Source: Humidesulfovibrio mexicanus
Lineage (GTDB): Bacteria; Desulfobacterota; Desulfovibrionia; Desulfovibrionales; Desulfovibrionaceae
Length of the DNA: 64,000 nt
NCBI RefSeq assembly: GCF_900188225.1
Contig: NZ_FZOC01000001.1
Span: forward strand, 496,596 to 560,595
Direction of reading: 5' to 3'
In this document: positions 1-64,000 of the stretch, in pieces
How the letters are laid out: each line of letters starts with the position of its first letter
Position numbering within the stretch: position 1 is the first letter of the stretch
Program-made: the position numbers and the translations under genes
Notes under the pieces: model-generated
The model's database searches: none
What the model was told of the DNA's origin: nothing
The model's input: the letters and a program-made list of their open reading frames with translations, nothing else

Positions 1-417
1 GTTGGGCATAAGGCCACGGGGGCCAAGCAGGCGGCCGATCTGACCGACCTTGGCCATCATGTCCGGGGTTGCGACGGCGTTGTCGAAATCGAGCCAGCCG
101 CCCTTGATCTTCTCCACCAGTTCATCGCCGCCGCATTCGTCCGCGCCGGCCTCCCTGGCCTCAGCTTCCTTGTCCGGCTTGCAGAAGACCACCACGCGGG
201 CGGTCTTGCCCAGGCCGTTGGGCAACGGAACCGCGCCACGGACCATCTGGTCGGAGTACTTGGGATCAACGCCAAGGTTGATGGCCACATCGACGGTCTC
301 GTCGAACTTGGCAAACGAACTCTCCAGAGCGAACTTGACGGCATCGGCAACGGCATAGCGCTGCGTGGCGTCAAAACTCTCGGAGGCCTTGTTGTAGTTT
401 TTTCCGTGCTTCGGCAT
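1..417 (-). CDS. rplA: 50S ribosomal protein L1 (partial, N-terminal 139 residues)
   Basis: The reading frame is open from an ATG at 417 to the window edge and begins [17 protein letters not shown]1 is about 230 residues, so roughly 60% is present here, ending within a [12 protein letters not shown] motif that is characteristic of L1. L1 binds 23S rRNA in the stalk region and, in many bacteria, represses its own rplKA mRNA. It lies 11 bases downstream of rplK on the same strand, the standard gene order. The C-terminal third lies outside the window, so integrity cannot be judged. Confidence 0.95.
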
Positions 418-428
418 GACTGTACCCT

Positions 429-854
429 CTACCCTTTCACTTCAAGGCCCATGCTGCGGGCAGTGCCGATGATGCAGTTCTTGGCGGTCTCGATGGACTT
501 GGCCGTAAGATCCGGGGCCTTCAACTTGGCGATTTCCTCAACCTGGGCCATGGTCACGGAACCGACCTTGGTCTTGTTGGGTTCGCCGGATCCCTTCTCG
601 ATCTTGGCGGCCTTGAGCAGGAGCACCGGAGCGGGCGGAGTCTTGGTGATGAAGGAGAAGGTCCGGTCGGCGTAAACGGTGATGATCACCGGGATGATCA
701 TGCCCTTCTGGTCCTGGGTCTTCGCATTGAAGGCCTTGCAGAACTCCATGATGTTCACGCCATGCTGGCCCAGCGCCGGTCCCACCGGGGGGGACGGATT
801 CGCCACGCCAGCAGGGATCTGCAGCTTGACTTTACCTGTGATTTTCTTGGCCAT
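429..854 (-). CDS. rplK: 50S ribosomal protein L11
   Basis: The product has 141 residues, the normal L11 length. It starts [16 protein letters not shown] and contains the conserved proline-rich N-terminal stretch ([19 protein letters not shown]) that contacts the GTPase-associated centre of 23S rRNA. The C-terminal rRNA-binding domain ends [16 protein letters not shown]11 forms the base of the ribosomal stalk and is needed for RelA activation in species that have it. The gene sits between nusG and rplA in the conserved operon. Confidence 0.97.
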
Positions 855-905
855 TTTAGTATATCCTCGCAGGCGGTCTCCCGCCGCAGTCGGTCAAGGG
901 TCCGT

Positions 906-1466
906 CTAGCCCTTCGTCACCTGGACGAAGTCGAGCTCCACCGGGGTCTGACGACCAAAAATGGAGACCGCGACGCGGAGTTTGCCCTTGTCGTAATTCA
1001 CATCCTCGACGACACCGTTGAACCCGCTGAAGGGGCCGTCGATAACCCGAACCTCGTCGCCTCTTTCGAAGTTGAACTTGGGACGGGGCTGTTCCTGCCT
1101 GCTCTCCATCATGGAGAGGATGGTCTGGGCCTCGCTGTCGCGCATGGGCGTGGGACGGTTCTTGCCCCCCACAAACCCCGTAACGCGCGGTATGGACTGG
1201 ATGAGGTGCCAGGAATCGTCCGTGAGCACCATCTTCACCATCACATACCCCGGATAGAACTTCCGGGTGCTCGTCCGGCGCTCGCCCTTGACCATTTCCA
1301 CCACTTTCTCAGTGGGCACCACAACTTCGAGCACCTGGCCATGATCCTGGCCCGTGCGCATCATCTCGGTGATGGTCTGCTGCACACGCTGCTCGAATCC
1401 CGAGTAGGTGTGGACGATGTACCAGCGGGCCGGTCTCTCCCCGCCAACGGCGCTTTCTTCAATCAC
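906..1466 (-). CDS. nusG: Transcription termination/antitermination protein NusG
   Basis: The product has 186 residues, close to the usual 180. The NGN domain shows the WYIVHTYSGFEQRV start that contacts the RNA polymerase clamp, and FYPGYVMVKM follows near residue 80. The C-terminal KOW domain (about residues 130-186) shows FERGDEVRVIDGPFSGFNG. NusG supports elongation and couples RNA polymerase to Rho or to ribosomal protein S10. The start MIEESAVGGERPARWYIVH leaves a ten-residue leader before the NGN core. It is followed by rplK and preceded by secE with 23 bases between them. Confidence 0.97.
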   Translation of the reverse strand: MIEESAVGGERPARWYIVHTYSGFEQRVQQTITEMMRTGQDHGQVLEVVVPTEKVVEMVKGERRTSTRKFYPGYVMVKMVLTDDSWHLIQSIPRVTGFVGGKNRPTPMRDSEAQTILSMMESRQEQPRPKFNFERGDEVRVIDGPFSGFNGVVEDVNYDKGKLRVAVSIFGRQTPVELDFVQVTKG

Positions 1467-1489
1467 TTGCGCTCACCTTGCCAGGGATT

Positions 1490-1753
1490 TTAGGACAGCA
1501 CGATCTCGACGGCCTTGGACAAACCAAGATCCACGAGGCCGAGGAACAGCGACATGACCGCAACAAGTATCATCACCGCCGCGCAAGTGGTGACGGTCTC
1601 CTTTCGGGAGGGCCAGGTGACTTTCTTGAGCTCGACCTGGGCCTCTTCGAAGAAGACCTTCAATTCCTGCGCCTTGGAGGCAACGCCCGAAGTTGTCTCG
1701 GGAGTCTCGCCGCCCTGCTGGCCGCCGGAGCCTTTCGCTGTATTTTTCGCCAT
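1490..1753 (-). CDS. secE: Protein translocase subunit SecE
   Basis: The product has 87 residues and the architecture of single-spanning SecE. A charged cytoplasmic part carries the conserved amphipathic sequence FFEEAQVELKKVTWPSRKE, followed by one membrane helix of about 20 residues (AVMILVAVMSLFLGLVDLGL). SecE clamps SecY in the SecYEG channel. The first 25 residues are a low-complexity Gly/Gln/Thr leader with no known role. Position between tRNA-Trp and nusG is the classic bacterial arrangement. Confidence 0.95.
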   Translation of the reverse strand: MAKNTAKGSGGQQGGETPETTSGVASKAQELKVFFEEAQVELKKVTWPSRKETVTTCAAVMILVAVMSLFLGLVDLGLSKAVEIVLS

Positions 1754-1776
1754 TTCTCTCCCCAGTTGGGGGTGGT

Positions 1777-1852
1777 TGGCAGGCCAGGAGGGATTCGAAC
1801 CCCCAGCATCCGGTTTTGGAGACCGGCGCTCTACCGTTAGAGCTACTGGCCT
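1777..1852 (-). tRNA. tRNA-Trp (anticodon CCA)
   Basis: Read on the minus strand, a full cloverleaf is visible. The 7-bp acceptor AGGCCAG/CTGGCCT closes the molecule, the D arm is GCTC...GAGC, the anticodon stem CCGGT/ACCGG holds loop CTCCAAA, and the T loop is TTCGAAT. The CCA end is encoded at 1777-1779. It lies between rpmG and secE, its usual place in proteobacteria, and is probably processed from the operon transcript. Confidence 0.96.
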
Positions 1853-1865
1853 GCGCTTATGAAAA

Positions 1866-2015
1866 CTACTTGGTCTCGCGGTGCACTGTGTGCTTCTTGT
1901 CGAAGGGACAGTACTTCTTCACCTCAAGACGGCCAGTAGTATTCTTCTTGTTCTTTTCCGTCGCGTAATTGCGCCGCTTGCACTCGGTGCAGGCGAGCTG
2001 GATGTTGACGCGCAT
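1866..2015 (-). CDS. rpmG: 50S ribosomal protein L33
   Basis: The 49-residue product begins [17 protein letters not shown] and ends [10 protein letters not shown], which is diagnostic of L33. It keeps the first CxxC pair (CTEC) but only a single cysteine at the second position (YCPFDKK). It therefore has no complete four-cysteine zinc ribbon and resembles the partly cysteine-depleted L33 type. The gene lies 3 bases after the tuf stop codon on the same strand and is shorter than most gene-finder cut-offs. Confidence 0.95.
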
Positions 2016-2018
2016 GGA

Positions 2019-3212
<1,194 letters not shown>

Positions 3213-3257
3213 GTCTAACCCCCTGGTGTCTTCTCTCGGTTGTCTGGAAAGATGTTG

Positions 3258-3333
<76 letters not shown>

Positions 3334-3369
3334 TTAAGCGTCGCTTTAGGAGGCCCCGTTGGCGCGATT

Positions 3370-3446
3370 TGGAGCGGGAAACGGGACTCGAACCCGCAAC
3401 CCTCAGCTTGGAAGGCTGATGCTCTAGCCAATTGAGCTATTCCCGC
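3370..3446 (-). tRNA. tRNA-Gly (anticodon TCC)
   Basis: The minus strand gives acceptor GCGGGAA/TTCCCGC, anticodon stem TCAGC/GCTGA with loop CTTCCAA, T loop TTCGAGT and an encoded CCA at 3370-3372. It is the second tRNA of the four-tRNA block leading into tuf. Confidence 0.96.
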
Positions 3447-3517
3447 GTGCAGAATCCGTAGTCCCTGCGGCCAGGGACACGCCCTGCCTCCTACAGCGTT
3501 GCTTGCCGCGCAAAAAG

Positions 3518-3603
3518 TGGTGGTGGGGGGTGGATTTGAACCACCGAAGGCTGACGCCGACAGATTTACAGTCTGTTCCCTTTGGCCACTCGGGAACCCC
3601 ACC
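3518..3603 (-). tRNA. tRNA-Tyr (anticodon GTA)
   Basis: This is a class II tRNA of 86 nt with a long variable arm, as expected for bacterial tRNA-Tyr. The acceptor is GGTGGGG/CCCCACC, the anticodon stem ACAGA/TCTGT holds loop CTGTAAA, the T loop is TTCAAAT and CCA is encoded at 3518-3520. It is separated from tRNA-Thr(TGT) by only 6 bases. Confidence 0.96.
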
Positions 3604-3609
3604 ATTCAC

Positions 3610-3684
3610 TGGAGCTGGCGATGGGACTTGAACCCGCAACCTGCTGATTACAAGTCAGCTGCTCTGCCATTGAGCTACGCCAGC
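3610..3684 (-). tRNA. tRNA-Thr (anticodon TGT)
   Basis: The minus strand gives acceptor GCTGGCG/CGCCAGC, anticodon stem GCTGA/TCAGC with loop CTTGTAA, T loop TTCAAGT and an encoded CCA at 3610-3612. It is the promoter-proximal gene of the tRNA/tuf operon and the second threonine isoacceptor in the cluster. Confidence 0.96.
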
Positions 3685-3787
3685 GCGTGAACGAAGATGC
3701 TTACGCTTTTCGTCCACGGATTGCAAGGACTTTGTTCTCCCGGTTGGCGCCGGGCCATCCGCAATCCCTCGTTTCCGAGGCCGCTCT

Positions 3788-3816
3788 GACTATTTTGTTT
3801 TGCCCCTTGTTGTCAA
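3788..3816 (-). promoter_or_regulatory. Candidate sigma-70 promoter for the tRNA/tuf operon
   Basis: On the minus strand a perfect -35 TTGACA (3811-3816) is followed after 17 bases by ATAGTC (3788-3793), a moderate -10 match. It lies about 100 bases upstream of the first tRNA in a locally AT-rich gap. The position suits a strong stable-RNA promoter. The weak -10 keeps confidence moderate. Confidence 0.5.
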
Positions 3817-3906
3817 CATGTTTTCGCGTGGAACGGAATAAAAAATTGCAATCCCCTTCGTTTCCCGTTTGACGAACGGACGGATGCCCCCTATTTCACC
3901 CCTGCC

Positions 3907-4929
3907 ATGACAGCGAATCATCCTTCATTGCCCTTCAGCCCGGACGCCCCCTGGCTCGCCCCCCTGGCGGGGTACTCGGACCTGCCCTTCCGCACCCTGT
4001 GCCGCATTTACGGCGCGGCCTGCTCCGAAACCGAGATGGTCAGCACCAAGGGGCTGGTGTTCGGCGGGTACGGAACGGAGCGGCTTTTGGCCACCACGGC
4101 CGCGGACACGCCCCTTGTGGTGCAGCTTTTCGGCGCGGAGCCGGAAATTTACGAACAGGCCATGCCCTTGCTGCTGGAGCGGGGATTCCGGCATTTCGAC
4201 CTGAACGCAGGCTGCTCGGTGCGCAAGGTGAACAAGAGCGGCTCCGGCTCGGCCCTCATGTCCCGCCCTGAACTTTTGCGGCGCATCGTCGCGGTCATGG
4301 TTCGGGCGGCAGGGCCGGGCAACGTGGGCGTCAAGCTGCGTCTGGGCTTCACCCCCGGCGAGGAGAACTATCTCGACCTTGGCCGCGCGCTGCAGGACCA
4401 GGGGGTCGGCTGGCTGACGCTGCATCCGCGTACGGCAAAGCAGCTTTTCACCGGCCAGGCGCGCTGGAGCGCCATCAGGGAGCTGGCCGAGGCGGTTTCC
4501 ATACCGGTTCTGGCCAGCGGCGACCTGTTCACCGCCGAGGACGCGGCCCGCTGTCTCGCCGAAACAGGCTGCGCCGGGGTGATGTTCGCTCGCGGCGCAC
4601 TCACCGACCCCATGATCTTCCGCCGCCTGCGCGACATCCTTGCCGGTTGCGGGTCGGCCCCACGCACGGCCGACGAACTGGCGGAGGCGGCGCTGACCCA
4701 CATCCGCCTGGTGCGCGAGTTGGACGCCACCCCGCGCGCCTTCCGCGCCCTGCGCGCCTTTCTTCCCCGCTACGCCAAGGGCTTCACGGGCATCCGCGCG
4801 CTCCGGCACGCCCTGCTCTGCTGCGAGGACTGGGAGACGCTGACCAGAACGGCGGCGGACATCTCCCAGCTTACAGCCGATGCCGCGCCCCTGGACCTTT
4901 CGGACCTCGCCCAGGGCTGCGGCGCATAG
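3907..4929 (+). CDS. tRNA-dihydrouridine synthase
   Basis: The product has 340 residues, the normal Dus length. The FMN-binding TIM barrel starts APWLAPLAGYSDLPFR. The active-site segment FDLNAGCSVRKVNKSGSGSAL carries catalytic Cys103 and Lys110, and a C-terminal helical domain (from about residue 240) supplies tRNA binding. Dus enzymes reduce uridine to dihydrouridine in tRNA D loops using NADPH. The NAGCSV motif, in place of the common MGCPV, leaves the exact subgroup (DusA, DusB or DusC) undecided. The next gene is ispH, 67 bases downstream on the same strand. Confidence 0.88.
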   Translation: MTANHPSLPFSPDAPWLAPLAGYSDLPFRTLCRIYGAACSETEMVSTKGLVFGGYGTERLLATTAADTPLVVQLFGAEPEIYEQAMPLLLERGFRHFDLNAGCSVRKVNKSGSGSALMSRPELLRRIVAVMVRAAGPGNVGVKLRLGFTPGEENYLDLGRALQDQGVGWLTLHPRTAKQLFTGQARWSAIRELAEAVSIPVLASGDLFTAEDAARCLAETGCAGVMFARGALTDPMIFRRLRDILAGCGSAPRTADELAEAALTHIRLVRELDATPRAFRALRAFLPRYAKGFTGIRALRHALLCCEDWETLTRTAADISQLTADAAPLDLSDLAQGCGA

Positions 4930-4996
4930 CCGCTGTTGACTGCCGCCGCCCCCCTGGCGCATACCGTGGAATCCAATCGACGCACAGGAGACTCGC

Positions 4997-5854
4997 ATGG
5001 AAGTGATCCGCGCCCGCCTTGCGGGCTTTTGCATGGGCGTGGGCCTGGCGCTCAAGAAGCTCGACGCCCTGCTTGAAGAAGACGATGCGGGAGCGGCACA
5101 GCCCACCTTCATGCTCGGCCCCATCATCCACAACCCGCAAGTGCTGAAGCATTACGCCGCTCGCGGCGTGGGTTTGGCAAACAACGCCACGGACCTTCCT
5201 CCAGGCAGCCGGGTGGTCATCCGCGCCCACGGCATTCCCCGGCACGAGGAGCAATCGCTTATGGCGCGCGGGGTGGACGTTGTGGACGCCACCTGCCCCA
5301 AGGTCAAGCGGGCGCAACTGCTCATCCAGGCCGAGGCGCTGGCTGGGCGGTCGCTCCTGCTCTTCGGAGAGGACGACCATCCCGAGGTGCGCGGGCTGTT
5401 GAGCTACGCGTGCGGCGATGCGTTTGTCTTCGAATCGCGCGAGGAGTTGGCCGCCCACGCCCTTGACCCGGACCGGTCGTACTGCCTCGCCGCCCAGACC
5501 ACCCAGGACCGGCAGGCCTTCGAGTGCATACGCCAGGATCTCGAGGAGCGCCTGCCCGGCGGCCTGGCCGTGCTGGAGACCATCTGCGACGCCACGCGGC
5601 TGCGCCAGGACGAAGCCATCGGGCTTGCCGGGCAATGCGACTGCGTCGTGGTGGCCGGAGGCAAGGCCAGCGGCAACACGCGGCGTCTGGCGCAAGTCGT
5701 CGAAGCGGCAGGCACCCCGGCCCTGCTTGTGGAAACCGTTGACGATCTCCACCCGAATGCCGTAATACAATATAAGCGAGTGGGCTTAACTGCGGGGGCT
5801 TCCACGCCGAAAAGCATCATTGACCGCATTGAAACGTTTCTTCTTGGCCTGTAG
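4997..5854 (+). CDS. ispH: 4-hydroxy-3-methylbut-2-enyl diphosphate reductase
   Basis: This is the last enzyme of the MEP isoprenoid pathway; it converts HMBPP to IPP and DMAPP. The three cysteines that hold the [4Fe-4S] cluster are present: Cys12 (GFCMGV), Cys100 (DATCP) and Cys197 (TICDAT). Other conserved motifs are IIHN, RAHG, AQTTQ, GGKASGNT and TAGASTP. At 285 residues it has normal length. A Shine-Dalgarno-like AGGAG precedes the ATG by 7 bases. The C-terminus is complete, with no S1 fusion. Confidence 0.95.
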   Translation: MEVIRARLAGFCMGVGLALKKLDALLEEDDAGAAQPTFMLGPIIHNPQVLKHYAARGVGLANNATDLPPGSRVVIRAHGIPRHEEQSLMARGVDVVDATCPKVKRAQLLIQAEALAGRSLLLFGEDDHPEVRGLLSYACGDAFVFESREELAAHALDPDRSYCLAAQTTQDRQAFECIRQDLEERLPGGLAVLETICDATRLRQDEAIGLAGQCDCVVVAGGKASGNTRRLAQVVEAAGTPALLVETVDDLHPNAVIQYKRVGLTAGASTPKSIIDRIETFLLGL

Positions 5855-5881
5855 CCTGGACAATCGCCATATGGAGCCGCC

Positions 5882-6853
5882 ATGAGCACGAACATGACCA
5901 ACATCCTCCTTGAGGCAGGCACCAACGAACTCGAGATCGTCGAATTCTACCTGGAGGAGCCAAACCCCGGCGGGGGCGAGCCATACCGCGGCTATTACGG
6001 CGTCAACGTGGCCAAGGTGCTGGAAATCATCCGCCTGCCGCGCATCACCGAGATGCCGCAGGTTTCGCACCCCTCCGTGCTTGGCGCCTTCAACCTGCGT
6101 TCGCAGATCATCCCCCTTGTGGATTTGAGCCTGTGGCTCAAAAAAGAGCGTAGCGAATCCGAACCTCCCAAGGTCATCGTCTGCGAGTTCAACAACGTCA
6201 CCACGGCGTTTCTCGTCTCCGGAGTGAACCGCATCCACCGCATTAGCTGGGAGGAGGTGGAAGCCCCGAACAAGTACATGTCCTCGCTCGCCTCCAACTC
6301 CATCACCGGCGTGGTGCGGCTGGAAGGCCGCATCATCTTCCTGCTCGACCTGGAAAAGATCGTGGCCGAGCTGAATCCGGAGCTTGGCCTGCGCTTCGAC
6401 GAGAACGTCGTCTGGGAATCCGGGGTGCAGTACCGCGCCCTCATCGCCGACGACTCCACTCTCATCCGCGAGATGATCGGCGACCTGCTGCACAAGGCAA
6501 ACTTCCTGGTGGAAAAGACCAACCATGGCGGAGAATGCTGGGACCGTCTTGTGCACATCAAGCAGATCGCCGAGAGCGAGAACCGCCCCGTCACCGACTA
6601 CGTGCAGGTGGTCATCTCCGACATCGAGATGCCCAACATGGACGGCCACAACCTCACCAAGCGCATCAAGGAAGACCCGGTGCTCAAGCAACTGCCCGTG
6701 GTCCTCTTCTCCTCCATCATCACCGACAAGCTCCGCCACAAGGGCGAGGCTGTGGGCGCGGACGACCAGATCAGCAAGCCGGAAATCACCCAGGTGGCCC
6801 GCCGCGCGGCCGACCTCATCAAAAACCGCATCGCCGAGGCGGCCAACGCCTAG
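5882..6853 (+). CDS. cheV: Chemotaxis protein CheV (CheW-receiver fusion)
   Basis: The product has 323 residues. A CheW-like domain (about residues 17-165) contains FNLRSQIIPLVDLSLWL and SITGVVRLEGRIIFLLDLEKI. A response-regulator receiver domain (about 185-315) follows, with acidic pair ADD near residue 190, phosphoacceptor Asp247 in VVISDIEMPNMDG, and a conserved lysine in SKPE. CheV couples chemoreceptors to CheA and is thought to tune signalling through phosphorylation. It stands alone here, so it is probably one of several CheV paralogues. Confidence 0.92.
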   Translation: MSTNMTNILLEAGTNELEIVEFYLEEPNPGGGEPYRGYYGVNVAKVLEIIRLPRITEMPQVSHPSVLGAFNLRSQIIPLVDLSLWLKKERSESEPPKVIVCEFNNVTTAFLVSGVNRIHRISWEEVEAPNKYMSSLASNSITGVVRLEGRIIFLLDLEKIVAELNPELGLRFDENVVWESGVQYRALIADDSTLIREMIGDLLHKANFLVEKTNHGGECWDRLVHIKQIAESENRPVTDYVQVVISDIEMPNMDGHNLTKRIKEDPVLKQLPVVLFSSIITDKLRHKGEAVGADDQISKPEITQVARRAADLIKNRIAEAANA

Positions 6854-6870
6854 CTCTGCACGGCTTCAAC

Positions 6871-6912
6871 AGCAAACGCCCGGCCCTCTTCACGGAGGTC
6901 CGGGCGTTTGCT
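6871..6912. terminator. Bidirectional hairpin terminator between cheV and the NRAMP gene
   Basis: A perfect 13-bp inverted repeat (AGCAAACGCCCGG at 6871-6883 and its complement at 6900-6912) encloses a 16-base loop. It lies just after the cheV stop, between convergent genes. The flanking T runs are short, so it could serve either strand. Confidence 0.75.
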
Positions 6913-7045
6913 GTTCCTCGGGGAAACATCTGCGCCAGCCTCTGGCGGCAGAATTGCAGCGGGGAAAAAACAGGCAACGCCGATTGCCCTGGCGGGGCCG
7001 AGAAACAGCGAGGCGCGCTGCCGCGTCGCACCGCGTCAACGCGGC

Positions 7046-8341
7046 TTACGCGCCCATAAGCGCGGCGATGAAGCCGGGGCGCACAATGTCGGCGGTCATG
7101 ACCAGGGTGAGGCCGAGCACGATGGCCACCGTGGCCCAGGCGATGGCGTTGAACACCGGGCCATTGGCGTACTCGCCCATGAGCCGCCTGTCGTTGATGA
7201 GCAGAAGCATGAAGATGAGCACAAAGGGCAGCACCACGCCGTTGACCACCTGCGACACGTACATGATGGCGATGAGCGGGGCCTCGGGCCAGAGGATGGC
7301 GCACGCGGATACGGCGATGATCAGGGTGAAGAGCCAGAAGAACTGCGGGGCCTCGCGAAAGTCCTTGTCCACGCCGAGCTCCCAGCCCATGCCCTCGCAG
7401 ATGTAGTAGGCGGTGGACAGCGGCAGCACGCAGGCCGCGAAGATGGAGGCGTTGAACAAGCCGATGGCGAAAAGCCCGGTGGCGTATTCGCCCACCAGCG
7501 GGGTCAGGGCCTGCGCCGCATCTGCCGCGGTTTCGATGGGCACCCCGGCCTTGAAGATGGTCGCCGCGCAGGCCACCACGATGAAGAAGGCCACCACGAT
7601 GGCCATGATGCAGCCCACCACGACATCAAGCCGGGAAAAGGCGTAGTCCTCACGCGTTATGCCCTTCTCCACCACGCTGGCCTGCTGGTAGAACTGCATC
7701 CAGGGCGCGATGGTGGTGCCGATGACGCCGATCATCATGGTCACCGAGGCCGGCGTGACCACGATGTCGCTGGGGCGCGGGGCAAGCGTGGCGCGCAGCA
7801 CCTCGCCCCAGTCCGGTCCGGACATGAAGGCCGCCACGGGATAGGCGAGGTACACCACGCAGGCCAGCAAAAACACCTTCTCAACAATGCGGTAGGAGCC
7901 CTTGACGATGAGCAGCCACACGGCCACGGCGGCCAGCGGCACGGACACATACTTGCTGACGCCGAAAAGCTCCATGCTGGCGGCGATGCCCGCGAACTCG
8001 CTCACGGTGTTGCCCATGTTGGTCAAAAGCAGGGCGATCATGACGTAAAAGGTGATCTTGACCCCGAAACGCTCGCGAATGAGGTCGGAGAGCCCCTTGC
8101 CCGTCACCGCGCCCATGCGTGCGCACATTTCCTGCACCACCACCAGCGCCACGGTGGTGGGCAACATCATCCACAAAAGCGACATGCCGAACTGCGCGCC
8201 AGCCAGGGAATAGGTGGTGATGCCGCCGGCGTCGTTGTCCACGTTGGCGGTGATGATGCCCGGCCCCAGCAAAGCCAGAAAGAGCAGGACATTCTTCCTG
8301 TTCAGCCTGCGCAAGGGCGAAAAAATGGAGGAAAACGTCAT
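7046..8341 (-). CDS. NRAMP (SLC11)-family divalent cation transporter, atypical metal site
   Basis: The product has 431 residues and about eleven predicted membrane helices. It is clearly of the NRAMP fold, but the canonical TM1 DPGN motif is replaced by DNDAGG (residues 35-40). The TM6 MPH motif region reads TIAPW (210-214), so the metal-coordinating Met and His are absent. Such changes recall the magnesium-transporting NRAMP-related branch rather than MntH; this is family knowledge from memory, not a search. It follows the MgtE-sensor gene by 19 bases and is probably co-transcribed with it. Metal specificity is therefore inferred as Mg2+ or another hard divalent ion. Confidence 0.85.
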   Translation of the reverse strand: MTFSSIFSPLRRLNRKNVLLFLALLGPGIITANVDNDAGGITTYSLAGAQFGMSLLWMMLPTTVALVVVQEMCARMGAVTGKGLSDLIRERFGVKITFYVMIALLLTNMGNTVSEFAGIAASMELFGVSKYVSVPLAAVAVWLLIVKGSYRIVEKVFLLACVVYLAYPVAAFMSGPDWGEVLRATLAPRPSDIVVTPASVTMMIGVIGTTIAPWMQFYQQASVVEKGITREDYAFSRLDVVVGCIMAIVVAFFIVVACAATIFKAGVPIETAADAAQALTPLVGEYATGLFAIGLFNASIFAACVLPLSTAYYICEGMGWELGVDKDFREAPQFFWLFTLIIAVSACAILWPEAPLIAIMYVSQVVNGVVLPFVLIFMLLLINDRRLMGEYANGPVFNAIAWATVAIVLGLTLVMTADIVRPGFIAALMGA

Positions 8342-8360
8342 GTGCCGGGCCGCCTGCGGG

Positions 8361-9638
8361 CTAGAAGTTGCGCGTGGCCTTGTACTGTTTCCAGCGCAGG
8401 GCGAAAGGCAGGAAATGTTCCATGATGTCGTCGGCCGTGACGATGCCCGCCATCTTGCCGTCCTCGTCCAGCACGGGCACGGCGGCCAGCTTGTATTGCA
8501 CCACCAGTTCCAGCACGTCCTCCAATGGGGAGTCCACGCGCACGGTCTTGGGGTTGCGGCTCATGACCTCGGTGACAGGATCGTCTCCCTCGGCCAGCAG
8601 CAGCCGCTTCAGGCTCACAACGCCAAGCGGGCGCTCCTCGGGATCCAGAACGTACATGTAATAGATGGAGTCCGTCTCCGCGCCGAGCAGGCGCACCTGC
8701 CGCAGGGCATCGTCCACAGCGGCGTCCGGGGTCACGAAAAGAAACTCGTTGTTCATGAGGCCGCCAGCGGTGTCGTCCTCGTGCTCAAGGAGCTCCTGCA
8801 CCTTCTCCGCATCCTCGGGGTCCATCTGGGCCAGCAGTTCCTGGGCCTTGTCGTCCGGCAGTTCGGCCAGCACGTCCGCGGCCTCGTCCGGCGGCATTTC
8901 TTCCAGCACATCGGCTGCGTGCGCGCTTTCCATCTGGGAGAGCAGACGGCTGGAGTCCTCGGGCTCCATTTCGCCCATGGCCTCGCCTGCGGCCTCGGCG
9001 TCAAGCGAGCTGAGAACGGCGCCCACGTTGCTGTGCGGCAGTTGCGCCAATATGTTGGCCAGGTCGGCCGGGTGCAGATCGGAAAGCTTGTCGCGCGTCA
9101 CGGTGAGGGTGAGCCTGGAGAGGTTGGTCTCAAGCGGCTGCACCAGCAGCCAGTCGATCTCCTTGGGGGCCAGCCTGCGCTTGAGCACGCCGCCAAGGAA
9201 GTCCCAGGCCCTCAAGTATCCCAGCCGCCGCAGGATGCCACGAAAGCCCACATCCACAGCGGCAAGGCAGACCCCGCCCCGCTCCATGGCCAGCTTCAGG
9301 TCGTTCACGCGCACCACGCGCGCGCCATCCACGTCCACGATCTGCTTGTCCAGAATATCGCGGCGCATAAGCACTTCGTCCTGGGATTCCGGCAGGTCGG
9401 GCAAGTTTTCTGGCTCGCCCGTGAGCGAAACCACCACGTCGTTGAACATGGACAGGTCCGCAAAGGCAACGCGCCGGGTGCCGCGGCCATGGCGCACCAG
9501 CACATGGTGCACCACGGGCAAGGGGTCTCCGGGGCTCATGGCCACGTCATGAAGCCGCCCCACCTCGCGGCCGGAACGGCTGATGACCGGGCGGTCGAGT
9601 ACGGCCGAGAGGAACAGATCCTTTGCGTGCTGGGACAT
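8361..9638 (-). CDS. MgtE-type cytosolic sensor protein (PRC-like, MgtE_N and CBS pair) without pore
   Basis: The 425-residue protein starts MSQHAKDLFLSAVLD, with GGGAGG-like SD sequence 7 bases upstream. Residues 1-150 contain a PRC-barrel-like repeat (SRSGREVGRLHDV; DVDGARVVRVNDL). About 180-295 is an MgtE N-terminal superhelical domain with repeated acidic units such as LEEMPPDEAADVLAELPDDKA, and 300-420 is a CBS pair (VVSLKRLLL; GIVTADDIMEHF). The C-terminal membrane channel of true MgtE is missing. In MgtE these soluble domains sense intracellular Mg2+ and gate the pore. Tight coupling to the NRAMP gene downstream suggests it regulates or gates that transporter. Confidence 0.85.
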   Translation of the reverse strand: MSQHAKDLFLSAVLDRPVISRSGREVGRLHDVAMSPGDPLPVVHHVLVRHGRGTRRVAFADLSMFNDVVVSLTGEPENLPDLPESQDEVLMRRDILDKQIVDVDGARVVRVNDLKLAMERGGVCLAAVDVGFRGILRRLGYLRAWDFLGGVLKRRLAPKEIDWLLVQPLETNLSRLTLTVTRDKLSDLHPADLANILAQLPHSNVGAVLSSLDAEAAGEAMGEMEPEDSSRLLSQMESAHAADVLEEMPPDEAADVLAELPDDKAQELLAQMDPEDAEKVQELLEHEDDTAGGLMNNEFLFVTPDAAVDDALRQVRLLGAETDSIYYMYVLDPEERPLGVVSLKRLLLAEGDDPVTEVMSRNPKTVRVDSPLEDVLELVVQYKLAAVPVLDEDGKMAGIVTADDIMEHFLPFALRWKQYKATRNF

Positions 9639-9686
9639 GGCGGCCTCCCTTGAGCAACAGGCGCGCTGGCGACGATCGGAAAACAC

Positions 9687-9721
9687 AAAAAACCGGCAGC
9701 CCGCAAAAAAGCGGGCTCCGG
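9687..9721 (-). terminator. Rho-independent terminator after tatA
   Basis: On the minus strand the hairpin CCGGAGCCCGC / GCGGGCTGCCGG has a T6 loop and is followed by a run of six T. It ends the tatA transcript and leaves the MgtE-like gene downstream (start 9638) needing its own promoter or read-through. Confidence 0.8.
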
Positions 9722-9787
9722 TGGCCTGCGTGCCGCCGAGCGAAACGGCCGGTCACGCGGGGGAACCGGCCATGGCGCGGCGGCGCG

Positions 9788-9988
9788 CTACTTTCGTGTA
9801 TCCGTACTCTGGGTGGGCTGGGAAGGCTGTGCGGGCTGGTCAGGGGTTCCGTCAAGCCCCTTGCGGAGCTCGCGAATGCCCTTGCCGATGCTGGCGCCGA
9901 GCTGCGGGAGCTTGCTTGGGCCGAACACAAGCAGGGCGATGACGACAATCAAGAGCAGATGCGTAGGCTGCAAAAGCTGTCCGAACAT
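9788..9988 (-). CDS. tatA: Sec-independent protein translocase TatA/TatE
   Basis: The 66-residue protein has the TatA architecture: a short N-terminal membrane helix (HLLLIVVIALLVFG), the FGPSKLPQLG hinge, an amphipathic helix (IGKGIRELRKGL) and a polar Pro/Gln-rich tail. TatA oligomers form the twin-arginine pathway for folded, cofactor-bearing proteins such as periplasmic hydrogenases. GGAGG lies 6 bases before the ATG. No tatB or tatC lies adjacent. Confidence 0.92.
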   Translation of the reverse strand: MFGQLLQPTHLLLIVVIALLVFGPSKLPQLGASIGKGIRELRKGLDGTPDQPAQPSQPTQSTDTRK

Positions 9989-10170
9989 GGCGGTTCCTCC
10001 GTGTTCCCGTGGAGCGGGCGGCCCGAAGTCGCATCCAGGTCCAGGGGAGGTGTTGCGCCGCTTGGCGGCGTCATCCGGTTCGGGACTTCATTCGAAAAAA
10101 CGAACGCGTGTACCGAGTCTAAGGCCACAGCCGGGACAGGAATTCGGCCCGTCCCAGTCCATGCGCTTGT

Positions 10171-11175
10171 CTACAGGGAACCGTCGCCGGCGTCAAGCCG
10201 CATTTTGAGATGCTGGTAGGCCTTGGCCGTGGCCACCCGTCCGCGCGGCGTGCGTTTGATGAAGCCGCACTGGATGAGAAACGGTTCGTAAATATCCTCA
10301 ATGGTGCGCGATTCTTCTGAGCAGGCCACGGCGATGGTCTTGACGCCCACCGGTCCGCCGCCGAACTGGTTGACGATGAGCGACAGGATCTTGCGGTCCA
10401 TCTGGTCCAGGCCATGCGGGTCCACGTCCAGCTTGTCCAGCGACTCCTCGGCCAAGCGCTTGTCCACAACGCCGCTGCCCTGCACCACGGCGTAGTCGCG
10501 GATGCGCCGCAAAAGACGCCCGGCGATGCGCGGGGTGCCGCGCGACCTGCGGCCAATGGCCCAGGCCCCCTCTTCCGTCACGGTGACGCCCAGGATGCCG
10601 GCAGCACGCAGCACAATGCGCGAAAGCTCCTCCGGCGAGTAGAACTCCAAACGGAACACGCAGCCGAAACGGTCGCGCAGTGGCGAAGTCAAGAGGCCGA
10701 TGCGCGTGGTGGCGCCCACCAGGGTGAAGGGCTCCAAATCAATTTTGACCGTTCGCGCGCCCGGCCCCTGGCCGATGATGAGGTCGATCTTGTAGTCCTC
10801 CATGGCGGGATACAAAATTTCCTCAACCGTGGCGGGCATACGGTGGATCTCATCGATGAACAGGATGTCGTGGCGGGAGAGGTTGGTCAGGATGGCGGCC
10901 AGGTCGCCCACGCGCTCCAGCACTGGGCCGCTGGTGGAGACCATGTTCACGCCCAGTTCACTGGCCATGATCTGCGCGAGGGTGGTCTTGCCCAAGCCGG
11001 GGTTGCCGGAAAACAGCGTATGGTCCAGGGCCTTGCCACGTTCCCGCGCCGCCTGGATGAACACGCCCAGGTTCGAACGCACGTCGCCCTGGCCGATGAA
11101 GTCGGCCAGGCGCTGCGGGCGGATGCTGTCGTCCGCCTGGGGCCGCTTGGCCGCGTCCTCCGTGGGTGCGCTCAC
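10171..11175 (-). CDS. ruvB: Holliday junction branch migration helicase RuvB
   Basis: The product has 334 residues, the standard length. The AAA+ core has Walker [10 protein letters not shown], Walker B LFIDEIHR and sensor 1 GATTR. The winged-helix C-terminal domain ends [21 protein letters not shown], a RuvB signature. RuvB hexamers drive branch migration with RuvA. The gene follows ruvA by 24 bases in a ruvC-ruvA-ruvB order. Confidence 0.97.
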
Positions 11176-11199
11176 AAAAACCTCCGGGCCGCCATCGGG

Positions 11200-11811
11200 T
11201 TAGGACCGCGCCGCCGCGATCTTTTTCAGGGCCACGCGGATGGCCGAGCTGGCGTCGATGTCCGGCTCGGCCTCGAAAATCTCCTTGATCATGGGCCGGG
11301 CCTCGTCCTCGGTGTAGCCGAGCGCCTTCATGCCCGCCACGGCATCGAAATACTCGCCCTGCGGCGCGTTTTGCGGGGTTGCGGCAAGGGTCGGCCCGGT
11401 CTTGATGCCGGTGACTTTGTCCTTGAGCTTCCACATGATCTCCCGCGCGCTCTTGGGGCCGATGCCGGGCACCGTGGCCAGCATGTCGGCGTCCTCGCGC
11501 AGCACCAGCTCGCGCAGGTGTTCGGGCCGGAAGTGGGAGAGGATGCCCAGGGCCTTCTTCGGCCCCAGCTTGTCGATGCCGATGAGCAGACGGAACAGGT
11601 CGCGCTCGTCGCTGGTGATGAACCCGTAGAGGTCCAGCGCGTCCTCCCGCACGACCATGTGGGTGTAGAGGTGCGCCTCCCCGCCCTTCTGCGGCAGCAG
11701 GACAAGGGCCGAGGACGGCAGCGAGACTTCGTACCCCACGCCGCCTGGGGTCACAAGCACGCAGCCCTTTGCGGTCAGGTCAAGCAGGCGTCCTTCCAGA
11801 TAGGCGATCAT
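11200..11811 (-). CDS. ruvA: Holliday junction DNA helicase subunit RuvA
   Basis: The product has 203 residues, starting MIAYLEGRLLDLTAKGCVLVTPGGVGYEV (OB-fold domain I). Helix-hairpin-helix motifs follow, with LLIGIDKLGPKKALGILSH and ATVPGIGPKSAREIMWKLKDK. The C-terminal domain III (ALGYTEDEARPMI) binds RuvB. RuvA tetramers clamp Holliday junctions. Its start overlaps the ruvC stop by 4 bases, which suggests translational coupling. Confidence 0.97.
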   Translation of the reverse strand: MIAYLEGRLLDLTAKGCVLVTPGGVGYEVSLPSSALVLLPQKGGEAHLYTHMVVREDALDLYGFITSDERDLFRLLIGIDKLGPKKALGILSHFRPEHLRELVLREDADMLATVPGIGPKSAREIMWKLKDKVTGIKTGPTLAATPQNAPQGEYFDAVAGMKALGYTEDEARPMIKEIFEAEPDIDASSAIRVALKKIAAARS

Positions 11812-12314
11812 GGCGTCCCCGTCAGCTTGCGCAGCCTGCGCTCGTTCAGGTGGCAGATGGCCACGGCCAGGGCGTCGCTGGCGTCCAGCGGCCAGCCGGG
11901 ATTCCGTACGCCCAGGATCTGCGCCACCATGAAGGCCACTTGCTCCTTCTCCGCCCGGCCCGCGCCCACCAGGCTTTTTTTGACCAGGGTGGGCGGGTAG
12001 CCGGAGACCGGGAGACCGGCCACGGCGCAGGCGGCCATGGCCGCGCCGCGCGCCTGGCCAAGCTTCAGGGCCGAGGCCGTGTTCTTGGACACAAAGACGG
12101 ATTCGATGGCCGCCTCGGCCGGACCGTGTTCGCGGATGACCTCGGCCACGCGGGAATAGATGATTCCCAGGCGCTCGGCCATGTCCCCGCCGGAGGGCGT
12201 GCGGATGGCGCCCACGGCCACCAGCTCGGCCCGGCCGGACTGCTCGCGCACGACCCCGTAACCGGTGACCCGGCTTCCGGGGTCGAGCCCGAGCACGGCC
12301 AGGGGAGCGCCCAT
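11808..12314 (-). CDS. ruvC: Crossover junction endodeoxyribonuclease RuvC
   Basis: The product has 168 residues from the ATG at 12314. An upstream in-frame ATG would overlap the yebC coding region and is rejected. Catalytic acidic residues are seen in LGLDPGSRVTGYGVV (Asp11), AIESVFVSKN and DASDALAVAICH, matching the RNase H-like resolvase active site. RuvC cuts Holliday junctions made mobile by RuvAB. The start lies one base after the yebC stop codon. Confidence 0.97.
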   Translation of the reverse strand: MGAPLAVLGLDPGSRVTGYGVVREQSGRAELVAVGAIRTPSGGDMAERLGIIYSRVAEVIREHGPAEAAIESVFVSKNTASALKLGQARGAAMAACAVAGLPVSGYPPTLVKKSLVGAGRAEKEQVAFMVAQILGVRNPGWPLDASDALAVAICHLNERRLRKLTGTP

Positions 12315-12315
12315 G

Positions 12316-13059
12316 CTATCCCAGCTCTTCCATGATTTCGTCGGTGAAGTCGGCCGTGACGTAGACGTTGGAAACGTCCTCGTTTTCCTCAAGGTTCTCC
12401 ATGAGGTTCATGACCTTGCGGGCCGTTGCCGCGTCCACCGGGGTAAGGTTCTTGGGCAGCATGGTAAGCTCGGAACTCTCCACGGCGATGCCCGCGTCCT
12501 CGAAGGCCTTTTCCACTGCGGAGTAGTTCTCCGGGGCCACGCGCACCTCAAGGGTGCCCTCTTCGGCCACCACGTCGTCGGCTCCGGCCTCCAAAGCCAC
12601 CTCCATGACCTGGTCCTCGGTGTACTTGGCCGGGTCAAAGGAGAGCACGCCGCGCTTGTCGAACATCCAGGCCACGCTGCCGGGCTCGCCCATGTTGCCG
12701 CCGCCCTTGCCGATGATGTGGCGCACCTCGGCAATGGTGCGATTCTTGTTGTCGGTGGCGACCTCGACCAGGATGGCCACGCCGCCGGGAGCGTAGCCCT
12801 CGTACATCATCTCGAAGATTTCGCCGCCCGCCAGCTCGCCGGTGCCCTTCTTGACGGCCTGATCGATCTTGTCGTTGGGCATGTTGGCGGACTTGGCCTT
12901 GGCGATGACCGCGCGCAGCCGCGCGTTCATGTTCGGATCGCCGCCGCCCTTGGCCGCAAGGATGATGTCCTTGGTGATCTTGGTGAAGACCTGGCCTTTC
13001 TTGGCGTCGGTCTTGGCCTTGGCGCGCTTGATGGTTGCCCATTTGCTGTGTCCGGACAT
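12316..13059 (-). CDS. yebC: YebC/PmpR-family protein
   Basis: The 247-residue protein begins MSGHSKWATIKRAKAKTDAKKGQVF, the hallmark of the YebC family. It continues with ARLRAVIAKAKSANMPNDKI and the acidic central domain. Members have been described as DNA-binding regulators, and more recent work links some of them to relief of ribosome stalling. Location upstream of ruvC is widespread in bacteria. Confidence 0.95.
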   Translation of the reverse strand: MSGHSKWATIKRAKAKTDAKKGQVFTKITKDIILAAKGGGDPNMNARLRAVIAKAKSANMPNDKIDQAVKKGTGELAGGEIFEMMYEGYAPGGVAILVEVATDNKNRTIAEVRHIIGKGGGNMGEPGSVAWMFDKRGVLSFDPAKYTEDQVMEVALEAGADDVVAEEGTLEVRVAPENYSAVEKAFEDAGIAVESSELTMLPKNLTPVDAATARKVMNLMENLEENEDVSNVYVTADFTDEIMEELG

Positions 13060-13113
13060 GAACCCTCCAAAGAAATGTATGATGTGGAGCCTGCTGCTCC
13101 GAAACAGATGACT

Positions 13114-13758
13114 TTACTTCAAATCGCCTCCGTTGCCAAGCGCCGCGCCGCCGGGGTCCTCGGGCGGCCCGCCGCGGAAGCCGAGGCCGGCCATGAAGAT
13201 CTCCTTGCTTTCCGCGCGCGAGCTCTTGGGCTTGAACACCCGCACAGCCTCGAACAGGGGCCGCAACGACTCCTTGAAGCCCTTGGCGTCCGGGCCTTCA
13301 AAGATCTTGACCACAAGAAAGCCGCCGGGCTTGAGGCGCCGGGCGGCCACGTCCCGGGCGCGCTCGCACAGCTCCAGGCTGCGGGCCTGGTCCGTGAACT
13401 TGTGGCCGGTGGTCTTGGGGGCCATGTCGCTCATGACGAAATCGAAGGGGAGAAGCGGCTCCATAAGGGCAAGCAGCTCCGGCGAGTCCTCGAAGGCGTC
13501 GTGCACCAGAAAGCGCACGTTGGCCGGGAACTGCTGCTCGGTATCCTGAATGTCCAGCGCAAGCACAAAGCCGCGCTCGCCGACCTTTTTGGCCGCGAAA
13601 AGCGTCCAGGAGCCGGGCGCGGCTCCAAGGTCCAGCACCTTCATGCCGGGCTTGAGCAGCCCGAACTTCGAGTCCAGCTCCTGCAGCTTGTACACGCTGC
13701 GCGCGGGGTAGTGTTCCGCCTTGGCGCGCTTGAAATAATGGTCGCGGTATTGTTTCAT
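13114..13758 (-). CDS. rlmE: 23S rRNA (uridine-2'-O-)-methyltransferase RlmE
   Basis: The 214-residue FtsJ/RrmJ-type enzyme methylates a uridine in the ribosomal A-loop. The SAM-binding motif [15 protein letters not shown] and catalytic segments [16 protein letters not shown] and [11 protein letters not shown] are present, matching the family's K-D-K-E catalytic layout. The last 20 residues are Gly/Pro-rich and not conserved in the family. It lies 54 bases upstream of yebC on the same strand. Confidence 0.94.
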
Positions 13759-13862
13759 GGGGCTCGCTTGCGTTGCGGGGATAGGGCATCCCTAGCGCAA
13801 AGCGCCCGGCTTGCCAAGAACGGGCTTGCCAAGACCGCCCCCCGCGCCACATAACGGTGTTC

Positions 13863-15428
13863 ATGCGCACACCATCTTCCGGAGCACAGGCCAGCCGCCC
13901 CAGCCGACCCCGCGTGCTGGACGCCCTGGGCCGGACCAAAACGCTCTCCTGCGCGGCCGCGGACTTCCAGCTTGTCGCCCCTGGCGGCCCGGACACCCTG
14001 CTTCTTGGCCTGGGGCCGGAGCCGGAGCGCCTGCCGGAGTTGTCGCCCGTCCTGAATACTGCTGGACGCGTGCGCTTTGTGGAATGCCCGGAACTCGCCG
14101 CGCAATATGGCGAGTCCTGGCCGGAACGCATCCCGGCGGACTTTGGACCCGCGCCCCCGGACCAGGCTCCGTCCCTGGCCCGTGGTTCGGCGGTGCTGCT
14201 GTACCGCCCTGGTGCGCGCCTGTTCCCAGACTTCTGGGGGCCGCTGCTGGCCGAGGTGTCGCGCGCGCTCATGCCCTCGCCCCCTGCTGCGCGAAGCCGC
14301 CTGGTCTGGCTGCCCGGCGGCGCGTCCGACCTGCTGCGGCTGGAACTCTGCGAGGCGTTCGAGGCTTTGGGCTTTGCCGTGCGGCTGCTTTCCGCCCAGG
14401 ACTCCCCCCGGGGGCTTCTTGCTCAAGGCGAATGCCCGGCTCTCGTTTTCAGCGTGAACTTCTCCGGCTTGGACCAGCTCGGCGAGACCGCGCACCTGCT
14501 CTCGGCCATGGGGGCGCGCGTGGCCGTGTGGTGCGTGGACAATCCCCTGCACCTGCTCTCCGGTCTGAAGAGCCGCTTCTGGACGCGGCTACCCCTTTTC
14601 GTCACCGACGACTGGTTCCCGCCCGTACTGCGCGGCCTGGGAGCGCAGGAGGTTCACCACCTGCCCCTGGCGGCCCGCGCGGCGGACCTGGACGGCCCCA
14701 TGCGCAGGCCCGCCCCGGCCCTGGCCCACCTTGCCGGGCGGCTTGTCTTTGCTGGCCGCAGCGCCTTTCCTGGCAAGGCGGGCTTCTTCGCGGGCTGCGC
14801 GCTGCCGCCGGGCACCACGGGCGCCTGGTCCGAGGCCCAGGCCATGCTGGCGCGGGGGGACAGGCCGCACTTCGGCTGGTGGGTGGATCGTCTGGGGGTT
14901 GAACGACTCTGGCCGGGAACGGATGCCCGGCGCGCGGGCTTCTGCGCCGAGGAGACGGGCCGGGCCTGGCGCGCGGCCTGCCTAAACGCCGCGCACGCGG
15001 GCCTGGGCGGCGGGCTTACGGTCCACGGCGACGAGGACTGGCGGAACCTGCTGCCCGCCAACGCGGACCTGCGCCCGCCCGTGGACTATTACGCCGCCCT
15101 GCCGGACATCTGCGCCAGCGCAGGGGCCTGCCTGAACTGCACCAGCCCGCTTCTGCCGCACGGGCTTACCCAGCGGCACTTCGACGTGTGGGCCTGGGAC
15201 GGCCTGCTCGTCACCGACGCCACGCCCGGCCTGGCGCTGTTTCCGAACGAGCTGACGCGGCCGGTCACGTTCCGCGCGCCCGGAGACATCGCGCCCCTGT
15301 TGCGCGCGCTCTGGTCTTCGGCCTCCGGAGCCGACGGGCTCAAGGCCGCGTGGCGGGAGGAGCTGAGGACGCGGCACACGTACACGCACCGTGTCCGGTC
15401 CGTGCTGGAAGCCGTGGGCCTGGGCTGA
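13863..15428 (+). CDS. Probable glycosyltransferase (CgeB/DUF3880-like)
   Basis: The 521-residue protein resembles bacterial GT1/DUF3880-type proteins with a GT-B fold. The first half has VFSVNFSGLDQL and VAVWCVDNPLHLL, typical of the DUF3880 donor-side region. The second half ends with the CgeB-like pattern YYAALPDICASAGACLNCTSPLLPHGLTQRHFDVWA and DGLLVTDATPGL. The sugar and acceptor are unknown. The N-terminal 100 residues are variable. ATG 13863 is preferred over GTG 13857; neither has a good SD. It converges on the SGNH hydrolase gene 7 bases away. Confidence 0.65.
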   Translation: MRTPSSGAQASRPSRPRVLDALGRTKTLSCAAADFQLVAPGGPDTLLLGLGPEPERLPELSPVLNTAGRVRFVECPELAAQYGESWPERIPADFGPAPPDQAPSLARGSAVLLYRPGARLFPDFWGPLLAEVSRALMPSPPAARSRLVWLPGGASDLLRLELCEAFEALGFAVRLLSAQDSPRGLLAQGECPALVFSVNFSGLDQLGETAHLLSAMGARVAVWCVDNPLHLLSGLKSRFWTRLPLFVTDDWFPPVLRGLGAQEVHHLPLAARAADLDGPMRRPAPALAHLAGRLVFAGRSAFPGKAGFFAGCALPPGTTGAWSEAQAMLARGDRPHFGWWVDRLGVERLWPGTDARRAGFCAEETGRAWRAACLNAAHAGLGGGLTVHGDEDWRNLLPANADLRPPVDYYAALPDICASAGACLNCTSPLLPHGLTQRHFDVWAWDGLLVTDATPGLALFPNELTRPVTFRAPGDIAPLLRALWSSASGADGLKAAWREELRTRHTYTHRVRSVLEAVGLG

Positions 15429-15435
15429 AACCGGG

Positions 15436-16098
15436 CTATTTCGACGACGGGGACAGCAGCAGCGGGGCCAGCAGCGGGGCCAGAAAACCGGCCAACACCG
15501 CCGCGCCTTTGGCGCTGGGATGCACACCGTCGGCCTGAAAACAGCCGGGCTGGCCGTCCAACGGATCCAGTATGTGCGGCATGAACGGCAGGCCGAACTT
15601 CGCGGCCAGTTCCCCGTGCAGGGCATTGGAACGCTTGACGTACCCGTTGTTGAACTCCGGCGGGGCTATGGGCGTCAGGCCCGCCAAGTCCGGATCGTCG
15701 GAACACGGCGAGAACATGTCGGCGCGTGTGCGCCAGCCCGCCAGAAAAATGCCCGCGCCAGCGCCCAGCAGAGCGGCGATCATCCGCTCCAGGGCGGCGC
15801 GCGTCTCCTTGACGGGAATGCCCTGGTAGCAGTCGTTGGCCCCGAACTCCAGCAGCACGGCGCGGGGGCGCGCGGCCAGCACCGCGTCCAGGCGCTCCAG
15901 CCCGTCCAGGGAGGTGTCGCCGGACACGCCGAAGTCCAGCACGCGCACGCCGGGAACATGGCAGGGGCCGGAGGCGGCAAGCTCGGCCTCCAGGCGCGGC
16001 ACAAGGCCGTCGCGCTGCGCAAGGCCCCAGCCCGCCACAAGGCTGTCGCCGTAGGCCGCCAGGACCACTCTGGATTCGTTCTCCTGCATCGCGTTCAT
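15436..16098 (-). CDS. SGNH/GDSL-family esterase (TesA-like)
   Basis: The 220-residue protein shows the four SGNH blocks: nucleophile serine in AAYGDSLVAGWGL, block II glycine in DFGVSGDTSLDG, Asn of block III in LEFGANDCYQGIP, and the Asp/His pair in DGVHPSAKGAAVLA. The nearest known family is the arylesterase/acyl-CoA thioesterase I (TesA) group. No signal peptide is evident, unlike E. coli TesA, so a cytosolic esterase is suggested. It starts immediately after the stop of the RdgC-like gene (TAGCATG). Confidence 0.85.
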   Translation of the reverse strand: MNAMQENESRVVLAAYGDSLVAGWGLAQRDGLVPRLEAELAASGPCHVPGVRVLDFGVSGDTSLDGLERLDAVLAARPRAVLLEFGANDCYQGIPVKETRAALERMIAALLGAGAGIFLAGWRTRADMFSPCSDDPDLAGLTPIAPPEFNNGYVKRSNALHGELAAKFGLPFMPHILDPLDGQPGCFQADGVHPSAKGAAVLAGFLAPLLAPLLLSPSSK

Positions 16099-16099
16099 G

Positions 16100-16627
16100 C
16101 TAGCCCTTGGCGATCCACACGCCCATGGACTTCACCTCGTCCGCCCACTTCTGGGGGGAGAGGCGCAAGGAAAGAAACTCGCGGTACACGCCGTCCAGCA
16201 GCTCCAGGCACTGCTCCACCAAAAACATTTTTTCCAGCACGCGGGCGTCCGGGTCGTCGTCCTCGCGGTCCTTGGTCTCGATCTTGGGCGTCTTGAGGCC
16301 GGAAAGCGAAAAATCCGTGTCCTTCAAGGTCACCTGCCAGGCCTCGGGGTCGCGGTCGAAGCGCAACTGCGCGCGGTTGACCTTCTTGCCCGTGCGCAGG
16401 CCGCTGCGCGCCTCGGTTAGCTCGCCGCTGGGGCTCTTGACCGAGGCCGACTCCAGGCCTTCGCCGTCGCCGCCCTGGACGCTCAGGCGTTCCTCCATGC
16501 GCAGGTTGAAGGGGCGGCCGTCCTTGTCCTGGAACAGGCCGCCGCGCGCCTCTGTGGCGTGCCACAGCCAGGTAAGAAAATCCTGGCCAAGGATGGTGCT
16601 CTCGCGTTCGGTGAGGGTGCGGTCCAT
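16100..16627 (-). CDS. RdgC-like protein, C-terminal part encoded separately
   Basis: The 175-residue protein resembles the C-terminal half of RdgC. LGQDFLTWLWHATEARGG matches the region beginning LTEWV in E. coli RdgC, and the SGELTEARSGLRTGKKV plus later strand segments match the RdgC core that closes the ring. It has its own SD (TAGGAG) and starts 10 bases after the stop of the N-terminal-like gene, in a different reading frame. RdgC forms a DNA-encircling ring and modulates RecA. Whether the pair works as a two-chain RdgC or is decayed is unknown. Identification rests on weak pattern matching. Confidence 0.5.
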   Translation of the reverse strand: MDRTLTERESTILGQDFLTWLWHATEARGGLFQDKDGRPFNLRMEERLSVQGGDGEGLESASVKSPSGELTEARSGLRTGKKVNRAQLRFDRDPEAWQVTLKDTDFSLSGLKTPKIETKDREDDDPDARVLEKMFLVEQCLELLDGVYREFLSLRLSPQKWADEVKSMGVWIAKG

Positions 16628-16637
16628 GAGGCGGCTC

Positions 16638-17258
16638 CTACACGAAGGCCGTGGGTTCGATGTTCTCCAGACGGGATACCGCCGCTTCGCCGAGCATTTC
16701 CGCAGCCAGGGCGAAGGGGGTCAGGGCCTCCAACTCCAGGCCGAAGGTCTTTTCGAAATGCTCCTCGAACATGGCCTTGACCTTGGAATTGGTGGTGAGC
16801 AGCAGCACGCGGCCGTTCTGCGTGTTCCACACCACGTCGAACACGGCCGGGATGGGCAGGCTGCGGGCGCGCAGGCGCAGCATCACCTGGTCCTTGATCT
16901 CGCGACGGCGGTCCTTGGAGATGAAGGCCTTGCCCTCGGCCTTGGCCTGGGCCAGCTCCTGGGTAAGGGCGATGAGGCAATGCTTCTTGAACACGGCGGG
17001 CGGAATGCGCCGGGTGTCCAGCCGAAGGCTGAAGCACAGGTAATGTCCCTTTTCCGGCGGCGACTCGGCCCAGTCCAGGTCGAGCATGTTGTCCAGGTTG
17101 CACCAGCCGAAGGAACGCTCCTCCACGCTGGCGTCGATGTCCCGGAACACCACGTCGCCGCCCTTCAGCCGTTCCGGGGCCTCGCGCCAGAGCGAGTCGG
17201 GGATGTCGCCCACCACGCGGTAGCGGGTGATGCCGAGACTTGCGGAGAGTATGGGCAC
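16638..17258 (-). CDS. RdgC-like recombination-associated protein, N-terminal part
   Basis: The product has 206 residues from a GTG at 17258, placed 5 bases after AAGGAGG. An ATG further upstream lacks an SD and is rejected. The sequence follows the RdgC N-terminal region, with VFKKHCLIALTQELAQAKAEGKAFISKDRRREIKDQV parallel to the E. coli KQALEAKIAKLE...KDSLKDEV helix and FDVVWNTQNGRVLLLTTNSKVKAMF parallel to the [20 protein letters not shown] segment. It ends before the second half of the family, which lies in the next gene. Confidence 0.6.
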   Translation of the reverse strand: MPILSASLGITRYRVVGDIPDSLWREAPERLKGGDVVFRDIDASVEERSFGWCNLDNMLDLDWAESPPEKGHYLCFSLRLDTRRIPPAVFKKHCLIALTQELAQAKAEGKAFISKDRRREIKDQVMLRLRARSLPIPAVFDVVWNTQNGRVLLLTTNSKVKAMFEEHFEKTFGLELEALTPFALAAEMLGEAAVSRLENIEPTAFV

Positions 17259-17428
17259 GGTCGCCTCCTTGAAAGGGTTCCTTACGCTGTGCGGGGCCAA
17301 GGGGTACCGGGAAAGACGCGTTCTGTCCAGAGCGGCCCGGAATCCTGCCGCGCCGGGCCTTGCCAGCGTGCCCCGGCGCGACTATGCTTGCGAACATGGG
17401 GTGGGCAACGCCCGCAAGGAGGATATCC

Positions 17429-17815
17429 ATGAGTCGCGCCGCATCAGCCAGTCCGACCGCCGCGCTGGCGGACTACCTTGACGAGAAGGCCCGCGCGGTT
17501 CGGGCCCTGGAGGCCGAGGCCGACACGGCCATCCACGGCCAGAACGACCAGGCCGGATACGAGGCGCTTATGCGCCGCAAGGCCCAGCTTTTGGCCGACC
17601 TGGCGGCGGACGCCGCGCCCCTGGTCTCGGCCCTGGGCACGGGGATGCTGTCGGCCGCCTCCGAGCGGCTGGCCGGATTCTCGCGCAACGCCCAGAACGC
17701 CCTGCGCATCGGCAGCGTGTTCTACATGTCCGCCCTGCTCTACCCGGACGACTACAAGCCCGGCGAGCCCAACAACCTGGAACTGCTCGCGGCGGAGGTC
17801 CGCGGCTGGGCCTAG
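17429..17815 (+). CDS. Conserved helical protein of unknown function
   Basis: The 128-residue product starts MSRAASASPTAALADYL, with AAGGAGGA placed 5 bases before the ATG. It is predicted almost entirely helical, with an Ala/Glu-rich first half (VRALEAEADTAIHGQNDQAGYEALM) and a more hydrophobic second half ending LYPDDYKPGEPNNLELLAAEVRGW. No catalytic motif, signal peptide or membrane helix is visible. It lies 18 bases upstream of the NapH-like gene on the same strand, so the two are probably co-transcribed. I do not recognise the family. Confidence 0.8.
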   Translation: MSRAASASPTAALADYLDEKARAVRALEAEADTAIHGQNDQAGYEALMRRKAQLLADLAADAAPLVSALGTGMLSAASERLAGFSRNAQNALRIGSVFYMSALLYPDDYKPGEPNNLELLAAEVRGWA

Positions 17816-17833
17816 GCCCCGGCGCGTCCCCCC

Positions 17834-18823
17834 ATGCGCATCCGCCTCAGCCCGCCGACCCTGCGCCTGCTGGCCCAGGGAGGCTTCGCCGCGTTCCTCG
17901 CCTGGACCTGCCTGCGGTTTCTGGACCATGTGCGCTGGGCCATGGGCCAAAGCGACATGTGGGTTCCCAAACCGCCCGCGGTGGAAGGCTTTCTGCCCAT
18001 CAGCGCGCTGATGGCGGCCAAGCGCCTGGCCCTCACCGGGGAATTCGACCCCATCCACCCGGCCGGGCTGACCATTTTTTTGGCCATCATCGCCATGAGC
18101 CTGCTCTTCCGCAAGGCCTTCTGCGGGCAGCTCTGCCCGGTGGGCCTCGCCTCCAACCTGCTGGAGCGCCTGGGCGGCACGCTCGGCGTCGTCTGGCGGC
18201 CCGGCCCGATCGCACGCAGAATCATCGCCGCGCCCAAATACTTGCTGCTGGCGGGGTTCCTCTACGTCGCCCTGGGCATGGGCGTGGAGGACATCGAAGG
18301 CTTCCTGCGCACGCCCTACAACATGGTTGCCGACACCAAGATGCTGCTTTTCTTCCAGAATCCGAACGCGCTGACGCTGGGCGTGCTGGGCGTGCTTGCG
18401 GCGGCGTCCGTGGTGATTCCGGCCTTCTGGTGCCGGGCGCTGTGCCCCTATGGCGCGCTTTTGGGCCTGTTCTCCTGGCTTTCGCCCACGGCGGTGACGC
18501 GCGACGCCGGGGCGTGCGTAGCCTGCGGGCGCTGCGCCAAAGCCTGCCCGGCCGGATTGCCGGTGGACGGCTCCTTGCGCGTTTCCTCGCCGGAGTGCCA
18601 GGGCTGCGCGGAGTGCCTGAACGCCTGCCCGGTTGCGGGCTGCCTGACCCTGCGCCTTGCCGGACGCGCGATTCCCTGGTGGACGCTGGCGGCCGGAAGT
18701 CTGGCCGTCATTGTCGGGGCATCCGTGCTGGCCGATGCTCTGGGCCTTTGGCAGTCCCCCATCCCCGCACCCATGGTGCGGCGTATGCACATGCTGATGC
18801 TGGGCAGACTTCCGGGGTTCTAA
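17834..18823 (+). CDS. NapH/NosR-like membrane-bound 4Fe-4S ferredoxin
   Basis: The 329-residue polytopic protein has about five membrane helices. Two CxxxCP loops (CGQLCPVG and CRALCPYG) are typical of the NapH/NosR/CcoG membrane module. A soluble two-cluster ferredoxin domain follows (CVACGRCAKACP near residue 235 and CQGCAECLNACP near 260), and a final membrane helix closes the protein. Such proteins pass electrons between the quinol pool and periplasmic or cytoplasmic partners. No nitrate, nitrous-oxide or cytochrome oxidase gene is adjacent, so the partner is unknown. Confidence 0.85.
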   Translation: MRIRLSPPTLRLLAQGGFAAFLAWTCLRFLDHVRWAMGQSDMWVPKPPAVEGFLPISALMAAKRLALTGEFDPIHPAGLTIFLAIIAMSLLFRKAFCGQLCPVGLASNLLERLGGTLGVVWRPGPIARRIIAAPKYLLLAGFLYVALGMGVEDIEGFLRTPYNMVADTKMLLFFQNPNALTLGVLGVLAAASVVIPAFWCRALCPYGALLGLFSWLSPTAVTRDAGACVACGRCAKACPAGLPVDGSLRVSSPECQGCAECLNACPVAGCLTLRLAGRAIPWWTLAAGSLAVIVGASVLADALGLWQSPIPAPMVRRMHMLMLGRLPGF

Positions 18824-18865
18824 GCCGAGCAGCCATTCCGCGCATCCGGGCCACGCGAAACCGCA

Positions 18866-18899
18866 AAGCGCCGCCGGGGAAAGCCTCCAGGCGGCGCTT
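18866..18899. terminator. Hairpin terminator between convergent genes
   Basis: A perfect 10-bp stem (AAGCGCCGCC at 18866-18875 and its complement at 18890-18899) with a 14-base loop lies between the NapH-like gene and the convergent 18927-19199 gene. It has no long T run and may act in both directions. Confidence 0.7.
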
Positions 18900-18926
18900 C
18901 GCTCCTGCGCAGAGGTTGGCTCAAGA

Positions 18927-19199
18927 CTAATAGTCGAGCAGGTCCAGGCGCGCGCGCTTCAGGTGGTCGTCGGCCTTGCGGGTGAAGCGGGCGGTGCCGT
19001 GGCCGAAGCTCGGCAGGAACTGGAAGCTCCAATCGCCGCCGGTGCCGAAGCCGTTGATGATCTCAGTCTCTATGCCGGCGCGGACGAGCACGTCCGCCTG
19101 CTCGCCGGGCACGGTCTTCAAGGCGTCGATGATGGCGGGCACCAGCCCACACACCACGTGACGCAAATCAATGGTCTGGATGCCGTTCGCATCGTCCAT
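18927..19199 (-). CDS. Small conserved protein of unknown function
   Basis: The 90-residue product begins MDDANGIQTIDLRHVVCGLVPAI and ends HLKRARLDLLDY. It looks like a compact alpha/beta protein with a Gly-rich central turn (IINGFGTGGDWSFQF). It has no signal sequence, membrane helix or recognised motif. Its start lies 12 bases downstream of the rlmI stop on the same strand, so it is the last gene of a hypF-rlmI-orf operon. I do not recognise the family. Confidence 0.75.
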   Translation of the reverse strand: MDDANGIQTIDLRHVVCGLVPAIIDALKTVPGEQADVLVRAGIETEIINGFGTGGDWSFQFLPSFGHGTARFTRKADDHLKRARLDLLDY

Positions 19200-19211
19200 G
19201 CAGCAGTGCTC

Positions 19212-20411
19212 CTACAGCCCCCTGCCCGGGCGGATGACCCGACACAGGAAGCCCTTGAGGTATTCAGTCTCCGGCATTGCCGGATGGATGGGGTGGTCCG
19301 CGTCCTGGTGGCACTGGCGCACAAGGGCCAGGCGCACCCCGGCGTCGCGCGCGGCCCCGGCAAGGACCTTGCGCAGGTCGTCGCGCCCCACGTGCTGCGA
19401 ACAGGAGCAGGCGAGCAGAAACCCGCCGTCCTCCACCAGTTCAAGCGCCAGTCGATTGGCCGTGCGATAGGCGGCCAGTCCCTTGTCCAGATCCTTCCGG
19501 CGCTTGACAAAGGCCGGAGGGTCCACGCTCACCAGCCCGAAACGGCGTCCTGCGGCGCGCAGTTCCTTCAAGCCCGCAAAGGCGTCGGCCGCCAAGGTCT
19601 CCACATGGTCGGCCACACCGGAAAGGGCGGCGCTCCTCGCCGCGTGCTCCAGCGCCTGGCCCGAGGCGTCCAGGCACAGGGCGCTCTCGGCCCCGGCGCG
19701 CGCGCAGGCCACGCCCAGGCCTCCGGCGTAGGAGAACACGTCGAGCACGGCGCGCCCGCGCGAAAGCCCCGCCGCCATGGCCCTGGCTGCACGCATGTCG
19801 TAGAACCAGCCGGTCTTCTGCCCACCCGCCAGGGGGAACACAAAGCGGCAGCCGTTCTCCTCGATTTCCGCCTCGTCGGGCACTGTCCCGGCGGCCACCT
19901 CCACCGTGCGCGCCAACCCCTCCAGCTCGCGGCCGGGCAGGTCGTTCTTGAACAGGATGCCCGTCGGCTCCACAAGCTCCGTCAACGCATCCACGATCTC
20001 GCCGCGCAGGCGCTCCATGCCCGCCGTGCCGATCTGCACGGCCAGCACCGGGCCGAAACGGTCCACCACAAGGCCGGGCAGCATGTCGGCCTCGCCGAAG
20101 GCCAGGCGGTAGAAGGGGGCGTCGAAAAGCGCCTCGCGCAGGGCCAGGGCCTGGCCCAACCGCGCCCGCACAAGTTCGCCGTCCAGGGGGCGCGTGGCGT
20201 CCTGGCAGTACACGCGCCCGGCGATGAGCGCGGCCGGATTCACATAGGCGCAGCCAAGGGGGCGGCCCTGGGGCGACTCAACGCGGGCGCACTCTCCCGG
20301 TGCAAAGCCGGTGAGCGGCGTCTTCGCGACGTCGATCTCGTTGCTGAAGATCCACAGGTGCCCGGCGGCCAGGCGGCGGTCCTCGCCCTTGCGCAGGGCC
20401 AGGGTGCGCAT
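19212..20411 (-). CDS. rlmI: 23S rRNA (cytosine-5-)-methyltransferase RlmI-type
   Basis: The 399-residue protein matches RlmI in length. The N-terminal PUA domain (LALRKGEDRRLAAGHLWIFSNEI) is followed by a linker and a Rossmann methyltransferase. SAM motif DVFSYAGGLGVACARAGA, catalytic loop SVDPPAFVKRRKDL and second-cysteine region LLACSCSQHV are present. The ATG at 20411 is chosen because a longer reading frame would run through the hypF coding region. The hypF stop is 29 bases upstream. RlmI modifies a cytosine in 23S rRNA. Confidence 0.88.
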   Translation of the reverse strand: MRTLALRKGEDRRLAAGHLWIFSNEIDVAKTPLTGFAPGECARVESPQGRPLGCAYVNPAALIAGRVYCQDATRPLDGELVRARLGQALALREALFDAPFYRLAFGEADMLPGLVVDRFGPVLAVQIGTAGMERLRGEIVDALTELVEPTGILFKNDLPGRELEGLARTVEVAAGTVPDEAEIEENGCRFVFPLAGGQKTGWFYDMRAARAMAAGLSRGRAVLDVFSYAGGLGVACARAGAESALCLDASGQALEHAARSAALSGVADHVETLAADAFAGLKELRAAGRRFGLVSVDPPAFVKRRKDLDKGLAAYRTANRLALELVEDGGFLLACSCSQHVGRDDLRKVLAGAARDAGVRLALVRQCHQDADHPIHPAMPETEYLKGFLCRVIRPGRGL

Positions 20412-20440
20412 GGCCACGGCATTCGAGGCGGGCGCGGCGC

Positions 20441-22879
20441 TCACAGGGGACAGCTCCCGCGCAGGGTCAACAAACGCTGGCCGTAGGCGGCCTGGCCAAG
20501 GGAGATGCAGCCGTCGTTGGGGGGGAGCTGCTTGTGCGTCAAGGGCAGAAGTCCTCTCTCGGCAAGGGCGGCGGGCAGTTCCTGGGCAAAGGTGAGGTTC
20601 TGCATCACCCCGCCGGAGAGCGCCACATGCGCCACGCCGTGTTTTTTGGAAAAACGCAGGGCCATGTCGGCCAGACCGGTGATGAGGCTGGCGTGAAAAC
20701 GCCGGGCGATGACCGCGGCGGGCGTTCCAGCCGCCATGTCGTCCAGCAGCGCCCGGAACAGGGAATAGGTGTCCAACTGGCGCGGGACCAGATTGGTCTC
20801 CAGCCGCGCAGTGGCGTCGGTCTTGATGAGGCCGCAAGGGTACATGGCCGCCTCGGCCAGGGGGATGGACAGGTCCTGGGCGCGCTCCAGTAGAATGGCG
20901 GCCTGGCCCTCGTAGGTCATGCGCAGGCACAGGCCCAGCATGGCCGAGACCGCGTCGAATAGCCGCCCGCAACTGGAGGTAAGCGGACAGTTGAGGTTCT
21001 TGCGCAAAATCTGCGGCAAGAAGGCGCTGGCCTGCTCGAACTCCGGAAGCCAAGGCCAGGGAGGGCTGCCGTTCTGGCCGCTGCGCTCGATGTCCAGCTC
21101 CCAGAGCATGGACTGGGCCAGCCGCCAGGGCTCGCGCACGGCGGCCTCGCCTCCGGGCAAATTGAACTCCGCGAAATGCGCCAGGCGCTCGTGGCGCAGG
21201 GTGTCCGTGTCCACCAGCAGGCACTCCCCGCCCCAAATGGACCAGTTGGCGCCCAGGCCCATGCCCACGCTGGGCTGGGTGGTGCCGAAGCCGGTGCCGT
21301 CCAGCGCCAGGCACAGGGCCGGTCCTTGATGCCGGTTCTCGGCCAGCACGGCGTGGGCATGGGCGAAGTGGTGCTGCAGGGCGCAAATGGCCACGTTCGA
21401 GGTGCGGGCCATCTCCTGCGCCACGCTGGTGGTCAGGTAGTTGGGGTGCAGGTCGCGCACCACCAGCTCCGGCTGCACCTCAAGGATGTCTTGAAAATGC
21501 TCGGCGATCTCATGGTGGAAGCCCAGGGTCTCGATGTTCTCCATGTCGCCCAGGTGCTGACTCACAAAGGCCTGGTCGCCCTTGGTGAGGGTGAGGGTGC
21601 ATTTGAGCTCCGGCCCGAGGCCCATGACGCAGGGGCCGCTCGCGGCCAGAAACACGGGCTGCGGCACAAAGCCCCGCGCCCGGCGGAGAAACTGGGTTTC
21701 GCCCGTCTGCGGCAGCACTCGCAGCACGGAGTCGTCCACGCGGATGAGGATGTCGCGGTTGTGGAACAAAAAGATGTCCGCAGCCTCGTTGAGGCGCGAA
21801 AGGGCCTCGCGGTTGCCCAGGCAGATGGGTTCGTCGCTCAGGTTGCCGGAAGTCATGACCAGGGCGGCGGGCATGTTCTGGCGCTCCTGGGCGAGCAGGC
21901 GCCCGAAACGTTGAAACAGCACATGGTGCAGAGGCGTGTAGGGCAGCATCAGCCCCACGTGGTCCACGTCCGGAGCCACGGATTCGGCCAGAGGCGCGCC
22001 GCGCACCTTGCCGCACAGCACTATGGGCCGAACCATGCCGGAGAGCCACGGCTCCTCCTCCTTGGTGACGCGGGCCAGGGCGCGGGCGGTGTCCAGGTTG
22101 GGCACCATGACGGCCAGCGGCTTGTGCGGACGGCGCTTGCGGCGGCGCAATTCGCGCACGGCCTCCTGATTGGTGGCGTCGCACACCAGATGGAAGCCGC
22201 CCAGGCCCTTCACCGCGGCAATGCCCCCCTGCATGAGGATGGCGGCCAGTTTGCGCATGGCCTCGTCGCGCCGGGCCACCACCGTGCCGGAACGGTCCGA
22301 GAGCCAGACCTTGGGCCCGCACACGGGGCAGGCGTTTGGCTGGGCGTGGAAACGCCGGTCGCGCGGGTTCTCATACTCGCGCTGGCAGTCCGGGCAGAGC
22401 GGAAAGCAGCCCATGGAGGTGTTGGGGCGGTCGTAGGGCAGTCCACGGGTGATGGTGTAGCGTGGCCCGCAGTTGGTGCAGTTGGTGAAGGGGTACAAAA
22501 AGCGGCGGTTGGTCTTGTCGAAGAGCTCGGCCAGGCACTCCGGGCAGGTGGCCACGTCCGGGCTGATGAGCACCTGATGCCCGGCGCCGCCGGAACTCTT
22601 GCGGATGCTGAAGCATTCTTCGCCCGAAATGGCTGCGATGTCCTGCACGCCCACGCGCAGGATGCGCGCCAGGGGCGGCTGCTCGGCCTCCAGGCGCTTG
22701 GCGAACTGGTCCAGGGCCCTGGGCTGGCCCTGCACCTCTATGACCACGCCTTCAGGCGCGTTGTGCACGGCGCCGCAAAGCCCCAGTTCATCCGCCAGGC
22801 GAAAGACAAAAGGCCGGAACCCCACGCCCTGAACCTGGCCATTGACGGTAAGACGGCGGCGGATATCGGCGCTTGCCAT
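20441..22879 (-). CDS. hypF: Carbamoyltransferase HypF, [NiFe] hydrogenase maturation
   Basis: The 812-residue multi-domain enzyme makes the thiocarbamate on HypE that becomes the CN ligand of [NiFe] hydrogenase. An acylphosphatase domain comes first (VNGQVQGVGFRPFVFRLA). Two zinc fingers follow, each CxxC-x18-CxxC (CPEC...CTNC and CPDC...CPVC, with EYENPRDRRFHAQP between). A YrdC-like domain is next (VKGLGGFHLVCDA) and a Kae1-like domain ends the protein (HHFAHAHAVLAENR, LALDGTGFGTT, LSGGVMQNLTFAQEL). ATG 22879 has AAGGAG 6 bases upstream. No other hyp genes or hydrogenase subunits are in the window. Confidence 0.95.
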   Translation of the reverse strand: MASADIRRRLTVNGQVQGVGFRPFVFRLADELGLCGAVHNAPEGVVIEVQGQPRALDQFAKRLEAEQPPLARILRVGVQDIAAISGEECFSIRKSSGGAGHQVLISPDVATCPECLAELFDKTNRRFLYPFTNCTNCGPRYTITRGLPYDRPNTSMGCFPLCPDCQREYENPRDRRFHAQPNACPVCGPKVWLSDRSGTVVARRDEAMRKLAAILMQGGIAAVKGLGGFHLVCDATNQEAVRELRRRKRRPHKPLAVMVPNLDTARALARVTKEEEPWLSGMVRPIVLCGKVRGAPLAESVAPDVDHVGLMLPYTPLHHVLFQRFGRLLAQERQNMPAALVMTSGNLSDEPICLGNREALSRLNEAADIFLFHNRDILIRVDDSVLRVLPQTGETQFLRRARGFVPQPVFLAASGPCVMGLGPELKCTLTLTKGDQAFVSQHLGDMENIETLGFHHEIAEHFQDILEVQPELVVRDLHPNYLTTSVAQEMARTSNVAICALQHHFAHAHAVLAENRHQGPALCLALDGTGFGTTQPSVGMGLGANWSIWGGECLLVDTDTLRHERLAHFAEFNLPGGEAAVREPWRLAQSMLWELDIERSGQNGSPPWPWLPEFEQASAFLPQILRKNLNCPLTSSCGRLFDAVSAMLGLCLRMTYEGQAAILLERAQDLSIPLAEAAMYPCGLIKTDATARLETNLVPRQLDTYSLFRALLDDMAAGTPAAVIARRFHASLITGLADMALRFSKKHGVAHVALSGGVMQNLTFAQELPAALAERGLLPLTHKQLPPNDGCISLGQAAYGQRLLTLRGSCPL

Positions 22880-22985
22880 GGTCGCTCCTTGCCCTCCAGA
22901 CGTTTTGTGGTGATAGCCAAGGCGGCCCGCCGATGCAAGGGCCGAGGCGGTCAAACACGCCTTTCGGCGAAAACAGAACTCCCGC

Positions 22986-23930
22986 CTAGGCCAGCCGGTG
23001 CAGCAGGCTCTTCATGCGCCCCCGCACGAAACGCAGGGGCTCGAAGCGCATGGGATCCAACTGGCTGGCGGTGACGAAGCCCGCAGCGTCGAAATGTTCT
23101 GGCCGCGCCAAGGGAAACGCGGCGTCGCGCGGCACGGCTCCGGGCAAAGCGCGGCGCTGCGCCTCGGCCCACAGGGGCACGTCCCCCGGAACGAGGCCCA
23201 GCAGGGAGAACAGAGCCGCGTCCAGGGCCATGGGCGCTTGCGAGGCTCCGAGGAGCCCCAGGGGGAACGCCTCGCCGTGCACCGGTCCGCCCCGATGCAT
23301 GGCCACCACCCCATCGGCCATGCCCACGACCGGCGGCAGGGCCGCGAACACGTCCAGCACCATGGACTCCATGTCCCCAGGCCGCTCGCCCAGGCGCATG
23401 TGGGCCAGCGCCTTGCGGCAGCCGCACACGCAGCCGAACAGGTTCTTGACGCTGGCCGTGGCCCGGAACTGCCCGTGCGCCTTCACCTTGGCCAGGCTCA
23501 CAATGCGGTCGGCCTCAAGGGCCGCGCGCGAGACCCCGATGCTTCCCCCGCGCGTGAGCGCCACCGGCGCGGGTCGGTCCAGGGTCCGCACCCGCAGGCC
23601 AAGGGGAAGCAGGGCCTCGGCCAAGCCACAGGCGCGGGCCACGCGCTCCGCGCTGCCAAAGGCCGGGGAATCGGCCACCAGCACCTGCGCGCCGCGATCC
23701 AGCAAAACGCCGCACAGGGCCGCCGCAACAGCCGGATGCGTGCAGGACAGGCCCGCGTTGGCCCGGGACACCAGGTTCGGCTTCACCAGCACCATCTGGC
23801 CAGGGGAAAAGCGCGCCCCGCAAGCGTCGAGCAGGCGCTCCATGGCCTCGCGCAGGGAGGCGGGCGCATAGTTGTCCTGCCGCAGCAACGCCACAGGGAC
23901 GGGGAGAAGCTTGGGGGCTTGATCCGGCAT
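22986..23930 (-). CDS. DUF362-domain protein
   Basis: The 314-residue protein starts MPDQAPKLLPVPVALLRQDNY. It carries the DUF362 core: FSPGQMVLVKPNLVS, TCTHPAV-like STTHP region (LSCTHPAVAAAL), VLVADSPAFGSAERV, and the conserved SLAKVKAHGQFRATASVKNLFGC segment. DUF362 proteins are common in anaerobes, often beside ferredoxin domains, and their reaction is unknown. Two cysteines in GCVCGCRKAL add to a local CxCxC cluster. It lies upstream of hypF on the same strand with a 106-base gap. Confidence 0.82.
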   Translation of the reverse strand: MPDQAPKLLPVPVALLRQDNYAPASLREAMERLLDACGARFSPGQMVLVKPNLVSRANAGLSCTHPAVAAALCGVLLDRGAQVLVADSPAFGSAERVARACGLAEALLPLGLRVRTLDRPAPVALTRGGSIGVSRAALEADRIVSLAKVKAHGQFRATASVKNLFGCVCGCRKALAHMRLGERPGDMESMVLDVFAALPPVVGMADGVVAMHRGGPVHGEAFPLGLLGASQAPMALDAALFSLLGLVPGDVPLWAEAQRRALPGAVPRDAAFPLARPEHFDAAGFVTASQLDPMRFEPLRFVRGRMKSLLHRLA

Positions 23931-24034
23931 GGCCCAAGGGGTAGCCCGAAGCCGCCGCGCTGGCAAGGCCGCCCCTTGCGCCTTGGCCCCGCGCTGGGCA
24001 TGATGCGCCCCGGCACGGCAAAAGGACGGGAACC

Positions 24035-25666
24035 ATGCACGAATCGGACGACTGCGGCGCGCCCCTGGCGCGCCTGGACGGGGTCGGCGTCACGCGCGGC
24101 GGCGCTGACCTGCTCCGCGACATCGGCTTCAGCCTGCGGGCGGGCGAACGCTGGGCGCTTCTGGGCGAAAACGGCGCGGGCAAGACCACCTTTCTGCGCG
24201 TGCTGCGCGGCGACCTCCCGCCCACACACGGCACGCGGACATACGATCTGCCCGGCGCAGGCGGAGCGCAAAACTCCCCGCTGGGCCTGCGCCAGCGCCT
24301 GGCGCTGGTCTCCGGGGACATGCAGGACCTCTACGCCGTGCACGACTGGGCCGCCACGGGTCTTGAGGTCGTGCAGAGCGGCTTCTTCGACTCCGCCCTG
24401 CTCTACTGCGCCCCCACAGCCGACCAGCGCGACGCGGCGCTCGCCGTCATGGAGCGCCTGGAGCTCTTGGAACTTGCGGGGAAGCGCATGTCCCGCCTGT
24501 CCTCCGGGCAGGCGCGCGCGGTGCTGTTGGCCCGGGCCCTGGCCTGCCGCCCGAACGTCCTGCTGCTGGACGAATGCCTGGAAGGCCTGGACGCGCCAGC
24601 GCGCGCGGCCTTTCTGGCCGCCCTGGATCGCGCCGCCGCCGCCGACCCGCGCCTGGCCATGGTTTTTTCCAGCCACCGCGCCGCCGAGGCGGACGGACTG
24701 CCCGCCTGCCTGCGCCTGGCCCTTGTGCTCACCGGCGGTCGCATGGCGGACAGCGGCCCCCTGCCGGAGGTTCTGCAGCGCTTGGGTTGCCAACACCAGC
24801 CTGCCCGAACAAACCATATGAGTCAGCCCGTCCAGTGGGACCGTGCCGCTTCGGGCTGCTCTGCAAACCACGCGTTCGCCCCGGAAGGGAACGCACCGCC
24901 CTTTCCGGCGCTGTGCCCGCCCCCTCGGGCCGTGTCCGGCCCGTTCCTGGCGCGCATCAACGGGGCGGATGTGGTGGTGGACGGACGGACGCTGCTCTCC
25001 AGCATCCACTGGACCATTAGGCCCGGCGAACACTGGGCCGTGCTGGGCGCCAACGGTGCGGGCAAAAGCACCTTGCTGGCGCTCCTGGCCGGGGACATCT
25101 GGCCTTCCGCCGTGGACGGCCCGCCGGGACAGGTGGCGTACGGCTTCGGCCAACCCGGCGAGAACCTGGACGAGACGCGCAGGCGCATTGGCCGGGTGGG
25201 CGCGGCAATCGACCGCGACTACGGCTGGGACCTGCGCGTGGACGAGGCGGTGTGGTCCGGCGCGTTCGGCAGCATCGGCCTGTACGCCGAGGCCGGGCCG
25301 GAACTCCAGGAACGCTCACGCGCGCTGCTGGAATTCTTCGGGCTTGCGGCCCTGGCCGCGCGGCGCATCCGCACCCTTTCGCGCGGGCAACTGCGGCGCG
25401 TGATGCTGGCCCGCGCCCTGGCGGGTAATCCGTCGCTGCTGCTTCTGGACGAGCCCATGTCGGGACTGGATGCGCCCGCCCGGCGCGATGTGCGGGAACT
25501 GTTCTCGCGACTGGCGCGCGCGGGCGTGCCGTTGGTGATGGTGACGCACCACACGCGCGATCTGCCGGACGAGGTGGGCAAGGTGTTGCGCCTCAAGGGT
25601 GGCCGCATCGTGTTCAGCGGGGACCGGCGAGAATACGAAACAACGCGGACGGTCCGCCAAGGCTGA
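24035..25666 (+). CDS. Double ABC-type ATPase, ModF/PhrA-like
   Basis: The 543-residue protein has two complete ABC ATPase domains. The first has Walker A LGENGAGKTT, signature LSSGQARAVLLARAL and Walker B VLLLDECLEGLD. The second has Walker A LGANGAGKST, signature LSRGQLRRVMLARAL and Walker B LLLLDEPMSGLD. No membrane helix or permease partner is present. The tandem architecture resembles ModF of molybdate uptake and photorepair-type PhrA. No molybdate transporter or ModE box is adjacent, so the role is unknown. Confidence 0.82.
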   Translation: MHESDDCGAPLARLDGVGVTRGGADLLRDIGFSLRAGERWALLGENGAGKTTFLRVLRGDLPPTHGTRTYDLPGAGGAQNSPLGLRQRLALVSGDMQDLYAVHDWAATGLEVVQSGFFDSALLYCAPTADQRDAALAVMERLELLELAGKRMSRLSSGQARAVLLARALACRPNVLLLDECLEGLDAPARAAFLAALDRAAAADPRLAMVFSSHRAAEADGLPACLRLALVLTGGRMADSGPLPEVLQRLGCQHQPARTNHMSQPVQWDRAASGCSANHAFAPEGNAPPFPALCPPPRAVSGPFLARINGADVVVDGRTLLSSIHWTIRPGEHWAVLGANGAGKSTLLALLAGDIWPSAVDGPPGQVAYGFGQPGENLDETRRRIGRVGAAIDRDYGWDLRVDEAVWSGAFGSIGLYAEAGPELQERSRALLEFFGLAALAARRIRTLSRGQLRRVMLARALAGNPSLLLLDEPMSGLDAPARRDVRELFSRLARAGVPLVMVTHHTRDLPDEVGKVLRLKGGRIVFSGDRREYETTRTVRQG

Positions 25667-25678
25667 CCATCCGCGTTG
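25641..25678. terminator. Hairpin terminator overlapping the end of the ABC ATPase gene
   Basis: A 9-bp perfect stem, CAACGCGGA (25641-25649) and its complement (25670-25678), encloses the stop codon of the ABC gene. It sits between convergent genes and lacks a T run, so its strength is uncertain. Confidence 0.5.
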
Positions 25679-25707
25679 TGGACACGTTCCAGATTCGCCC
25701 GTAGGGG

Positions 25708-26076
25708 CTAGCTGTTCTGGCTGATGAAGCGGCTCTGGATGCGTGGCGTGGGCCGGGCGGCCCGGCCATATCCGGCATGGCGCTTCTGCTCCTGCCCTGC
25801 GCGGCGGAGTTCATCGCCCACCTCGCGCTTGAGCCGACTGGCTTCGTCGATGATCCGGGCCTGCAGTTCCTTGAGCTCGTTGAGCCTCGCCAAAAGGCCA
25901 TCGAGGTTTTCATCGCGGGATTCCGCTAGCCCCTTGTCCGCAAGGGCCTTGTCGATGACGCCCTCCCGGCCCGAAGCCACGGCCTCGGCCTTGTCCAGAT
26001 CGCCCGCCACCAGATGCGCCAGTTCCTGGCGGCCCAGCTCTATGGCCTGGTCCAGCAACATGAAGGCGGCATGCAT
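25708..26076 (-). CDS. Putative flagellar export chaperone-like (FlgN/FliT-like) helical protein
   Basis: The 122-residue protein is predicted fully helical: LLDQAIELGRQELAHLVAGDLDKAEAVASGREGVI followed by LNELKELQARIIDEASRLKREVGDEL. This is the layout of FlgN/FliT-type chaperones that bind hook-associated or cap proteins. A basic, proline-containing tail (HAGYGRAARPTPRIQSRF) ends it. Its start lies 2 bases after the stop of the upstream gene, so they are coupled. Assignment rests on architecture alone. Confidence 0.45.
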   Translation of the reverse strand: MHAAFMLLDQAIELGRQELAHLVAGDLDKAEAVASGREGVIDKALADKGLAESRDENLDGLLARLNELKELQARIIDEASRLKREVGDELRRAGQEQKRHAGYGRAARPTPRIQSRFISQNS

Positions 26077-26078
26077 GG

Positions 26079-26684
26079 CTAGGCCCTTCCGGAAGTGCGG
26101 ACGTCCTCGCGCAGGAGGGCCACCACCTTCTTCCAGCGGTTCACGGCGGGCATGAACTCGTATTCCAGCAGGTCGGCCAGCAGAATCCAGTCCTCGTTGC
26201 CCAGCACATCGGTCATCTCGGTGAACAGGCTGGACAGCTGGTCGCTGGCCTCCAGAAATTCCTTGTGGTCCTTCAGGGCGAACTCGCCGCGCAGCACGCT
26301 GACCATGCCGATGAAGTCGCGGGTCACGTCCAGCAGGTCCTGATAGGTCTCCAGGGCCTCGGCGTCGTCGGCCTGGCGGAACAGTTCGGCCACGCGGGTG
26401 GCGCCCTCGCCCATGAGGGTGACGACCTTGTACAGCTCGCGGGTGATCTCCACAGCCACCTCGCCCACGCCCAGGGTGCGGATGTCCACGCTCCGCACGT
26501 CCTTCAGGTCGATGTCCTCGGCCTGGTGCGGGTAGATCTCGGAAAACGGCTTCTCGTTCACGAAAACATCGGTGACCACCCGGTTCTCCAGGGCGCCTTT
26601 CTCCATGACCTTGACAAAGATCTGGTCGAGATTCTGAAGGCCGGTCACATCCAGGTCCTGCTTGCGTCCATCGATGAGAATCAT
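26079..26684 (-). CDS. Conserved helical protein, possibly motility-linked
   Basis: The 201-residue product starts MILIDGRKQDLDVTGLQNLDQIFVKVM. An N-terminal alpha/beta segment of about 80 residues (VVTDVFVNEKPFSEIYPHQAEDIDL) is followed by a long helical region, FRQADDAEALETYQDLLDVTRDFIGMVSVL. It reads like the hypothetical proteins found near flagellin or FliS-type genes in Desulfovibrio relatives. No catalytic residues are evident. It is translationally coupled to the FlgN-like gene. I do not recognise a named family. Confidence 0.7.
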   Translation of the reverse strand: MILIDGRKQDLDVTGLQNLDQIFVKVMEKGALENRVVTDVFVNEKPFSEIYPHQAEDIDLKDVRSVDIRTLGVGEVAVEITRELYKVVTLMGEGATRVAELFRQADDAEALETYQDLLDVTRDFIGMVSVLRGEFALKDHKEFLEASDQLSSLFTEMTDVLGNEDWILLADLLEYEFMPAVNRWKKVVALLREDVRTSGRA

Positions 26685-26750
26685 ATGCGTCCCCCTCCTT
26701 GGGTGGTATGTATACGGCGGATACTGCAGCCCACGGCCGCTGTCGATTCG

Positions 26751-28322
26751 TTATGCAATACCCGTGCCAGCAATTGAGTCATTGAACCGCCGGAGCAGGT
26801 GGGCAAACCGCGACGCGAGGGCCAGAATGCCCGGCAAGTCGAGCCCCGGCCGCTCGGCCTCGAAGGTCCACAAGGCGGCGAGCTGGGCCAGGCGCTCGCA
26901 ATTTTCCAGGCTTGCGCGCACCCGCTGCCAGGTGCCCAAAAATTTGGTCTTCATGGACGCGATGGGGTCGCGCAGCAGGAGTTCGCCCTGCCGCTCAAGC
27001 AGCACAAGCAGGCTCAAGGCCTCGTTCAGCGCGGCGGAAAGCTCCTGGGCCGCCACAGGGGAAAGGGCCGTCTCGCGCCGCGCCTCGGGCAAAGCATCGC
27101 CGTCAAGATATGGACGCAGCAGCGCGCGCTGCACGCGAATGAGCCGGGCGCGGTCGCTTGCCTCGTGCCCGGAGATGCTTTCCAGGTCCAGCAGGCCATC
27201 CGGTCCCATGACCGTGCGCCAGACGCGTGTTCCCTGCGTGCGCAGGGCTTCAAAAGGCCGCAGCCCGAGCATGGCCTCGGCCAGGGCGAGCACGCCGTCC
27301 GGGTCCATGGCGTGACGACAGGCATGGCCGTTCGGGCAATCACGCCCAAAGGAGCAGGGATGGCAATCCACATCCGGCTCCAGGCACAGGCAGCCAGGCA
27401 GATAGGGCCCTGTGTCCCAGGGCTGGGCCGTGCACAAAAACGCCGCCAGGCAGGGCACGCCCAGGCCCGCCGCCAAATGCATCGTCCCGGTGTCGTTGGT
27501 GATGAGCAGGGAGCATTCGGCCAGCACCGCAGCCAGCTCGCGCAGGCCCGTTGCGCCGACGAGGTCCCCTGCGGGCGCGGCGCACTTGGCCATGAAACGC
27601 TCCGCCAGGGGCCGCTCCACGGCCGTTCCCAGCAGCACGGGCGCAAACCCTTGCCGTGCAAGCCCTTGCGCAACATGTACAAAAGACTCCACCGGCCAAC
27701 GCCTGCGGTCCTCGCTTGCGCCCAGTTGCACGGCCACGAAGCCCCGTTCCGGAGCGCTGGGCAGCCCTGCGAGCAGTCGCTCGCGCGCCTTCTCGCGCTC
27801 CACGGCCTCCGGCCCGCGCAGCCCGGAGGAAACCGGGCCGCCGACCGCTTCCGGCCCGGCGATGCGCCGGAACATGTCCACAATATTGAACGGACTGGCC
27901 CCCCGCGTGGTGCCCGCCAGTTGCAAAAAGGCCGCCCAAAGGCTGGTATCAGCGTTGAAGCCGTACTCGTCCAGGGCGAAGCCTGCAATGCGCGGCGCGC
28001 CGAACCCCCGCGCCAGCAGCCGCGCTGGCTGCGAAGGCGTCAAGTTGATGACGAGATCTGGCACGAAGTCGCGGCGCACCGTGTCCACAAACTCGCGGTG
28101 CACGGCAAGCGCCTGCCGCCAGTCTGAATCCAGGCGGGCCAGCAGCCGCGCGCCGCGCAAGGGGTACACCCGCGCCACGTCACGCATCAGCCCGGCGGCC
28201 TCTGCAAAATTTTCCAAGCAAACGAGCCCGATGCGGTGCCCGTTGGCCGCAAGCGCGCTCACGGCGGGCTGCGACTGCAACAGGTCGCCCAGGCGGGTCA
28301 GGTTCAGCACAAGGACGTTCAT
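26751..28322 (-). CDS. Glycosyltransferase family 9 (heptosyltransferase-like) with C-terminal extension
   Basis: The 523-residue protein starts [24 protein letters not shown]. The GT9 N-terminal domain is followed by the nucleotide-sugar site with [24 protein letters not shown] and [15 protein letters not shown]. About 345 residues suffice for GT9; the remaining 175 or so (from [21 protein letters not shown] onward) are a helical extension not found in WaaC/WaaF. A short cysteine cluster ([19 protein letters not shown]) lies at the junction. In Desulfovibrio relatives such genes stand near flagellar genes, so a flagellar or LPS glycan role is possible. Confidence 0.78.
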
Positions 28323-28607
28323 GCCTGCTCCGATGGGTGCGTCATGCCTGCTCGGATAGCAAGAATCCTGCCGCTGGCCACGCGCACTGCGGCCATTCCC
28401 GCCGCTCGCCTGCGGTGAACGGCGGAAAAACGCGGGCGAGTGTTCAACCGCCACATACGCGTACTCACCGCCGCAAACCCGCCGTTTGGCGAAATGGGCT
28501 GGTGTCGGCGACACAACATGGTATCTGTTGGGCTCGGTGGCGGAGCCAAGGCCGCGGATGCGCCGTCGGCAAGGCGACCGCCCAAACGAGCAACAGGAGG
28601 GACCAGC

Positions 28608-28916
28608 ATGAAACGCGATGCGCAAGCCATCATCGACTCGCCCGAATTCAAGCACCTTGTGGCCACAAAGGGCACGGTCTCGGCAATCCTGACCATCGTC
28701 ATGCTGGGAGCCTACTTCGGATTCATCCTGGTCCTGGCCTTCAACAAGGCGCTGCTGTCCACACTTATGGCCGACGGCCTGTCCGTGGGCATTCCCGTGG
28801 GCCTCTTCGTCATCCTGCTCGCCTGGGGCCTTACCGGGGTCTACGTGTTCTGGGCCAACGACAAATACGACGGCAGGGTGAACGCGATCCGCCAGGCCCT
28901 CAAAAGGAGCGAATAA
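28608..28916 (+). CDS. DUF485 membrane protein, partner of ActP
   Basis: The 102-residue protein has two membrane helices ([22 protein letters not shown] and [22 protein letters not shown]). It matches the DUF485/YjcH family that nearly always precedes actP. CAGGAGG lies 7 bases before ATG 28608; a longer upstream reading frame is rejected. Its stop overlaps the actP start by one base (TAATG), showing strong coupling. Confidence 0.88.
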
Positions 28917-30463
28917 TGGACACCTTCACCACGACGATCGGCGAGCCCAACCTCGTCAGCATCCTGTTCTTTTTCGTGTTCATTTCGGTGACCTTGGGCA
29001 TTACCTACTACGCGGCCAAGCGCACCAAAACCACGGCCGAGTTCTACACCGCCGGCGGCGGCATTTCCGGGTTCCAGAACGGGCTGGCGCTTGCGGGCGA
29101 CTACATGAGCGCGGCCTCGTTTCTGGGCATCGCCGGGCTCGTGTCGCTCAAGGGGTACGACGGCCTCATCTATTCCATCGGCTTCTTGGTGGGCTGGCCG
29201 CTCATCATGTTCCTCATCGCCGAACCCCTGCGCAACCTCGGCAAGTACACTTTTGCTGACGTGGTGGCCTACCGCCTGAGCCAGAAGCCCATCCGCATCG
29301 CGGCCTCGGTGGGCTCGCTGATGACCGTGTGTTTCTACCTCATCGCCCAGATGGTGGGCTCGGGCTCGCTCATCAAGATGATGTTCGGCCTGCCCTACGA
29401 AGTGGCCATCGTGTTCGTGGGCGCGGTGATGATCGCCTACGTGCTCTTCGGCGGGATGCTCGCCACCACATGGGTGCAAATCATCAAGGCCGTGCTGCTT
29501 CTTGGCGGGGCCACCGTGCTCGTGCTCATGGTGCTGGCCAAGTTCGGCATGAATCCGGTGAACCTCTTCGCCGCGGCCCAGGCCAAGTACGGCGCCCAGG
29601 TGCTGGCCCCTGGCGGGCTGGTGTCCAACCCGTGGGACGCCGTGTCCCTCGGCCTGGCCCTCATGTTCGGCACCGCGGGGCTGCCGCACATCCTCATGCG
29701 CTTCTACACCGTGCCCGACGCCAAGGCCGCACGCAAAAGCGTGTTCGTGGCCACCGGCTTCATCGCCTTCTTCTACATCCTCACCTTCATCATCGGCTTT
29801 GGAGCCATGGTGCTGGTGGGCCAGGACGTGATCTCCGGCGTGGACAAGGGCGGCAACATGGCGGCCCTGCTCTTGGCCGAGGTGAGCGGCGGCACCATGT
29901 TCCTCGGCTTCATCGCGGCCGTGGCCTTCGCCACGATCCTGGCCGTGGTGGCGGGCTTGACCCTGGCCGGGGCGACCACCCTTTCCCACGACCTGTACGT
30001 GAACGTGTTCCGCAGCGGGCGCGCCAACGAGCAGGAGGAGGTGCGCGTGGCCAAGGCGGCGACCCTGGGCCTTGGCGTTCTCGCGGTGGCCTTGGGCCTG
30101 GCCTTCAAGGGCCAGAACGTGGCCTTCATGGTTGGACTCGCCTTCGCCATCGCCGCCAGCGCCAACTTTCCGGCCCTGCTGCTGTCCATCACTTGGCGCA
30201 AGTTCAGCACTTTCGGCGCGGTGTGCTCCATCGTCACTGGAACCACGCTCGCCGTGGTGCTCATCATCTTCAGCCCCACCGTGTGGGTGGATATCCTCAA
30301 AAACCCGGCGGCCGTGTTCCCACTCAAGAATCCGGCCCTCATCTCCATCACCGGCGCCTTCCTGGCGGGCTGGATCGGCTCGCTCATGAAGGCTGACCCG
30401 GCGGCCGAAGCGCGCTATGCGGAACAAAAGGTGCGCAACTACCTCGGCGTGAGCGTGGACTAG
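28916..30463 (+). CDS. actP: Cation/acetate symporter ActP
   Basis: The 515-residue sodium:solute symporter family protein has about 13 membrane helices. It shows the family motifs [33 protein letters not shown] at helix 1-2 and [24 protein letters not shown], typical of ActP. The acetate assignment rests on the DUF485 partner upstream and the CBS/DUF294 gene downstream, which accompany ActP in many proteobacteria. It probably imports acetate or a related short-chain monocarboxylate with Na+. Confidence 0.88.
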
Positions 30464-30551
30464 CCCCGCGTCGCGCCATTGACCATCCCCCCGCCCCGGC
30501 GTCCTCAGTGTGCAGACGCCGGGGCGGGGCTCCGCGCACTAGGGAGCACAA

Positions 30552-32063
30552 ATGAGCCAGGACGCCCAGCATCTGCCCGACCCCTTCCTGCGGCTTACCG
30601 CCGCCGATGTTTCCTGCGCCGCCCCGGTGTTCGTCCAGGCCGACGACAGCGTGGCCGACGCAGCCAGAGCCATGGCGCGCGCCGGGGCGACGGCCGCGCT
30701 GGTGCGGCCGCACGGGCGCGGGGACGACGACGCCCGTCCGGAACGCCTGGGCATCCTCACCGAGCGCGACGTGCTGGCCCGAGTCGTGGCCGCCGGGCTC
30801 GACCCCGCCGCGACCGCCGTGGCCCAGGTCATGACCTCGCGGCTCATCACCGTGCGGCCAACCGACCCGCTCATCGAGGCGTTTTCGCGGATGCTCAAGG
30901 GCGGGGTGCGCAGGCTGGTTATCCTGGACGCCGCAGGCGCGGCCGCGGGCATTCTGGGCGAAGGCGACATGCTCGCCGCACGCGGGGAAAGCCCCCTGGC
31001 ACTGGCTGCGGAAATCAACGCCGCCGAAGATGAAGCGGCTCTGGCGAGGGCCTTTCTCCGGCTCTCGCGCCTGGCGGCCCGCTCCGTGGCCGAAGGCATC
31101 GACGCCCAGGCCGTGGGTCGGCTCATCAGCCACATGCACGACCGCATCATGACCCAGGCATGGGACTTGGCCCTGCTGGAAACACTGCCCGCGCACGGCC
31201 CGGCCCCGGCACGGCACGCCGTGTGCGTACTGGGCAGCCAGGCCCGGCGCGAGCAGTACCTCGCCACGGACCAGGACCTTGCCCTGGTCTGGGAGCGCCC
31301 GGAGGCGGCCCCGGAGCACGCTGGCGCGTGGTTCGGCGATCTTGGCGCCCGGCTTACGCGGATTCTGCTCGCCGTCGGCTTTCCGCCCTGCCCCCGGCGC
31401 ATCATGCTGGACAATCCAGACTGGCGGCGCAGCGTCGATTCCTGGCTGGATCTCGCGGACGGCATCGCCGCCAAGCCCGAGGGCGAGGGCGTGGTCACGG
31501 CTTCGCTGCTGGCCGACCTGCGCCCCCTGGACGCGCCCGCGCTGTCAGATGCGAAGTGCTGCCTCCCGGAGCTGGGAACAGCGCTGCGCCGCGAGTTGGA
31601 CCGCCGCTTCCGTGACAGCGCCCTGCTCCTCAAATGCATGGCCCGCGAGGCCGTGCGCTTCAGCCCGCCGCTGGGTCTGTTCCGGGGCTTCAGCCCGGAC
31701 AAGGATGGCCGCCTGGACCTGAAGCGGGGCGGCGTGTTTCCCGTCACCCAGGGGGCCAAGGCCCTTGGCCTGCAGCACGGGCTGGAGCAGACCGGCACCT
31801 TGGAGCGCCTGGAGGCCCTCGGACGGGCCGGGACGCTTTCCCGATCCCTGGCGCGCGGGCTATGCGAAGGCTGCGCCCTGCTGCAAACCTTGCGGATGCG
31901 CGCGCAGGCCGAATCCCTGGCGCAAGGGGAGACGCCCGGCAATACCATTCGTCCTGATGAACTGGGAAAAATCGAAGCCGAACGCCTGCGGGCGGCCTTC
32001 AAGCTGGTGGGAGAGCTGCAAGACCTGCTCTCGGCCTCCTTCGCCCTGCACCTCATGGCCTGA
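30552..32063 (+). CDS. CBS-pair and DUF294 putative nucleotidyltransferase
   Basis: The 503-residue protein carries two CBS motifs (LGILTERDVLARVVAAGL near residue 80 and VVILDAAGAAAGILGEGDML near 135). A nucleotidyltransferase-like DUF294 domain follows, with CVLGSQARREQYLATDQDLALVW, which supplies the GS and DxD-type residues of the GlnD/GlnE fold. The DUF294_C region completes it. Such proteins are commonly encoded beside actP and may regulate acetate transport through adenine-nucleotide sensing; their reaction is unproven. The gene lies 88 bases downstream of actP on the same strand. Confidence 0.82.
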   Translation: MSQDAQHLPDPFLRLTAADVSCAAPVFVQADDSVADAARAMARAGATAALVRPHGRGDDDARPERLGILTERDVLARVVAAGLDPAATAVAQVMTSRLITVRPTDPLIEAFSRMLKGGVRRLVILDAAGAAAGILGEGDMLAARGESPLALAAEINAAEDEAALARAFLRLSRLAARSVAEGIDAQAVGRLISHMHDRIMTQAWDLALLETLPAHGPAPARHAVCVLGSQARREQYLATDQDLALVWERPEAAPEHAGAWFGDLGARLTRILLAVGFPPCPRRIMLDNPDWRRSVDSWLDLADGIAAKPEGEGVVTASLLADLRPLDAPALSDAKCCLPELGTALRRELDRRFRDSALLLKCMAREAVRFSPPLGLFRGFSPDKDGRLDLKRGGVFPVTQGAKALGLQHGLEQTGTLERLEALGRAGTLSRSLARGLCEGCALLQTLRMRAQAESLAQGETPGNTIRPDELGKIEAERLRAAFKLVGELQDLLSASFALHLMA

Positions 32064-32125
32064 GGCGAACGGGAGAAGCACACACAGGCCTTGCCATTTC
32101 CGCCGCCATTGCCTACCTGTCGCCC

Positions 32126-32758
32126 ATGGACCCGCGTGAAGCCCTGCCCATCATGTTCTGCGCCAACCCCAAGGCCAAGCTTATGGCCTATCTGCTCACG
32201 CTCGTTCTCGTCACCCTGTTCGCAGGAGGGTTTTCCGGCTTCCTTTTCCTGCTCATCCCCTTCGGCCTTGATGTCTATGGAGCCTTTTTAGTGAAGGACA
32301 ACCACAAGGCCTTCCGGGAGGATGTGCTGGAGAACCTGGAAACCGAATGCCTGCGTGCCTGCGGCATCGACACCACCCAACCGCATTACGCCTTTTCCGA
32401 GGTGGGCGGGGGCATCGGCCACTGGCTGCTCAAAGACTATGCGGATGGCGTGCGCTATACCATGATGGCTCCCAAGGAGGATTTCGTGGTCATCGCCAGC
32501 CGCACGGGCCGCATCTTCCCGCTCAAGGGGTACTTTCCCGTGGCCTACGCCACCCAGGACGCCGGGGCCCGCGATGTATTCTATGCCGACATCAGCGCGG
32601 TGGAGCTTTCCGGCGCGGTGCTCACCATGACCACGGCCTCGGGTGAGGCGGTCTCCTACACAGGCCAGGGCGACAAGGCCGCCCAGGCCGCGGAGCACAT
32701 CCGCGAACGCCTGCGCGCGTTCAAGTCCCGTCCTCCTGCGCCGCTGGTCCAAGGCTGA
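32126..32758 (+). CDS. Membrane protein of unknown function
   Basis: The 210-residue protein has a double-spanning or hairpin membrane segment near residues 20-50 (LMAYLLTLVLVTLFAGGFSGFLFLLIPFGLDVYGAFLV) followed by a soluble cytoplasmic domain. That domain is rich in beta segments (YTMMAPKEDFVVIASRTGRIF) and may be PH-like. No motif is recognised. It lies 62 bases downstream of the CBS/DUF294 gene and may be transcribed with it. Confidence 0.75.
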   Translation: MDPREALPIMFCANPKAKLMAYLLTLVLVTLFAGGFSGFLFLLIPFGLDVYGAFLVKDNHKAFREDVLENLETECLRACGIDTTQPHYAFSEVGGGIGHWLLKDYADGVRYTMMAPKEDFVVIASRTGRIFPLKGYFPVAYATQDAGARDVFYADISAVELSGAVLTMTTASGEAVSYTGQGDKAAQAAEHIRERLRAFKSRPPAPLVQG

Positions 32759-32814
32759 CCGCATTCCCCGCCGTGCGCGGGCCATAGACCTTCCGCAACG
32801 CCCTGTTCCGCACC

Positions 32815-32843
32815 TTGCGCTCATGAACTGGAACTGATATACA
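32815..32843 (+). promoter_or_regulatory. Candidate sigma-70 promoter of the GGDEF gene
   Basis: TTGCGC (32815-32820) and TATACA (32838-32843) are separated by 17 bases, an excellent -35/-10 arrangement. The predicted start of transcription near 32850 gives a leader of about 33 bases before GTG 32883. Confidence 0.55.
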
Positions 32844-32882
32844 AAACATGTATCTTCATATCCGACAAAGGGGTGCTCGGCC

Positions 32883-33824
32883 GTGGACGCGCGCAAGAAT
32901 CTCCTGCCGCTGCGCCTGAAGGGCCTGGGAGTGGTCGGACTGTTGCGGCTGTACAGCGCGCTTTTGCTGCTGCTGCCGCTGCTGCCGCAGTCGATCTACT
33001 GGCTATCCCTGTATCTGGGCGAGCTTCCCGTCAACATGGGCGTGCTGCTGCTGCTCTGCCTGGTTCTGGCCGTCTGCGTCTCGGCCTGGCTTGGGCACGC
33101 CATCGCCCGCACCATCCTCGACCCCTTGCGCCTGCTGGTGCAGGGCGCGCAAAAAATACAGGACGGCGAATACGGCCACGTCATCGACCCGGAGGCCACG
33201 CGCGACGCCCCCACGGAGTTCAAGCAGCTGGTGCGCGCCTTCAACCGCATGTCCACAACGCTGCTCGAACACATCGAGACCATCCAGACCACCTCGCGCA
33301 CGGACCAGCTCACCGGCATGTTCAACCGCCGCCACCTCATGGCCGAGGGGTACCGCATCCTCGGCGTGGCCCTGCGGGCGGGCAGCCCCTGCTCCTGCCT
33401 CATGCTCGACATCGACCACTTCAAGAACGTCAACGACACCCACGGCCACCCCGTGGGCGACAAGTTCCTCATCCACATCGCCGGACGCATCCAGGCCACC
33501 ATCCGCGCCTCGGACATGGCCGCGCGCTACGGGGGCGAAGAGTTCGTGGTCATCGCCCCCAACGCCAGCCTGTCCGAAGCCTCGCTCATGGCCGAGCGCC
33601 TGCGCGAAGACGTGGCCGCCAATCCTTTGCGCCTGGGCAACTTCGTTCTGGACAACACGGTCAGCATCGGCGTGGCCGAATACGACCCCGAACCGACCTT
33701 CGGCTCCAATCTGCTGGAGGATATGATCGAAAAGGCCGACAAGGCCCTGTACCGCGCCAAGCAATGCGGCAGAAACCGCGTGGAGACTTGGCCCTTTCCC
33801 GACTCGCCCGACCGCTGCCCCTGA
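32883..33824 (+). CDS. HAMP-GGDEF diguanylate cyclase
   Basis: The 313-residue protein has two membrane helices (LLRLYSALLLLLPLLPQSIYW and MGVLLLLCLVLAVCVSAWLGHAIA), a HAMP linker (DPLRLLVQGAQKIQDGEYGHV) and a GGDEF domain. That domain has the signature RYGGEEFVVI and an RxxD inhibitory site (RASD) five residues before it. It should make cyclic di-GMP and be product-inhibited. The start is a GTG preceded by AAGGGGTG. It is orphan, without an EAL partner, and stands just upstream of the YcaO gene. Confidence 0.9.
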   Translation: MDARKNLLPLRLKGLGVVGLLRLYSALLLLLPLLPQSIYWLSLYLGELPVNMGVLLLLCLVLAVCVSAWLGHAIARTILDPLRLLVQGAQKIQDGEYGHVIDPEATRDAPTEFKQLVRAFNRMSTTLLEHIETIQTTSRTDQLTGMFNRRHLMAEGYRILGVALRAGSPCSCLMLDIDHFKNVNDTHGHPVGDKFLIHIAGRIQATIRASDMAARYGGEEFVVIAPNASLSEASLMAERLREDVAANPLRLGNFVLDNTVSIGVAEYDPEPTFGSNLLEDMIEKADKALYRAKQCGRNRVETWPFPDSPDRCP

Positions 33825-33934
33825 TTTCCCCGCCGGTCCGCTTGTGCACGCCCCCGGCTTGGCCTACAGTCCCTCGGGCGGCATATAATCAGTCCAAGAA
33901 AGTATGCATTCATCCGCCGCCCTTTGGAGCCCCC

Positions 33935-35623
33935 ATGCGCTATGAACTCCGCCTCATGGACACCGTCTCGGGCGTCGGCTGCTTTGCCGCGCACCCCGGC
34001 CCGAACCTCAGCTTCAACGAAATGCTGGACCACCTGCGGGCGCAGCCCCTGGATGACTTCATGCACCAGCACCTGCTCGCCAAGCTGGGCGAGCACCGCA
34101 CCAAAAAGGTCGAAAAACTCATGGACGAGGCCTGCCGGGACGGCGTGGTTACGGACCCGGTGCTGGCGGCGCTTCTGTACGAGGCCTGCCTGGGGCACGA
34201 GCGCTTGGCCCACCTGCTGCCGCGCATGGCGCGGTGCGACGCGGAGGCGCTCTCCGCCCACACTCCGGCCCTGCACCTGCGCTCCCATATTCTGCCCGAC
34301 CAGCCCCTGCACAACGCGTGGACCATGCTCATGCAGCGCAACATCGTGGGGCACGAGCCCCTGCCCGCGCCGGAGACCCTGGACCTGGCCGAACCCTATG
34401 CGCGCGAGTCCCTGCCCGGACCCGCCATCACCGCCGCCGAAATCCGCGCCCGCCTGGCCCCTGGCCTGCCAGAGCCCAAGCCCCGCCGCCCGGCCGCCGA
34501 GACCTGCGCCCACGCCCTGGAGCGGCTGACGGCCAAGAACGTCTTCCTGGGGCCGGAGATGGCGCACAAGGCTTGCCTGAGCCCCAAGGCACTGTTGCGG
34601 CACTGGATGGTGGACGTGTCGATCAAGAGCGGCCGCATGGCCTACACCCTCTCGGGGCTGCAAACCAGCTACGGCCGGGGGCTTGACCTGGACTCCGCGC
34701 GCGCATCCTATGCCATGGAGGTGGCCGAGCGCGTGTCCTCTTACGCCAGCCTGGGCCAACGCGCCATTAGCGGCTTGGCCTTCGAGTGCCCCGTGACGCG
34801 CGGCGCCCAGGCGGAACTGGCCGGCCAGAACGCCCTTGACCTTTCGCGCCTGCGGCTGGAGGCCCCCTACCGAGGCCAAACGCTTCATTGGATGCCCGCG
34901 CAGGAGCGCACGGCAACCGGAATCGCGCCTGCGCTGATCCCGGTGCAACTGGTATACCTCTTCGCCAACCTGGACGAGCAGAGCCTGGTCAGCGCCCTGG
35001 GATCCACTGGGCTGGCTTCGGGCAACACGCTGGAGGAAGCCAAAGTCCACGCCCTGTGCGAAGTCATTGAGCGCGACGCCGAGGCGGTGACGCCCTTCGC
35101 CCTGTCGCGCTGCTTCCGCCTGGAGGCCGCTGACGAGCGCGTGGCCAAGCTTTTGGCCGATATCGAGGCCTGCGGCATGAGCGTGTGGTTCATGGACTGC
35201 ACGCCAGAATTCGGGGTGCCCTGCTACAAGGCCATCCTCACCGGTCGCCACGGCGACGTGAACAAGGGCATGGGCGCCGGACTCTGCGGGCCGCGCGCGC
35301 TGGTTTCGGCGCTCACCGAAATTCCCTACCCGTACCCCGGCCCGGCCTCCGCCCCCGCTCCGGAGGGGCTGCCCGTGCGCAGGCTGGAGGATTTGCCCGA
35401 TTTTTCCACCGGCAGCGCCGAGGGCGATCTGCTGGTGCTGGAGGAAACCCTGCTGGCCAACGGCCTCAAGCCCGTGTACGCGGAGCTCACCCGGCGCGAC
35501 CTGGGCATTCCGGTTGTGCGGGCCCTGGTGCCTGGGCTGGAGATGCTGGGCGACTTCGACCGCTTCTCGCGCCTGCCGCCCCGGCTGTACGCCAACTATC
35601 TGCGTCATTTCGGGCGCTCGTAG
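33935..35623 (+). CDS. YcaO-domain protein
   Basis: The 562-residue protein has about 190 N-terminal residues of unknown fold, then a YcaO domain. ATP-binding motifs are seen: Ser258-x3-Glu262 (SYAMEVAER), Glu376/Glu379 (CEVIERD), and a third segment ending in Glu462 (ALTEIPYPYPG). The last lacks the usual Q-x-x-E continuation. DLGIPVVRALVPGLEM supplies the family's late signature. YcaO enzymes activate amide backbones with ATP to make azolines or thioamides, or assist ribosomal S12 methylthiolation. No precursor peptide or TfuA partner is adjacent. A TATAAT at 33884-33889 may be its -10. Confidence 0.8.
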   Translation: MRYELRLMDTVSGVGCFAAHPGPNLSFNEMLDHLRAQPLDDFMHQHLLAKLGEHRTKKVEKLMDEACRDGVVTDPVLAALLYEACLGHERLAHLLPRMARCDAEALSAHTPALHLRSHILPDQPLHNAWTMLMQRNIVGHEPLPAPETLDLAEPYARESLPGPAITAAEIRARLAPGLPEPKPRRPAAETCAHALERLTAKNVFLGPEMAHKACLSPKALLRHWMVDVSIKSGRMAYTLSGLQTSYGRGLDLDSARASYAMEVAERVSSYASLGQRAISGLAFECPVTRGAQAELAGQNALDLSRLRLEAPYRGQTLHWMPAQERTATGIAPALIPVQLVYLFANLDEQSLVSALGSTGLASGNTLEEAKVHALCEVIERDAEAVTPFALSRCFRLEAADERVAKLLADIEACGMSVWFMDCTPEFGVPCYKAILTGRHGDVNKGMGAGLCGPRALVSALTEIPYPYPGPASAPAPEGLPVRRLEDLPDFSTGSAEGDLLVLEETLLANGLKPVYAELTRRDLGIPVVRALVPGLEMLGDFDRFSRLPPRLYANYLRHFGRS

Positions 35624-35674
35624 GCCCGATTCATTGACTCCCGGCCCTGCGAGCATGTAGGAGAGTGCCCGGTT

Positions 35675-35761
35675 GCCCGGGTGGCGAAACTGGTAGACGC
35701 AAGGGACTTAAAATCCCTCACCCTTCGGGGTATGCGGGTTCGACCCCCGCCCTGGGCACCA
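35675..35761 (+). tRNA. tRNA-Leu (anticodon TAA)
   Basis: This class II tRNA has acceptor GCCCGGG/CCTGGGC, anticodon loop CTTAAAA in stem AGGGA/TCCCT, a long variable arm (CTCACCCTTCGGGGTATG region), T loop TTCGACC and an encoded CCA at 35759-35761. Its 3' end and the following terminator are repeated at 39602-39674, so this gene is the likely integration target of the island that follows. Confidence 0.96.
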
Positions 35762-35815
35762 AGAAAATCTACAGATTAAAGGACGACGGGAGGACCGCCG
35801 TCCTTTTTCATTGCC
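35745..35815. repeat. att-like direct repeat, left copy (tRNA-Leu 3' end and terminator)
   Basis: This segment has two blocks that recur at 39602-39674. Block one is CCCCGCCCTGGGCAC (35745-35759), 14 of 15 identical to 39602-39616. Block two is 35778-35815, 37 of 38 identical to 39637-39674, and holds the hairpin AAAGGACG/CGTCCTTT plus a T run, so it is also the tRNA-Leu terminator. The spacers between blocks (18 and 20 bases) differ. This is the pattern left by site-specific integration at a tRNA 3' end. Confidence 0.8.
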
Positions 35816-36576
35816 GTCTTGCTCCAATTTTGCTCCACTCGCTCCAAGAAGTGGAGCAAGGAGGAGCCAACCTTGGCCGGGTCGTGGTCGTCCGCCTCCA
35901 GGCTCTTGGCCAGGGCGGCAAGGTAGCCTGCTATCTCTGTGGTGACGCGGGCGGCGCGGCGCGAGGGGTCGAGCGAAAGCGGGTCTGCCCAAAGGGCCTG
36001 AAAGAAGGCTTGCACCTCCGGCTTGGCCAGGCCTTCAAGCGTGATCCGGCTGCGCGCCTGATCTGGGAAAGGAATGTACACGCCACCCGTGCAGAAGAAT
36101 TCGGCGTAGATGTCGAAGCAGCAGCCCACGTCCGCCACGACGATGAAGGGCGGGCGGCCCTCATTCGCGGGCAGAGCGCGCACGTAGCCTTCGGCCTGGC
36201 GCTTGGCGCGGGCCATAAGGTCTTCCCAGGCGCGGGAGCCGCGTTTGACCGCGCTGGACTTGGTGAGGCCCTGAAGGGGCAGCGTAAGCGAGGTCTTGAG
36301 GGCGACTTCCTGGCCTTGCTTGGACTCCAGCACGAAGCAGCCGCGCTTGTACAGGTCCAGGCGCTTCATTTCCGTCTTGCCGCCGCCGATTGGAACGAAA
36401 ACCTTTCACTCGAAGCAATAGGCGTTGGTTTCGTTGGCGGCGGTGGCCGGATCAGGCGGAGGGAAGCCGAAAAGCGCGCAGAACTCACCGAAGAAAAGCT
36501 GCGAGTTGGCCAGCTCGTTGCCGCCAGACGCGGACCAGCGTTTGATGAAGGCGGCAACGGCGTTGGAATCAGGCAT
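35776..36576 (-). pseudogene. MmeI-like type IIL restriction-modification gene fragment
   Basis: From ATG 36576 the frame reads the start of a class I MmeI-like methylase (MPDSNAVAAFIKRWSASGG...CFE). It meets an in-frame TGA at 36406-36408 (codon 57), where relatives have a codon for an Arg-like residue. It then continues in frame as RLDLYKRGCFVLESKQGQE, the nuclease-core region of MmeI with its E-x-K motif. The frame ends at 35776 inside the left att-like repeat. MmeI proteins are about 900 residues; at most 266 remain, so methylase and specificity domains are gone. The nonsense codon and truncation make it a dead gene. Confidence 0.78.
35819..35859. repeat. Cluster of TTGCTCCA-type repeats at the island's left end
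   Basis: Two direct copies of TTGCTCCA (35819-35826 and 35830-35837), a partial GCTCCA (35841-35846) and an inverted copy TTGCTCCAC/GTGGAGCAA (35830-35838 and 35851-35859) lie just inside the left att-like repeat. This resembles integrase or excisionase arm sites. A terminator role is possible, but there is no T run. Confidence 0.5.
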
Positions 36577-36789
36577 GGCGCGGCAATCCCCTTAGTTGGC
36601 GGGACTGTACAGAAAGAGGCACTGGAAGGCTAGAGGGGGAAGCGCTTGGGACACAACGTGGCACACAGCGCGCATCCTGCATCTTCTGCCAAAGTCGTCC
36701 CATGGTAGCCGATATCGTATTCAGCCACCTGATTTTACAACTGTTCCTTCTCTTTCTCCAGGTGCTGCGTTTGCGGCCAAGGCTCCTGC

Positions 36790-37503
36790 TCATTCCTTGG
36801 TGACAACTGCGCATGATCCGTCCCGACAATCTTCAAGAAGTCGTCTCTCTATAATACGGATTTCGCCATCGCCCTGTTTGATCAGCCCACTTTTCGTCAT
36901 CTTCGTCAGCGTCCGCGAAAGGGCTTCCGGGGTGACGCCTATGATCTTGGAAAATTCGCGGTGCGTAATTCCGAGACGGATCGATTCGCCCTGCGCGTGC
37001 GTGAGAAGGTAGGCGGCAATGCGGGACGGGATTTGTTTCAGGGATAGCGCGTCGATCATCTCCATGGCTTCCTTGAGTCGTCTCGACACAATCCTCAACA
37101 GGGCAAGCAGTATGGCCGGGTCTTTTTGAGACAGCCGTTCGAACGGTTGCGGCGCCAGGACAAGCACCCGGCTTGATTCAAGAGCCGTCAAATTGGCTGG
37201 AAGCTGGCCGTCGGAAAATTCCGAGCACAGGCAAAACGGCTCCCCAGGCCCGAAGATGTAGATGGTTTGCTCCTTGCCGTCCTCCGCAACCTTGAAAAGC
37301 TTCACCCTTCCCGAAAGAAGGATATGGAATCCGGTTGAGGCTGTTCGTTCGCTGAAATATAGGCCCCCGACCGCAATGGACTCCACGGACGCCTCTTGAG
37401 CGATGCGCTCCCGTTGGGCTTCGCTAAGCGATGCGAAAAGCGGAATGGCCTCCAATTCGTCGGCCGATACCGTGGTTCGACCGTGTCCTCCATTTTTTCC
37501 CAT
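36790..37503 (-). CDS. Crp/Fnr-family transcriptional regulator
   Basis: The 237-residue protein has a cyclic-nucleotide-binding-like N-terminal domain (GGLYFSERTASTGFHILLSGRVKLF), a dimerisation helix (LRIVSRRLKEAMEMIDAL) and a winged HTH. The recognition helix TPEALSRTLTKM carries the E-xx-SR triad that in FNR reads TTGAT half-sites. Cysteines are few (CLC near residue 107; CRDGSC near the end), so an FNR-type 4Fe-4S cluster is not obvious. ATG 37503 has GGAGGG upstream; a longer start is rejected. A perfect FNR-type palindrome lies 13 bases upstream, suggesting autoregulation. Confidence 0.88.
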   Translation of the reverse strand: MGKNGGHGRTTVSADELEAIPLFASLSEAQRERIAQEASVESIAVGGLYFSERTASTGFHILLSGRVKLFKVAEDGKEQTIYIFGPGEPFCLCSEFSDGQLPANLTALESSRVLVLAPQPFERLSQKDPAILLALLRIVSRRLKEAMEMIDALSLKQIPSRIAAYLLTHAQGESIRLGITHREFSKIIGVTPEALSRTLTKMTKSGLIKQGDGEIRIIERRLLEDCRDGSCAVVTKE

Positions 37504-37516
37504 TATTATCCCTCCG

Positions 37517-37530
37517 TTGATCGCGATCAA
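37517..37530. promoter_or_regulatory. Perfect FNR-type operator TTGATCGCGATCAA
   Basis: This 14-bp palindrome is the exact TTGAT-N4-ATCAA consensus. It lies between the divergent regulator (start 37503) and the small zinc-ribbon gene (start 37588). It fits the E-xx-SR recognition helix of the regulator encoded next to it. Binding could repress the regulator and activate the rightward operon. Confidence 0.82.
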
Positions 37531-37552
37531 TGTCCGCGCGACGCGTATGGGG

Positions 37553-37565
37553 CATAGTGAGGTCG
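37553..37565 (+). promoter_or_regulatory. Candidate class II promoter for the rightward operon
   Basis: CATAGT (37553-37558) is a reasonable -10. Transcription from about 37565 would put the FNR-type site (centre 37523.5) at -41.5, the class II activation position. The core element has no -35 because the operator takes its place. Confidence 0.5.
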
Positions 37566-37587
37566 AACCGTGAGGAGGTCTTCGACC

Positions 37588-37848
37588 ATGACACATATGA
37601 TCTTATGCCCCTATTGCCATAAAAATCAAGCCGTTGTCCACCAGGGCGGCTATGAGCCAATCTCTGTCGGCTGTGAGTCTTGCGGCAAGCGTTTTGTCCT
37701 GGCGCCGGAACGATATGGCGTCGCCGTTTACAGGATCGAGGATGCGCCGCCCTGTTTCACCCCCGATTGCCTTGGTGCCGAACGTGCCGGATCGGAAAAC
37801 GGCGAGGAGCAACGCGGCGCGCCCGGCAGGGAGGCGCAGCCCGTTTGA
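37588..37848 (+). CDS. Small zinc-ribbon-like protein
   Basis: The 86-residue product starts MTHMILCPYCHKNQ with GAGGAGG 9 bases upstream. Two CxxC knuckles (CPYC and CESC) lie 23 residues apart and suggest a zinc ribbon. The rest is a polar, Glu/Gly-rich tail with two further cysteines (PPCFTPDCLG). The role is unknown. It is the first gene of the operon that also carries the SBF transporter and UspA, with an 88-base gap to the former. Confidence 0.75.
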   Translation: MTHMILCPYCHKNQAVVHQGGYEPISVGCESCGKRFVLAPERYGVAVYRIEDAPPCFTPDCLGAERAGSENGEEQRGAPGREAQPV

Positions 37849-37936
37849 ATGTTGACGGGCAACGGTTCACAGGCCTCATCGCGCATAACAACGCGCCGAT
37901 CTTCAACATGATAAGCATATTATGGAGAGATGCCGC

Positions 37937-38920
37937 ATGACGCGCTTACTGCAAAAAATTACCAAAAATCTCATTCTGGCCATCCCGGCCACAATGCTGT
38001 TGGGTTTTCTTTTCGGTCTCACCGCCGATGTCCATTGGTTGCGTAATCTGATTATCCCGTTCACGTTTCTCATGGTGTATCCCATGATGGTGACGCTCAA
38101 GGTGCAACAGGTTTTCCAGGGAGGCGACACCAAGGCGCAGGTCCTTGCCCAGACCGTGAACTTTGTCGTCATCCCCTTTCTTGCCTGGGCCATCGGCCAG
38201 GTGTTTTTCGAGCACAGGCCTTTTATGGCGCTTGGCCTGCTGCTGGCTGGGCTCTTGCCAACCAGCGGCATGACCATTTCATGGACGGGATTTGCCAAGG
38301 GAAATGTCGCAGCCGCTGTAAAGATGACGGTTGTCGGCCTTGTCGTGGGCTCGCTGGCGACGCCGATTTATGTCCAAGCGCTGATGGGGACGGCCATTGA
38401 GGTTAATGTCGCGGCGGTTTTCAAGCAGATATGCGTCATTGTCTTCCTTCCCATGGCTTTGGGGTATGCGACCCAGCGTATGCTGGTAAAGAGGTATGGC
38501 CAGGAAACATTTCAGACACAATTCGGTCCGCGTTTTCCTCCGCTTTCCACGCTTGGCGTCCTTGGCGTCGTATTTGTGGCCTTGGCGCTCAAGGCCAGGA
38601 CAATTATGAACTCTCCGGAAGTGTTGCTGGCCATTCTCGCGCCATTGGCGCTCCTGTACGCCATCAATTTCACCTTGAGCACAATTGTGGGCAAGAGATT
38701 CCTGTCTCGGAACGACGCCATCGCCATGGTTTACGGTTCCGTTATGCGCAACCTCTCCATCGCGTTGGCCATCGCCATGAATGCATTTGGAGAGCAGGGA
38801 GCTGACGCTGCGCTCGTTGTGGCTGCGGCCTACATCATCCAGGTGCAGTCTGCGGCTTGGTATGTACGTTTGACCGGTCGCCTGTTCGGCGTGTCCTCCG
38901 AAAAGTCTGTGACCGCCTGA
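37937..38920 (+). CDS. SBF/BASS-family (bile acid:Na+ symporter or ACR3-like) transporter
   Basis: The 327-residue protein has about ten membrane helices. It matches the SBF superfamily in the PTSGMTISWTGFAKGNVAAAVKMT cross-over region and in VMRNLSIALAIAMNAFGEQGADAALVV. The superfamily includes ACR3 arsenite pumps and bile-acid or organic-anion symporters; the substrate cannot be told. GGAGAG 6 bases before ATG 37937 fixes the start rather than 37922. It is encoded in an FNR-controlled operon with a stress protein. Codon use is notably less GC-rich than in the flanks. Confidence 0.75.
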   Translation: MTRLLQKITKNLILAIPATMLLGFLFGLTADVHWLRNLIIPFTFLMVYPMMVTLKVQQVFQGGDTKAQVLAQTVNFVVIPFLAWAIGQVFFEHRPFMALGLLLAGLLPTSGMTISWTGFAKGNVAAAVKMTVVGLVVGSLATPIYVQALMGTAIEVNVAAVFKQICVIVFLPMALGYATQRMLVKRYGQETFQTQFGPRFPPLSTLGVLGVVFVALALKARTIMNSPEVLLAILAPLALLYAINFTLSTIVGKRFLSRNDAIAMVYGSVMRNLSIALAIAMNAFGEQGADAALVVAAAYIIQVQSAAWYVRLTGRLFGVSSEKSVTA

Positions 38921-38944
38921 AGCATAATCCATATGGAGGGAGCC

Positions 38945-39454
38945 ATGCTGCCGCAATACAGAAAAATATTATACGCGACGGATTTGTCCGCAACGGCTCG
39001 TCAGGCGTTGCGCCATGTGGCTGCGTTAGAAGAGCGTTTTGACGCCGTCGTGACCGTGTTGCATGTCCTCCCTGACCCGCTGGAACTATTCAGCGAGCAG
39101 GCGGGGATAGACCTTGAGCAGGCCTTTGGCGAGGACGGCGCTCATTGGATCAGCCAAGGAGAGTACGTCAACGTAGACAAGGCCATGCGGCAGCGGCTGG
39201 AGGCGATGGCCGCCGAAGATTTTTCATCCGAGCGCTCGGCGCGCCATTTTGCCGAAGCCGAAATCAAGATCATCACCGGGAACCCGGCGGAGCAGATTCT
39301 CCAAGAAGCTGAGAAGGGCGGATACGACCTCCTCGTCATGGGAACGCATGGCCATGGCCGACTGCTCGGCCTAGTGCTTGGCAGCGTCGCCCAACAGACG
39401 ATCAAGAACACGAAGATCCCGGTACTCGTGGTCCCTTTGCCTGAGTTACCGTAG
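38945..39454 (+). CDS. Universal stress protein (UspA family)
   Basis: The 169-residue product starts MLPQYRKILYATDLSATARQALRH. The ATP-binding signature G-xx-G-x9-G-S is seen in MGTHGHGRLLGLVLGSVAQQ near residue 130. The fold is the usual USP alpha/beta sandwich. GGAGGG lies 4 bases before ATG 38945. It is the last gene of the island operon, 24 bases after the SBF gene. UspA-type genes are often under FNR or stress control in anaerobes. Confidence 0.9.
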   Translation: MLPQYRKILYATDLSATARQALRHVAALEERFDAVVTVLHVLPDPLELFSEQAGIDLEQAFGEDGAHWISQGEYVNVDKAMRQRLEAMAAEDFSSERSARHFAEAEIKIITGNPAEQILQEAEKGGYDLLVMGTHGHGRLLGLVLGSVAQQTIKNTKIPVLVVPLPELP

Positions 39455-39471
39455 CTGGCGGTTTGAAGGCG

Positions 39472-39502
39472 ACAAGGGCGTATCGTTTGGGTCCGCCCTT
39501 GT
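39472..39502 (+). terminator. Hairpin terminator after the stress-protein gene
   Basis: A 9-bp perfect stem (ACAAGGGCG 39472-39480 and CGCCCTTGT 39494-39502) with a 13-base loop lies just after the uspA stop. The following bases are only partly T-rich. Confidence 0.55.
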
Positions 39503-39601
39503 TGATTTCAGCAGTAATCCACGAACGCCTCGGTAAATCTCGGGAAGGTCGTTTGGATATTTCTGGTGGGATGGTGGAGTTGCCCCCGTTTGGGCCGGAC
39601 A

Positions 39602-39674
39602 CCCCGCCATGGGCACAAAATTATATCAATATGTAAAAAGGACGACGGGACGACCGCCGTCCTTTTTCATTGCC
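39602..39674. repeat. att-like direct repeat, right copy
   Basis: It repeats the tRNA-Leu 3' end (CCCCGCCATGGGCAC, 39602-39616, 14 of 15 identical) and the tRNA terminator (39637-39674, 37 of 38 identical). No tRNA body precedes it, so this is the distal copy produced by insertion. It also holds the stop codon of the AbrB-type gene (39667-39669), indicating that before insertion the tRNA and this gene shared a bidirectional terminator. Confidence 0.8.
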
Positions 39675-40752
39675 TTGCCGCCTGGACCATGCCGCGCGCG
39701 CTGCGGCCGTTGACGCGGCACACCAAGCGCGCCACAAGCGGTCCGGCAAGCACCACTGCGAACAGTCGCAGGGTTTGCAGGGCCAACACGAACCCAACGT
39801 CGCAGCCGCTGCCCACGGCGATGACCGCCACGGAGTCCAGCCCCCCCGGGCTGGTGGCCAGATATGCGCTCAACGCGTCCACCCCGGCCCAGGCGTGGAG
39901 CATCCATGCCGCACCGCCGCACAGGGCCATGAGACTGAAGGTGGCCAACAACAGTTGGGGCACGGCGCGCAGGGCGTAGGCCACGGTCTGCCGCGTGAAC
40001 TTGAGGCCGATGTACCAGCCGAGGCTTGCGTAGGCGCACCACAACAGCCACGGCGGCAGCGTGATGCTTATGATCCCCTGGGAGTTGAGACCCGCCCCGG
40101 CCAGCATGGGCACCAAAAGCGCCCCGGCGGGCATGCGCCTGCAACGCGCCGCCAGCACACCCGCCCCCACCAGGGCCAGGGTCTGGGCAAGCGGAAGCAG
40201 CGGGGCGTCGAACCCCGGCGACCAGGAACGCGCGGGCGGCGCGGCCGCGTGGCCGAGCAACAGCCAGGACACCGCCGATGCGGTAAGAATGACGATGAAC
40301 ACGCGCAGGTACTGCATGAAGGCCACCATGCGGATGTCCGCGCCAAAAGACTCGGCCATGGCGGTCATGGCGGCCGCGCCGCCGGGCGAGGTTCCCCAGG
40401 CCGCGGTGTTCCCCGGCAAGCTGCCGAACCGCATGAGCGCCATGCCCACCGCCGCCCCGAAAACGATCACCAGCGCGATGACGAGCAGCATCAGCGGCCA
40501 ATCCCGCGCAAGGGCCACCAGGGTGGCGGGGGAAAAGGTCAGCGCCACCAGGCAGCCGATCACGGCCTGGGCGCCGATGAAGGCCTGGCGGGGCACGGAA
40601 AGGCTGGCCCCGCGCAAGGCGAAGGCCACGCCCGCCAGCATGGGGCCCAGGAGCATGGCCGCAGGAAACGAGGCCCACTCAAGCGCGGCCGCAAGCAGAA
40701 CGGAAAGAATGACAAGAGCGGCCCATTGTATGGCCGCGGAGATATCGGACAT
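39667..40752 (-). CDS. AbrB-family (PF05145-type) membrane protein
   Basis: The 361-residue polytopic protein starts MSDISAAIQWAALVILSVLLAAALEW and contains the duplicated six-helix arrangement of the AbrB/putative ammonia monooxygenase family. Conserved motifs appear twice: LGPMLAGV with the SPGGAAAMTAMAESFGAD loop, and VPMLAGAGL with the TSPGGLDSVAVIAVGSGCD loop. The family is often annotated as a transporter without a proven substrate. The ATG at 40752 is used. The stop lies inside the right att-like repeat. Confidence 0.8.
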   Translation of the reverse strand: MSDISAAIQWAALVILSVLLAAALEWASFPAAMLLGPMLAGVAFALRGASLSVPRQAFIGAQAVIGCLVALTFSPATLVALARDWPLMLLVIALVIVFGAAVGMALMRFGSLPGNTAAWGTSPGGAAAMTAMAESFGADIRMVAFMQYLRVFIVILTASAVSWLLLGHAAAPPARSWSPGFDAPLLPLAQTLALVGAGVLAARCRRMPAGALLVPMLAGAGLNSQGIISITLPPWLLWCAYASLGWYIGLKFTRQTVAYALRAVPQLLLATFSLMALCGGAAWMLHAWAGVDALSAYLATSPGGLDSVAVIAVGSGCDVGFVLALQTLRLFAVVLAGPLVARLVCRVNGRSARGMVQAARQ

Positions 40753-40858
40753 GCACGCTCCGGGCGGCCGGAACCGCCATGTGGTGTTCCCGGCCAACGG
40801 CGCCGGGGCGGGCTGGAATCCTATGCCGCCCCCGTGCGCTTGTACAGGCCCGAGGGCC

Positions 40859-41299
40859 TCACTCCCCCTGGAACGCCCGACCCTGGTAGCGAGGATGCAG
40901 GCTGGCCGGCACCTCGCCCTCGGGTTCTCCAGCGGAGACCACGCTGGCCCCGCCCATGGCCGCTTCATACCCCGCGCCCCAGTCCCGCATGGCCAGCAGG
41001 ATGGGGAACAGGCCAAGGCCTTGCGGCGTCAGGCTGTACTCCACCCTGGGCGGCACCTGCCGGAACACCTCGCGCAGGACCAGTCCGTCGGCCTCCAGTT
41101 CTCGCAATTGTCGGGTCAGCATCCGGTCGGTGACCTCGGGCAGTTGGCGCTTAAGCTCGCTGTAGCGCCGCACCCCCTCCTGGCCCAGATGGTACAGCAC
41201 GATGGGCTTCCACTTGCCGCCCATGACCGAAAGAGCCAGTTCGAAATAACACCGGTACGTCCGGCCTTGCAGTTGCTTTGTGGCGCACTGGCCCGTCAT
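40859..41299 (-). CDS. HxlR-family transcriptional regulator
   Basis: The 146-residue protein has a winged HTH typical of HxlR. ELALSVMGGKWKPIVLYHL is the family signature, followed by YSELKRQLPEVTDRMLTRQLRELEADGLV (recognition helix) and the wing VPPRVEYSLTPQG. A conserved N-terminal cysteine (YRCYFELAL) could sense redox or electrophile stress, as in YodB/HypR relatives. It is divergent from the flavoprotein gene and separated by 133 bases, suggesting it controls that gene. Confidence 0.9.
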   Translation of the reverse strand: MTGQCATKQLQGRTYRCYFELALSVMGGKWKPIVLYHLGQEGVRRYSELKRQLPEVTDRMLTRQLRELEADGLVLREVFRQVPPRVEYSLTPQGLGLFPILLAMRDWGAGYEAAMGGASVVSAGEPEGEVPASLHPRYQGRAFQGE

Positions 41300-41332
41300 G
41301 TGCCCTCCCCAGGCTTAGCTATACAAACTGAT

Positions 41333-41357
41333 AGTACCTGACAAAAAATACCGTACT
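41333..41357. promoter_or_regulatory. Candidate HxlR operator (inverted repeat AGTAC/GTACT)
   Basis: In the AT-rich space between hxlR and the flavoprotein gene, AGTAC (41333-41337) and GTACT (41353-41357) form an inverted repeat with a 15-base spacer. HxlR-type regulators bind short inverted repeats in divergent promoters. Half-sites of 5 bp are weak evidence. Confidence 0.35.
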
Positions 41358-41432
41358 TGCACTTTTTGCAGGCGCTGGCTATCCACTAACCGTCCCAAAT
41401 CTGGGCGTCAACCAAGAACACGGAGGAAGACA

Positions 41433-42044
41433 ATGAAAGCGGTGGCCATCAACGGAAGCCCGCGCAAGGGCGGCAACACGGAGCACCTGCTCAAGGCGGT
41501 GCTGGAACCCCTGGCCCTGGCAGGGTGGGAGACGGAGCTGGTGCAACTGGGCGGCAGGACCATCCAGGGCTGCCGGGCCTGCTTCAAGTGCTGGGAAAAG
41601 AAGGATAAGCGCTGCGTCTTCGGCAAGGACGTCTTCAACGAGGTCTTCGAGAAAGCGCTTGAGGCCGACGCTATCGTGCTCGGCTCTCCCACCTATTTCG
41701 CGGACGTCAGCGCGGAGATGAAGGCGTTCATGGACCGGGCCGGGTTCGTGGCCATGGCCAACGGCTGCCTGCTGGCGGGCAAGATCGGGTCGGCCGTGGT
41801 GGCGGTGCGCCGGGGCGGGGCCACACACGTGTTCGACTCCATGAACCATCTGTTTCAGATCTCGCAGATGGTGCTGCCAGGATCGACCTACTGGAACATG
41901 GGCTACGGCCTGGAGCCGGGCAAGGTGGCGGCGGACGCCGAGGGCCTGGCCAACATGCGCCATCTGGGCCAAGCCATAGACTGGCTGGGCAGGGCCATCA
42001 AGAACGCCCCGCCCTACCCCGTGCGCGCCAGCCGAGAGGGCTGA
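41433..42044 (+). CDS. FMN-dependent iron-sulfur flavoprotein (NADPH-dependent FMN reductase-like)
   Basis: The 203-residue protein has the flavodoxin-like fold with FMN-binding INGSPRKGGNTEHLL and the compact cysteine motif GCRACFKCWEKKDKRC, typical of Isf-type iron-sulfur flavoproteins that bind [4Fe-4S]. LGSPTYFADVSAEMKAFMDRAG forms the second flavin loop. GGAGG lies 8 bases before the ATG. It probably reduces quinones, metals or oxygen species. Regulation by the divergent HxlR gene is inferred. Confidence 0.88.
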   Translation: MKAVAINGSPRKGGNTEHLLKAVLEPLALAGWETELVQLGGRTIQGCRACFKCWEKKDKRCVFGKDVFNEVFEKALEADAIVLGSPTYFADVSAEMKAFMDRAGFVAMANGCLLAGKIGSAVVAVRRGGATHVFDSMNHLFQISQMVLPGSTYWNMGYGLEPGKVAADAEGLANMRHLGQAIDWLGRAIKNAPPYPVRASREG

Positions 42045-42054
42045 CGCTCCGCCC

Positions 42055-42095
42055 CCCGGCGCGGCACGTGCCCCGTGCATGGTCGCCGCGCCGGG
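42055..42095. terminator. Hairpin terminator between convergent genes
   Basis: An 11-bp perfect stem (CCCGGCGCGGC 42055-42065 and its complement 42085-42095) lies between the flavoprotein and hemerythrin genes. The loop is 19 bases and no T run follows. Confidence 0.55.
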
Positions 42096-42100
42096 CGGCT

Positions 42101-42517
42101 TCACCCGGCATACTGCTCCTGCCCGGTTTGCCGCGCATAGGCCATGATGCGCGCGTCCTCTCCCTCCACATGGCGCGCAAGCCAGTCGGACAAAAAGACC
42201 GCGAGCTCACTGTAATCGAGCCGTCCGTCCAGGCAGGCATCGGCCAAGTCGTGCGTGCGCTCCAGGAACTCCCTGTGCCGGGCGGCGTGCCCCACGCGCT
42301 CCGGGTAGCCCAGGCGCTCCATGAGCCACTCTTCGTCGAAAAAGTGCGCCTTGGCGTACAGATACATGTCGGTCAGGGCGTGCATGAGCCCCAACTCGGC
42401 ATCGGGCTGGCCGCATATCCCCTGGACCTTGGCGATAAGGGCTTCCAGGGCCTTGTGCTCCTGGTCGATCACCCCCCGCAGCGTGCCGCATTCGTCCTTC
42501 TGTCCATTGCCGTCCAT
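42101..42517 (-). CDS. Bacteriohemerythrin
   Basis: The 138-residue protein has the hemerythrin metal ligands in order: His in DQEHKALEAL, His and Glu in YAKAHFFDEEWLM, the HAARHREF pair and His/Asp in WLARHVEGEDARIM. It should hold a di-iron centre that reversibly binds O2 in a four-helix bundle. Such single-domain proteins are common in anaerobic and microaerophilic bacteria for oxygen scavenging or delivery. The gene lies 35 bases downstream of the OmpA-like gene on the same strand. Confidence 0.88.
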   Translation of the reverse strand: MDGNGQKDECGTLRGVIDQEHKALEALIAKVQGICGQPDAELGLMHALTDMYLYAKAHFFDEEWLMERLGYPERVGHAARHREFLERTHDLADACLDGRLDYSELAVFLSDWLARHVEGEDARIMAYARQTGQEQYAG

Positions 42518-42552
42518 GCCGCCCTCTGGGTGTGTGTGGCTTCGCCTGAGCG

Positions 42553-43191
42553 CTAGTCCAGACGCGTGATGACCACGCGGCGGTTCTTGGCGCGCCCGGC
42601 CTCGGTTCCGTTGTCGGCCAGGGGCTGGGATTCCCCGTAGCCGCGCGCCGCCACGGATTCGGGCTTCAGGCCGTAGCTTTCGATGAGCCGCGTGCGCACG
42701 GCCTGGGCGCGCCGCTCGGAAAGCGACTGGTTGGCTTCATCCGACCCAATGGAATCGGTATGCCCGCCGATCTCGAAATGGGCTCCAGGCAAGGCGGCCA
42801 GGGCCTTGCCGACGGCGGCCAGCTGCCGCGCGGAAAACTCGTCCGCCAGTTCTGCCGAGCCGGACTTGAAGTACAGATACACCGTGGCCTGCGGCTTGGC
42901 CGCCGGGGTGGCCGGGGCGGCGGCATCGCGGGTGGGCGGCTGGGCCTGCTGGCCCGCTTGCCCGGCAGGTTGGCCAAAGGATTGCCCGGCAGGTTGGGCT
43001 GCGCTTTCCGGCGTGGTGCTGATGCGCACGCCCCGGAAGCTACGGCTGGCCCCGCCCGGAGGCTGGGGCTTTTTCTCAAGCTGGCGCACAATGTCGTCGC
43101 TTGTCACCATGTCTTGCGCCAAAGCCTGCGGCACGGACAGGATGATAAGGGCGATGGCCAAGACGGCTCGACACAGGATGGGAGACAGCAT
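42553..43191 (-). CDS. OmpA-family peptidoglycan-binding protein
   Basis: The 212-residue protein has a signal peptide (ILCRAVLAIALIILSVPQALA), a Pro/Gln/Ala-rich linker of about 70 residues, and a C-terminal OmpA domain. That domain has the TVYLYFKSGSAELA strand, FEIGGHTDSIGSDEANQSLSERRAQAV and GYGESQPLADNGTEAGRAKNRRVVI, which bind diaminopimelate-containing peptidoglycan. AAGGAGGA precedes ATG 43191. There is no beta-barrel, so it is periplasmic or peripherally anchored. Confidence 0.9.
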   Translation of the reverse strand: MLSPILCRAVLAIALIILSVPQALAQDMVTSDDIVRQLEKKPQPPGGASRSFRGVRISTTPESAAQPAGQSFGQPAGQAGQQAQPPTRDAAAPATPAAKPQATVYLYFKSGSAELADEFSARQLAAVGKALAALPGAHFEIGGHTDSIGSDEANQSLSERRAQAVRTRLIESYGLKPESVAARGYGESQPLADNGTEAGRAKNRRVVITRLD

Positions 43192-43323
43192 GGAGATCCT
43201 CCTTGGGCCGTGGCGCGGGGAGGAACAGGCCCTGTCGCTACGTAGCATCAATACGGAGCGGCTGCCAAGGGGGAAGGAGGACAAGGCGGCGTTCCGGGCG
43301 CCCGGCCCGGTCGTTCAGACGTG

Positions 43324-43611
43324 TCAGGAGCCCCGGCGGAAGCCGATCTCCACGCCGTCCTTGCGCACAATGACCGGCACGCGGCGCACTCCGCCAGAAA
43401 GGCGGAGCATCTCCTCCAGGGAGGCGGGATCGGCCAGCACATCCACAAAACGGGCGCGCGGCAAGGCGGCCCTGGCCCGACTGGTGTGCGGGCAGCCCTC
43501 CTTGCCGTAGATGCGCGCGCCGATTCCCAGGTCGGCCTCCTGCGATGCAGCGCCCTTGCCGATGGTGCAACTGGCTCCCTGGGGATACTCCACTTTGTCC
43601 GTTGGCTTCAT
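43324..43611 (-). CDS. Glutaredoxin-like protein (UXX-star type, Cys form)
   Basis: The 95-residue thioredoxin-fold protein has the active-site segment IYGKEGCPHTSRARAAL, where a CPHT motif stands in place of the CPYC of glutaredoxins. Only the first cysteine of the redox pair is present, so a monothiol mechanism is expected. RVPVIVRKDGVEIGF supplies the cis-Pro loop. The active-site pattern resembles the UXX-star family, in which the first position may be selenocysteine; here it is a normal Cys codon. It lies 5 bases after the EF-hand gene stop. Confidence 0.65.
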   Translation of the reverse strand: MKPTDKVEYPQGASCTIGKGAASQEADLGIGARIYGKEGCPHTSRARAALPRARFVDVLADPASLEEMLRLSGGVRRVPVIVRKDGVEIGFRRGS

Positions 43612-43616
43612 GCCTG

Positions 43617-44222
43617 CTAGATTGTCGCAAGCAGGCGCGAAGTCAAGTCGGTGATGGAACCGGTGCCACCGTTCTTATAGTATTTCTGGATGGAGCTGTC
43701 CTGGCTGGCGAGCACGCTGTTCAGCTCGGACTTGGAAATCTTGCCGTCGCCGTTGGCGTCGATCTCGCTGAACACCGAGGCGTCGAGGGAAACCTCCTCG
43801 CTCGAAAGCACGCCATCGCCGTCCTTGTCTTTTTCCTTCAGATACCGGCTGGCCGCCAGGGTGGAATACGTGCCCGACGTGCTGGTGCTGGTGTTCGAGC
43901 CAGAGAGCAGAGACGAGGTGATGTCCGTGGTGTTGGAGCCGCCGTTCTTGTAGTATTGGAAAATGGCGTCATCCTGGCCTGCCAGTGACTTCTTCATCTC
44001 GTCCAGAGTCACCTTGCCGTCGCTGTCGGCATCGAGCTTGGCATAGGCCGCGGCGGAAATTTTGACCTCGTCGGCGGAGAGGCACTTGTCGCCGTCCTTG
44101 TCGTTGTCCTTGATGTATTTGGCTGCGGCCAGCGTGGTGTAAGTTCCGGTGGGCAGGCAGGAACTCTCCTCATTTCCGGAGTTCAGGTACATCTGGTTGG
44201 CGATGCGGGGGTTGATGCGCAT
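43617..44222 (-). CDS. EF-hand calcium-binding protein with two duplicated modules
   Basis: The 201-residue protein contains four EF-hand loops (DKDGDKCLSADE, DADSDGKVTLDE, DKDGDGVLSSEE, DANGDGKISKSE) arranged as two near-identical 80-residue modules. Each starts GTY[ST]TLAA and ends with a YYKNGG turn and an SSLL/SRLL tail. The Ca2+ ligands (Asp, Asp, Ser/Asp, Glu) are intact except Cys at position 7 of loop one. AGGAGG is upstream of ATG 44222. There is no signal peptide. Confidence 0.85.
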   Translation of the reverse strand: MRINPRIANQMYLNSGNEESSCLPTGTYTTLAAAKYIKDNDKDGDKCLSADEVKISAAAYAKLDADSDGKVTLDEMKKSLAGQDDAIFQYYKNGGSNTTDITSSLLSGSNTSTSTSGTYSTLAASRYLKEKDKDGDGVLSSEEVSLDASVFSEIDANGDGKISKSELNSVLASQDSSIQKYYKNGGTGSITDLTSRLLATI

Positions 44223-44351
44223 GACTTTATTTCCTCCTGCCCGCCGATATGCATCATCCAGGCCAGGGCGAAACGGGATATTCTTGCCCACCCCGGCGAG
44301 ACGGGGTACGCTTCACCTGCCCCCTACCACCTCCAAACCCGGGAGCCCCAC

Positions 44352-45122
44352 ATGAAACGTTTTGCCGCCATCGCCCTGTGTCTTGCCGCCGCGGTCTTCA
44401 TCCCGCGGCATTCCCACGCCGGCTGGTCCGATGTGCTCGACGCCGTGCAGCAGCAGACCACGCAAACCAGCCAGCCCGCAGCGACGAAATCCTCCGCCAC
44501 AGGGCTTGCCGCCGGACTCTCCGATGCCGATGTGACCAAGGGCCTCAAGGAGGCGCTGGCCAAGGGCGTCACCACCTCCATAACCAGCCTGGGCAAGACC
44601 GACGGCTACTTCGGCAACCAGGCCGTGCGCATCCTGCTGCCGGAGCAGTTGCAGAAACTGGAGACCCCGCTGCGCCTGGCCGGGCAGGGCAAGCTCCTCG
44701 ACGACCTGGTGCTGGCCATGAACCGGGCGGCCGAAAAGGCCGTGCCCCAGGCTGCGGGAATCCTCGGCGACGCGGTGAAAAGCATGACCGTCAGCGACGC
44801 CAAATCCATCCTCACCGGCCCCGACGACGCCGCCACCCAGTATTTCCGCAAGTCCAGCGGGGACAAGATCGGCACGCTCATGCAGCCCATCATCTCCAAG
44901 GCGACCGATTCCGTCGGCGTGGCCAAGGCCTACAAGAGGCTCACGGCCAATCCGCTGGCCGCAAACCTCGCCCAGTCCTACGGCCTGGATCTGGACGCCT
45001 ACGTGAACGCCAAGGCCCAGGATGGCCTGTTCACCATGATCGCAAAGGAGGAAAAGGACATCCGCACCAACCCGGCGGAGCGCACCACCGCCCTGCTCAA
45101 GAAGGTTTTCGGCGCAAAATAG
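44352..45122 (+). CDS. DUF4197 periplasmic protein
   Basis: The 256-residue protein has a signal peptide (RFAAIALCLAAAVFIPRHSHA) followed by a helical domain typical of DUF4197: GLKEALAKGVTTSITSLGKTDGYFGN, VRILLPEQLQKLETPLRLAGQG, and NRAAEKAVPQAAGILGDAVKSMTVSDAKSILTGPDDAATQYFRKSS. The family is widespread in proteobacteria with no known reaction. It lies 110 bases upstream of the M48 lipoprotein gene. Confidence 0.85.
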   Translation: MKRFAAIALCLAAAVFIPRHSHAGWSDVLDAVQQQTTQTSQPAATKSSATGLAAGLSDADVTKGLKEALAKGVTTSITSLGKTDGYFGNQAVRILLPEQLQKLETPLRLAGQGKLLDDLVLAMNRAAEKAVPQAAGILGDAVKSMTVSDAKSILTGPDDAATQYFRKSSGDKIGTLMQPIISKATDSVGVAKAYKRLTANPLAANLAQSYGLDLDAYVNAKAQDGLFTMIAKEEKDIRTNPAERTTALLKKVFGAK

Positions 45123-45231
45123 CGCGGATGCGGCACGGCCCCTTGCCACGGGGCGCGGCCTTCGTGTAGTCGGTATGCGCCGCCGCGTCCCGACCGGGAC
45201 GGACAGCTTCCGGGCGGCCTGGAGGTCCAAG

Positions 45232-46362
45232 ATGTCCCGTTCCCTCATGGCGGCCTGGCTTGTATGCGTGGCGGCGCTGTGGGCCTGTGCGCCCCAGGCC
45301 AACGTTCCCCGCGTGGATGACCTGTGCGCCGATGCCGAGGCCAGGACACAGCAACGCCTGGTGCTGCAGGACCGCGTGGACAAGCTGGACCAGCTCTCGC
45401 GCGTGGCCTGGAACGTGCGCGCGAAAAACGCCGAACTCTGCGGCAACCAGGTAGTCTACGCGGTGGGGCTGACCTTCCTGGAACTGGACGATTACAAAAA
45501 AGAGCAGCGCGACATGGCCGCCGAGGTCATGGGAGTCGCCTGGCGGCCCACGGCGTTCCAGATACCGCCCGACTCCCCTGCGGCCAGGGCCGGGTTGCGC
45601 CGCGGCGACATCGTGCTCTCCATCGCCGGACGCACGCCGGAAAACAAAAAGCAGGCCCGCGAATTCCTGCACGAGGCGATCAAGGGCGGGCGAGAGGTTT
45701 CCCTGGAGGTGGAGCGCCAGGGCCAACGCATCGCCGCGACCCTCACACCCGAGCGACTGTGCGACTATCCCGCGATTCTGGGCAACAACGCCGAGGTGAA
45801 CGCCTACGCCGACGGCGACAACATCATCGTACAGATGGGCATGATGCGCTTCGTGCGCTCCGATGACGAACTTGCGGCCATCATCGGCCATGAAATGGCC
45901 CACAATACCGGCGGGCATCTCATCGCCATGCAGCGAAACGCCGTGCTCGGCCGTTTTCTGGTGGACCTGCCCGTGGCCGTGCTCACCGGCAGGAATCCCA
46001 ATGTGGGCGGGACCATCGGCAGGCAGATGTACAGCGTGGACTTCGAATTCGAGGCCGACTACGTGGGCCTCTACTACACCGCCCGCGCAGGATACGACAT
46101 CCGGCAGGTGGCCCCCATCTGGCGGCGCATGGCCCTTGATTGTCCCCAAGCCATAACCATGGACAGCAGCCACCCCAGCACCAGCAAGCGCTTTGTGGCT
46201 CTGGAGGCAGGCGCGGCGGAAATTGAACACAAGCGCACAACCGGCCAGCCATTGCGACCGGAGTTCAAGGGCAACGCGCAATCGAATCCTCCCGCCAAGG
46301 CCACGCCCGAAGAACCGCCAGCCGCCACGACCATCGCCATCCCGGCGGAGCAGGTCGAGTAG
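45232..46362 (+). CDS. M48-family metalloprotease lipoprotein with PDZ domain
   Basis: The 376-residue protein starts MSRSLMAAWLVCVAALWAC with an AxxC-type lipobox (LWAC), so it is a lipoprotein anchored in the outer or inner membrane. A PDZ-like domain spans about residues 100-185 (AARAGLRRGDIVLSIAGRTPENKKQAREF). The M48 zinc site is His220-Glu-x-x-His224 (IIGHEMAHNTGG), and the third ligand lies in FEFEADYVGLYY. Such proteases resemble BepA and Oma1 and act in envelope quality control. GGAGG precedes ATG 45232; the longer start is rejected. Confidence 0.88.
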   Translation: MSRSLMAAWLVCVAALWACAPQANVPRVDDLCADAEARTQQRLVLQDRVDKLDQLSRVAWNVRAKNAELCGNQVVYAVGLTFLELDDYKKEQRDMAAEVMGVAWRPTAFQIPPDSPAARAGLRRGDIVLSIAGRTPENKKQAREFLHEAIKGGREVSLEVERQGQRIAATLTPERLCDYPAILGNNAEVNAYADGDNIIVQMGMMRFVRSDDELAAIIGHEMAHNTGGHLIAMQRNAVLGRFLVDLPVAVLTGRNPNVGGTIGRQMYSVDFEFEADYVGLYYTARAGYDIRQVAPIWRRMALDCPQAITMDSSHPSTSKRFVALEAGAAEIEHKRTTGQPLRPEFKGNAQSNPPAKATPEEPPAATTIAIPAEQVE

Positions 46363-46390
46363 CGGCCGATCTCAGAAACAGGAATCCACC

Positions 46391-47452
46391 ATGCCCAGCA
46401 TCGGCAGCCGACTGTACCCGCTCCTGCTCGCAGCCCTGCTTGCGTCCTTTGCCATGCCGGGAAACGGTCTCGCCGCAGACATGCTCAACGAGACGGGACT
46501 CCTCGGCCTGTGGACGCCAGCGAAGCTTGCCGGGACCGACGCCGACCGTGTCGTCGGCCCTGTGGGCGAGCCAGACGCCACAGCTCCCGAGCCCCTGTCC
46601 CCCCTGCCCCCGCGGCCCGCCCCAACGCCGCGGCACATGCGCGGATGCATCCGCCGCGTGGCGCTTCCGGCGGAAAAGAAGCTCGTGGCCCTCACCTTCG
46701 ACCTCTGCGAGCGGGCCAACAATATCGCAGGGTTTGAAAACCGCATCGTGGCATTGCTGCGCCGCGAAAACGCCCGCGCCACATTCTTCGCGGGCGGCAA
46801 ATGGATGCGCTCGCACCCGGAAGCGGCAATGCAGCTCATGGCCGACCCGCGCTTCGAAATAGGCAACCACGCCTGGACTCACGGCAACCTGGCCCTCATG
46901 ACGCGGGAGGAGATCGGCAAGCAGATGTTGCTTACCGAACAGCAGCACGCCAACCTCCTGGCGGAACTCGGCGGCAAGGCCGTGACCGCTGGGCTTGCCG
47001 ACCGCATGGCCCGCGTGCCGCAGTCCCTCACGCTCATGCGCCTGCCCTATGGCCGCAGCTCGGAGCTTGCGCTGAACACCCTCGCGGACATGGGCTATGC
47101 GGTCATCCAGTGGGACGTGGAGGGCGAACGCGACGAGGAACGGCATTCCCCCCGCGAACTGGCGGACAGGATCCTCACGCTGGCGCGGCCGGGGTCCATC
47201 GTTCTGCTGCACGCCAACGCCGTGCCGCACAAGACTTACGAGCTGCTGAAGCTGCTCCTGCCCGGCCTGCGCAACAAGGGCTTCAGCACTGCCACGGTAG
47301 GCGAGCTGCTGGCCTTGGGCCGCCCCGAGGCCGTGCGCGATGGCTATTTCACTGTTCCCGGCGACAACAGCAAATACGACGCCATGTTCCCTGGCAAGGG
47401 CACCCTCAAGCCGGATCCGGCGCGCCCCTTCGTCCATGCGCCCGTTCCATGA
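46391..47452 (+). CDS. Polysaccharide deacetylase-like protein
   Basis: The 353-residue protein has a signal peptide (LYPLLLAALLASFAMPGNGLA) and a CE4/NodB-type domain. The first motif is TFDLCE (catalytic Asp104), and the metal-binding His pair is His160/His164 (NHAWTHG). The usual second aspartate of TFDDGP is absent. Other CE4 features are LMRLPYGRSS and GSIVLLHANAV. It might be a periplasmic deacetylase with an altered metal site, or a pseudoenzyme. The stop lies 94 bases upstream of the GT4 gene. Confidence 0.72.
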   Translation: MPSIGSRLYPLLLAALLASFAMPGNGLAADMLNETGLLGLWTPAKLAGTDADRVVGPVGEPDATAPEPLSPLPPRPAPTPRHMRGCIRRVALPAEKKLVALTFDLCERANNIAGFENRIVALLRRENARATFFAGGKWMRSHPEAAMQLMADPRFEIGNHAWTHGNLALMTREEIGKQMLLTEQQHANLLAELGGKAVTAGLADRMARVPQSLTLMRLPYGRSSELALNTLADMGYAVIQWDVEGERDEERHSPRELADRILTLARPGSIVLLHANAVPHKTYELLKLLLPGLRNKGFSTATVGELLALGRPEAVRDGYFTVPGDNSKYDAMFPGKGTLKPDPARPFVHAPVP

Positions 47453-47546
47453 CGGACGCGGGCTGGGGCGCGGGCTCACGCGGAATTCTCTGCGCTCCGC
47501 CAGGTCTGCGGATGACTTTCCCCCGGCCACGCGCTACACTCATTCC

Positions 47547-48728
47547 ATGAGGATCGTCGTCAACGCCCTGCCCCTGGTCAACGTGCGCACAGGCATCGGG
47601 CGCTATGTGGACATGCTCTACCGCGAACTCGCCCAGCGGCCGGGTATCGAGATCGCCTATTTCGACGGTGCGCGGGTCACGCGGGTTATTCCCGCCTCTC
47701 CAGCCTCCACTGCGGGTTGGTCGCTGCTCACCAAAGCCTTCTGGCTTCTGCCAAGCCCTGTGGCCGTGCTTATCCGGGCCATGCTGCACCATCTGCGTGA
47801 ACGCAGGTTCCTGCGCCTTTGCAAAGGGTTCGACATCTACCACGAAACCGCGCTGCTGCCCTTCCGCACGCCGCCAGGCACCAAGACCGTGCTCACCGTG
47901 CACGACCTGGGGCTGCTGCGCCATCCGCAGTGGCATCCGGCAGAGCGCGCCCGCTTCTTCGACAGGTTTTTCGTCAAGCGCCTGCCACAGGTGGACGGCT
48001 TCCTTGCCGTATCTGAGTTCACGCGCCGCGAGATGGGCGAGTTGCTGGGCATCGATCCGGGGCGGGTTGCAGTGAGCCGACTTGGCATTGACCTGAACAG
48101 CTTCAGCCGTCCAGCCCCTGACCAGATCCGGAGCGTACGGGAGCGATACTCGCTGCCGGAGCGCTATTTCCTGTTCGTGGGCTCCGGCGACCCGAGGAAA
48201 AATGTGCATCTGGTGCGCCAGGCCTTGAAGCTCGCGCCGGAACTGCCGCCATTGGCCATTGCGGGATGGTCCGGCTGGGACAACGCGCCACCAGCCGACG
48301 GGAGGGAGTTGCGCCTGGGCTATGTGGACGATGCCGACCTGCCAGCCCTGTACGCAGGGGCCCTGGCGTTTGTGTATCCCAGCCTCTACGAGGGCTTTGG
48401 CCTCCCCATCCTGGAGGCCATGGCCTGCGGCTGCCCTGTGGTCACGACAGGCTTGGCCAGCTTGCCGGAGGTGGCGGGCGACGCGGCCCTGTATCTGGAC
48501 GATCCGACGAACCCGGCCGCACTTGCCTCCTTGCTGCGGCGCCTAGACGCGGACCCGGACCTGCGCCAGGGGCTGGGAGAGGCAGGACTGGCGCAGGTGA
48601 GCAAATTCCCCTGGCGTGGCACTGCCGACGCAACGATGCGGCTGTTCAACTCGACAATGGACCGGCGCAAGGCCGAGCCTTCGGGCCAGGGGGGCGGAGT
48701 CTCATGCATGACGCGATCGAGCGCCTGA
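47547..48728 (+). CDS. Glycosyltransferase family 4
   Basis: The 393-residue GT-B protein starts MRIVVNALPLVNVRTGIGRYVDML. The acceptor-side domain contains DIYHETALLPFRTPPGTKTVLTVHDLG. The donor-side domain has the family pattern FLFVGSGDPRKNVHLVRQAL and YPSLYEGFGLPILEAMACGCPVVTT, including the catalytic E-x7-E. It probably adds a hexose or mannose-type sugar in a surface glycan. Its 3' end overlaps the next gene by 25 bases. Confidence 0.9.
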   Translation: MRIVVNALPLVNVRTGIGRYVDMLYRELAQRPGIEIAYFDGARVTRVIPASPASTAGWSLLTKAFWLLPSPVAVLIRAMLHHLRERRFLRLCKGFDIYHETALLPFRTPPGTKTVLTVHDLGLLRHPQWHPAERARFFDRFFVKRLPQVDGFLAVSEFTRREMGELLGIDPGRVAVSRLGIDLNSFSRPAPDQIRSVRERYSLPERYFLFVGSGDPRKNVHLVRQALKLAPELPPLAIAGWSGWDNAPPADGRELRLGYVDDADLPALYAGALAFVYPSLYEGFGLPILEAMACGCPVVTTGLASLPEVAGDAALYLDDPTNPAALASLLRRLDADPDLRQGLGEAGLAQVSKFPWRGTADATMRLFNSTMDRRKAEPSGQGGGVSCMTRSSA

Positions 48729-50395
48729 AGGAATACCTGCTGCGCTTCGCGCCGGTGCGCCGCGCCGTGCGCGACAGGGTGCTCCGTTCCGGCCACACGG
48801 ATTGGGGAACGCTGCTTGCCCCGGACGCAGCATACTGGCAAAAGGCCCTGTGCGAGGCCCAGGACGGCCCACATGTACTCATCCCCACCAGCGTGGGATC
48901 TAACATGGCCGCCACCACCCTGGAGGGTACGCTAGCCGCTGCCCTCACCCTGCGCGGCTGCCGCGTGTCGCTGCTGCTATGCGATGGGGTGCTCGATGCC
49001 TGCATGGCCTGCCAGCGGGAGTGGTACAGCGCGTCCTTTTCCACATCCCGGCCGCTTTCGCGTGGTTCCTGCCGCGCCTGCCTCGCACCGGCCTTGGCCA
49101 GCTACCAGGGGCTCGGCCTGTCCGTGTTGCGCTACGGAGAATTCCTTAAAACCAAAGACATAATCCGGGCCAGGGATTTGGCGCGGGACACTCCCCTTGG
49201 AGACATCGCCTCGCTCCACGTAAACGGCGTTGCAGTAGGCGAACACGCCCTGGCCGGGACCCTGCGCTTCTTCGCCCGTGGCGACCTGAACGGCGAGCCT
49301 GGCGGCGAGCCCGTGCTCCGGCAGTTCCTGCAGTCGGCCCTGACCACCTCGGCAGCCATGGAGCGCCTGCTCGTCCGTGAGCGTATTGACGCCGCCGTCT
49401 TCAACCACGGCATCTACGTCCCCCAGGGCATCGTTGGCGAAGCGCTGCGCGCACACGGCGTACCTCAGGTGAACTGGACAGCCACCTACAGACGCCAAAC
49501 CTTCGTCTTCAGCCACGGCGACACCTACCACCGCACCATGCTCACGGACCCTCCATCGCAGTGGCGGAACATGCCCTGGACCGAGACCCGTCAGCGACGG
49601 CTCCTGGACTACCTGGAAAGCAGACGGCACGGCACCGGCGACTGGATATGGTTCTTCGACAGGCCAAACTTCGCGGCGGCCGAGGCCCTGCGCCAGTTAG
49701 GCGCAAATCCCGCCCTGCCCTGCGATGGGCTTCTGACAAGCGTGGTCTGGGATGCCGTGCTGCATTACGAGTCCAACGCATTCCCCAACATGCTGGAGTG
49801 GATCGTGGCCACGGTGCACCATTATGCAGAGCATCCCGATCGCCAACTGGTGATCCGCGTGCACCCGGCCGAAATTCGCGGAACCCTGCCCTCGCGGCAG
49901 CGGGTGGATGTGGAGCTGGCACAACGCCACGGCCCCTTGCCACAAAACGTCATTCTTGTGCCGCCGGAGCATCCGGTAAGCACCTACGCCCTGCTGGAGC
50001 AGTGCCGCCGCATCCTCATCTACAACACCAAAATGGGCGTGGAACTTTCGGCCATGGGCAAACAGGTGGTGGTAGCGGGAGAGGCCTGGATACGCGGCAA
50101 GGGCTTCTCCATTGATGTGGACAGCCCAAAAAGCTACGCCAAAGCGCTCTTGGACGATGCGGTGGACGCGCCCCTGGACGAGGCGCGGCTGCTCCTGGCG
50201 CGAAAGTACGCCTACCACTTCTTTTTTGAGCGCATGGTTGAACTGCCCATGCTCCGCCCAACCGGAGGCGATCCGCAATTCCGGCTGGACATCGATTCCG
50301 TGCGGCGGCTGGCCCCCGGCCAGAACGCCAACCTGGATCTGGTCTGCCAGGGCATAGTGGAAGGCACGCCCATCCTCGCCGCCCCGGACGAATAG
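48704..50395 (+). CDS. Capsule-type GT-B protein, paralogue A
   Basis: The 563-residue protein is closely related to the convergent gene at 50421-52085. Shared segments are GEHALAG, HGIYxPQG, FSHGDTYHxTM, RxHPAExRG, VPPEHxxSTYAL and AGEAWIRGKGFS. A four-cysteine pattern in the N-terminal domain (CDGVLDAC...CRAC) is conserved in both. The C-terminal half resembles capsule polysaccharide biosynthesis (Kdo-transferase-like) proteins. Sugar substrate unknown. It starts inside the GT4 gene, ATG 48704, indicating coupling. Confidence 0.72.
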   Translation: MHDAIERLKEYLLRFAPVRRAVRDRVLRSGHTDWGTLLAPDAAYWQKALCEAQDGPHVLIPTSVGSNMAATTLEGTLAAALTLRGCRVSLLLCDGVLDACMACQREWYSASFSTSRPLSRGSCRACLAPALASYQGLGLSVLRYGEFLKTKDIIRARDLARDTPLGDIASLHVNGVAVGEHALAGTLRFFARGDLNGEPGGEPVLRQFLQSALTTSAAMERLLVRERIDAAVFNHGIYVPQGIVGEALRAHGVPQVNWTATYRRQTFVFSHGDTYHRTMLTDPPSQWRNMPWTETRQRRLLDYLESRRHGTGDWIWFFDRPNFAAAEALRQLGANPALPCDGLLTSVVWDAVLHYESNAFPNMLEWIVATVHHYAEHPDRQLVIRVHPAEIRGTLPSRQRVDVELAQRHGPLPQNVILVPPEHPVSTYALLEQCRRILIYNTKMGVELSAMGKQVVVAGEAWIRGKGFSIDVDSPKSYAKALLDDAVDAPLDEARLLLARKYAYHFFFERMVELPMLRPTGGDPQFRLDIDSVRRLAPGQNANLDLVCQGIVEGTPILAAPDE

Positions 50396-50420
50396 GGCCG
50401 GACTCGGTCCCCCCCCTTCC

Positions 50421-52085
50421 TCAGCGCGTTTCTGGCCGCAGTTCATATTCGTCGATAAATGGCCGCCCCGTGGCGATGCCCTCGCAAATGCAATCCAGCC
50501 CCGGCCAGCGGCCCGGCAGCAAATCCGTCAGGCTCTCCAGCTCCACAGAAAAGGTAAACTTCTGCGGAGAGCCGATGAACGGCAGTTCCAGCATTCTGCG
50601 GAAAAAGAAATGGAATGCATATCGTTTTGCCCTGGCCGTCTTTTCCGGGGAGAGGCGGACGCCAAGGGGCAGACTGGCGAGAATGCGGTCGTAATCCTGC
50701 GGGGAACTTGCATCCTGGGAAAAGCCCTTGCCGCGTATCCAGGCCTCTCCGGCCACGACCACGGGAATGCCAGCGGCCGAGAGTTCGATGCCGGTCTTGG
50801 TGTTGAAGATGATGACGCTGTCGCAGCGATCCATGAGCGCATAGGTGCTGGCTTGATGCTCCGGCGGCACAACGAAGACGTTGGGTGGCAGTTGGGGCGT
50901 CATGCGGCGGATCTCCTCGGCCATCTTCTGGCGTGAAGGCACCATGCCGCGCACCTCCGCCGGGTGGATGCGGATGAGCAGTTGCAGATCCGGGCGGCTG
51001 CGAAAAGCCTCCACCGTGTGCCGTACCCAGGCAAGCATACAGGGAAAAGCATTGGCTTTGTAATGTAACTGGGCGTCCCACATGACGCTGGTGAGCAGGC
51101 CGACAACCGGCCGCGACCAATCAAGTCCGAACTCCCTGGCGAAGGCATCCATGTCGTTTTCCGGCCGCTCATGGAACCAAATCCAGTCGGCGCTGCCGCA
51201 CCGCCTGCTGTCCAGGTAGTCCATAGTCAGACGCTCAAGGCGCTCCGTCCAGGGGATGGCGTCCCAGGCTTCAGCAGGCTCGCTGACCATGGTGTGGTGG
51301 TAGGTGTCGCCGTGGCTGAAGATGAATGTGTTTTTCCGGTACGAGGGGTTCCAGTTCACCACCCGCAATCCCCTGGTGCGGCAGGATTCGCCGATGACCC
51401 CTTGCGGCGAATAGATTCCATGGTGGAATATGGCCGCGTCATAGGATTCTTTGTCCAGCAGGTCGTCCATGACTGCGGCCACGCGCAGGGAGGACTCCAG
51501 AAAGCGGCGCAGAATAGCCTCGCCACAGGGTTCGCCGGACAAGTCGCCACGGCCATAGTAGCGCAGCGCCCCGGCCAGGGCGTGCTCACCTATGGCCAGC
51601 TCACCTGGACAATACCCGGGAATGTCTTCCACCGGAAGCGTATTCGCCACGGACGCCGCCCGCGCCCTGGCCGCATCGGAAAGGTGCTGGCCGAACCAGC
51701 GTACCGGCAGGCCCAAAGGCTCGAACAGGCGCTTGCCCTCCTGCACGCAGGACGGGCAGCGCAGGGTGGCGGGCATGGCCAGAAGCGCCTCTGGCTCGCA
51801 GCCGTGCAGCTTGGTCATCTGGCAGCACGGCAGAGCCGCGTCGCAGAGCAAAAACTCCACCCGCGCGCCCCGGAGGGTCAAAGCCACGGCCAGGGAGCGT
51901 TCCACCACGCAGGCGTGGTTGTAGTTGGACATGCTGGTGGCGATGAGGTAGCGCGGCCCGCTTGCCGTGCGCAGAGCCTTTGCCCAGAGGTCCATGTCTC
52001 TGGCGAGAACCTGCAGGAGTGAATCGTGCGTATTGGCAGGGATTCGGCAAGGCTTCCGGAAGCGCCTCAGGATCGATTCAATCAC
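50421..52085 (-). CDS. Capsule-type GT-B protein, paralogue B
   Basis: The 554-residue protein is a paralogue of 48704-50395, encoded convergently 25 bases away. The start is the GTG at 52085, chosen because AAGGAG lies 5 bases upstream; the ATG further up has no SD. The N-terminal region carries CDAALPCC...CPSC, equivalent to paralogue A, possibly binding a metal. The C-terminal capsule-biosynthesis motif VPPEHQASTYAL and GVELSA-type loop (TGIELSAAGIPVVVAGEAWIRG) are preserved. It would be the last gene of the minus-strand glycan operon. Confidence 0.72.
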   Translation of the reverse strand: MIESILRRFRKPCRIPANTHDSLLQVLARDMDLWAKALRTASGPRYLIATSMSNYNHACVVERSLAVALTLRGARVEFLLCDAALPCCQMTKLHGCEPEALLAMPATLRCPSCVQEGKRLFEPLGLPVRWFGQHLSDAARARAASVANTLPVEDIPGYCPGELAIGEHALAGALRYYGRGDLSGEPCGEAILRRFLESSLRVAAVMDDLLDKESYDAAIFHHGIYSPQGVIGESCRTRGLRVVNWNPSYRKNTFIFSHGDTYHHTMVSEPAEAWDAIPWTERLERLTMDYLDSRRCGSADWIWFHERPENDMDAFAREFGLDWSRPVVGLLTSVMWDAQLHYKANAFPCMLAWVRHTVEAFRSRPDLQLLIRIHPAEVRGMVPSRQKMAEEIRRMTPQLPPNVFVVPPEHQASTYALMDRCDSVIIFNTKTGIELSAAGIPVVVAGEAWIRGKGFSQDASSPQDYDRILASLPLGVRLSPEKTARAKRYAFHFFFRRMLELPFIGSPQKFTFSVELESLTDLLPGRWPGLDCICEGIATGRPFIDEYELRPETR

Positions 52086-52172
52086 ATGCACTCCTTGCCC
52101 ATGCAGTGTGGTCGCAGGGGCCAACGCCCGACAAAGCAGGCCGGGCGGGTTCGCCGGGCAGGGCCTGTCGCG

Positions 52173-54434
52173 TCATTTCCGCCCCAGGGAGGTCAGCGTT
52201 CCGATGAAGCTCTGCACGATGCACTGCACAATGTTCGGATTGATGTGGTGCGTATTCCCATCGCCGCCAAAGGTGGGGGCGGTGTTGGCTGCCAGCCACT
52301 TGGCGATCTCGAAGGAGGGCCAATAGTGCAGATTCGGCAGGCCGAGCTTCGCTATCTCGTGGCAGGCCACGCGCAGAACGGACTTGGACACGCAGTCCTC
52401 CACAACGGCCGAGGGGGAGCCAAAGGAGGCCGTGAGCGGCACCGGGGAAAGCGTGTACACAATAGTCAGCTCCGGCTTGGCGCGCTGGAGCATCTCTACG
52501 ATGTCCACAAAGTTGCGGACGTTCTCCTCCACGCTGCTCATGCGGGAAGAGAGCTCCCCGCTGCGGATGCCCTGAAGCAGGGCCTTGCCTCTGCGAAGCG
52601 TGGGGAGGTCCGTATCCTTCTCGAATACGCCGGGCGCGACGCCAAGGGTGTAGACCACGCAGCCCGCTTCCCGGATGAGCTGCCGGAACCGTTCGAATTG
52701 AACGTTGTATGCATGGACGATTTGCTCGCCGAATCCCGAATCCGGCATCTCCAGCAGAAAACGCATCACATGCCTGTTCATCAGTGTCGTGTTGATGTCC
52801 TCGGAGAACGACAGCCACTCGGAGCGAACCCCCAGCTCGGCAAGGGCGGCGCACACGCTGCGCGCAAAGCAGGATCCCAGGGTGACGACCTTCGTGTTCT
52901 TGTGGATGAAGGGCGTGATCTTCTCATACCCAGGCAGCACATACTCCCTGACCAGGGATGGCAGATCCTCGAACATGGACTGGTAGCGCGGGTAGCGGGC
53001 AACGGATTGGCCAAGGCCGCCCTTTGCAAGAAGCGACTTGTCCACACGTTTCTCAAGCTCGCGCATTTCATCGTTGCCCGTTACATTCAAGGAATACAGG
53101 CGCGCCAAGAGATTCCTTACCTCTGCCTCCTTGCCCTGCTCCGCAAGATTCAGCACCAGATTCTTCATTGTGACCACATCTTCGGGCTCGAGGGAAAGAG
53201 CCATCCGGAGGTGGCGTTCGCCTTCAACCAGCTTGCCGAACCGGGTCATGAGCAGCCCGGCGCCCTGGTGCGCCTTGCGATTCTTCGGCGCAATGTCCAA
53301 GCATTCCAGATAAACGCCGAGCGCCTCTTGCCCCCTGTTCTGTCGACGGAGCAGCCGGGCATAATGGATGAGCAGCGGAAGGGATTTGGGATCTTTCTCC
53401 AAGGCTCCGACAATTGTCTCAAGGGTGTGGTCCGTCACCGTGTTGATCTTGGGCGTAGCGGGCGGAGGCGGCGCGACAGTCGTTTCCTGGTCCGGCCTTG
53501 GAGCTTTCGCCTGCGGTCGGGCCTTGACACGGTAGGTCCAGCCATAGCGCTCCATCAGGGCGTTGAGCTCGGCAGGGTCCTGCTTCGAGTACGGAGTGCT
53601 GGACCAGCCGGTCTCGAAATGCAGGGTAACCCCAAGGCGTTGGGCGTACTCGGAGGCTGCCTCAATCTCCGCCATGGTATTGTTGTGTTCAAAAAGTATA
53701 TATTTCCAGACGATGGAGATGCCGCTGCCTGCGGCTTTCTTGGCCGCAACCAGGCGCTCCATGAACTTGAAGGCGTTCTGGATGTCGCCTCCCTTGCGGT
53801 ACCGGGAATACGACTCCTGGCAGGACCCATCGATGCCGAGCCGGATGATGTCCAGACCCGATGCCACGAGGGCTTCGGCATCGGCCTTGGGGTACACGGC
53901 ATTGGTGTCGATCTTGAGCAGAGAGTCGGGAAACACCGACTTCGTGTAGGAGATCATCCGCGACAAGTCAGGATTCATCAACGGCTCTCCGAGGCCGACC
54001 AGAATGACGGTCTGAAGCCTGATCCCCTTCTCCTTGAGGCCATCCACAAGGGCGATGTATTCATTATACGGATAATAGAGCCGCTCCGGCTTCGGAATGA
54101 TCCACTTCCCTGTGCGCCAGGCCGTGCCCGGGCAGGTTTCGCACTTGAGGTTGCAGGCGGCCGATGGCTCAAGATGCAGGACCACCGAATCGGGGTACAA
54201 GGAGATCGGCTTCTCAATCTTCCTCCACAGCTTGCCGCACTTCTGGCACTCAGGCCAGGGCAAAACCCCCTTCGCCATCTCGGAGCGTATCCTGACGAAC
54301 GCATCCGAATGGTACAAGGAAGCGAAATCCGCCCCGTTGGTCTTGCCGAAAATCCGCGTCAACCCGCCGGAACACCAGCAATGCAGGTTCCCCGTTGCCG
54401 AGATGTATGCTCCGGACATCATTGGGCAGTGCAT
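52173..54434 (-). CDS. Radical SAM - TPR - GSCFA fusion protein
   Basis: The 753-residue protein has an N-terminal SPASM-like Cys region (LHCWCSGGL...CQKCGKLW), then a radical SAM core with Cys94-x3-Cys98-x2-Cys101 (CNLKCETC) and LVGLGEPLMNPDLS. A proline-rich linker follows, then TPR-like repeats (KSLPLLIHYARLLRRQNRGQEALGVYLECL). A GSCFA domain starting near Gly520 (VVTLGSCFARSVCAALAE) ends it. GSCFA domains are found in surface-polysaccharide loci. The SPASM-like segment preceding rather than following the core is unusual. It lies 8 bases after the next gene's stop, in one operon. Confidence 0.82.
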   Translation of the reverse strand: MHCPMMSGAYISATGNLHCWCSGGLTRIFGKTNGADFASLYHSDAFVRIRSEMAKGVLPWPECQKCGKLWRKIEKPISLYPDSVVLHLEPSAACNLKCETCPGTAWRTGKWIIPKPERLYYPYNEYIALVDGLKEKGIRLQTVILVGLGEPLMNPDLSRMISYTKSVFPDSLLKIDTNAVYPKADAEALVASGLDIIRLGIDGSCQESYSRYRKGGDIQNAFKFMERLVAAKKAAGSGISIVWKYILFEHNNTMAEIEAASEYAQRLGVTLHFETGWSSTPYSKQDPAELNALMERYGWTYRVKARPQAKAPRPDQETTVAPPPPATPKINTVTDHTLETIVGALEKDPKSLPLLIHYARLLRRQNRGQEALGVYLECLDIAPKNRKAHQGAGLLMTRFGKLVEGERHLRMALSLEPEDVVTMKNLVLNLAEQGKEAEVRNLLARLYSLNVTGNDEMRELEKRVDKSLLAKGGLGQSVARYPRYQSMFEDLPSLVREYVLPGYEKITPFIHKNTKVVTLGSCFARSVCAALAELGVRSEWLSFSEDINTTLMNRHVMRFLLEMPDSGFGEQIVHAYNVQFERFRQLIREAGCVVYTLGVAPGVFEKDTDLPTLRRGKALLQGIRSGELSSRMSSVEENVRNFVDIVEMLQRAKPELTIVYTLSPVPLTASFGSPSAVVEDCVSKSVLRVACHEIAKLGLPNLHYWPSFEIAKWLAANTAPTFGGDGNTHHINPNIVQCIVQSFIGTLTSLGRK

Positions 54435-54442
54435 CTTCCACC

Positions 54443-56326
54443 TCAGGTTTTATCGCGGGCAAGAAGTTCAGGCCTGTACGCCGTGATCCAACACCCCAGC
54501 GGCGTGGTCTCTGTCCTGTAATGCTTGATGATCGCAAATCCAGCCTTCATAAGCAGCCTATCCATATCCCACAAGGGCAGCATCAAGTAGCCCAACGTCC
54601 GTTTGTCATACGAGCGCAGTGTCATTTGCGGCACCATGGGCGGCAGCCCCGCCACGGCCCGCAGACGAAGCTCCAGGGTGTAATGGCGTGAGGCCGTGCT
54701 CCAGAATAAATTGGCGCAGCGAGAGCGCAGGGAATTCTCCTCCCAGGGCCAGGGGATGAAGAAGAAGCGAAACGCCCCCCCCGGGCGCAGCACCCGAAAC
54801 GCTTCGGAGAGGACGCTTCCCAATTCGTCCAGGGTGGCGAGGCCGCACACTTCCTGCTCGGAGAAGACCAAATCCGCCCAGCCGGAATCGCATGAAATCT
54901 CGCCATGGCCGCCCATGGCGCGGAACTCTGCCGCAGGGCCGAAGGCCTGGCTGGCGATCCGCAAAAAGGTCTGGGAGCGTTCCACGCCCATGACCCGCCA
55001 TCCGGCCTGGGCCGCCGCATAAACAACCCCGCCAAGGCCGCAGCCATAGTGGATCATGCGGCGCTCCCCTGGCTGCCCGTTAAAACGCCGGGTCGCAGGC
55101 TCCACAAAGACCTCCCAGGCGCGCTGTCCGTCCGCCACAATCTGGGTCAGGTACGGCGGCAGATCCCCAGACGCGCCCTTGTCCTCCGGCTCGAACAGGG
55201 GGCTGGCCGTTGCGCCATCCATCACGGCAACAGAAGCAACCCGGCCAAGGGGCAGGGCTTCGGCAAAAACGCCATCCATGGCTCGAAAGGCCTCGGCCCG
55301 GAGTTCCTCGTTCGCGCGCGAGGCCGGGGGCGGGGTCCTGGCCGCCTTGAGCGCGGCGCGAAAAGCCCCGGAGTCATCGGCCGCAACCACCAGACAGTGC
55401 GGCAGCACCGCTTCAGGCAACCGCCTGGCCACATCGGGCGTCACCATCACCCAGCATCCGGCTTCAACGGCTTCAAGTATCTTGGTCTTGAAGCCCATGC
55501 CCAGGTCGGAGAGGATGGACACTATGCGGGCCTGTGCCAGGATGGGCATGGGGCTTGGAAGCCTGCCTGTAGAAACGACACGATTAAGGCGTCCCAGGAT
55601 ATTTTTAGGCCTGAGGACCCCGGTGACACAGAAAACCCATGAATCGGCCTCGTGATCCGGCAGGGATTCGACCAGTTCGATGGTGTTGCGCGCCGAATCG
55701 TACAGCAAGGGCGTTATGAGGCCGCCGGTGCCCATGAAGCAGACGAAAAGGTCGGACTTTGCCTGTCGAGGCAGTTGGCTGCCGAACTTCTCGGGCAGGT
55801 AGTAGGGTACGCAGACCGCCGGGCAAGCCCCCTGGAGCCGGGACCAGTAGTGCGTGGCCTCCCATTGGCAGATGGGCAGCATGACATCCGCCAGCTGGGT
55901 GCAGCGCACATCCAGCTGATAGCGTCGCAGGGCCTCGCCGCAGCCCGGGAACCTTTCTGGAGCCATAGAATTAGGTTTGTCGCGAAGAATGCGTCCCATG
56001 CCCCGGTAGTAGTCGACAAAATGCGGGAGGTTTGCGTTGTGCGCCCGGACCACGCGCCGGATGTGCGGGTGCTCCTCCTTCAGGTAGGCCAGACTCTCCA
56101 CAAAGGTCTCGTACTCGAACACCACATACTTGCAGCGGCTCAAATCCGCGCCCTTCAGATGCTCAAGGGCGTCGGCATCCGCCCAGCGCCTGCACAGGTA
56201 CTCCGAAACCTTGATGCCGCGCGAGGCAAAGAACTCCGTCCGGCAGGCCACGTCCTTGGTGCTGCCCACATAGGCCTTGCCCGCGTTGGACACGCTGTCC
56301 GGGACGATGTGGATGATGGTGCTCAT
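54443..56326 (-). CDS. Glycosyltransferase - methyltransferase fusion
   Basis: The 627-residue protein has a GT-B-like first half (MSTIIHIVPDSVSNAGKAYVGSTKDV...VVRAHNANLPHFVDYYRGMG) with a donor-type loop SDLGMGFKTKILEAVEAGCWVMVTPDVA. From about residue 400 a SAM-dependent methyltransferase follows, with RMIHYGCGLGGVVYAAAQAGWRVMGVERSQ and FRVLRPGGAFRFFFIPW. It could transfer a sugar and then methylate it. It starts 7 bases after the carbamoyltransferase stop. Confidence 0.75.
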   Translation of the reverse strand: MSTIIHIVPDSVSNAGKAYVGSTKDVACRTEFFASRGIKVSEYLCRRWADADALEHLKGADLSRCKYVVFEYETFVESLAYLKEEHPHIRRVVRAHNANLPHFVDYYRGMGRILRDKPNSMAPERFPGCGEALRRYQLDVRCTQLADVMLPICQWEATHYWSRLQGACPAVCVPYYLPEKFGSQLPRQAKSDLFVCFMGTGGLITPLLYDSARNTIELVESLPDHEADSWVFCVTGVLRPKNILGRLNRVVSTGRLPSPMPILAQARIVSILSDLGMGFKTKILEAVEAGCWVMVTPDVARRLPEAVLPHCLVVAADDSGAFRAALKAARTPPPASRANEELRAEAFRAMDGVFAEALPLGRVASVAVMDGATASPLFEPEDKGASGDLPPYLTQIVADGQRAWEVFVEPATRRFNGQPGERRMIHYGCGLGGVVYAAAQAGWRVMGVERSQTFLRIASQAFGPAAEFRAMGGHGEISCDSGWADLVFSEQEVCGLATLDELGSVLSEAFRVLRPGGAFRFFFIPWPWEENSLRSRCANLFWSTASRHYTLELRLRAVAGLPPMVPQMTLRSYDKRTLGYLMLPLWDMDRLLMKAGFAIIKHYRTETTPLGCWITAYRPELLARDKT

Positions 56327-56333
56327 TGCGCGC

Positions 56334-58154
56334 TCATTTCAATGTGACGTAGCAGGGGCCGATGGCCAGGGCATCGACCCAGCCGTTCAGGAGGTGCTCG
56401 ACCGCATCGGCGGGGGACCCCACGATGGGGAGTCCATGCCTGTTGAAGGAAGTGTTGATGAGCACCCCAACCCCGGTGAGCTGACGGAATCCCGAGAGCA
56501 CGGCATGGAGCCAAGGGTTCGTGGTCTCGTTCACGACCTGCGGGCGCATGGTGCCGTCCACATGCACGACGCCCGGCACGGTCTGCTTGGCGTATTCGCT
56601 GGCCTCCACGGCAAAGGTCATGTGGCGGTAGTCCACGGAGCCGGACCAGTACTTGTGGGCCTCGTCCTCCAGCACGATGGGCGCGAAGGGGACGAACCAC
56701 TCCCGGCCTTTCAGGATGGCGTTGATGCGGTCCTTGACCGTGTTCGTGCGCGGGTCGGCTATGACCGAGCGGTTGCCCAAGGCCCGCGGCCCCATCTCAA
56801 GCCGCCCCTGGAAGGTGCCGATGACCTTGCCCTTTCGCAGTTCCTTGGCTGTACGCATGGGCAGCCAAGGGCCGGCCTCCTCTACTGCCAGCCGGTCATG
56901 CCGGGCGAGTTCCTCCATGACCTCCGCATCGGTATAGCTGGTGCCAAGGTAGAGGGAGGGCAGCGAGGCACGAACAGGCGTCCCGCAGACATGCAGTGCC
57001 TCCAGGGCGGCCCCAAGGGAAAGGCCCGAGTCTGCGGAATCGGGCAGGACAAAGTACGACTGCGGCGAGATTTCGTCGCGAATGCGGCTATTGGCCTTGA
57101 CATTGAGCATGACCCCACCCGCCACGGCCAGATTCCTTGTGCCGGTGATGTCCATGGACTGCCGCGCCAGCTCCACCATCGTGTCCTCAAGGTGCTCCTG
57201 GGCGAAGTAGGCCAATTGCGTCGGCTCCATCCGCTCAAGATATTTTGTGAAGTCCACAGACTGCGCCACTGAGCTCAAAGGATTGGGGACGCGCCGCGAG
57301 GGGTTGGCCTCGTTGAAGGAGCGGAAGGACCACCGGGTCCTGCTCCTGGTCATGCCATCGTAGGCGGAGATCATGCCGTCGAAGGGATTGGCGAGGCCAG
57401 CCTTGCCCAAGGCGGCGAGCCCCATGGTCTTGTACTCGCCGTCCACGGGGATGAAGCCCAGGGCCTCGGTCACGGCCTGATAGAACGAGCCCAGGCTCTC
57501 CTCGGCCGGGGTGGAGCGCACAAGCTCAAGCCGCCCGTCCTCGTGCCCAATGCCGAGCGTGCCGCTCAGGCCATCCCCCTTGCCGTCAAGGGTCATGACG
57601 CAAACACGCCTTCCGTGCATTCCGCACAACCTGAATGCCCCGGCGGCGTGCGCCCTGTGATGCGACACGTAGACATAGCGTGTCCCCTCGCCCAAGAGCC
57701 CAAGCTGGCCCAAGGTCTGCTGCGCCCAGGACCAGTGCCTGTCCTCGAATCCTTCCCAGGAAGTGCCGACAAAGGACTTCTTGGGCTTGGCCTCGCCCAT
57801 GCGCTGCGGCCCGGCCTTGGACGCCCCTGGCCTCCAATCCTTGAACAGCTTCAGCGCCGGGCCGGAGACTGAGCCGTCCGCCTCTACGCAGAGATGATTC
57901 TTGTGCTGGGGGAAAAGAGGTTTGCGCGTGGATATGGCGACAATATCTATGTCACTCCCGGTGAGCCCGAGAAAGCGCAATGCGCATTGTATGCTCTGGA
58001 CTGGAAATCCGTAGTGGTGCTTGATCCTGGTGATGCGTTCCTCGGCAATGGAGAAAAGGCACTCCTCGCCATTGCAGACAGATACCGACGCATCGTGCGC
58101 CCAATGGATTCCAAGAGCCAATAGGCCATTGCCTTTCACATCACCCACATGCAC
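56334..58154 (-). CDS. NodU/CmcH-family carbamoyltransferase
   Basis: The 606-residue protein has the Kae1-like N-terminal domain with LGIHWAHDASVSV and metal-site HHRAHAAGAFRLCGMHGR, plus VMTLDGKGDG. The C-terminal YrdC-like domain shows FQGRLEMGPRALGNRSVIADPR and HVDGTMRPQVV. It carbamoylates a hydroxyl, usually of a sugar or cyclitol, using carbamoyl phosphate and ATP. The neighbouring glycosyltransferases suggest a carbamoylated surface sugar. The stop lies 7 bases upstream of the GT/methyltransferase gene. Confidence 0.9.
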   Translation of the reverse strand: MHVGDVKGNGLLALGIHWAHDASVSVCNGEECLFSIAEERITRIKHHYGFPVQSIQCALRFLGLTGSDIDIVAISTRKPLFPQHKNHLCVEADGSVSGPALKLFKDWRPGASKAGPQRMGEAKPKKSFVGTSWEGFEDRHWSWAQQTLGQLGLLGEGTRYVYVSHHRAHAAGAFRLCGMHGRRVCVMTLDGKGDGLSGTLGIGHEDGRLELVRSTPAEESLGSFYQAVTEALGFIPVDGEYKTMGLAALGKAGLANPFDGMISAYDGMTRSRTRWSFRSFNEANPSRRVPNPLSSVAQSVDFTKYLERMEPTQLAYFAQEHLEDTMVELARQSMDITGTRNLAVAGGVMLNVKANSRIRDEISPQSYFVLPDSADSGLSLGAALEALHVCGTPVRASLPSLYLGTSYTDAEVMEELARHDRLAVEEAGPWLPMRTAKELRKGKVIGTFQGRLEMGPRALGNRSVIADPRTNTVKDRINAILKGREWFVPFAPIVLEDEAHKYWSGSVDYRHMTFAVEASEYAKQTVPGVVHVDGTMRPQVVNETTNPWLHAVLSGFRQLTGVGVLINTSFNRHGLPIVGSPADAVEHLLNGWVDALAIGPCYVTLK

Positions 58155-58158
58155 CTCG

Positions 58159-59583
58159 CTACCGTCTGTGTTCCCTTCGGATCGTCTTCAACATCGCCGT
58201 GAAACAGTCATCAAGCTCCAAATCAGAAGCGTCCAGCAGCGGCCTGTGCGTGGTCACCACATTCACCCCCTTGATCGTCCGTATTGGATCGCTCGTTGCC
58301 GGGTACAGGCCCGGCTCAGCAGGTGCGGCATGGCGCAACACCTCCAACACCACCGGGAGGGCCATGCAGGGGGCGAGAATGGGCCTCCTGGCGCGGTGGA
58401 AGGCCTTGATCACCGAAGAGACCTCCGGTGTCACGAGCCGATCGGCCTTGGGGCGCATGGCAAGATAGCGCAACACCTCCACGCCTCCAGGCACAAAAAG
58501 CCCGGCATAGGCGCGAGGTCGCAGACTCGGCGTCAGGCCCGTCTCCACCGCGTACCCCGAGTCCGCCAGCGAGGAAAGCGCAGCAGACGTCTGGGCAGAA
58601 CCGCTCGCTCCGGGACCCACGAGGCAAAAAAACGGCTGTGCCCTCCCTGTCGGGGAGCAGCGGCCAGGAAGCGCACCGACCCAGGCCCTGCGCAAAAGCT
58701 CCGCAATCTTGCCCACCTGCAACGCCGCAGCCTGAAGAACAAGCACCGGATGCGGCTTGGCATCCCTGCCCTTGAATACCGCTTTGGGCAGACGCCAGAA
58801 CAGATTCTTCGCACACTCAAGAACGTACCCTGGCGCGGAGCCAAGACGCTCGTTCTTAAGATTCACCAGGGAGACGCCACTGAAAAAGCCCCTCTTGATG
58901 AAGTAGGCAAGCCGCATCTTCTCGGACGGTACGTGATGATACACGACAAGGTCCAGACTGTAAAAGACCTTCTGTTCGCTCGAGGACGTCGACGCCCTGT
59001 AGGCCAGCAGCACGGCCTTTTCCTCTCCCAGGCGGGTTTTCTTGCCCACCATCCCGAATTTCGGGGAAAAACCGCCCAGGGATTCCAGCAGGGGCTTGCG
59101 GATGATGAAATTCGATCCCGAAATGGAACACTTGCGAGAAAAACCGCTTTTCCTTGCACTTTGCCGAATTTCAAACTCGTCGCGGAACCACGATGGCCGC
59201 TTCGTGGTATAATAGGGATATACCGGTCCCCCCATGAGGTCTGGCGCACGCTTACCCAGTAAGTGCAACAAGAGACGCACGTAATTCTTCCCAGGCTTGC
59301 CGTCGTCGTCGATGTAGCAGAGGTATTCCCCCCTGGCCTCGGCTGCGCCCCGGTTACGGGCGTTGGAGAGCCCCTGCTTGGGCTCATGCACATAGCGAAG
59401 CCACGGATGCTGCGCAGCAAAATCCCGAACAAACGCCTCGGTGCCGTCGGCGCTGTTGTTGTCTACAACAATCACCTCAACCCGGTCTTCGAAGCCATCC
59501 ATCTGCAGGGCGAAATCCCTCAAGCACAGCTTCAAAAGATAGCGTCTGTTGAACGTGCAGACAATGATCGACACTCTGTGCAT
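58159..59583 (-). CDS. Glycosyltransferase family 2 with C-terminal extension
   Basis: The 474-residue protein starts MHRVSIIVCTFNRRYLLKLCLRDFA (ATG 59583, with AAGAGG upstream). The GT2 domain has VIVVDNNSADGTEAFV, GLSNARNRGAAEA and the DxD-type CYIDDDGKP. About residues 320-474 form a further domain (LSSLADSGYAVETGLTPSLRPRAYAGLFVPG...) that looks like a separate GT-B or hydrolase-like fold. The gene ends 4 bases before the carbamoyltransferase start. Confidence 0.82.
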   Translation of the reverse strand: MHRVSIIVCTFNRRYLLKLCLRDFALQMDGFEDRVEVIVVDNNSADGTEAFVRDFAAQHPWLRYVHEPKQGLSNARNRGAAEARGEYLCYIDDDGKPGKNYVRLLLHLLGKRAPDLMGGPVYPYYTTKRPSWFRDEFEIRQSARKSGFSRKCSISGSNFIIRKPLLESLGGFSPKFGMVGKKTRLGEEKAVLLAYRASTSSSEQKVFYSLDLVVYHHVPSEKMRLAYFIKRGFFSGVSLVNLKNERLGSAPGYVLECAKNLFWRLPKAVFKGRDAKPHPVLVLQAAALQVGKIAELLRRAWVGALPGRCSPTGRAQPFFCLVGPGASGSAQTSAALSSLADSGYAVETGLTPSLRPRAYAGLFVPGGVEVLRYLAMRPKADRLVTPEVSSVIKAFHRARRPILAPCMALPVVLEVLRHAAPAEPGLYPATSDPIRTIKGVNVVTTHRPLLDASDLELDDCFTAMLKTIRREHRR

Positions 59584-59931
59584 CAAGAAACCTCTTGTAA
59601 AAATATGTTTCTCCGGTTTTTTCAGCACAAAAACCAGCCCCGCCGTTCGACCAAAGAGAAAACCTTACGCTCCGCGTGCTGTCGTTTCAATCGCCCCCAT
59701 TCCGCCCTGTGGCGCAGGCCCTCGCCCCCGCAATCCCTTCCCTCCTGACCAATTTGTACCGCGCCGCCATGTACAATGCTCACCTGGTTCCAGGCCACCA
59801 TGACAGGGAGTCGGCTCCAGCCGTGGAAATTCATTCTGTGCACGCAGCCTTTCGCTTCGCTCGTTCACGCTCATGGACTTATTCAAAGCGCAACACAATA
59901 TGTTCGTTCCAAGCAGAATACACCATATATA
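59584..59931. other. Non-coding gap between two glycosyltransferase genes
   Basis: The 348-base stretch has no supportable gene. It is less GC-rich than its surroundings near both ends. Near 59617-59638 the minus strand has a weak AT-rich hairpin (GGTTTTT/AAAAACC). No convincing promoter was found, but this is the only long break in the minus-strand glycan operon and a likely place for one. A plus-strand reading frame across it continues into the mirror of the heptad repeats and is not a gene. Confidence 0.5.
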
Positions 59932-61194
59932 CTAATCATGATTTGCACGCAGACTTTCATGCTTTTCACGCAAAAGATCATGTTTTGTACGCAATTTTTC
60001 GTGCTTTACGCGTAAATTTTCATGCTTTGCACGAAGGCTATTATGCTTTACGCGCAAGTTTTCATACTTTTCACGCACATTATCATGCTGCACATGCAAA
60101 TTATCATAATCTTCATGCAGTCTTTCATACTTTTCACGTATTCTTTCGTGCTTTCTATGGAGACTGGCGCACCTTTCGTACAATTTCTCAAGCTTGACCT
60201 GGCACAGCCGCAACACGGTCAGGTCTTCCAGAAACGCCTCGACCAACGCCAGTGCGCGGCCGCTGCAAAACTCCTCGGCGGACGCCTGCCCCATTGCCTC
60301 AAGCTCACGCCTTATCTCTTCGCTGTACTTCGCAACCATACGCTTCAGATACAGCACGGCATGGGCGACCCTGCCTGCGGCATCCTCTTCACCAACAGGA
60401 AGCGAACCCACGCCCAAGGCACGAAAAAAGAACATTGCGTGGGAAATGTGGGGCGCTGACAGCGGCTCGGCCTCGTCGGCAAAGAGGGTGCGCAGTTGCC
60501 GTGCCACCACTTTTTCATGGCCGCCGCTCATCTTGAAGACGCGCCGAAAGCGTCTGGCACCGCCCACGTGCCGCACAATTCCAGCCTGGGCCACGCGCGA
60601 AACCAGGAGCGTGTCTGGCTGAATTTCCTGCGGCAGAAACCCTGCCTCGCGCAGGGCCTGGTACCGGAACAAGCCGTAGACCGCGTCACCCGCGCCAAAG
60701 GTCTCCAGGGTCACCTGACGCAGCGCCCGGGCCGGGCTGGAGGCGGAAGTGTCCAGGCAGGGCGGCGGCGTCTCGATCCTGCGTCCATCCCGGCCTATAT
60801 GAACGGTGCCCGCGTGGGCCAGCACGGTTCCAGGATCGCTCTCCAGCGCCGCCACAAGCTGTTCCAGCCAGTCCTTGGCCACCCAGTCATGGTCGGAGTA
60901 CCAAGCGAAGTAACGCGGCGGCTCGGGATCGGCGGCCAATTCAGCCACGGTGTTCCAGGCCTGAATTAACCCCGCGCGCTTGGAGTTTCTATGCAATAAG
61001 ATGCGCGGATCGGCGGCAGCGTAGGCTAAAAGTTGGTTGTAGGTTCCATCGCTTGAGCCGTCGTCAAGGACGACAACCCGAAAGTCTCGGTAGGTCTGCC
61101 CCAAGAGGGCGTCCAGGGCCTGGCGCAGATGCGCCGCACCGTTGTATGCGGGAAGCCCGATGCAGACCGTGGCCGCAACAAGTGAAGAACGCAT
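59932..61194 (-). CDS. Glycosyltransferase family 2 with heptad-repeat coiled-coil tail
   Basis: The 420-residue protein has a GT2 domain (VCIGLPAYNGAAHLRQALDALLGQTYRDFRVVVLDDGSSDGTY...WYSDHDWVAKDWL) and a middle helical region. Residues 345-420 are eleven consecutive seven-residue units of the form L-R-x-K-H-E-x, for example LRVKHNS LRAKHEN LRVKHEK. This makes a long parallel coiled coil or charged helix with His/Lys/Glu at repeating positions. It lies 7 bases downstream of the large gene start and is probably co-transcribed. Confidence 0.88.
   Translation of the reverse strand: MRSSLVAATVCIGLPAYNGAAHLRQALDALLGQTYRDFRVVVLDDGSSDGTYNQLLAYAAADPRILLHRNSKRAGLIQAWNTVAELAADPEPPRYFAWYSDHDWVAKDWLEQLVAALESDPGTVLAHAGTVHIGRDGRRIETPPPCLDTSASSPARALRQVTLETFGAGDAVYGLFRYQALREAGFLPQEIQPDTLLVSRVAQAGIVRHVGGARRFRRVFKMSGGHEKVVARQLRTLFADEAEPLSAPHISHAMFFFRALGVGSLPVGEEDAAGRVAHAVLYLKRMVAKYSEEIRRELEAMGQASAEEFCSGRALALVEAFLEDLTVLRLCQVKLEKLYERCASLHRKHERIREKYERLHEDYDNLHVQHDNVREKYENLRVKHNSLRAKHENLRVKHEKLRTKHDLLREKHESLRANHD
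59935..60162. repeat. Degenerate 21-bp tandem repeats encoding heptads
   Basis: About eleven copies of a 21-base unit run through this region, each coding for one heptad on the minus strand. The plus strand reads as repeats of the type TTTTCATGCTTTGCACG. Base composition is much more AT-rich than the rest of the gene, suggesting expansion by slippage or unequal exchange. Copy number may vary between strains. Confidence 0.85.
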
Positions 61195-61200
61195 ACCCGA

Positions 61201-64000
61201 CTATCCGTCCTTTGTGCCGAAGTAGACCTGGGCTCTCGGCTTCTTGTCGTTGAATGGAACCACTCTATCAACAGCCACTCCGCCCTGGCGCAGCAAGGCA
61301 CAGAGCCTGTCATGGCCAATGTACACGCCGCTCCAAGTGCTGTTCCTGTGCACGGAGCCTCTGGATGAACCAGGGGGGTAGTGCACCGAGTGGTCTTCAT
61401 GGTTCTCCGTACGCCCCAGGACACCCCCTGCCGCAAGGGTGTAATCCTCACAGTTGACCTGCAGCACAAGTATTCCGCCGGGGGCCAACAGCCGACACAT
61501 CTCGGACACGGCCTTGTCGAAGGCGGAGAGCCTGTCGATATGCTGCACCACAGCATAGGAATACACAATCCTTGCACAGCCGTCCTCCAGTACTGCATCG
61601 CCTACAGGTGAGAGGCAGGCCAGCCGTGCGACCCCCGGCACCAGTCTGCGGCAATGCTCCAGCATGGTCTGCGAAATGTCTATGCCCCCGCAGGCGATGC
61701 CCCGGTCCACTAGCGCCTTGAGAATGCGTCCGGCCCCGCAGCCGTACTCCAGCACCAGGCCCTTTTCAGGCGCATGGGCAAGGGAGGGCAGGACCCACTT
61801 CTCCGCAAGCTTGCGCCCCTTTTCAAAAAACAGGGCCAGGTGCTGCTCGGAAAAATTATCCGGCCCGGCATCCGCCATTTCCTCCATGGTCATGACGGCA
61901 TAGAGCGGATTCTCCCTGGCCTTCTCCTCCCAGGAATTTACAGACCAATGCTTTGGAACCTTCACCTTGTGCCCCGCCCCCTTGCCGCCGTTGGCGGCCT
62001 TTGCGTCCTTGCCTTCACCAGCCTGACCAGCCCCCTTGCGTCGTAATACAAGGACGCCTGCGGTGGCCTGATCCATAGGAGACCGACCGGCTCGTGTGGC
62101 GAACGCCTCGTTGCCCAAAACCTCGAATTCGCCGCAGGCAAGAAAATGCCGACGGATGTCGGCCACGTTCCGGATGGCGTTGCGCACCCCGGCAAAGCCG
62201 GGCTGGCCCAAGACGGACAGGTCGAAATCGAGGCAGGCGAAGGACAGGGCGAAGATTCCACCAGGCTTGAGGCAGTGCGCCACCCCGGCCAGGAGACTGT
62301 GCTTCGCCGCCACGTCAAGGCGCTCCAGTCCAAAAATCGAGCAGGCGACATCGAAGCCCCCTGCCGGATGGTCAAGGACGGTTTCGTCCTTATGCGCTGC
62401 GCGGAGATTCTGCTCCGAAGAGCCCAAAGACTCGGTCACCATCTCCACACCCAGGGCGCCGAAGTGCTTGCGCAATAGCTCGTCGCACTCTCCGAGGGCC
62501 AGCAGGCGCGTCCCGGACCGCAACTGCGGCCCCAGCGCGGCGAGCACACTGCACACGGCCCACAAATCCCTGGGCGGGACAGGTTGCGCCCCTGCCGCGC
62601 CAACCGAAGCGGCCCGGACCAGGTTCTTGCCAAGCCGTCTCCACAGGCCGCTCAGTGGCGCGGCCTGTGCTTCCTGGCCGCTCTGCGCCCAATGCGCCAC
62701 GCGATACTCGGCCAGAGGAGGGAACACCGCAGCAAGGCCATCCCAAGACTCGTCCAACAGGTCCTCTGCGCGCATAAGGCGGTTGAATTCAGGCTTGGTG
62801 CTGGGCTGCGGCGCATGAGCGCCCGCAAGGCTCCCGCGCCACGCCGCGACCCAACTGTCGACGTCGGAAGGCTGGAACACGTCCGCCTCGTGCGTCTGGG
62901 CGTTGAAGAAAATTTTGGTCTCGAGAGGGAGAGGGCCGTGGCCCTTCGGCGAGCCGCGCCGGACGCGGGCCATATCGCGCATCTCCGCAAGCAGCCCGGC
63001 CAAGTTGGCTATGGCGTCGCCGCCGGACATGAGCTCCGTTTCGGCCCAGCGGTGCAGCGGGCTCGCACCGCCCTGACCACCGCCCTCCAAACAGGCGGAA
63101 ACGAACCGTGCCGGGTCGGCGATTTTCGGAGCGAGATCGTACCAGGCGCAGTGAAGCCCGCAGGGGAAAGCAACGGGCTCAAACATGAACAGGTCCTTCC
63201 CGGCCACGGCCGCCTCAATAAGACTGGTGCTGTACGACGACACCACCGTGTCTGCGGCCAACACCCATTCCCGCACCGAGCCCTCCTTGATGAAATGCAG
63301 CCGAGGAGCGGCAGTGCCCACCTGCTCGGAAAAGAAGTCGAACATGACCTCTGAATTAACGGCGGGCCGTGTGCGGAACACCACCTCCACGTCCGGCCGC
63401 CTGGCCAGTTCGTTGCAGCACTCGAGAAGGAGCTTGAGTGAATGGCGCGAAAAGTCGCGCAGTTGGGCGATCTCGTCCGCATCGCCGCCAAGACGCGAAA
63501 AAAGCTTCACCTTACCGCCGATAAATGCCCAACGGTAGTTTTCGGGCACGAAGACCCACCGCTTCGCCGGATCCAGGCCGTACAGGGCAGCCAAAGACTC
63601 CCGCGTGCGGTAGTGGCGACGGTAGGGATCGCGGTACAGTTGGTAGGCGGGCTGTCCGTTGACGCGGATGTTCTCGGAAGGAACGCCGAAACCGGTCAAA
63701 TAGTCCTCATAGAAACGGCCCCAGGCGTGATGGACGACCTTTGTTCTGGCGAACTCGTCCGAAGGTCGCTTGATCTGCCAGTGGGCCTTGTAGTGCAGTT
63801 GCTCCCAGGCAAGATTGAAGTGCAAGGCATCGGGCCACCTAGCGACATAGTCCTCGACCGCAAGGGCCCCTGCGGCGAAATAGAAGAAGGGATGCGCCAC
63901 CACCAGCGGGTCAAACTCCCGAAGGGACTGGTGCGCGTGCAAATAGATGTTGCGAATTTCGACGGATAGTCCGTGCCGATCCTCGGCGAGGACCTTCACC
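61201..64000 (-). CDS. Large surface-glycan protein with two methyltransferase domains (partial)
   Basis: At least 933 residues are present; the frame is open to the window edge and the real start lies beyond it. The first 330 residues resemble capsule/WcbA-like proteins, with VPENYRWAFIGGKVKLF and VVSSYSTSLIEAAVAGKDLFMFEP. From about 480 a methyltransferase-like domain follows (LLALGECDELLRKHFG; FDVACSIFGLERLDVAAK). A linker of Lys/Gly/Ala residues leads to a classic SAM methyltransferase at about 735 (LVLEYGCGAGRILKALVDRGI, YSYAVVQHIDRL, LAPGGILVLQVN). It likely modifies surface glycans. Confidence 0.78.
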   Translation of the reverse strand, partial: VKVLAEDRHGLSVEIRNIYLHAHQSLREFDPLVVAHPFFYFAAGALAVEDYVARWPDALHFNLAWEQLHYKAHWQIKRPSDEFARTKVVHHAWGRFYEDYLTGFGVPSENIRVNGQPAYQLYRDPYRRHYRTRESLAALYGLDPAKRWVFVPENYRWAFIGGKVKLFSRLGGDADEIAQLRDFSRHSLKLLLECCNELARRPDVEVVFRTRPAVNSEVMFDFFSEQVGTAAPRLHFIKEGSVREWVLAADTVVSSYSTSLIEAAVAGKDLFMFEPVAFPCGLHCAWYDLAPKIADPARFVSACLEGGGQGGASPLHRWAETELMSGGDAIANLAGLLAEMRDMARVRRGSPKGHGPLPLETKIFFNAQTHEADVFQPSDVDSWVAAWRGSLAGAHAPQPSTKPEFNRLMRAEDLLDESWDGLAAVFPPLAEYRVAHWAQSGQEAQAAPLSGLWRRLGKNLVRAASVGAAGAQPVPPRDLWAVCSVLAALGPQLRSGTRLLALGECDELLRKHFGALGVEMVTESLGSSEQNLRAAHKDETVLDHPAGGFDVACSIFGLERLDVAAKHSLLAGVAHCLKPGGIFALSFACLDFDLSVLGQPGFAGVRNAIRNVADIRRHFLACGEFEVLGNEAFATRAGRSPMDQATAGVLVLRRKGAGQAGEGKDAKAANGGKGAGHKVKVPKHWSVNSWEEKARENPLYAVMTMEEMADAGPDNFSEQHLALFFEKGRKLAEKWVLPSLAHAPEKGLVLEYGCGAGRILKALVDRGIACGGIDISQTMLEHCRRLVPGVARLACLSPVGDAVLEDGCARIVYSYAVVQHIDRLSAFDKAVSEMCRLLAPGGILVLQVNCEDYTLAAGGVLGRTENHEDHSVHYPPGSSRGSVHRNSTWSGVYIGHDRLCALLRQGGVAVDRVVPFNDKKPRAQVYFGTKDG

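Follow-up and report, generated by a model that had tools for sequence, protein, structure and literature searches.

The question raised by this locus is what a single protein that joins a radical SAM enzyme to TPR repeats and a GSCFA domain might do among genes for a surface polysaccharide. The gene was found in the 64 000 nt stretch of DNA analysed here (the window), from a bacterium of the sulfate-reducer type. Its frame (Table 1) begins with an ATG preceded by a purine-rich GAGGTGGAAG and contains no internal stop codons, and it forms part of a tight gene run on the minus strand, with gaps of 8 nt upstream and 48 nt downstream. The maximum 19-residue hydropathy of the protein was 1.49, with no clear membrane stretch. 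Neighbouring genes were called using a custom codon scorer, and the edges of the unnamed neighbours are approximate. Those listed in Table 1 place the fusion gene in a surface-polysaccharide gene run, which continues past the end of the window with genes for a transketolase, a cytidylyltransferase and NeuB. The NeuB gene is 23 kb and the CTP_transf_3 gene 18 kb from the fusion gene, on the same contig and strand, so that NeuB and a CMP-sugar cytidylyltransferase, the pair by which a nonulosonic-acid locus was recognised, are found in one gene run. A preliminary description of this DNA had put the gene inside a surface-polysaccharide locus and suggested that it may modify a glycan or a peptide. 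The neighbours and the NeuB-type context support the first point and make a glycan-pathway enzyme likely, whereas peptide modification found no support.

Table 1. Position of the fusion gene, its parts and its neighbours in the window
Feature	Position	Strand	Basis or remark
Fusion CDS	52173..54434	-	753 aa: N-terminal twitch, radical SAM core, Pro-rich linker, TPR, GSCFA
N-terminal twitch (half-SPASM), residues 1-70	54225..54434	-	Profile-profile match, shuffles, invariant Cys
Radical SAM core, about residues 84-275	53610..54185	-	Pfam PF04055, AlphaFold model, fold matches
CxxxCxxC radical-SAM cluster motif, C94/C98/C101	54132..54155	-	Sequence and alignment
Proline-rich linker, residues 301-334	53433..53534	-	Sequence
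TPR repeats, about residues 335-450	53085..53432	-	Pfam TPR_14, phmmer, fold matches
GSCFA domain, residues 515-743	52206..52892	-	Pfam; SGNH-type fold in model
GSCFA motif, residues 520-524	52863..52877	-	Invariant in 10 aligned rows
Capsule_synth-type protein, 567 aa, downstream of fusion	50421..52124	-	Pfam
Glycosyltransferase-1-like and methyltransferase, 627 aa, upstream of fusion	54443..56326	-	Pfam; 8-nt gap
Carbamoyltransferase (Carbam_trans_N and _C), 606 aa	56334..58154	-	Pfam
Family 2 glycosyltransferase	58159..59628	-	Pfam
Family 2 glycosyltransferase, coiled-coil-like C-terminus	59932..61194	-	Pfam
Surface-carbohydrate-like protein and methyltransferase	61201..63999	-	Cut by window end; 954 aa in longer stretch

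Pfam matches above the cut-offs were obtained for all three of the parts, radical SAM, TPR and GSCFA, that had been read as fused. The radical SAM match (PF04055, residues 89–232) had an E value of 4.5e-9 and 37.1 bits against a cut-off of 29.5. The two halves of the protein were modelled separately using AlphaFold (residues 1–305 and 331–753). In the model of the first half (pLDDT 81.3) the core resembled MoaA, BlsE, DesII and NifB at Z scores of about 15, and BlsE and DesII are sugar-modifying enzymes. A partial TIM barrel was recognised in the comparison with MoaA (Z 15.6, 215 aligned residues, rmsd 3.3). In 26 of the best 50 VIA-align matches to this model, including MoaA, SuiB and SkfB, the alignment started at residue 68 or beyond, and these matches therefore say little about the position of the twitch domain in space.

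The preliminary description had also pointed to SPASM-like cysteines (HCWC ... CxxC) ahead of the core. In the Pfam search PF04055 and PF08885 were above their cut-offs, but no match to the SPASM model PF13186 was listed for the fusion protein up to an E value of 1, and the likeness was therefore tested by profile comparison using hhalign. A profile of the N-terminus (15 rows) matched a profile of C-terminal SPASM domains (7 rows) over 62 columns with a Prob of 94.6, an E value of 7.3e-8 and a score of 42.1, while the highest score among 200 column shuffles was 18.0 and that of a reversed control was 13.4, confirming the likeness. C3, C19, C63 and C66 were invariant in all 15 rows of the N-terminal alignment and C21 was kept in 14. 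Judged by these profiles, the N-terminal segment is half a SPASM domain, of the twitch type, placed ahead of the core. Twitch domains are defined by three or four conserved cysteines for one auxiliary cluster in the accessible text of PMC10452713, and the fusion protein has four, C3, C19, C63 and C66, which are the predicted ligands of an auxiliary [4Fe-4S] cluster, with C21 nearby.

In the accessible text of PMC9012708, SPASM and twitch domains are given as C-terminal extensions, whereas here the twitch (residues 1–70) precedes the core (about 84–275). The same text describes BtrN, a twitch radical SAM dehydrogenase of an aminocyclitol, as having one auxiliary cluster with four cysteine ligands. 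By that description the four predicted ligands of the fusion protein suggest an analogy of chemistry with BtrN. A twitch ahead of the core has a named precedent in the NCBIfam family NF033640 (N_Twi_rSAM, twitch domain-containing radical SAM protein). The fusion protein differs from this family in its additional TPR and GSCFA parts, and scored 27.7 bits against the cut-off of 170. Among ten relatives scanned, NF033640 was listed for four, at 28.7–39.0 bits against the same cut-off. The family profile matched the cores of the window protein and its relatives at positions of about 98–224, and there was a weak match of positions 22–71 to the N-terminus of the relative L028 (residues 18–74).

The best-scoring named models for the core were TIGR04317 (W_rSAM_matur, 62.7 bits) and TIGR04311 (62.0 bits), both putative metalloenzyme maturases, and no sugar enzyme family was among them. 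TIGR04317 was also the first family for all ten standalone relatives scanned. The radical half could accordingly be a protein- or peptide-modifying enzyme or a metalloenzyme maturase, with the TPR and GSCFA parts recruiting its protein target; the polysaccharide locus would then be incidental, or the target would be a glycosyltransferase or a glycoprotein. Proteins are the usual binding targets of TPRs, and GSCFA proteins are also found in NRPS/PKS gene clusters, according to the accessible portions of PMC12828459 and PMC9503745. However, both scores are far under the cut-offs (380 bits for TIGR04317 and 400 for TIGR04311) and come from the core alone. Pfam was run on 19 ORFs next to or close by the fusion (the fusion itself counted as one) and showed no partner metalloenzyme, and the recurring neighbours are sugar enzymes. 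We consider this explanation unlikely.

In the second half of the protein, Pfam TPR_14 was found at residues 354–392 (E 1.3e-5, 25.8 bits, cut-off 23.5). Using phmmer the TPR region matched designed TPR proteins, and in the model it matched TPR folds at Z scores of 12–14. The GSCFA match (PF08885, SGNH clan, residues 515–743) was well above the cut-off of 25, at 85.8 bits with an E value of 4.9e-24, and the motif is conserved. GSCF was also present in three further GSCFA proteins, as GSCFG in two and GSCFT in one. In its modelled fold (residues 331–753, pLDDT 71.4) this half resembled the SGNH esterase Ape1 of Campylobacter jejuni (8gld; Z 13.1, 203 residues, rmsd 3.5, 7% identity) and a GDSL-like lipase (4q9a; Z 12.3), giving an SGNH-type fold in a model with a pLDDT of only 71. 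These two SGNH folds were listed by VIA-align, while the best 50 matches listed by Foldseek were to TPR-containing proteins only.

SGNH enzymes have the sequence GDS at block I. A profile alignment of the GSCFA domain with two GDSL proteins (Prob 1.2) did not extend to block I; when the motifs are compared, GSC is read where these two proteins have GDS. This difference, which also separates the domain from Ape1, suggests that a cysteine rather than a serine is the likely nucleophile, and from the position of the motif Cys522 is proposed. No GSCFA protein with a known activity is named in the accessible part of a 2022 review (PMC9487903).

The GSCFA domain of the fusion protein is divergent, reaching 75 bits over profile positions 78–237 in the genome search, and is without a stretch found in nine other aligned GSCFA domains. 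As TPRs are scaffolds, the GSCFA and TPR parts together might have no catalytic role and serve for binding or scaffolding, keeping the radical SAM enzyme attached to the machinery of glycan assembly. Yet 12 of the 13 positions common to the nine other GSCFA domains are kept in the fusion, including those of GSCFA, T-x-G, T-x-SP and K. The sole deviation, Trp for Phe at residue 705, is shared with a Burkholderia relative, in which the same short form of the domain exists as a standalone protein. Together with the match of the model to SGNH esterases, this makes a purely scaffolding role improbable, and the GSCFA domain looks enzymatic from its esterase-like modelled fold and its retained positions. 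The same evidence goes against the product-binding role that the preliminary description gave to GSCFA, a view close to the scaffold explanation.

The combination of domains, initially described as unfamiliar, proved to be rare. The fusion to GSCFA was seen at only one of the 17 N-twitch loci found (one cut and one broken), the one in the window. Likewise, two genome samples contained 31 GSCFA places, and a radical SAM part was seen at that of the window but at none of the other 30. As had been supposed, the C-terminus is a GSCFA domain, and no second case of the domain order turned up in the samples. When genome contigs were searched with the single protein no relative was confirmed, and relatives were found using an alignment as the query. 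The order-level search covered 348 genomes, eight of them with an N-twitch gene; the class-level search also covered 348 and found the same eight, which were counted once. There was no tblastn match in phages to the N-terminal or the GSCFA part, and 15 loci matched in viral contigs, none from before residue 43. A 1216-aa open frame in one genome (G057) was examined as a second fusion and rejected: the family N-terminus begins at an ATG inside the frame, and the stretch before this start is filled by PIG-L and radical SAM/SPASM genes in other frames.

Both halves were found as standalone proteins. The N-twitch radical SAM genes encode 357 to 468 aa where complete. The TPR-then-GSCFA order is shared by Burkholderia stagnalis WP_347469830 (480 aa, 28% identity over residues 364–744, tblastn E 1e-34), the best GSCFA match in the plasmid collection; its TPR part is seen from the BLAST alignment, and Pfam lists only GSCFA. 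In a congener the two halves are separate genes 18 kb apart in one locus, which also holds NeuB, cytidylyltransferases and further radical SAM/SPASM genes.

A fusion found as a single instance might have come about by evolutionary accident, or the gene might be decaying, with no joint function of the two halves and possibly with one half inactive. In a 14-row tree the N-twitch of the window had the longest end branch (3.4 changes per column), and was drawn outside a supported six-row clade with NeuB context, though the tree tool marked the place of this long row as unsure. The function of that clade may therefore not transfer to the window protein. On the other side, the 753-codon frame is intact, with a ribosome-binding-like sequence and a place in a tight gene run, the three SAM-cluster and four twitch cysteines are all present, as are the GEP and GSCFA motifs, and the two genes share one locus in the congener. 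Accident or decay is in our view unlikely.

The standalone relatives of both halves were associated with NeuB loci. Six of the nine genomes searched, including that of the window, had NeuB no further than 25 kb from the N-twitch gene; of the other three, two had contigs of only 7.1 and 4.0 kb and one had NeuB only on another contig. In the seven genomes that could be tested, no more than 1 to 6% of the sequence is as close as this to a NeuB gene. Finding six of seven would have a probability of 3e-8 for independent loci, but these loci are not independent. CTP_transf_3 was within 20 kb of the N-twitch gene in seven of eight genomes searched. For GSCFA, NeuB seed matches were found in the 18-kb regions around the genes of G130, G327 and G240, and at the G012 locus, where the GSCFA gene and a DegT aminotransferase gene share 4 bp. 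Within the order, GSCFA was present in three of the seven non-window genomes with an N-twitch, compared with 13 of 347 overall (hypergeometric p 0.0013, ignoring relatedness). The NeuB seed had no match in the 3–19 kb around 11 of the 15 non-window GSCFA genes of the order, and among the loci scanned, the NeuB-locus seeds had none in the four from Planctomycetota, in L084, which is unclassified, or in the single one on a Rhodobacterales plasmid. The window locus itself gave no further radical SAM gene in the seed search. Carbamoyltransferases, beside which the preliminary description had proposed to look for the same fusion, were not a recurring neighbour: a homologue of the neighbouring carbamoyltransferase (E 1e-6 or better) was present in only one of 16 N-twitch locus sets scanned, that of the window itself.

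The presence of relatives of both halves as separate genes in sugar-acid loci suggests that the fusion is probably a two-part glycan-decorating enzyme. Our tentative proposal, held with somewhat less than even confidence, is a cytosolic bifunctional enzyme that tailors a surface glycan whose nonulosonic (sialic-acid-like) sugar would be supplied by the NeuB and cytidylyltransferase genes of the gene run. The radical SAM half would carry two [4Fe-4S] clusters, one binding SAM (C94, C98, C101) and one auxiliary (C3, C19, C63, C66). A 5'-deoxyadenosyl radical would take a hydrogen from a sugar carbon, and the four-cysteine auxiliary cluster could take up the electron left over, for a net two-electron oxidation to a ketone, as proposed for BtrN; alternatively, the outcome could be a step toward epimerisation. 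A flexible linker and a TPR superhelix, which may dock a partner enzyme or the acceptor, join the radical half to the SGNH-fold GSCFA domain, which may transfer an acyl group to, or remove one from, the same glycan or its precursor, probably with Cys522 as the nucleophile.

A broader and more doubtful extension is that an as yet unnamed radical SAM family with a permuted N-terminal twitch tailors nonulosonic acids in loci with multiple radical SAM genes, and is here joined to a GSCFA acyltransferase with a cysteine nucleophile, combining radical oxidation or epimerisation with acylation on one polypeptide. If such a reading is right, anaerobes build their surface nonulosonic acids using radical chemistry for which full-text searches of the open-access literature found no report. 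With the GSCFA domain named without a known activity in the 2022 review and the N-twitch family below the NCBIfam cut-offs, the fusion makes the roles of both testable. The position of its auxiliary-cluster domain, before the core, also makes a case for asking what the position of an auxiliary cluster means.

The open reading frame carrying the fusion is separated by 8 nt from the preceding gene, and GAGGTGGAAG stands directly ahead of its ATG. Radical_SAM, TPR and GSCFA were each matched by at least one Pfam model above cut-off, in agreement with the preliminary description, which had proposed that all three lie in one frame.

Features of the fusion gene and its product
Feature	Position	Strand	Source
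Fusion CDS, 753 aa	52173–54434	minus	
Cysteines ahead of the core	residues 3, 19, 21, 63, 66		
Radical_SAM domain	residues 89–232		Pfam
CxxxCxxC of the core	C94, C98, C101		
Proline-rich linker	residues 301–334		
TPR	about residues 344–392		Pfam
GSCFA domain	residues 515–743		Pfam

The Pfam SPASM model was unmatched in the fusion protein. A profile of 15 N-termini of the N-twitch family was compared using hhalign with a profile of seven Pfam-recognised C-terminal SPASM domains from proteins of related loci, and the two aligned over 62 columns (Prob 94.6, E 7.3e-8, score 42.1). The best score among 200 column-shuffled controls was 18.0, and the reversed control scored 13.4. C3, C19, C63 and C66 were invariant in all 15 rows, while C21 was replaced by aspartate in one (G433, from the phylum sample). 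The SPASM-like cysteines noticed earlier ahead of the core are thus borne out. Passages on SPASM/twitch enzymes in two papers (PMC10452713, PMC9012708) give a four-ligand, single-cluster pattern as that of the twitch and place the domain C-terminal to the core; the N-twitch family has the same four-cysteine pattern but before the core. This layout already exists in NF033640 (NCBIfam), although by its scores the N-twitch family falls outside that model. The fusion reached 27.7 bits against a cut-off of 170, the four of 10 relatives for which NF033640 was listed reached 28.7–39.0 bits, and the twitch of one relative aligned weakly with the N-terminal part of the profile. An AlphaFold model of residues 1–305 (15 rows, pLDDT 81.3) matched MoaA, NifB, BlsE, DesII and others at Z about 15 (VIA-align). 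The N-terminal cysteines probably bind a [4Fe-4S] cluster.

In the model of residues 331–753 (10 rows, pLDDT 71.4), VIA-align gave TPR matches with Z 12–14 and aligned the GSCFA part with two enzymes of the SGNH type: Ape1 at Z 13.1 over 203 residues and a GDSL-like lipase at Z 12.3 over 186 residues, both with rmsd 3.5. By motif position, the G-S-C of the fusion sits where SGNH enzymes have G-D-S, making Cys522 a candidate nucleophile. A profile alignment of GSCFA with two GDSL proteins stopped short of block I. Twelve columns were invariant in the 10-row GSCFA alignment, and one more position is Phe in the nine other rows and Trp705 in the fusion; a Burkholderia stagnalis protein also has Trp there. 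The GSCFA domain may well be catalytic.

The fusion is rare in the samples. N-twitch genes were found in eight of 348 genomes of the order, in a search repeated with a better profile, and in two of 395 phylum-sample genomes, one being that of the window. In a scan of named genomes with one peptide pattern, 80 of 104 relatives were kept and 10 of the 80 covered the N-terminus, four of them on contigs that match order genomes in length and were taken as identical; six loci were new (four Planctomycetota, one Omnitrophota, one unclassified). At least two loci were on Rhodobacterales plasmids among the matches listed (15 of 28 records). Among the at least 17 distinct N-twitch loci, window included, a TPR-GSCFA fusion was seen only in the window. 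The G036 gene runs off its contig, so that its fusion status cannot be judged, and the gene in G296 lies in two frames of 226 and 200 aa (L067:8884-10145); apart from this broken gene, the locus resembles its relatives. The remaining genes end at 357–468 aa, too short for GSCFA after the core. A Brachyspira plasmid match to residues 1–269, in two pieces across several genes, lies outside this count.

GSCFA was found at 16 places in 14 of the 348 order genomes and at 16 places in 15 of the 395 phylum-sample genomes, the window's included in each. The other 30 have open frames of 108–596 aa. The GSCF motif, located in 13 of the 15 other order places, lies within about the first 115 residues, too near the start for a radical SAM part to precede it, and none was seen in the five of these 15 frames given to Pfam. 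The B. stagnalis protein is a standalone TPR-like and GSCFA protein of 480 aa, with 28% identity to residues 364–744 of the fusion. As both halves exist as separate genes, two existing gene types have been joined via the proline-rich linker. Leaving out the window's genome, 7 of the 347 order genomes have an N-twitch gene, 13 have GSCFA and three carry the two together (p 0.0013 in a hypergeometric test that takes no account of relatedness). G433, the sole other N-twitch genome of the phylum sample, has GSCFA on a different contig.

The surface-polysaccharide setting proposed earlier is supported, as the minus-strand run around the fusion holds Capsule_synth, glycosyltransferase/methyltransferase, carbamoyltransferase and two GT2 genes (Pfam). 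Beyond the window the run continues with sulfotransferase/methyltransferase, ABC ATPase, transketolase and cytidylyltransferase genes, then aldehyde dehydrogenase, epimerase, methyltransferase, SDR and NeuB. The transketolase (928 aa, L171:9186-11972) is a fusion with an NKWYS capsular-polysaccharide domain at its C-terminus, and the sulfotransferase-methyltransferase fusion lies at L171:5317-6912. A plus-strand frame converging on the run (window 48266-50395) shares 46% identity over 542 aa with the Capsule_synth protein at 50421-52124, which suggests, from sequence comparison, a duplicated pair. In a second region of the window's genome (G000:C6:117040-139866), NeuB is accompanied by several cytidylyltransferases and by a radical SAM/SPASM gene (L002).

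Standalone relatives of both halves are associated with NeuB loci. Six of nine N-twitch genomes searched had NeuB on the contig of the N-twitch gene and no more than 25 kb from it, at distances of 1.5 to 23 kb, with the window at the upper end; two contigs were too short to test (7.1 and 4.0 kb) and one genome had NeuB on another contig only. At most 1 to 6% of each of the seven testable genomes lies within 25 kb of NeuB. Six of seven near NeuB corresponds to p 3e-8 under independence, and the true significance is weaker because the loci are related. CTP_transf_3 was within 20 kb in seven of eight genomes searched (G036 left out). A seed-protein scan of 16 locus sets, which included one of the two Rhodobacterales plasmids, found at least two further radical SAM/SPASM-like proteins in eight, with SPASM confirmed by Pfam for those tested in G012, G240, G057, G301 and L079. 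No such further protein turned up in the window, in G433, in any of the four Planctomycetota, in the unclassified locus or in the Rhodobacterales plasmid scanned. In G012 (the window's genus), G130 and G327, the GSCFA gene stands alongside NeuB, a cytidylyltransferase and at least two radical SAM/SPASM genes, and in G012 it is separate from the N-twitch gene, about 18 kb away in one NeuB-type locus. G240, from the window's family, has GSCFA with one radical SAM/SPASM gene and NeuB at the stretch edge.

The fusion enzyme probably acts in surface-glycan synthesis. Against the glycan-tailoring reading, multi-radical-SAM or NeuB context was absent from half of the scanned N-twitch sets and from 11 of 15 non-window order GSCFA genes (no NeuB seed match in regions of 3–19 kb), and the neighbouring carbamoyltransferase did not recur in the N-twitch locus sets scanned. 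A 14-row tree gave the N-twitch domain of the fusion its longest end branch and drew it outside the supported NeuB-context clade, a placing that is unsure for such long rows. The best named models for the fusion's core, putative metalloenzyme maturases, also count against that reading; one such model ranked first in all 10 relatives scanned, as for the fusion. Oxidation or epimerisation of a sugar by the radical half is a doubtful proposal. A twitch cluster, a surface-glycan role, a catalytic GSCFA domain and sugar radical chemistry together make the best single account, offered tentatively.

No paper on GSCFA together with radical SAM, or joining radical SAM to nonulosonic or legionaminic acid, was found in open-access full text. 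Among the matches listed from the open-access NeuB/pseudaminic literature, the subject was not seen in titles or abstract starts, which does not prove its absence. Multi-radical SAM/SPASM loci were seen at L027/L028 (G012:C19), L187 (G327), L186 (G130), L064 (G240), L032 (G036), L065, L066, L067 and L079, most with added NeuB, cytidylyltransferase, PIG-L deacetylase, GNAT or DegT genes. These may represent a branch of nonulosonic-acid synthesis that uses radical chemistry and is as yet undescribed, broader than the fusion. One radical SAM/SPASM protein has a fused C-terminal methyltransferase (810 aa, L033:6905-9334). In L043:1-2370, an amine-oxidase-like FAD domain is fused to radical SAM/SPASM, and five loci from other genomes of genus g26 (L044, L045, L046, L048, L049) have open frames of similar length, 808–860 aa.
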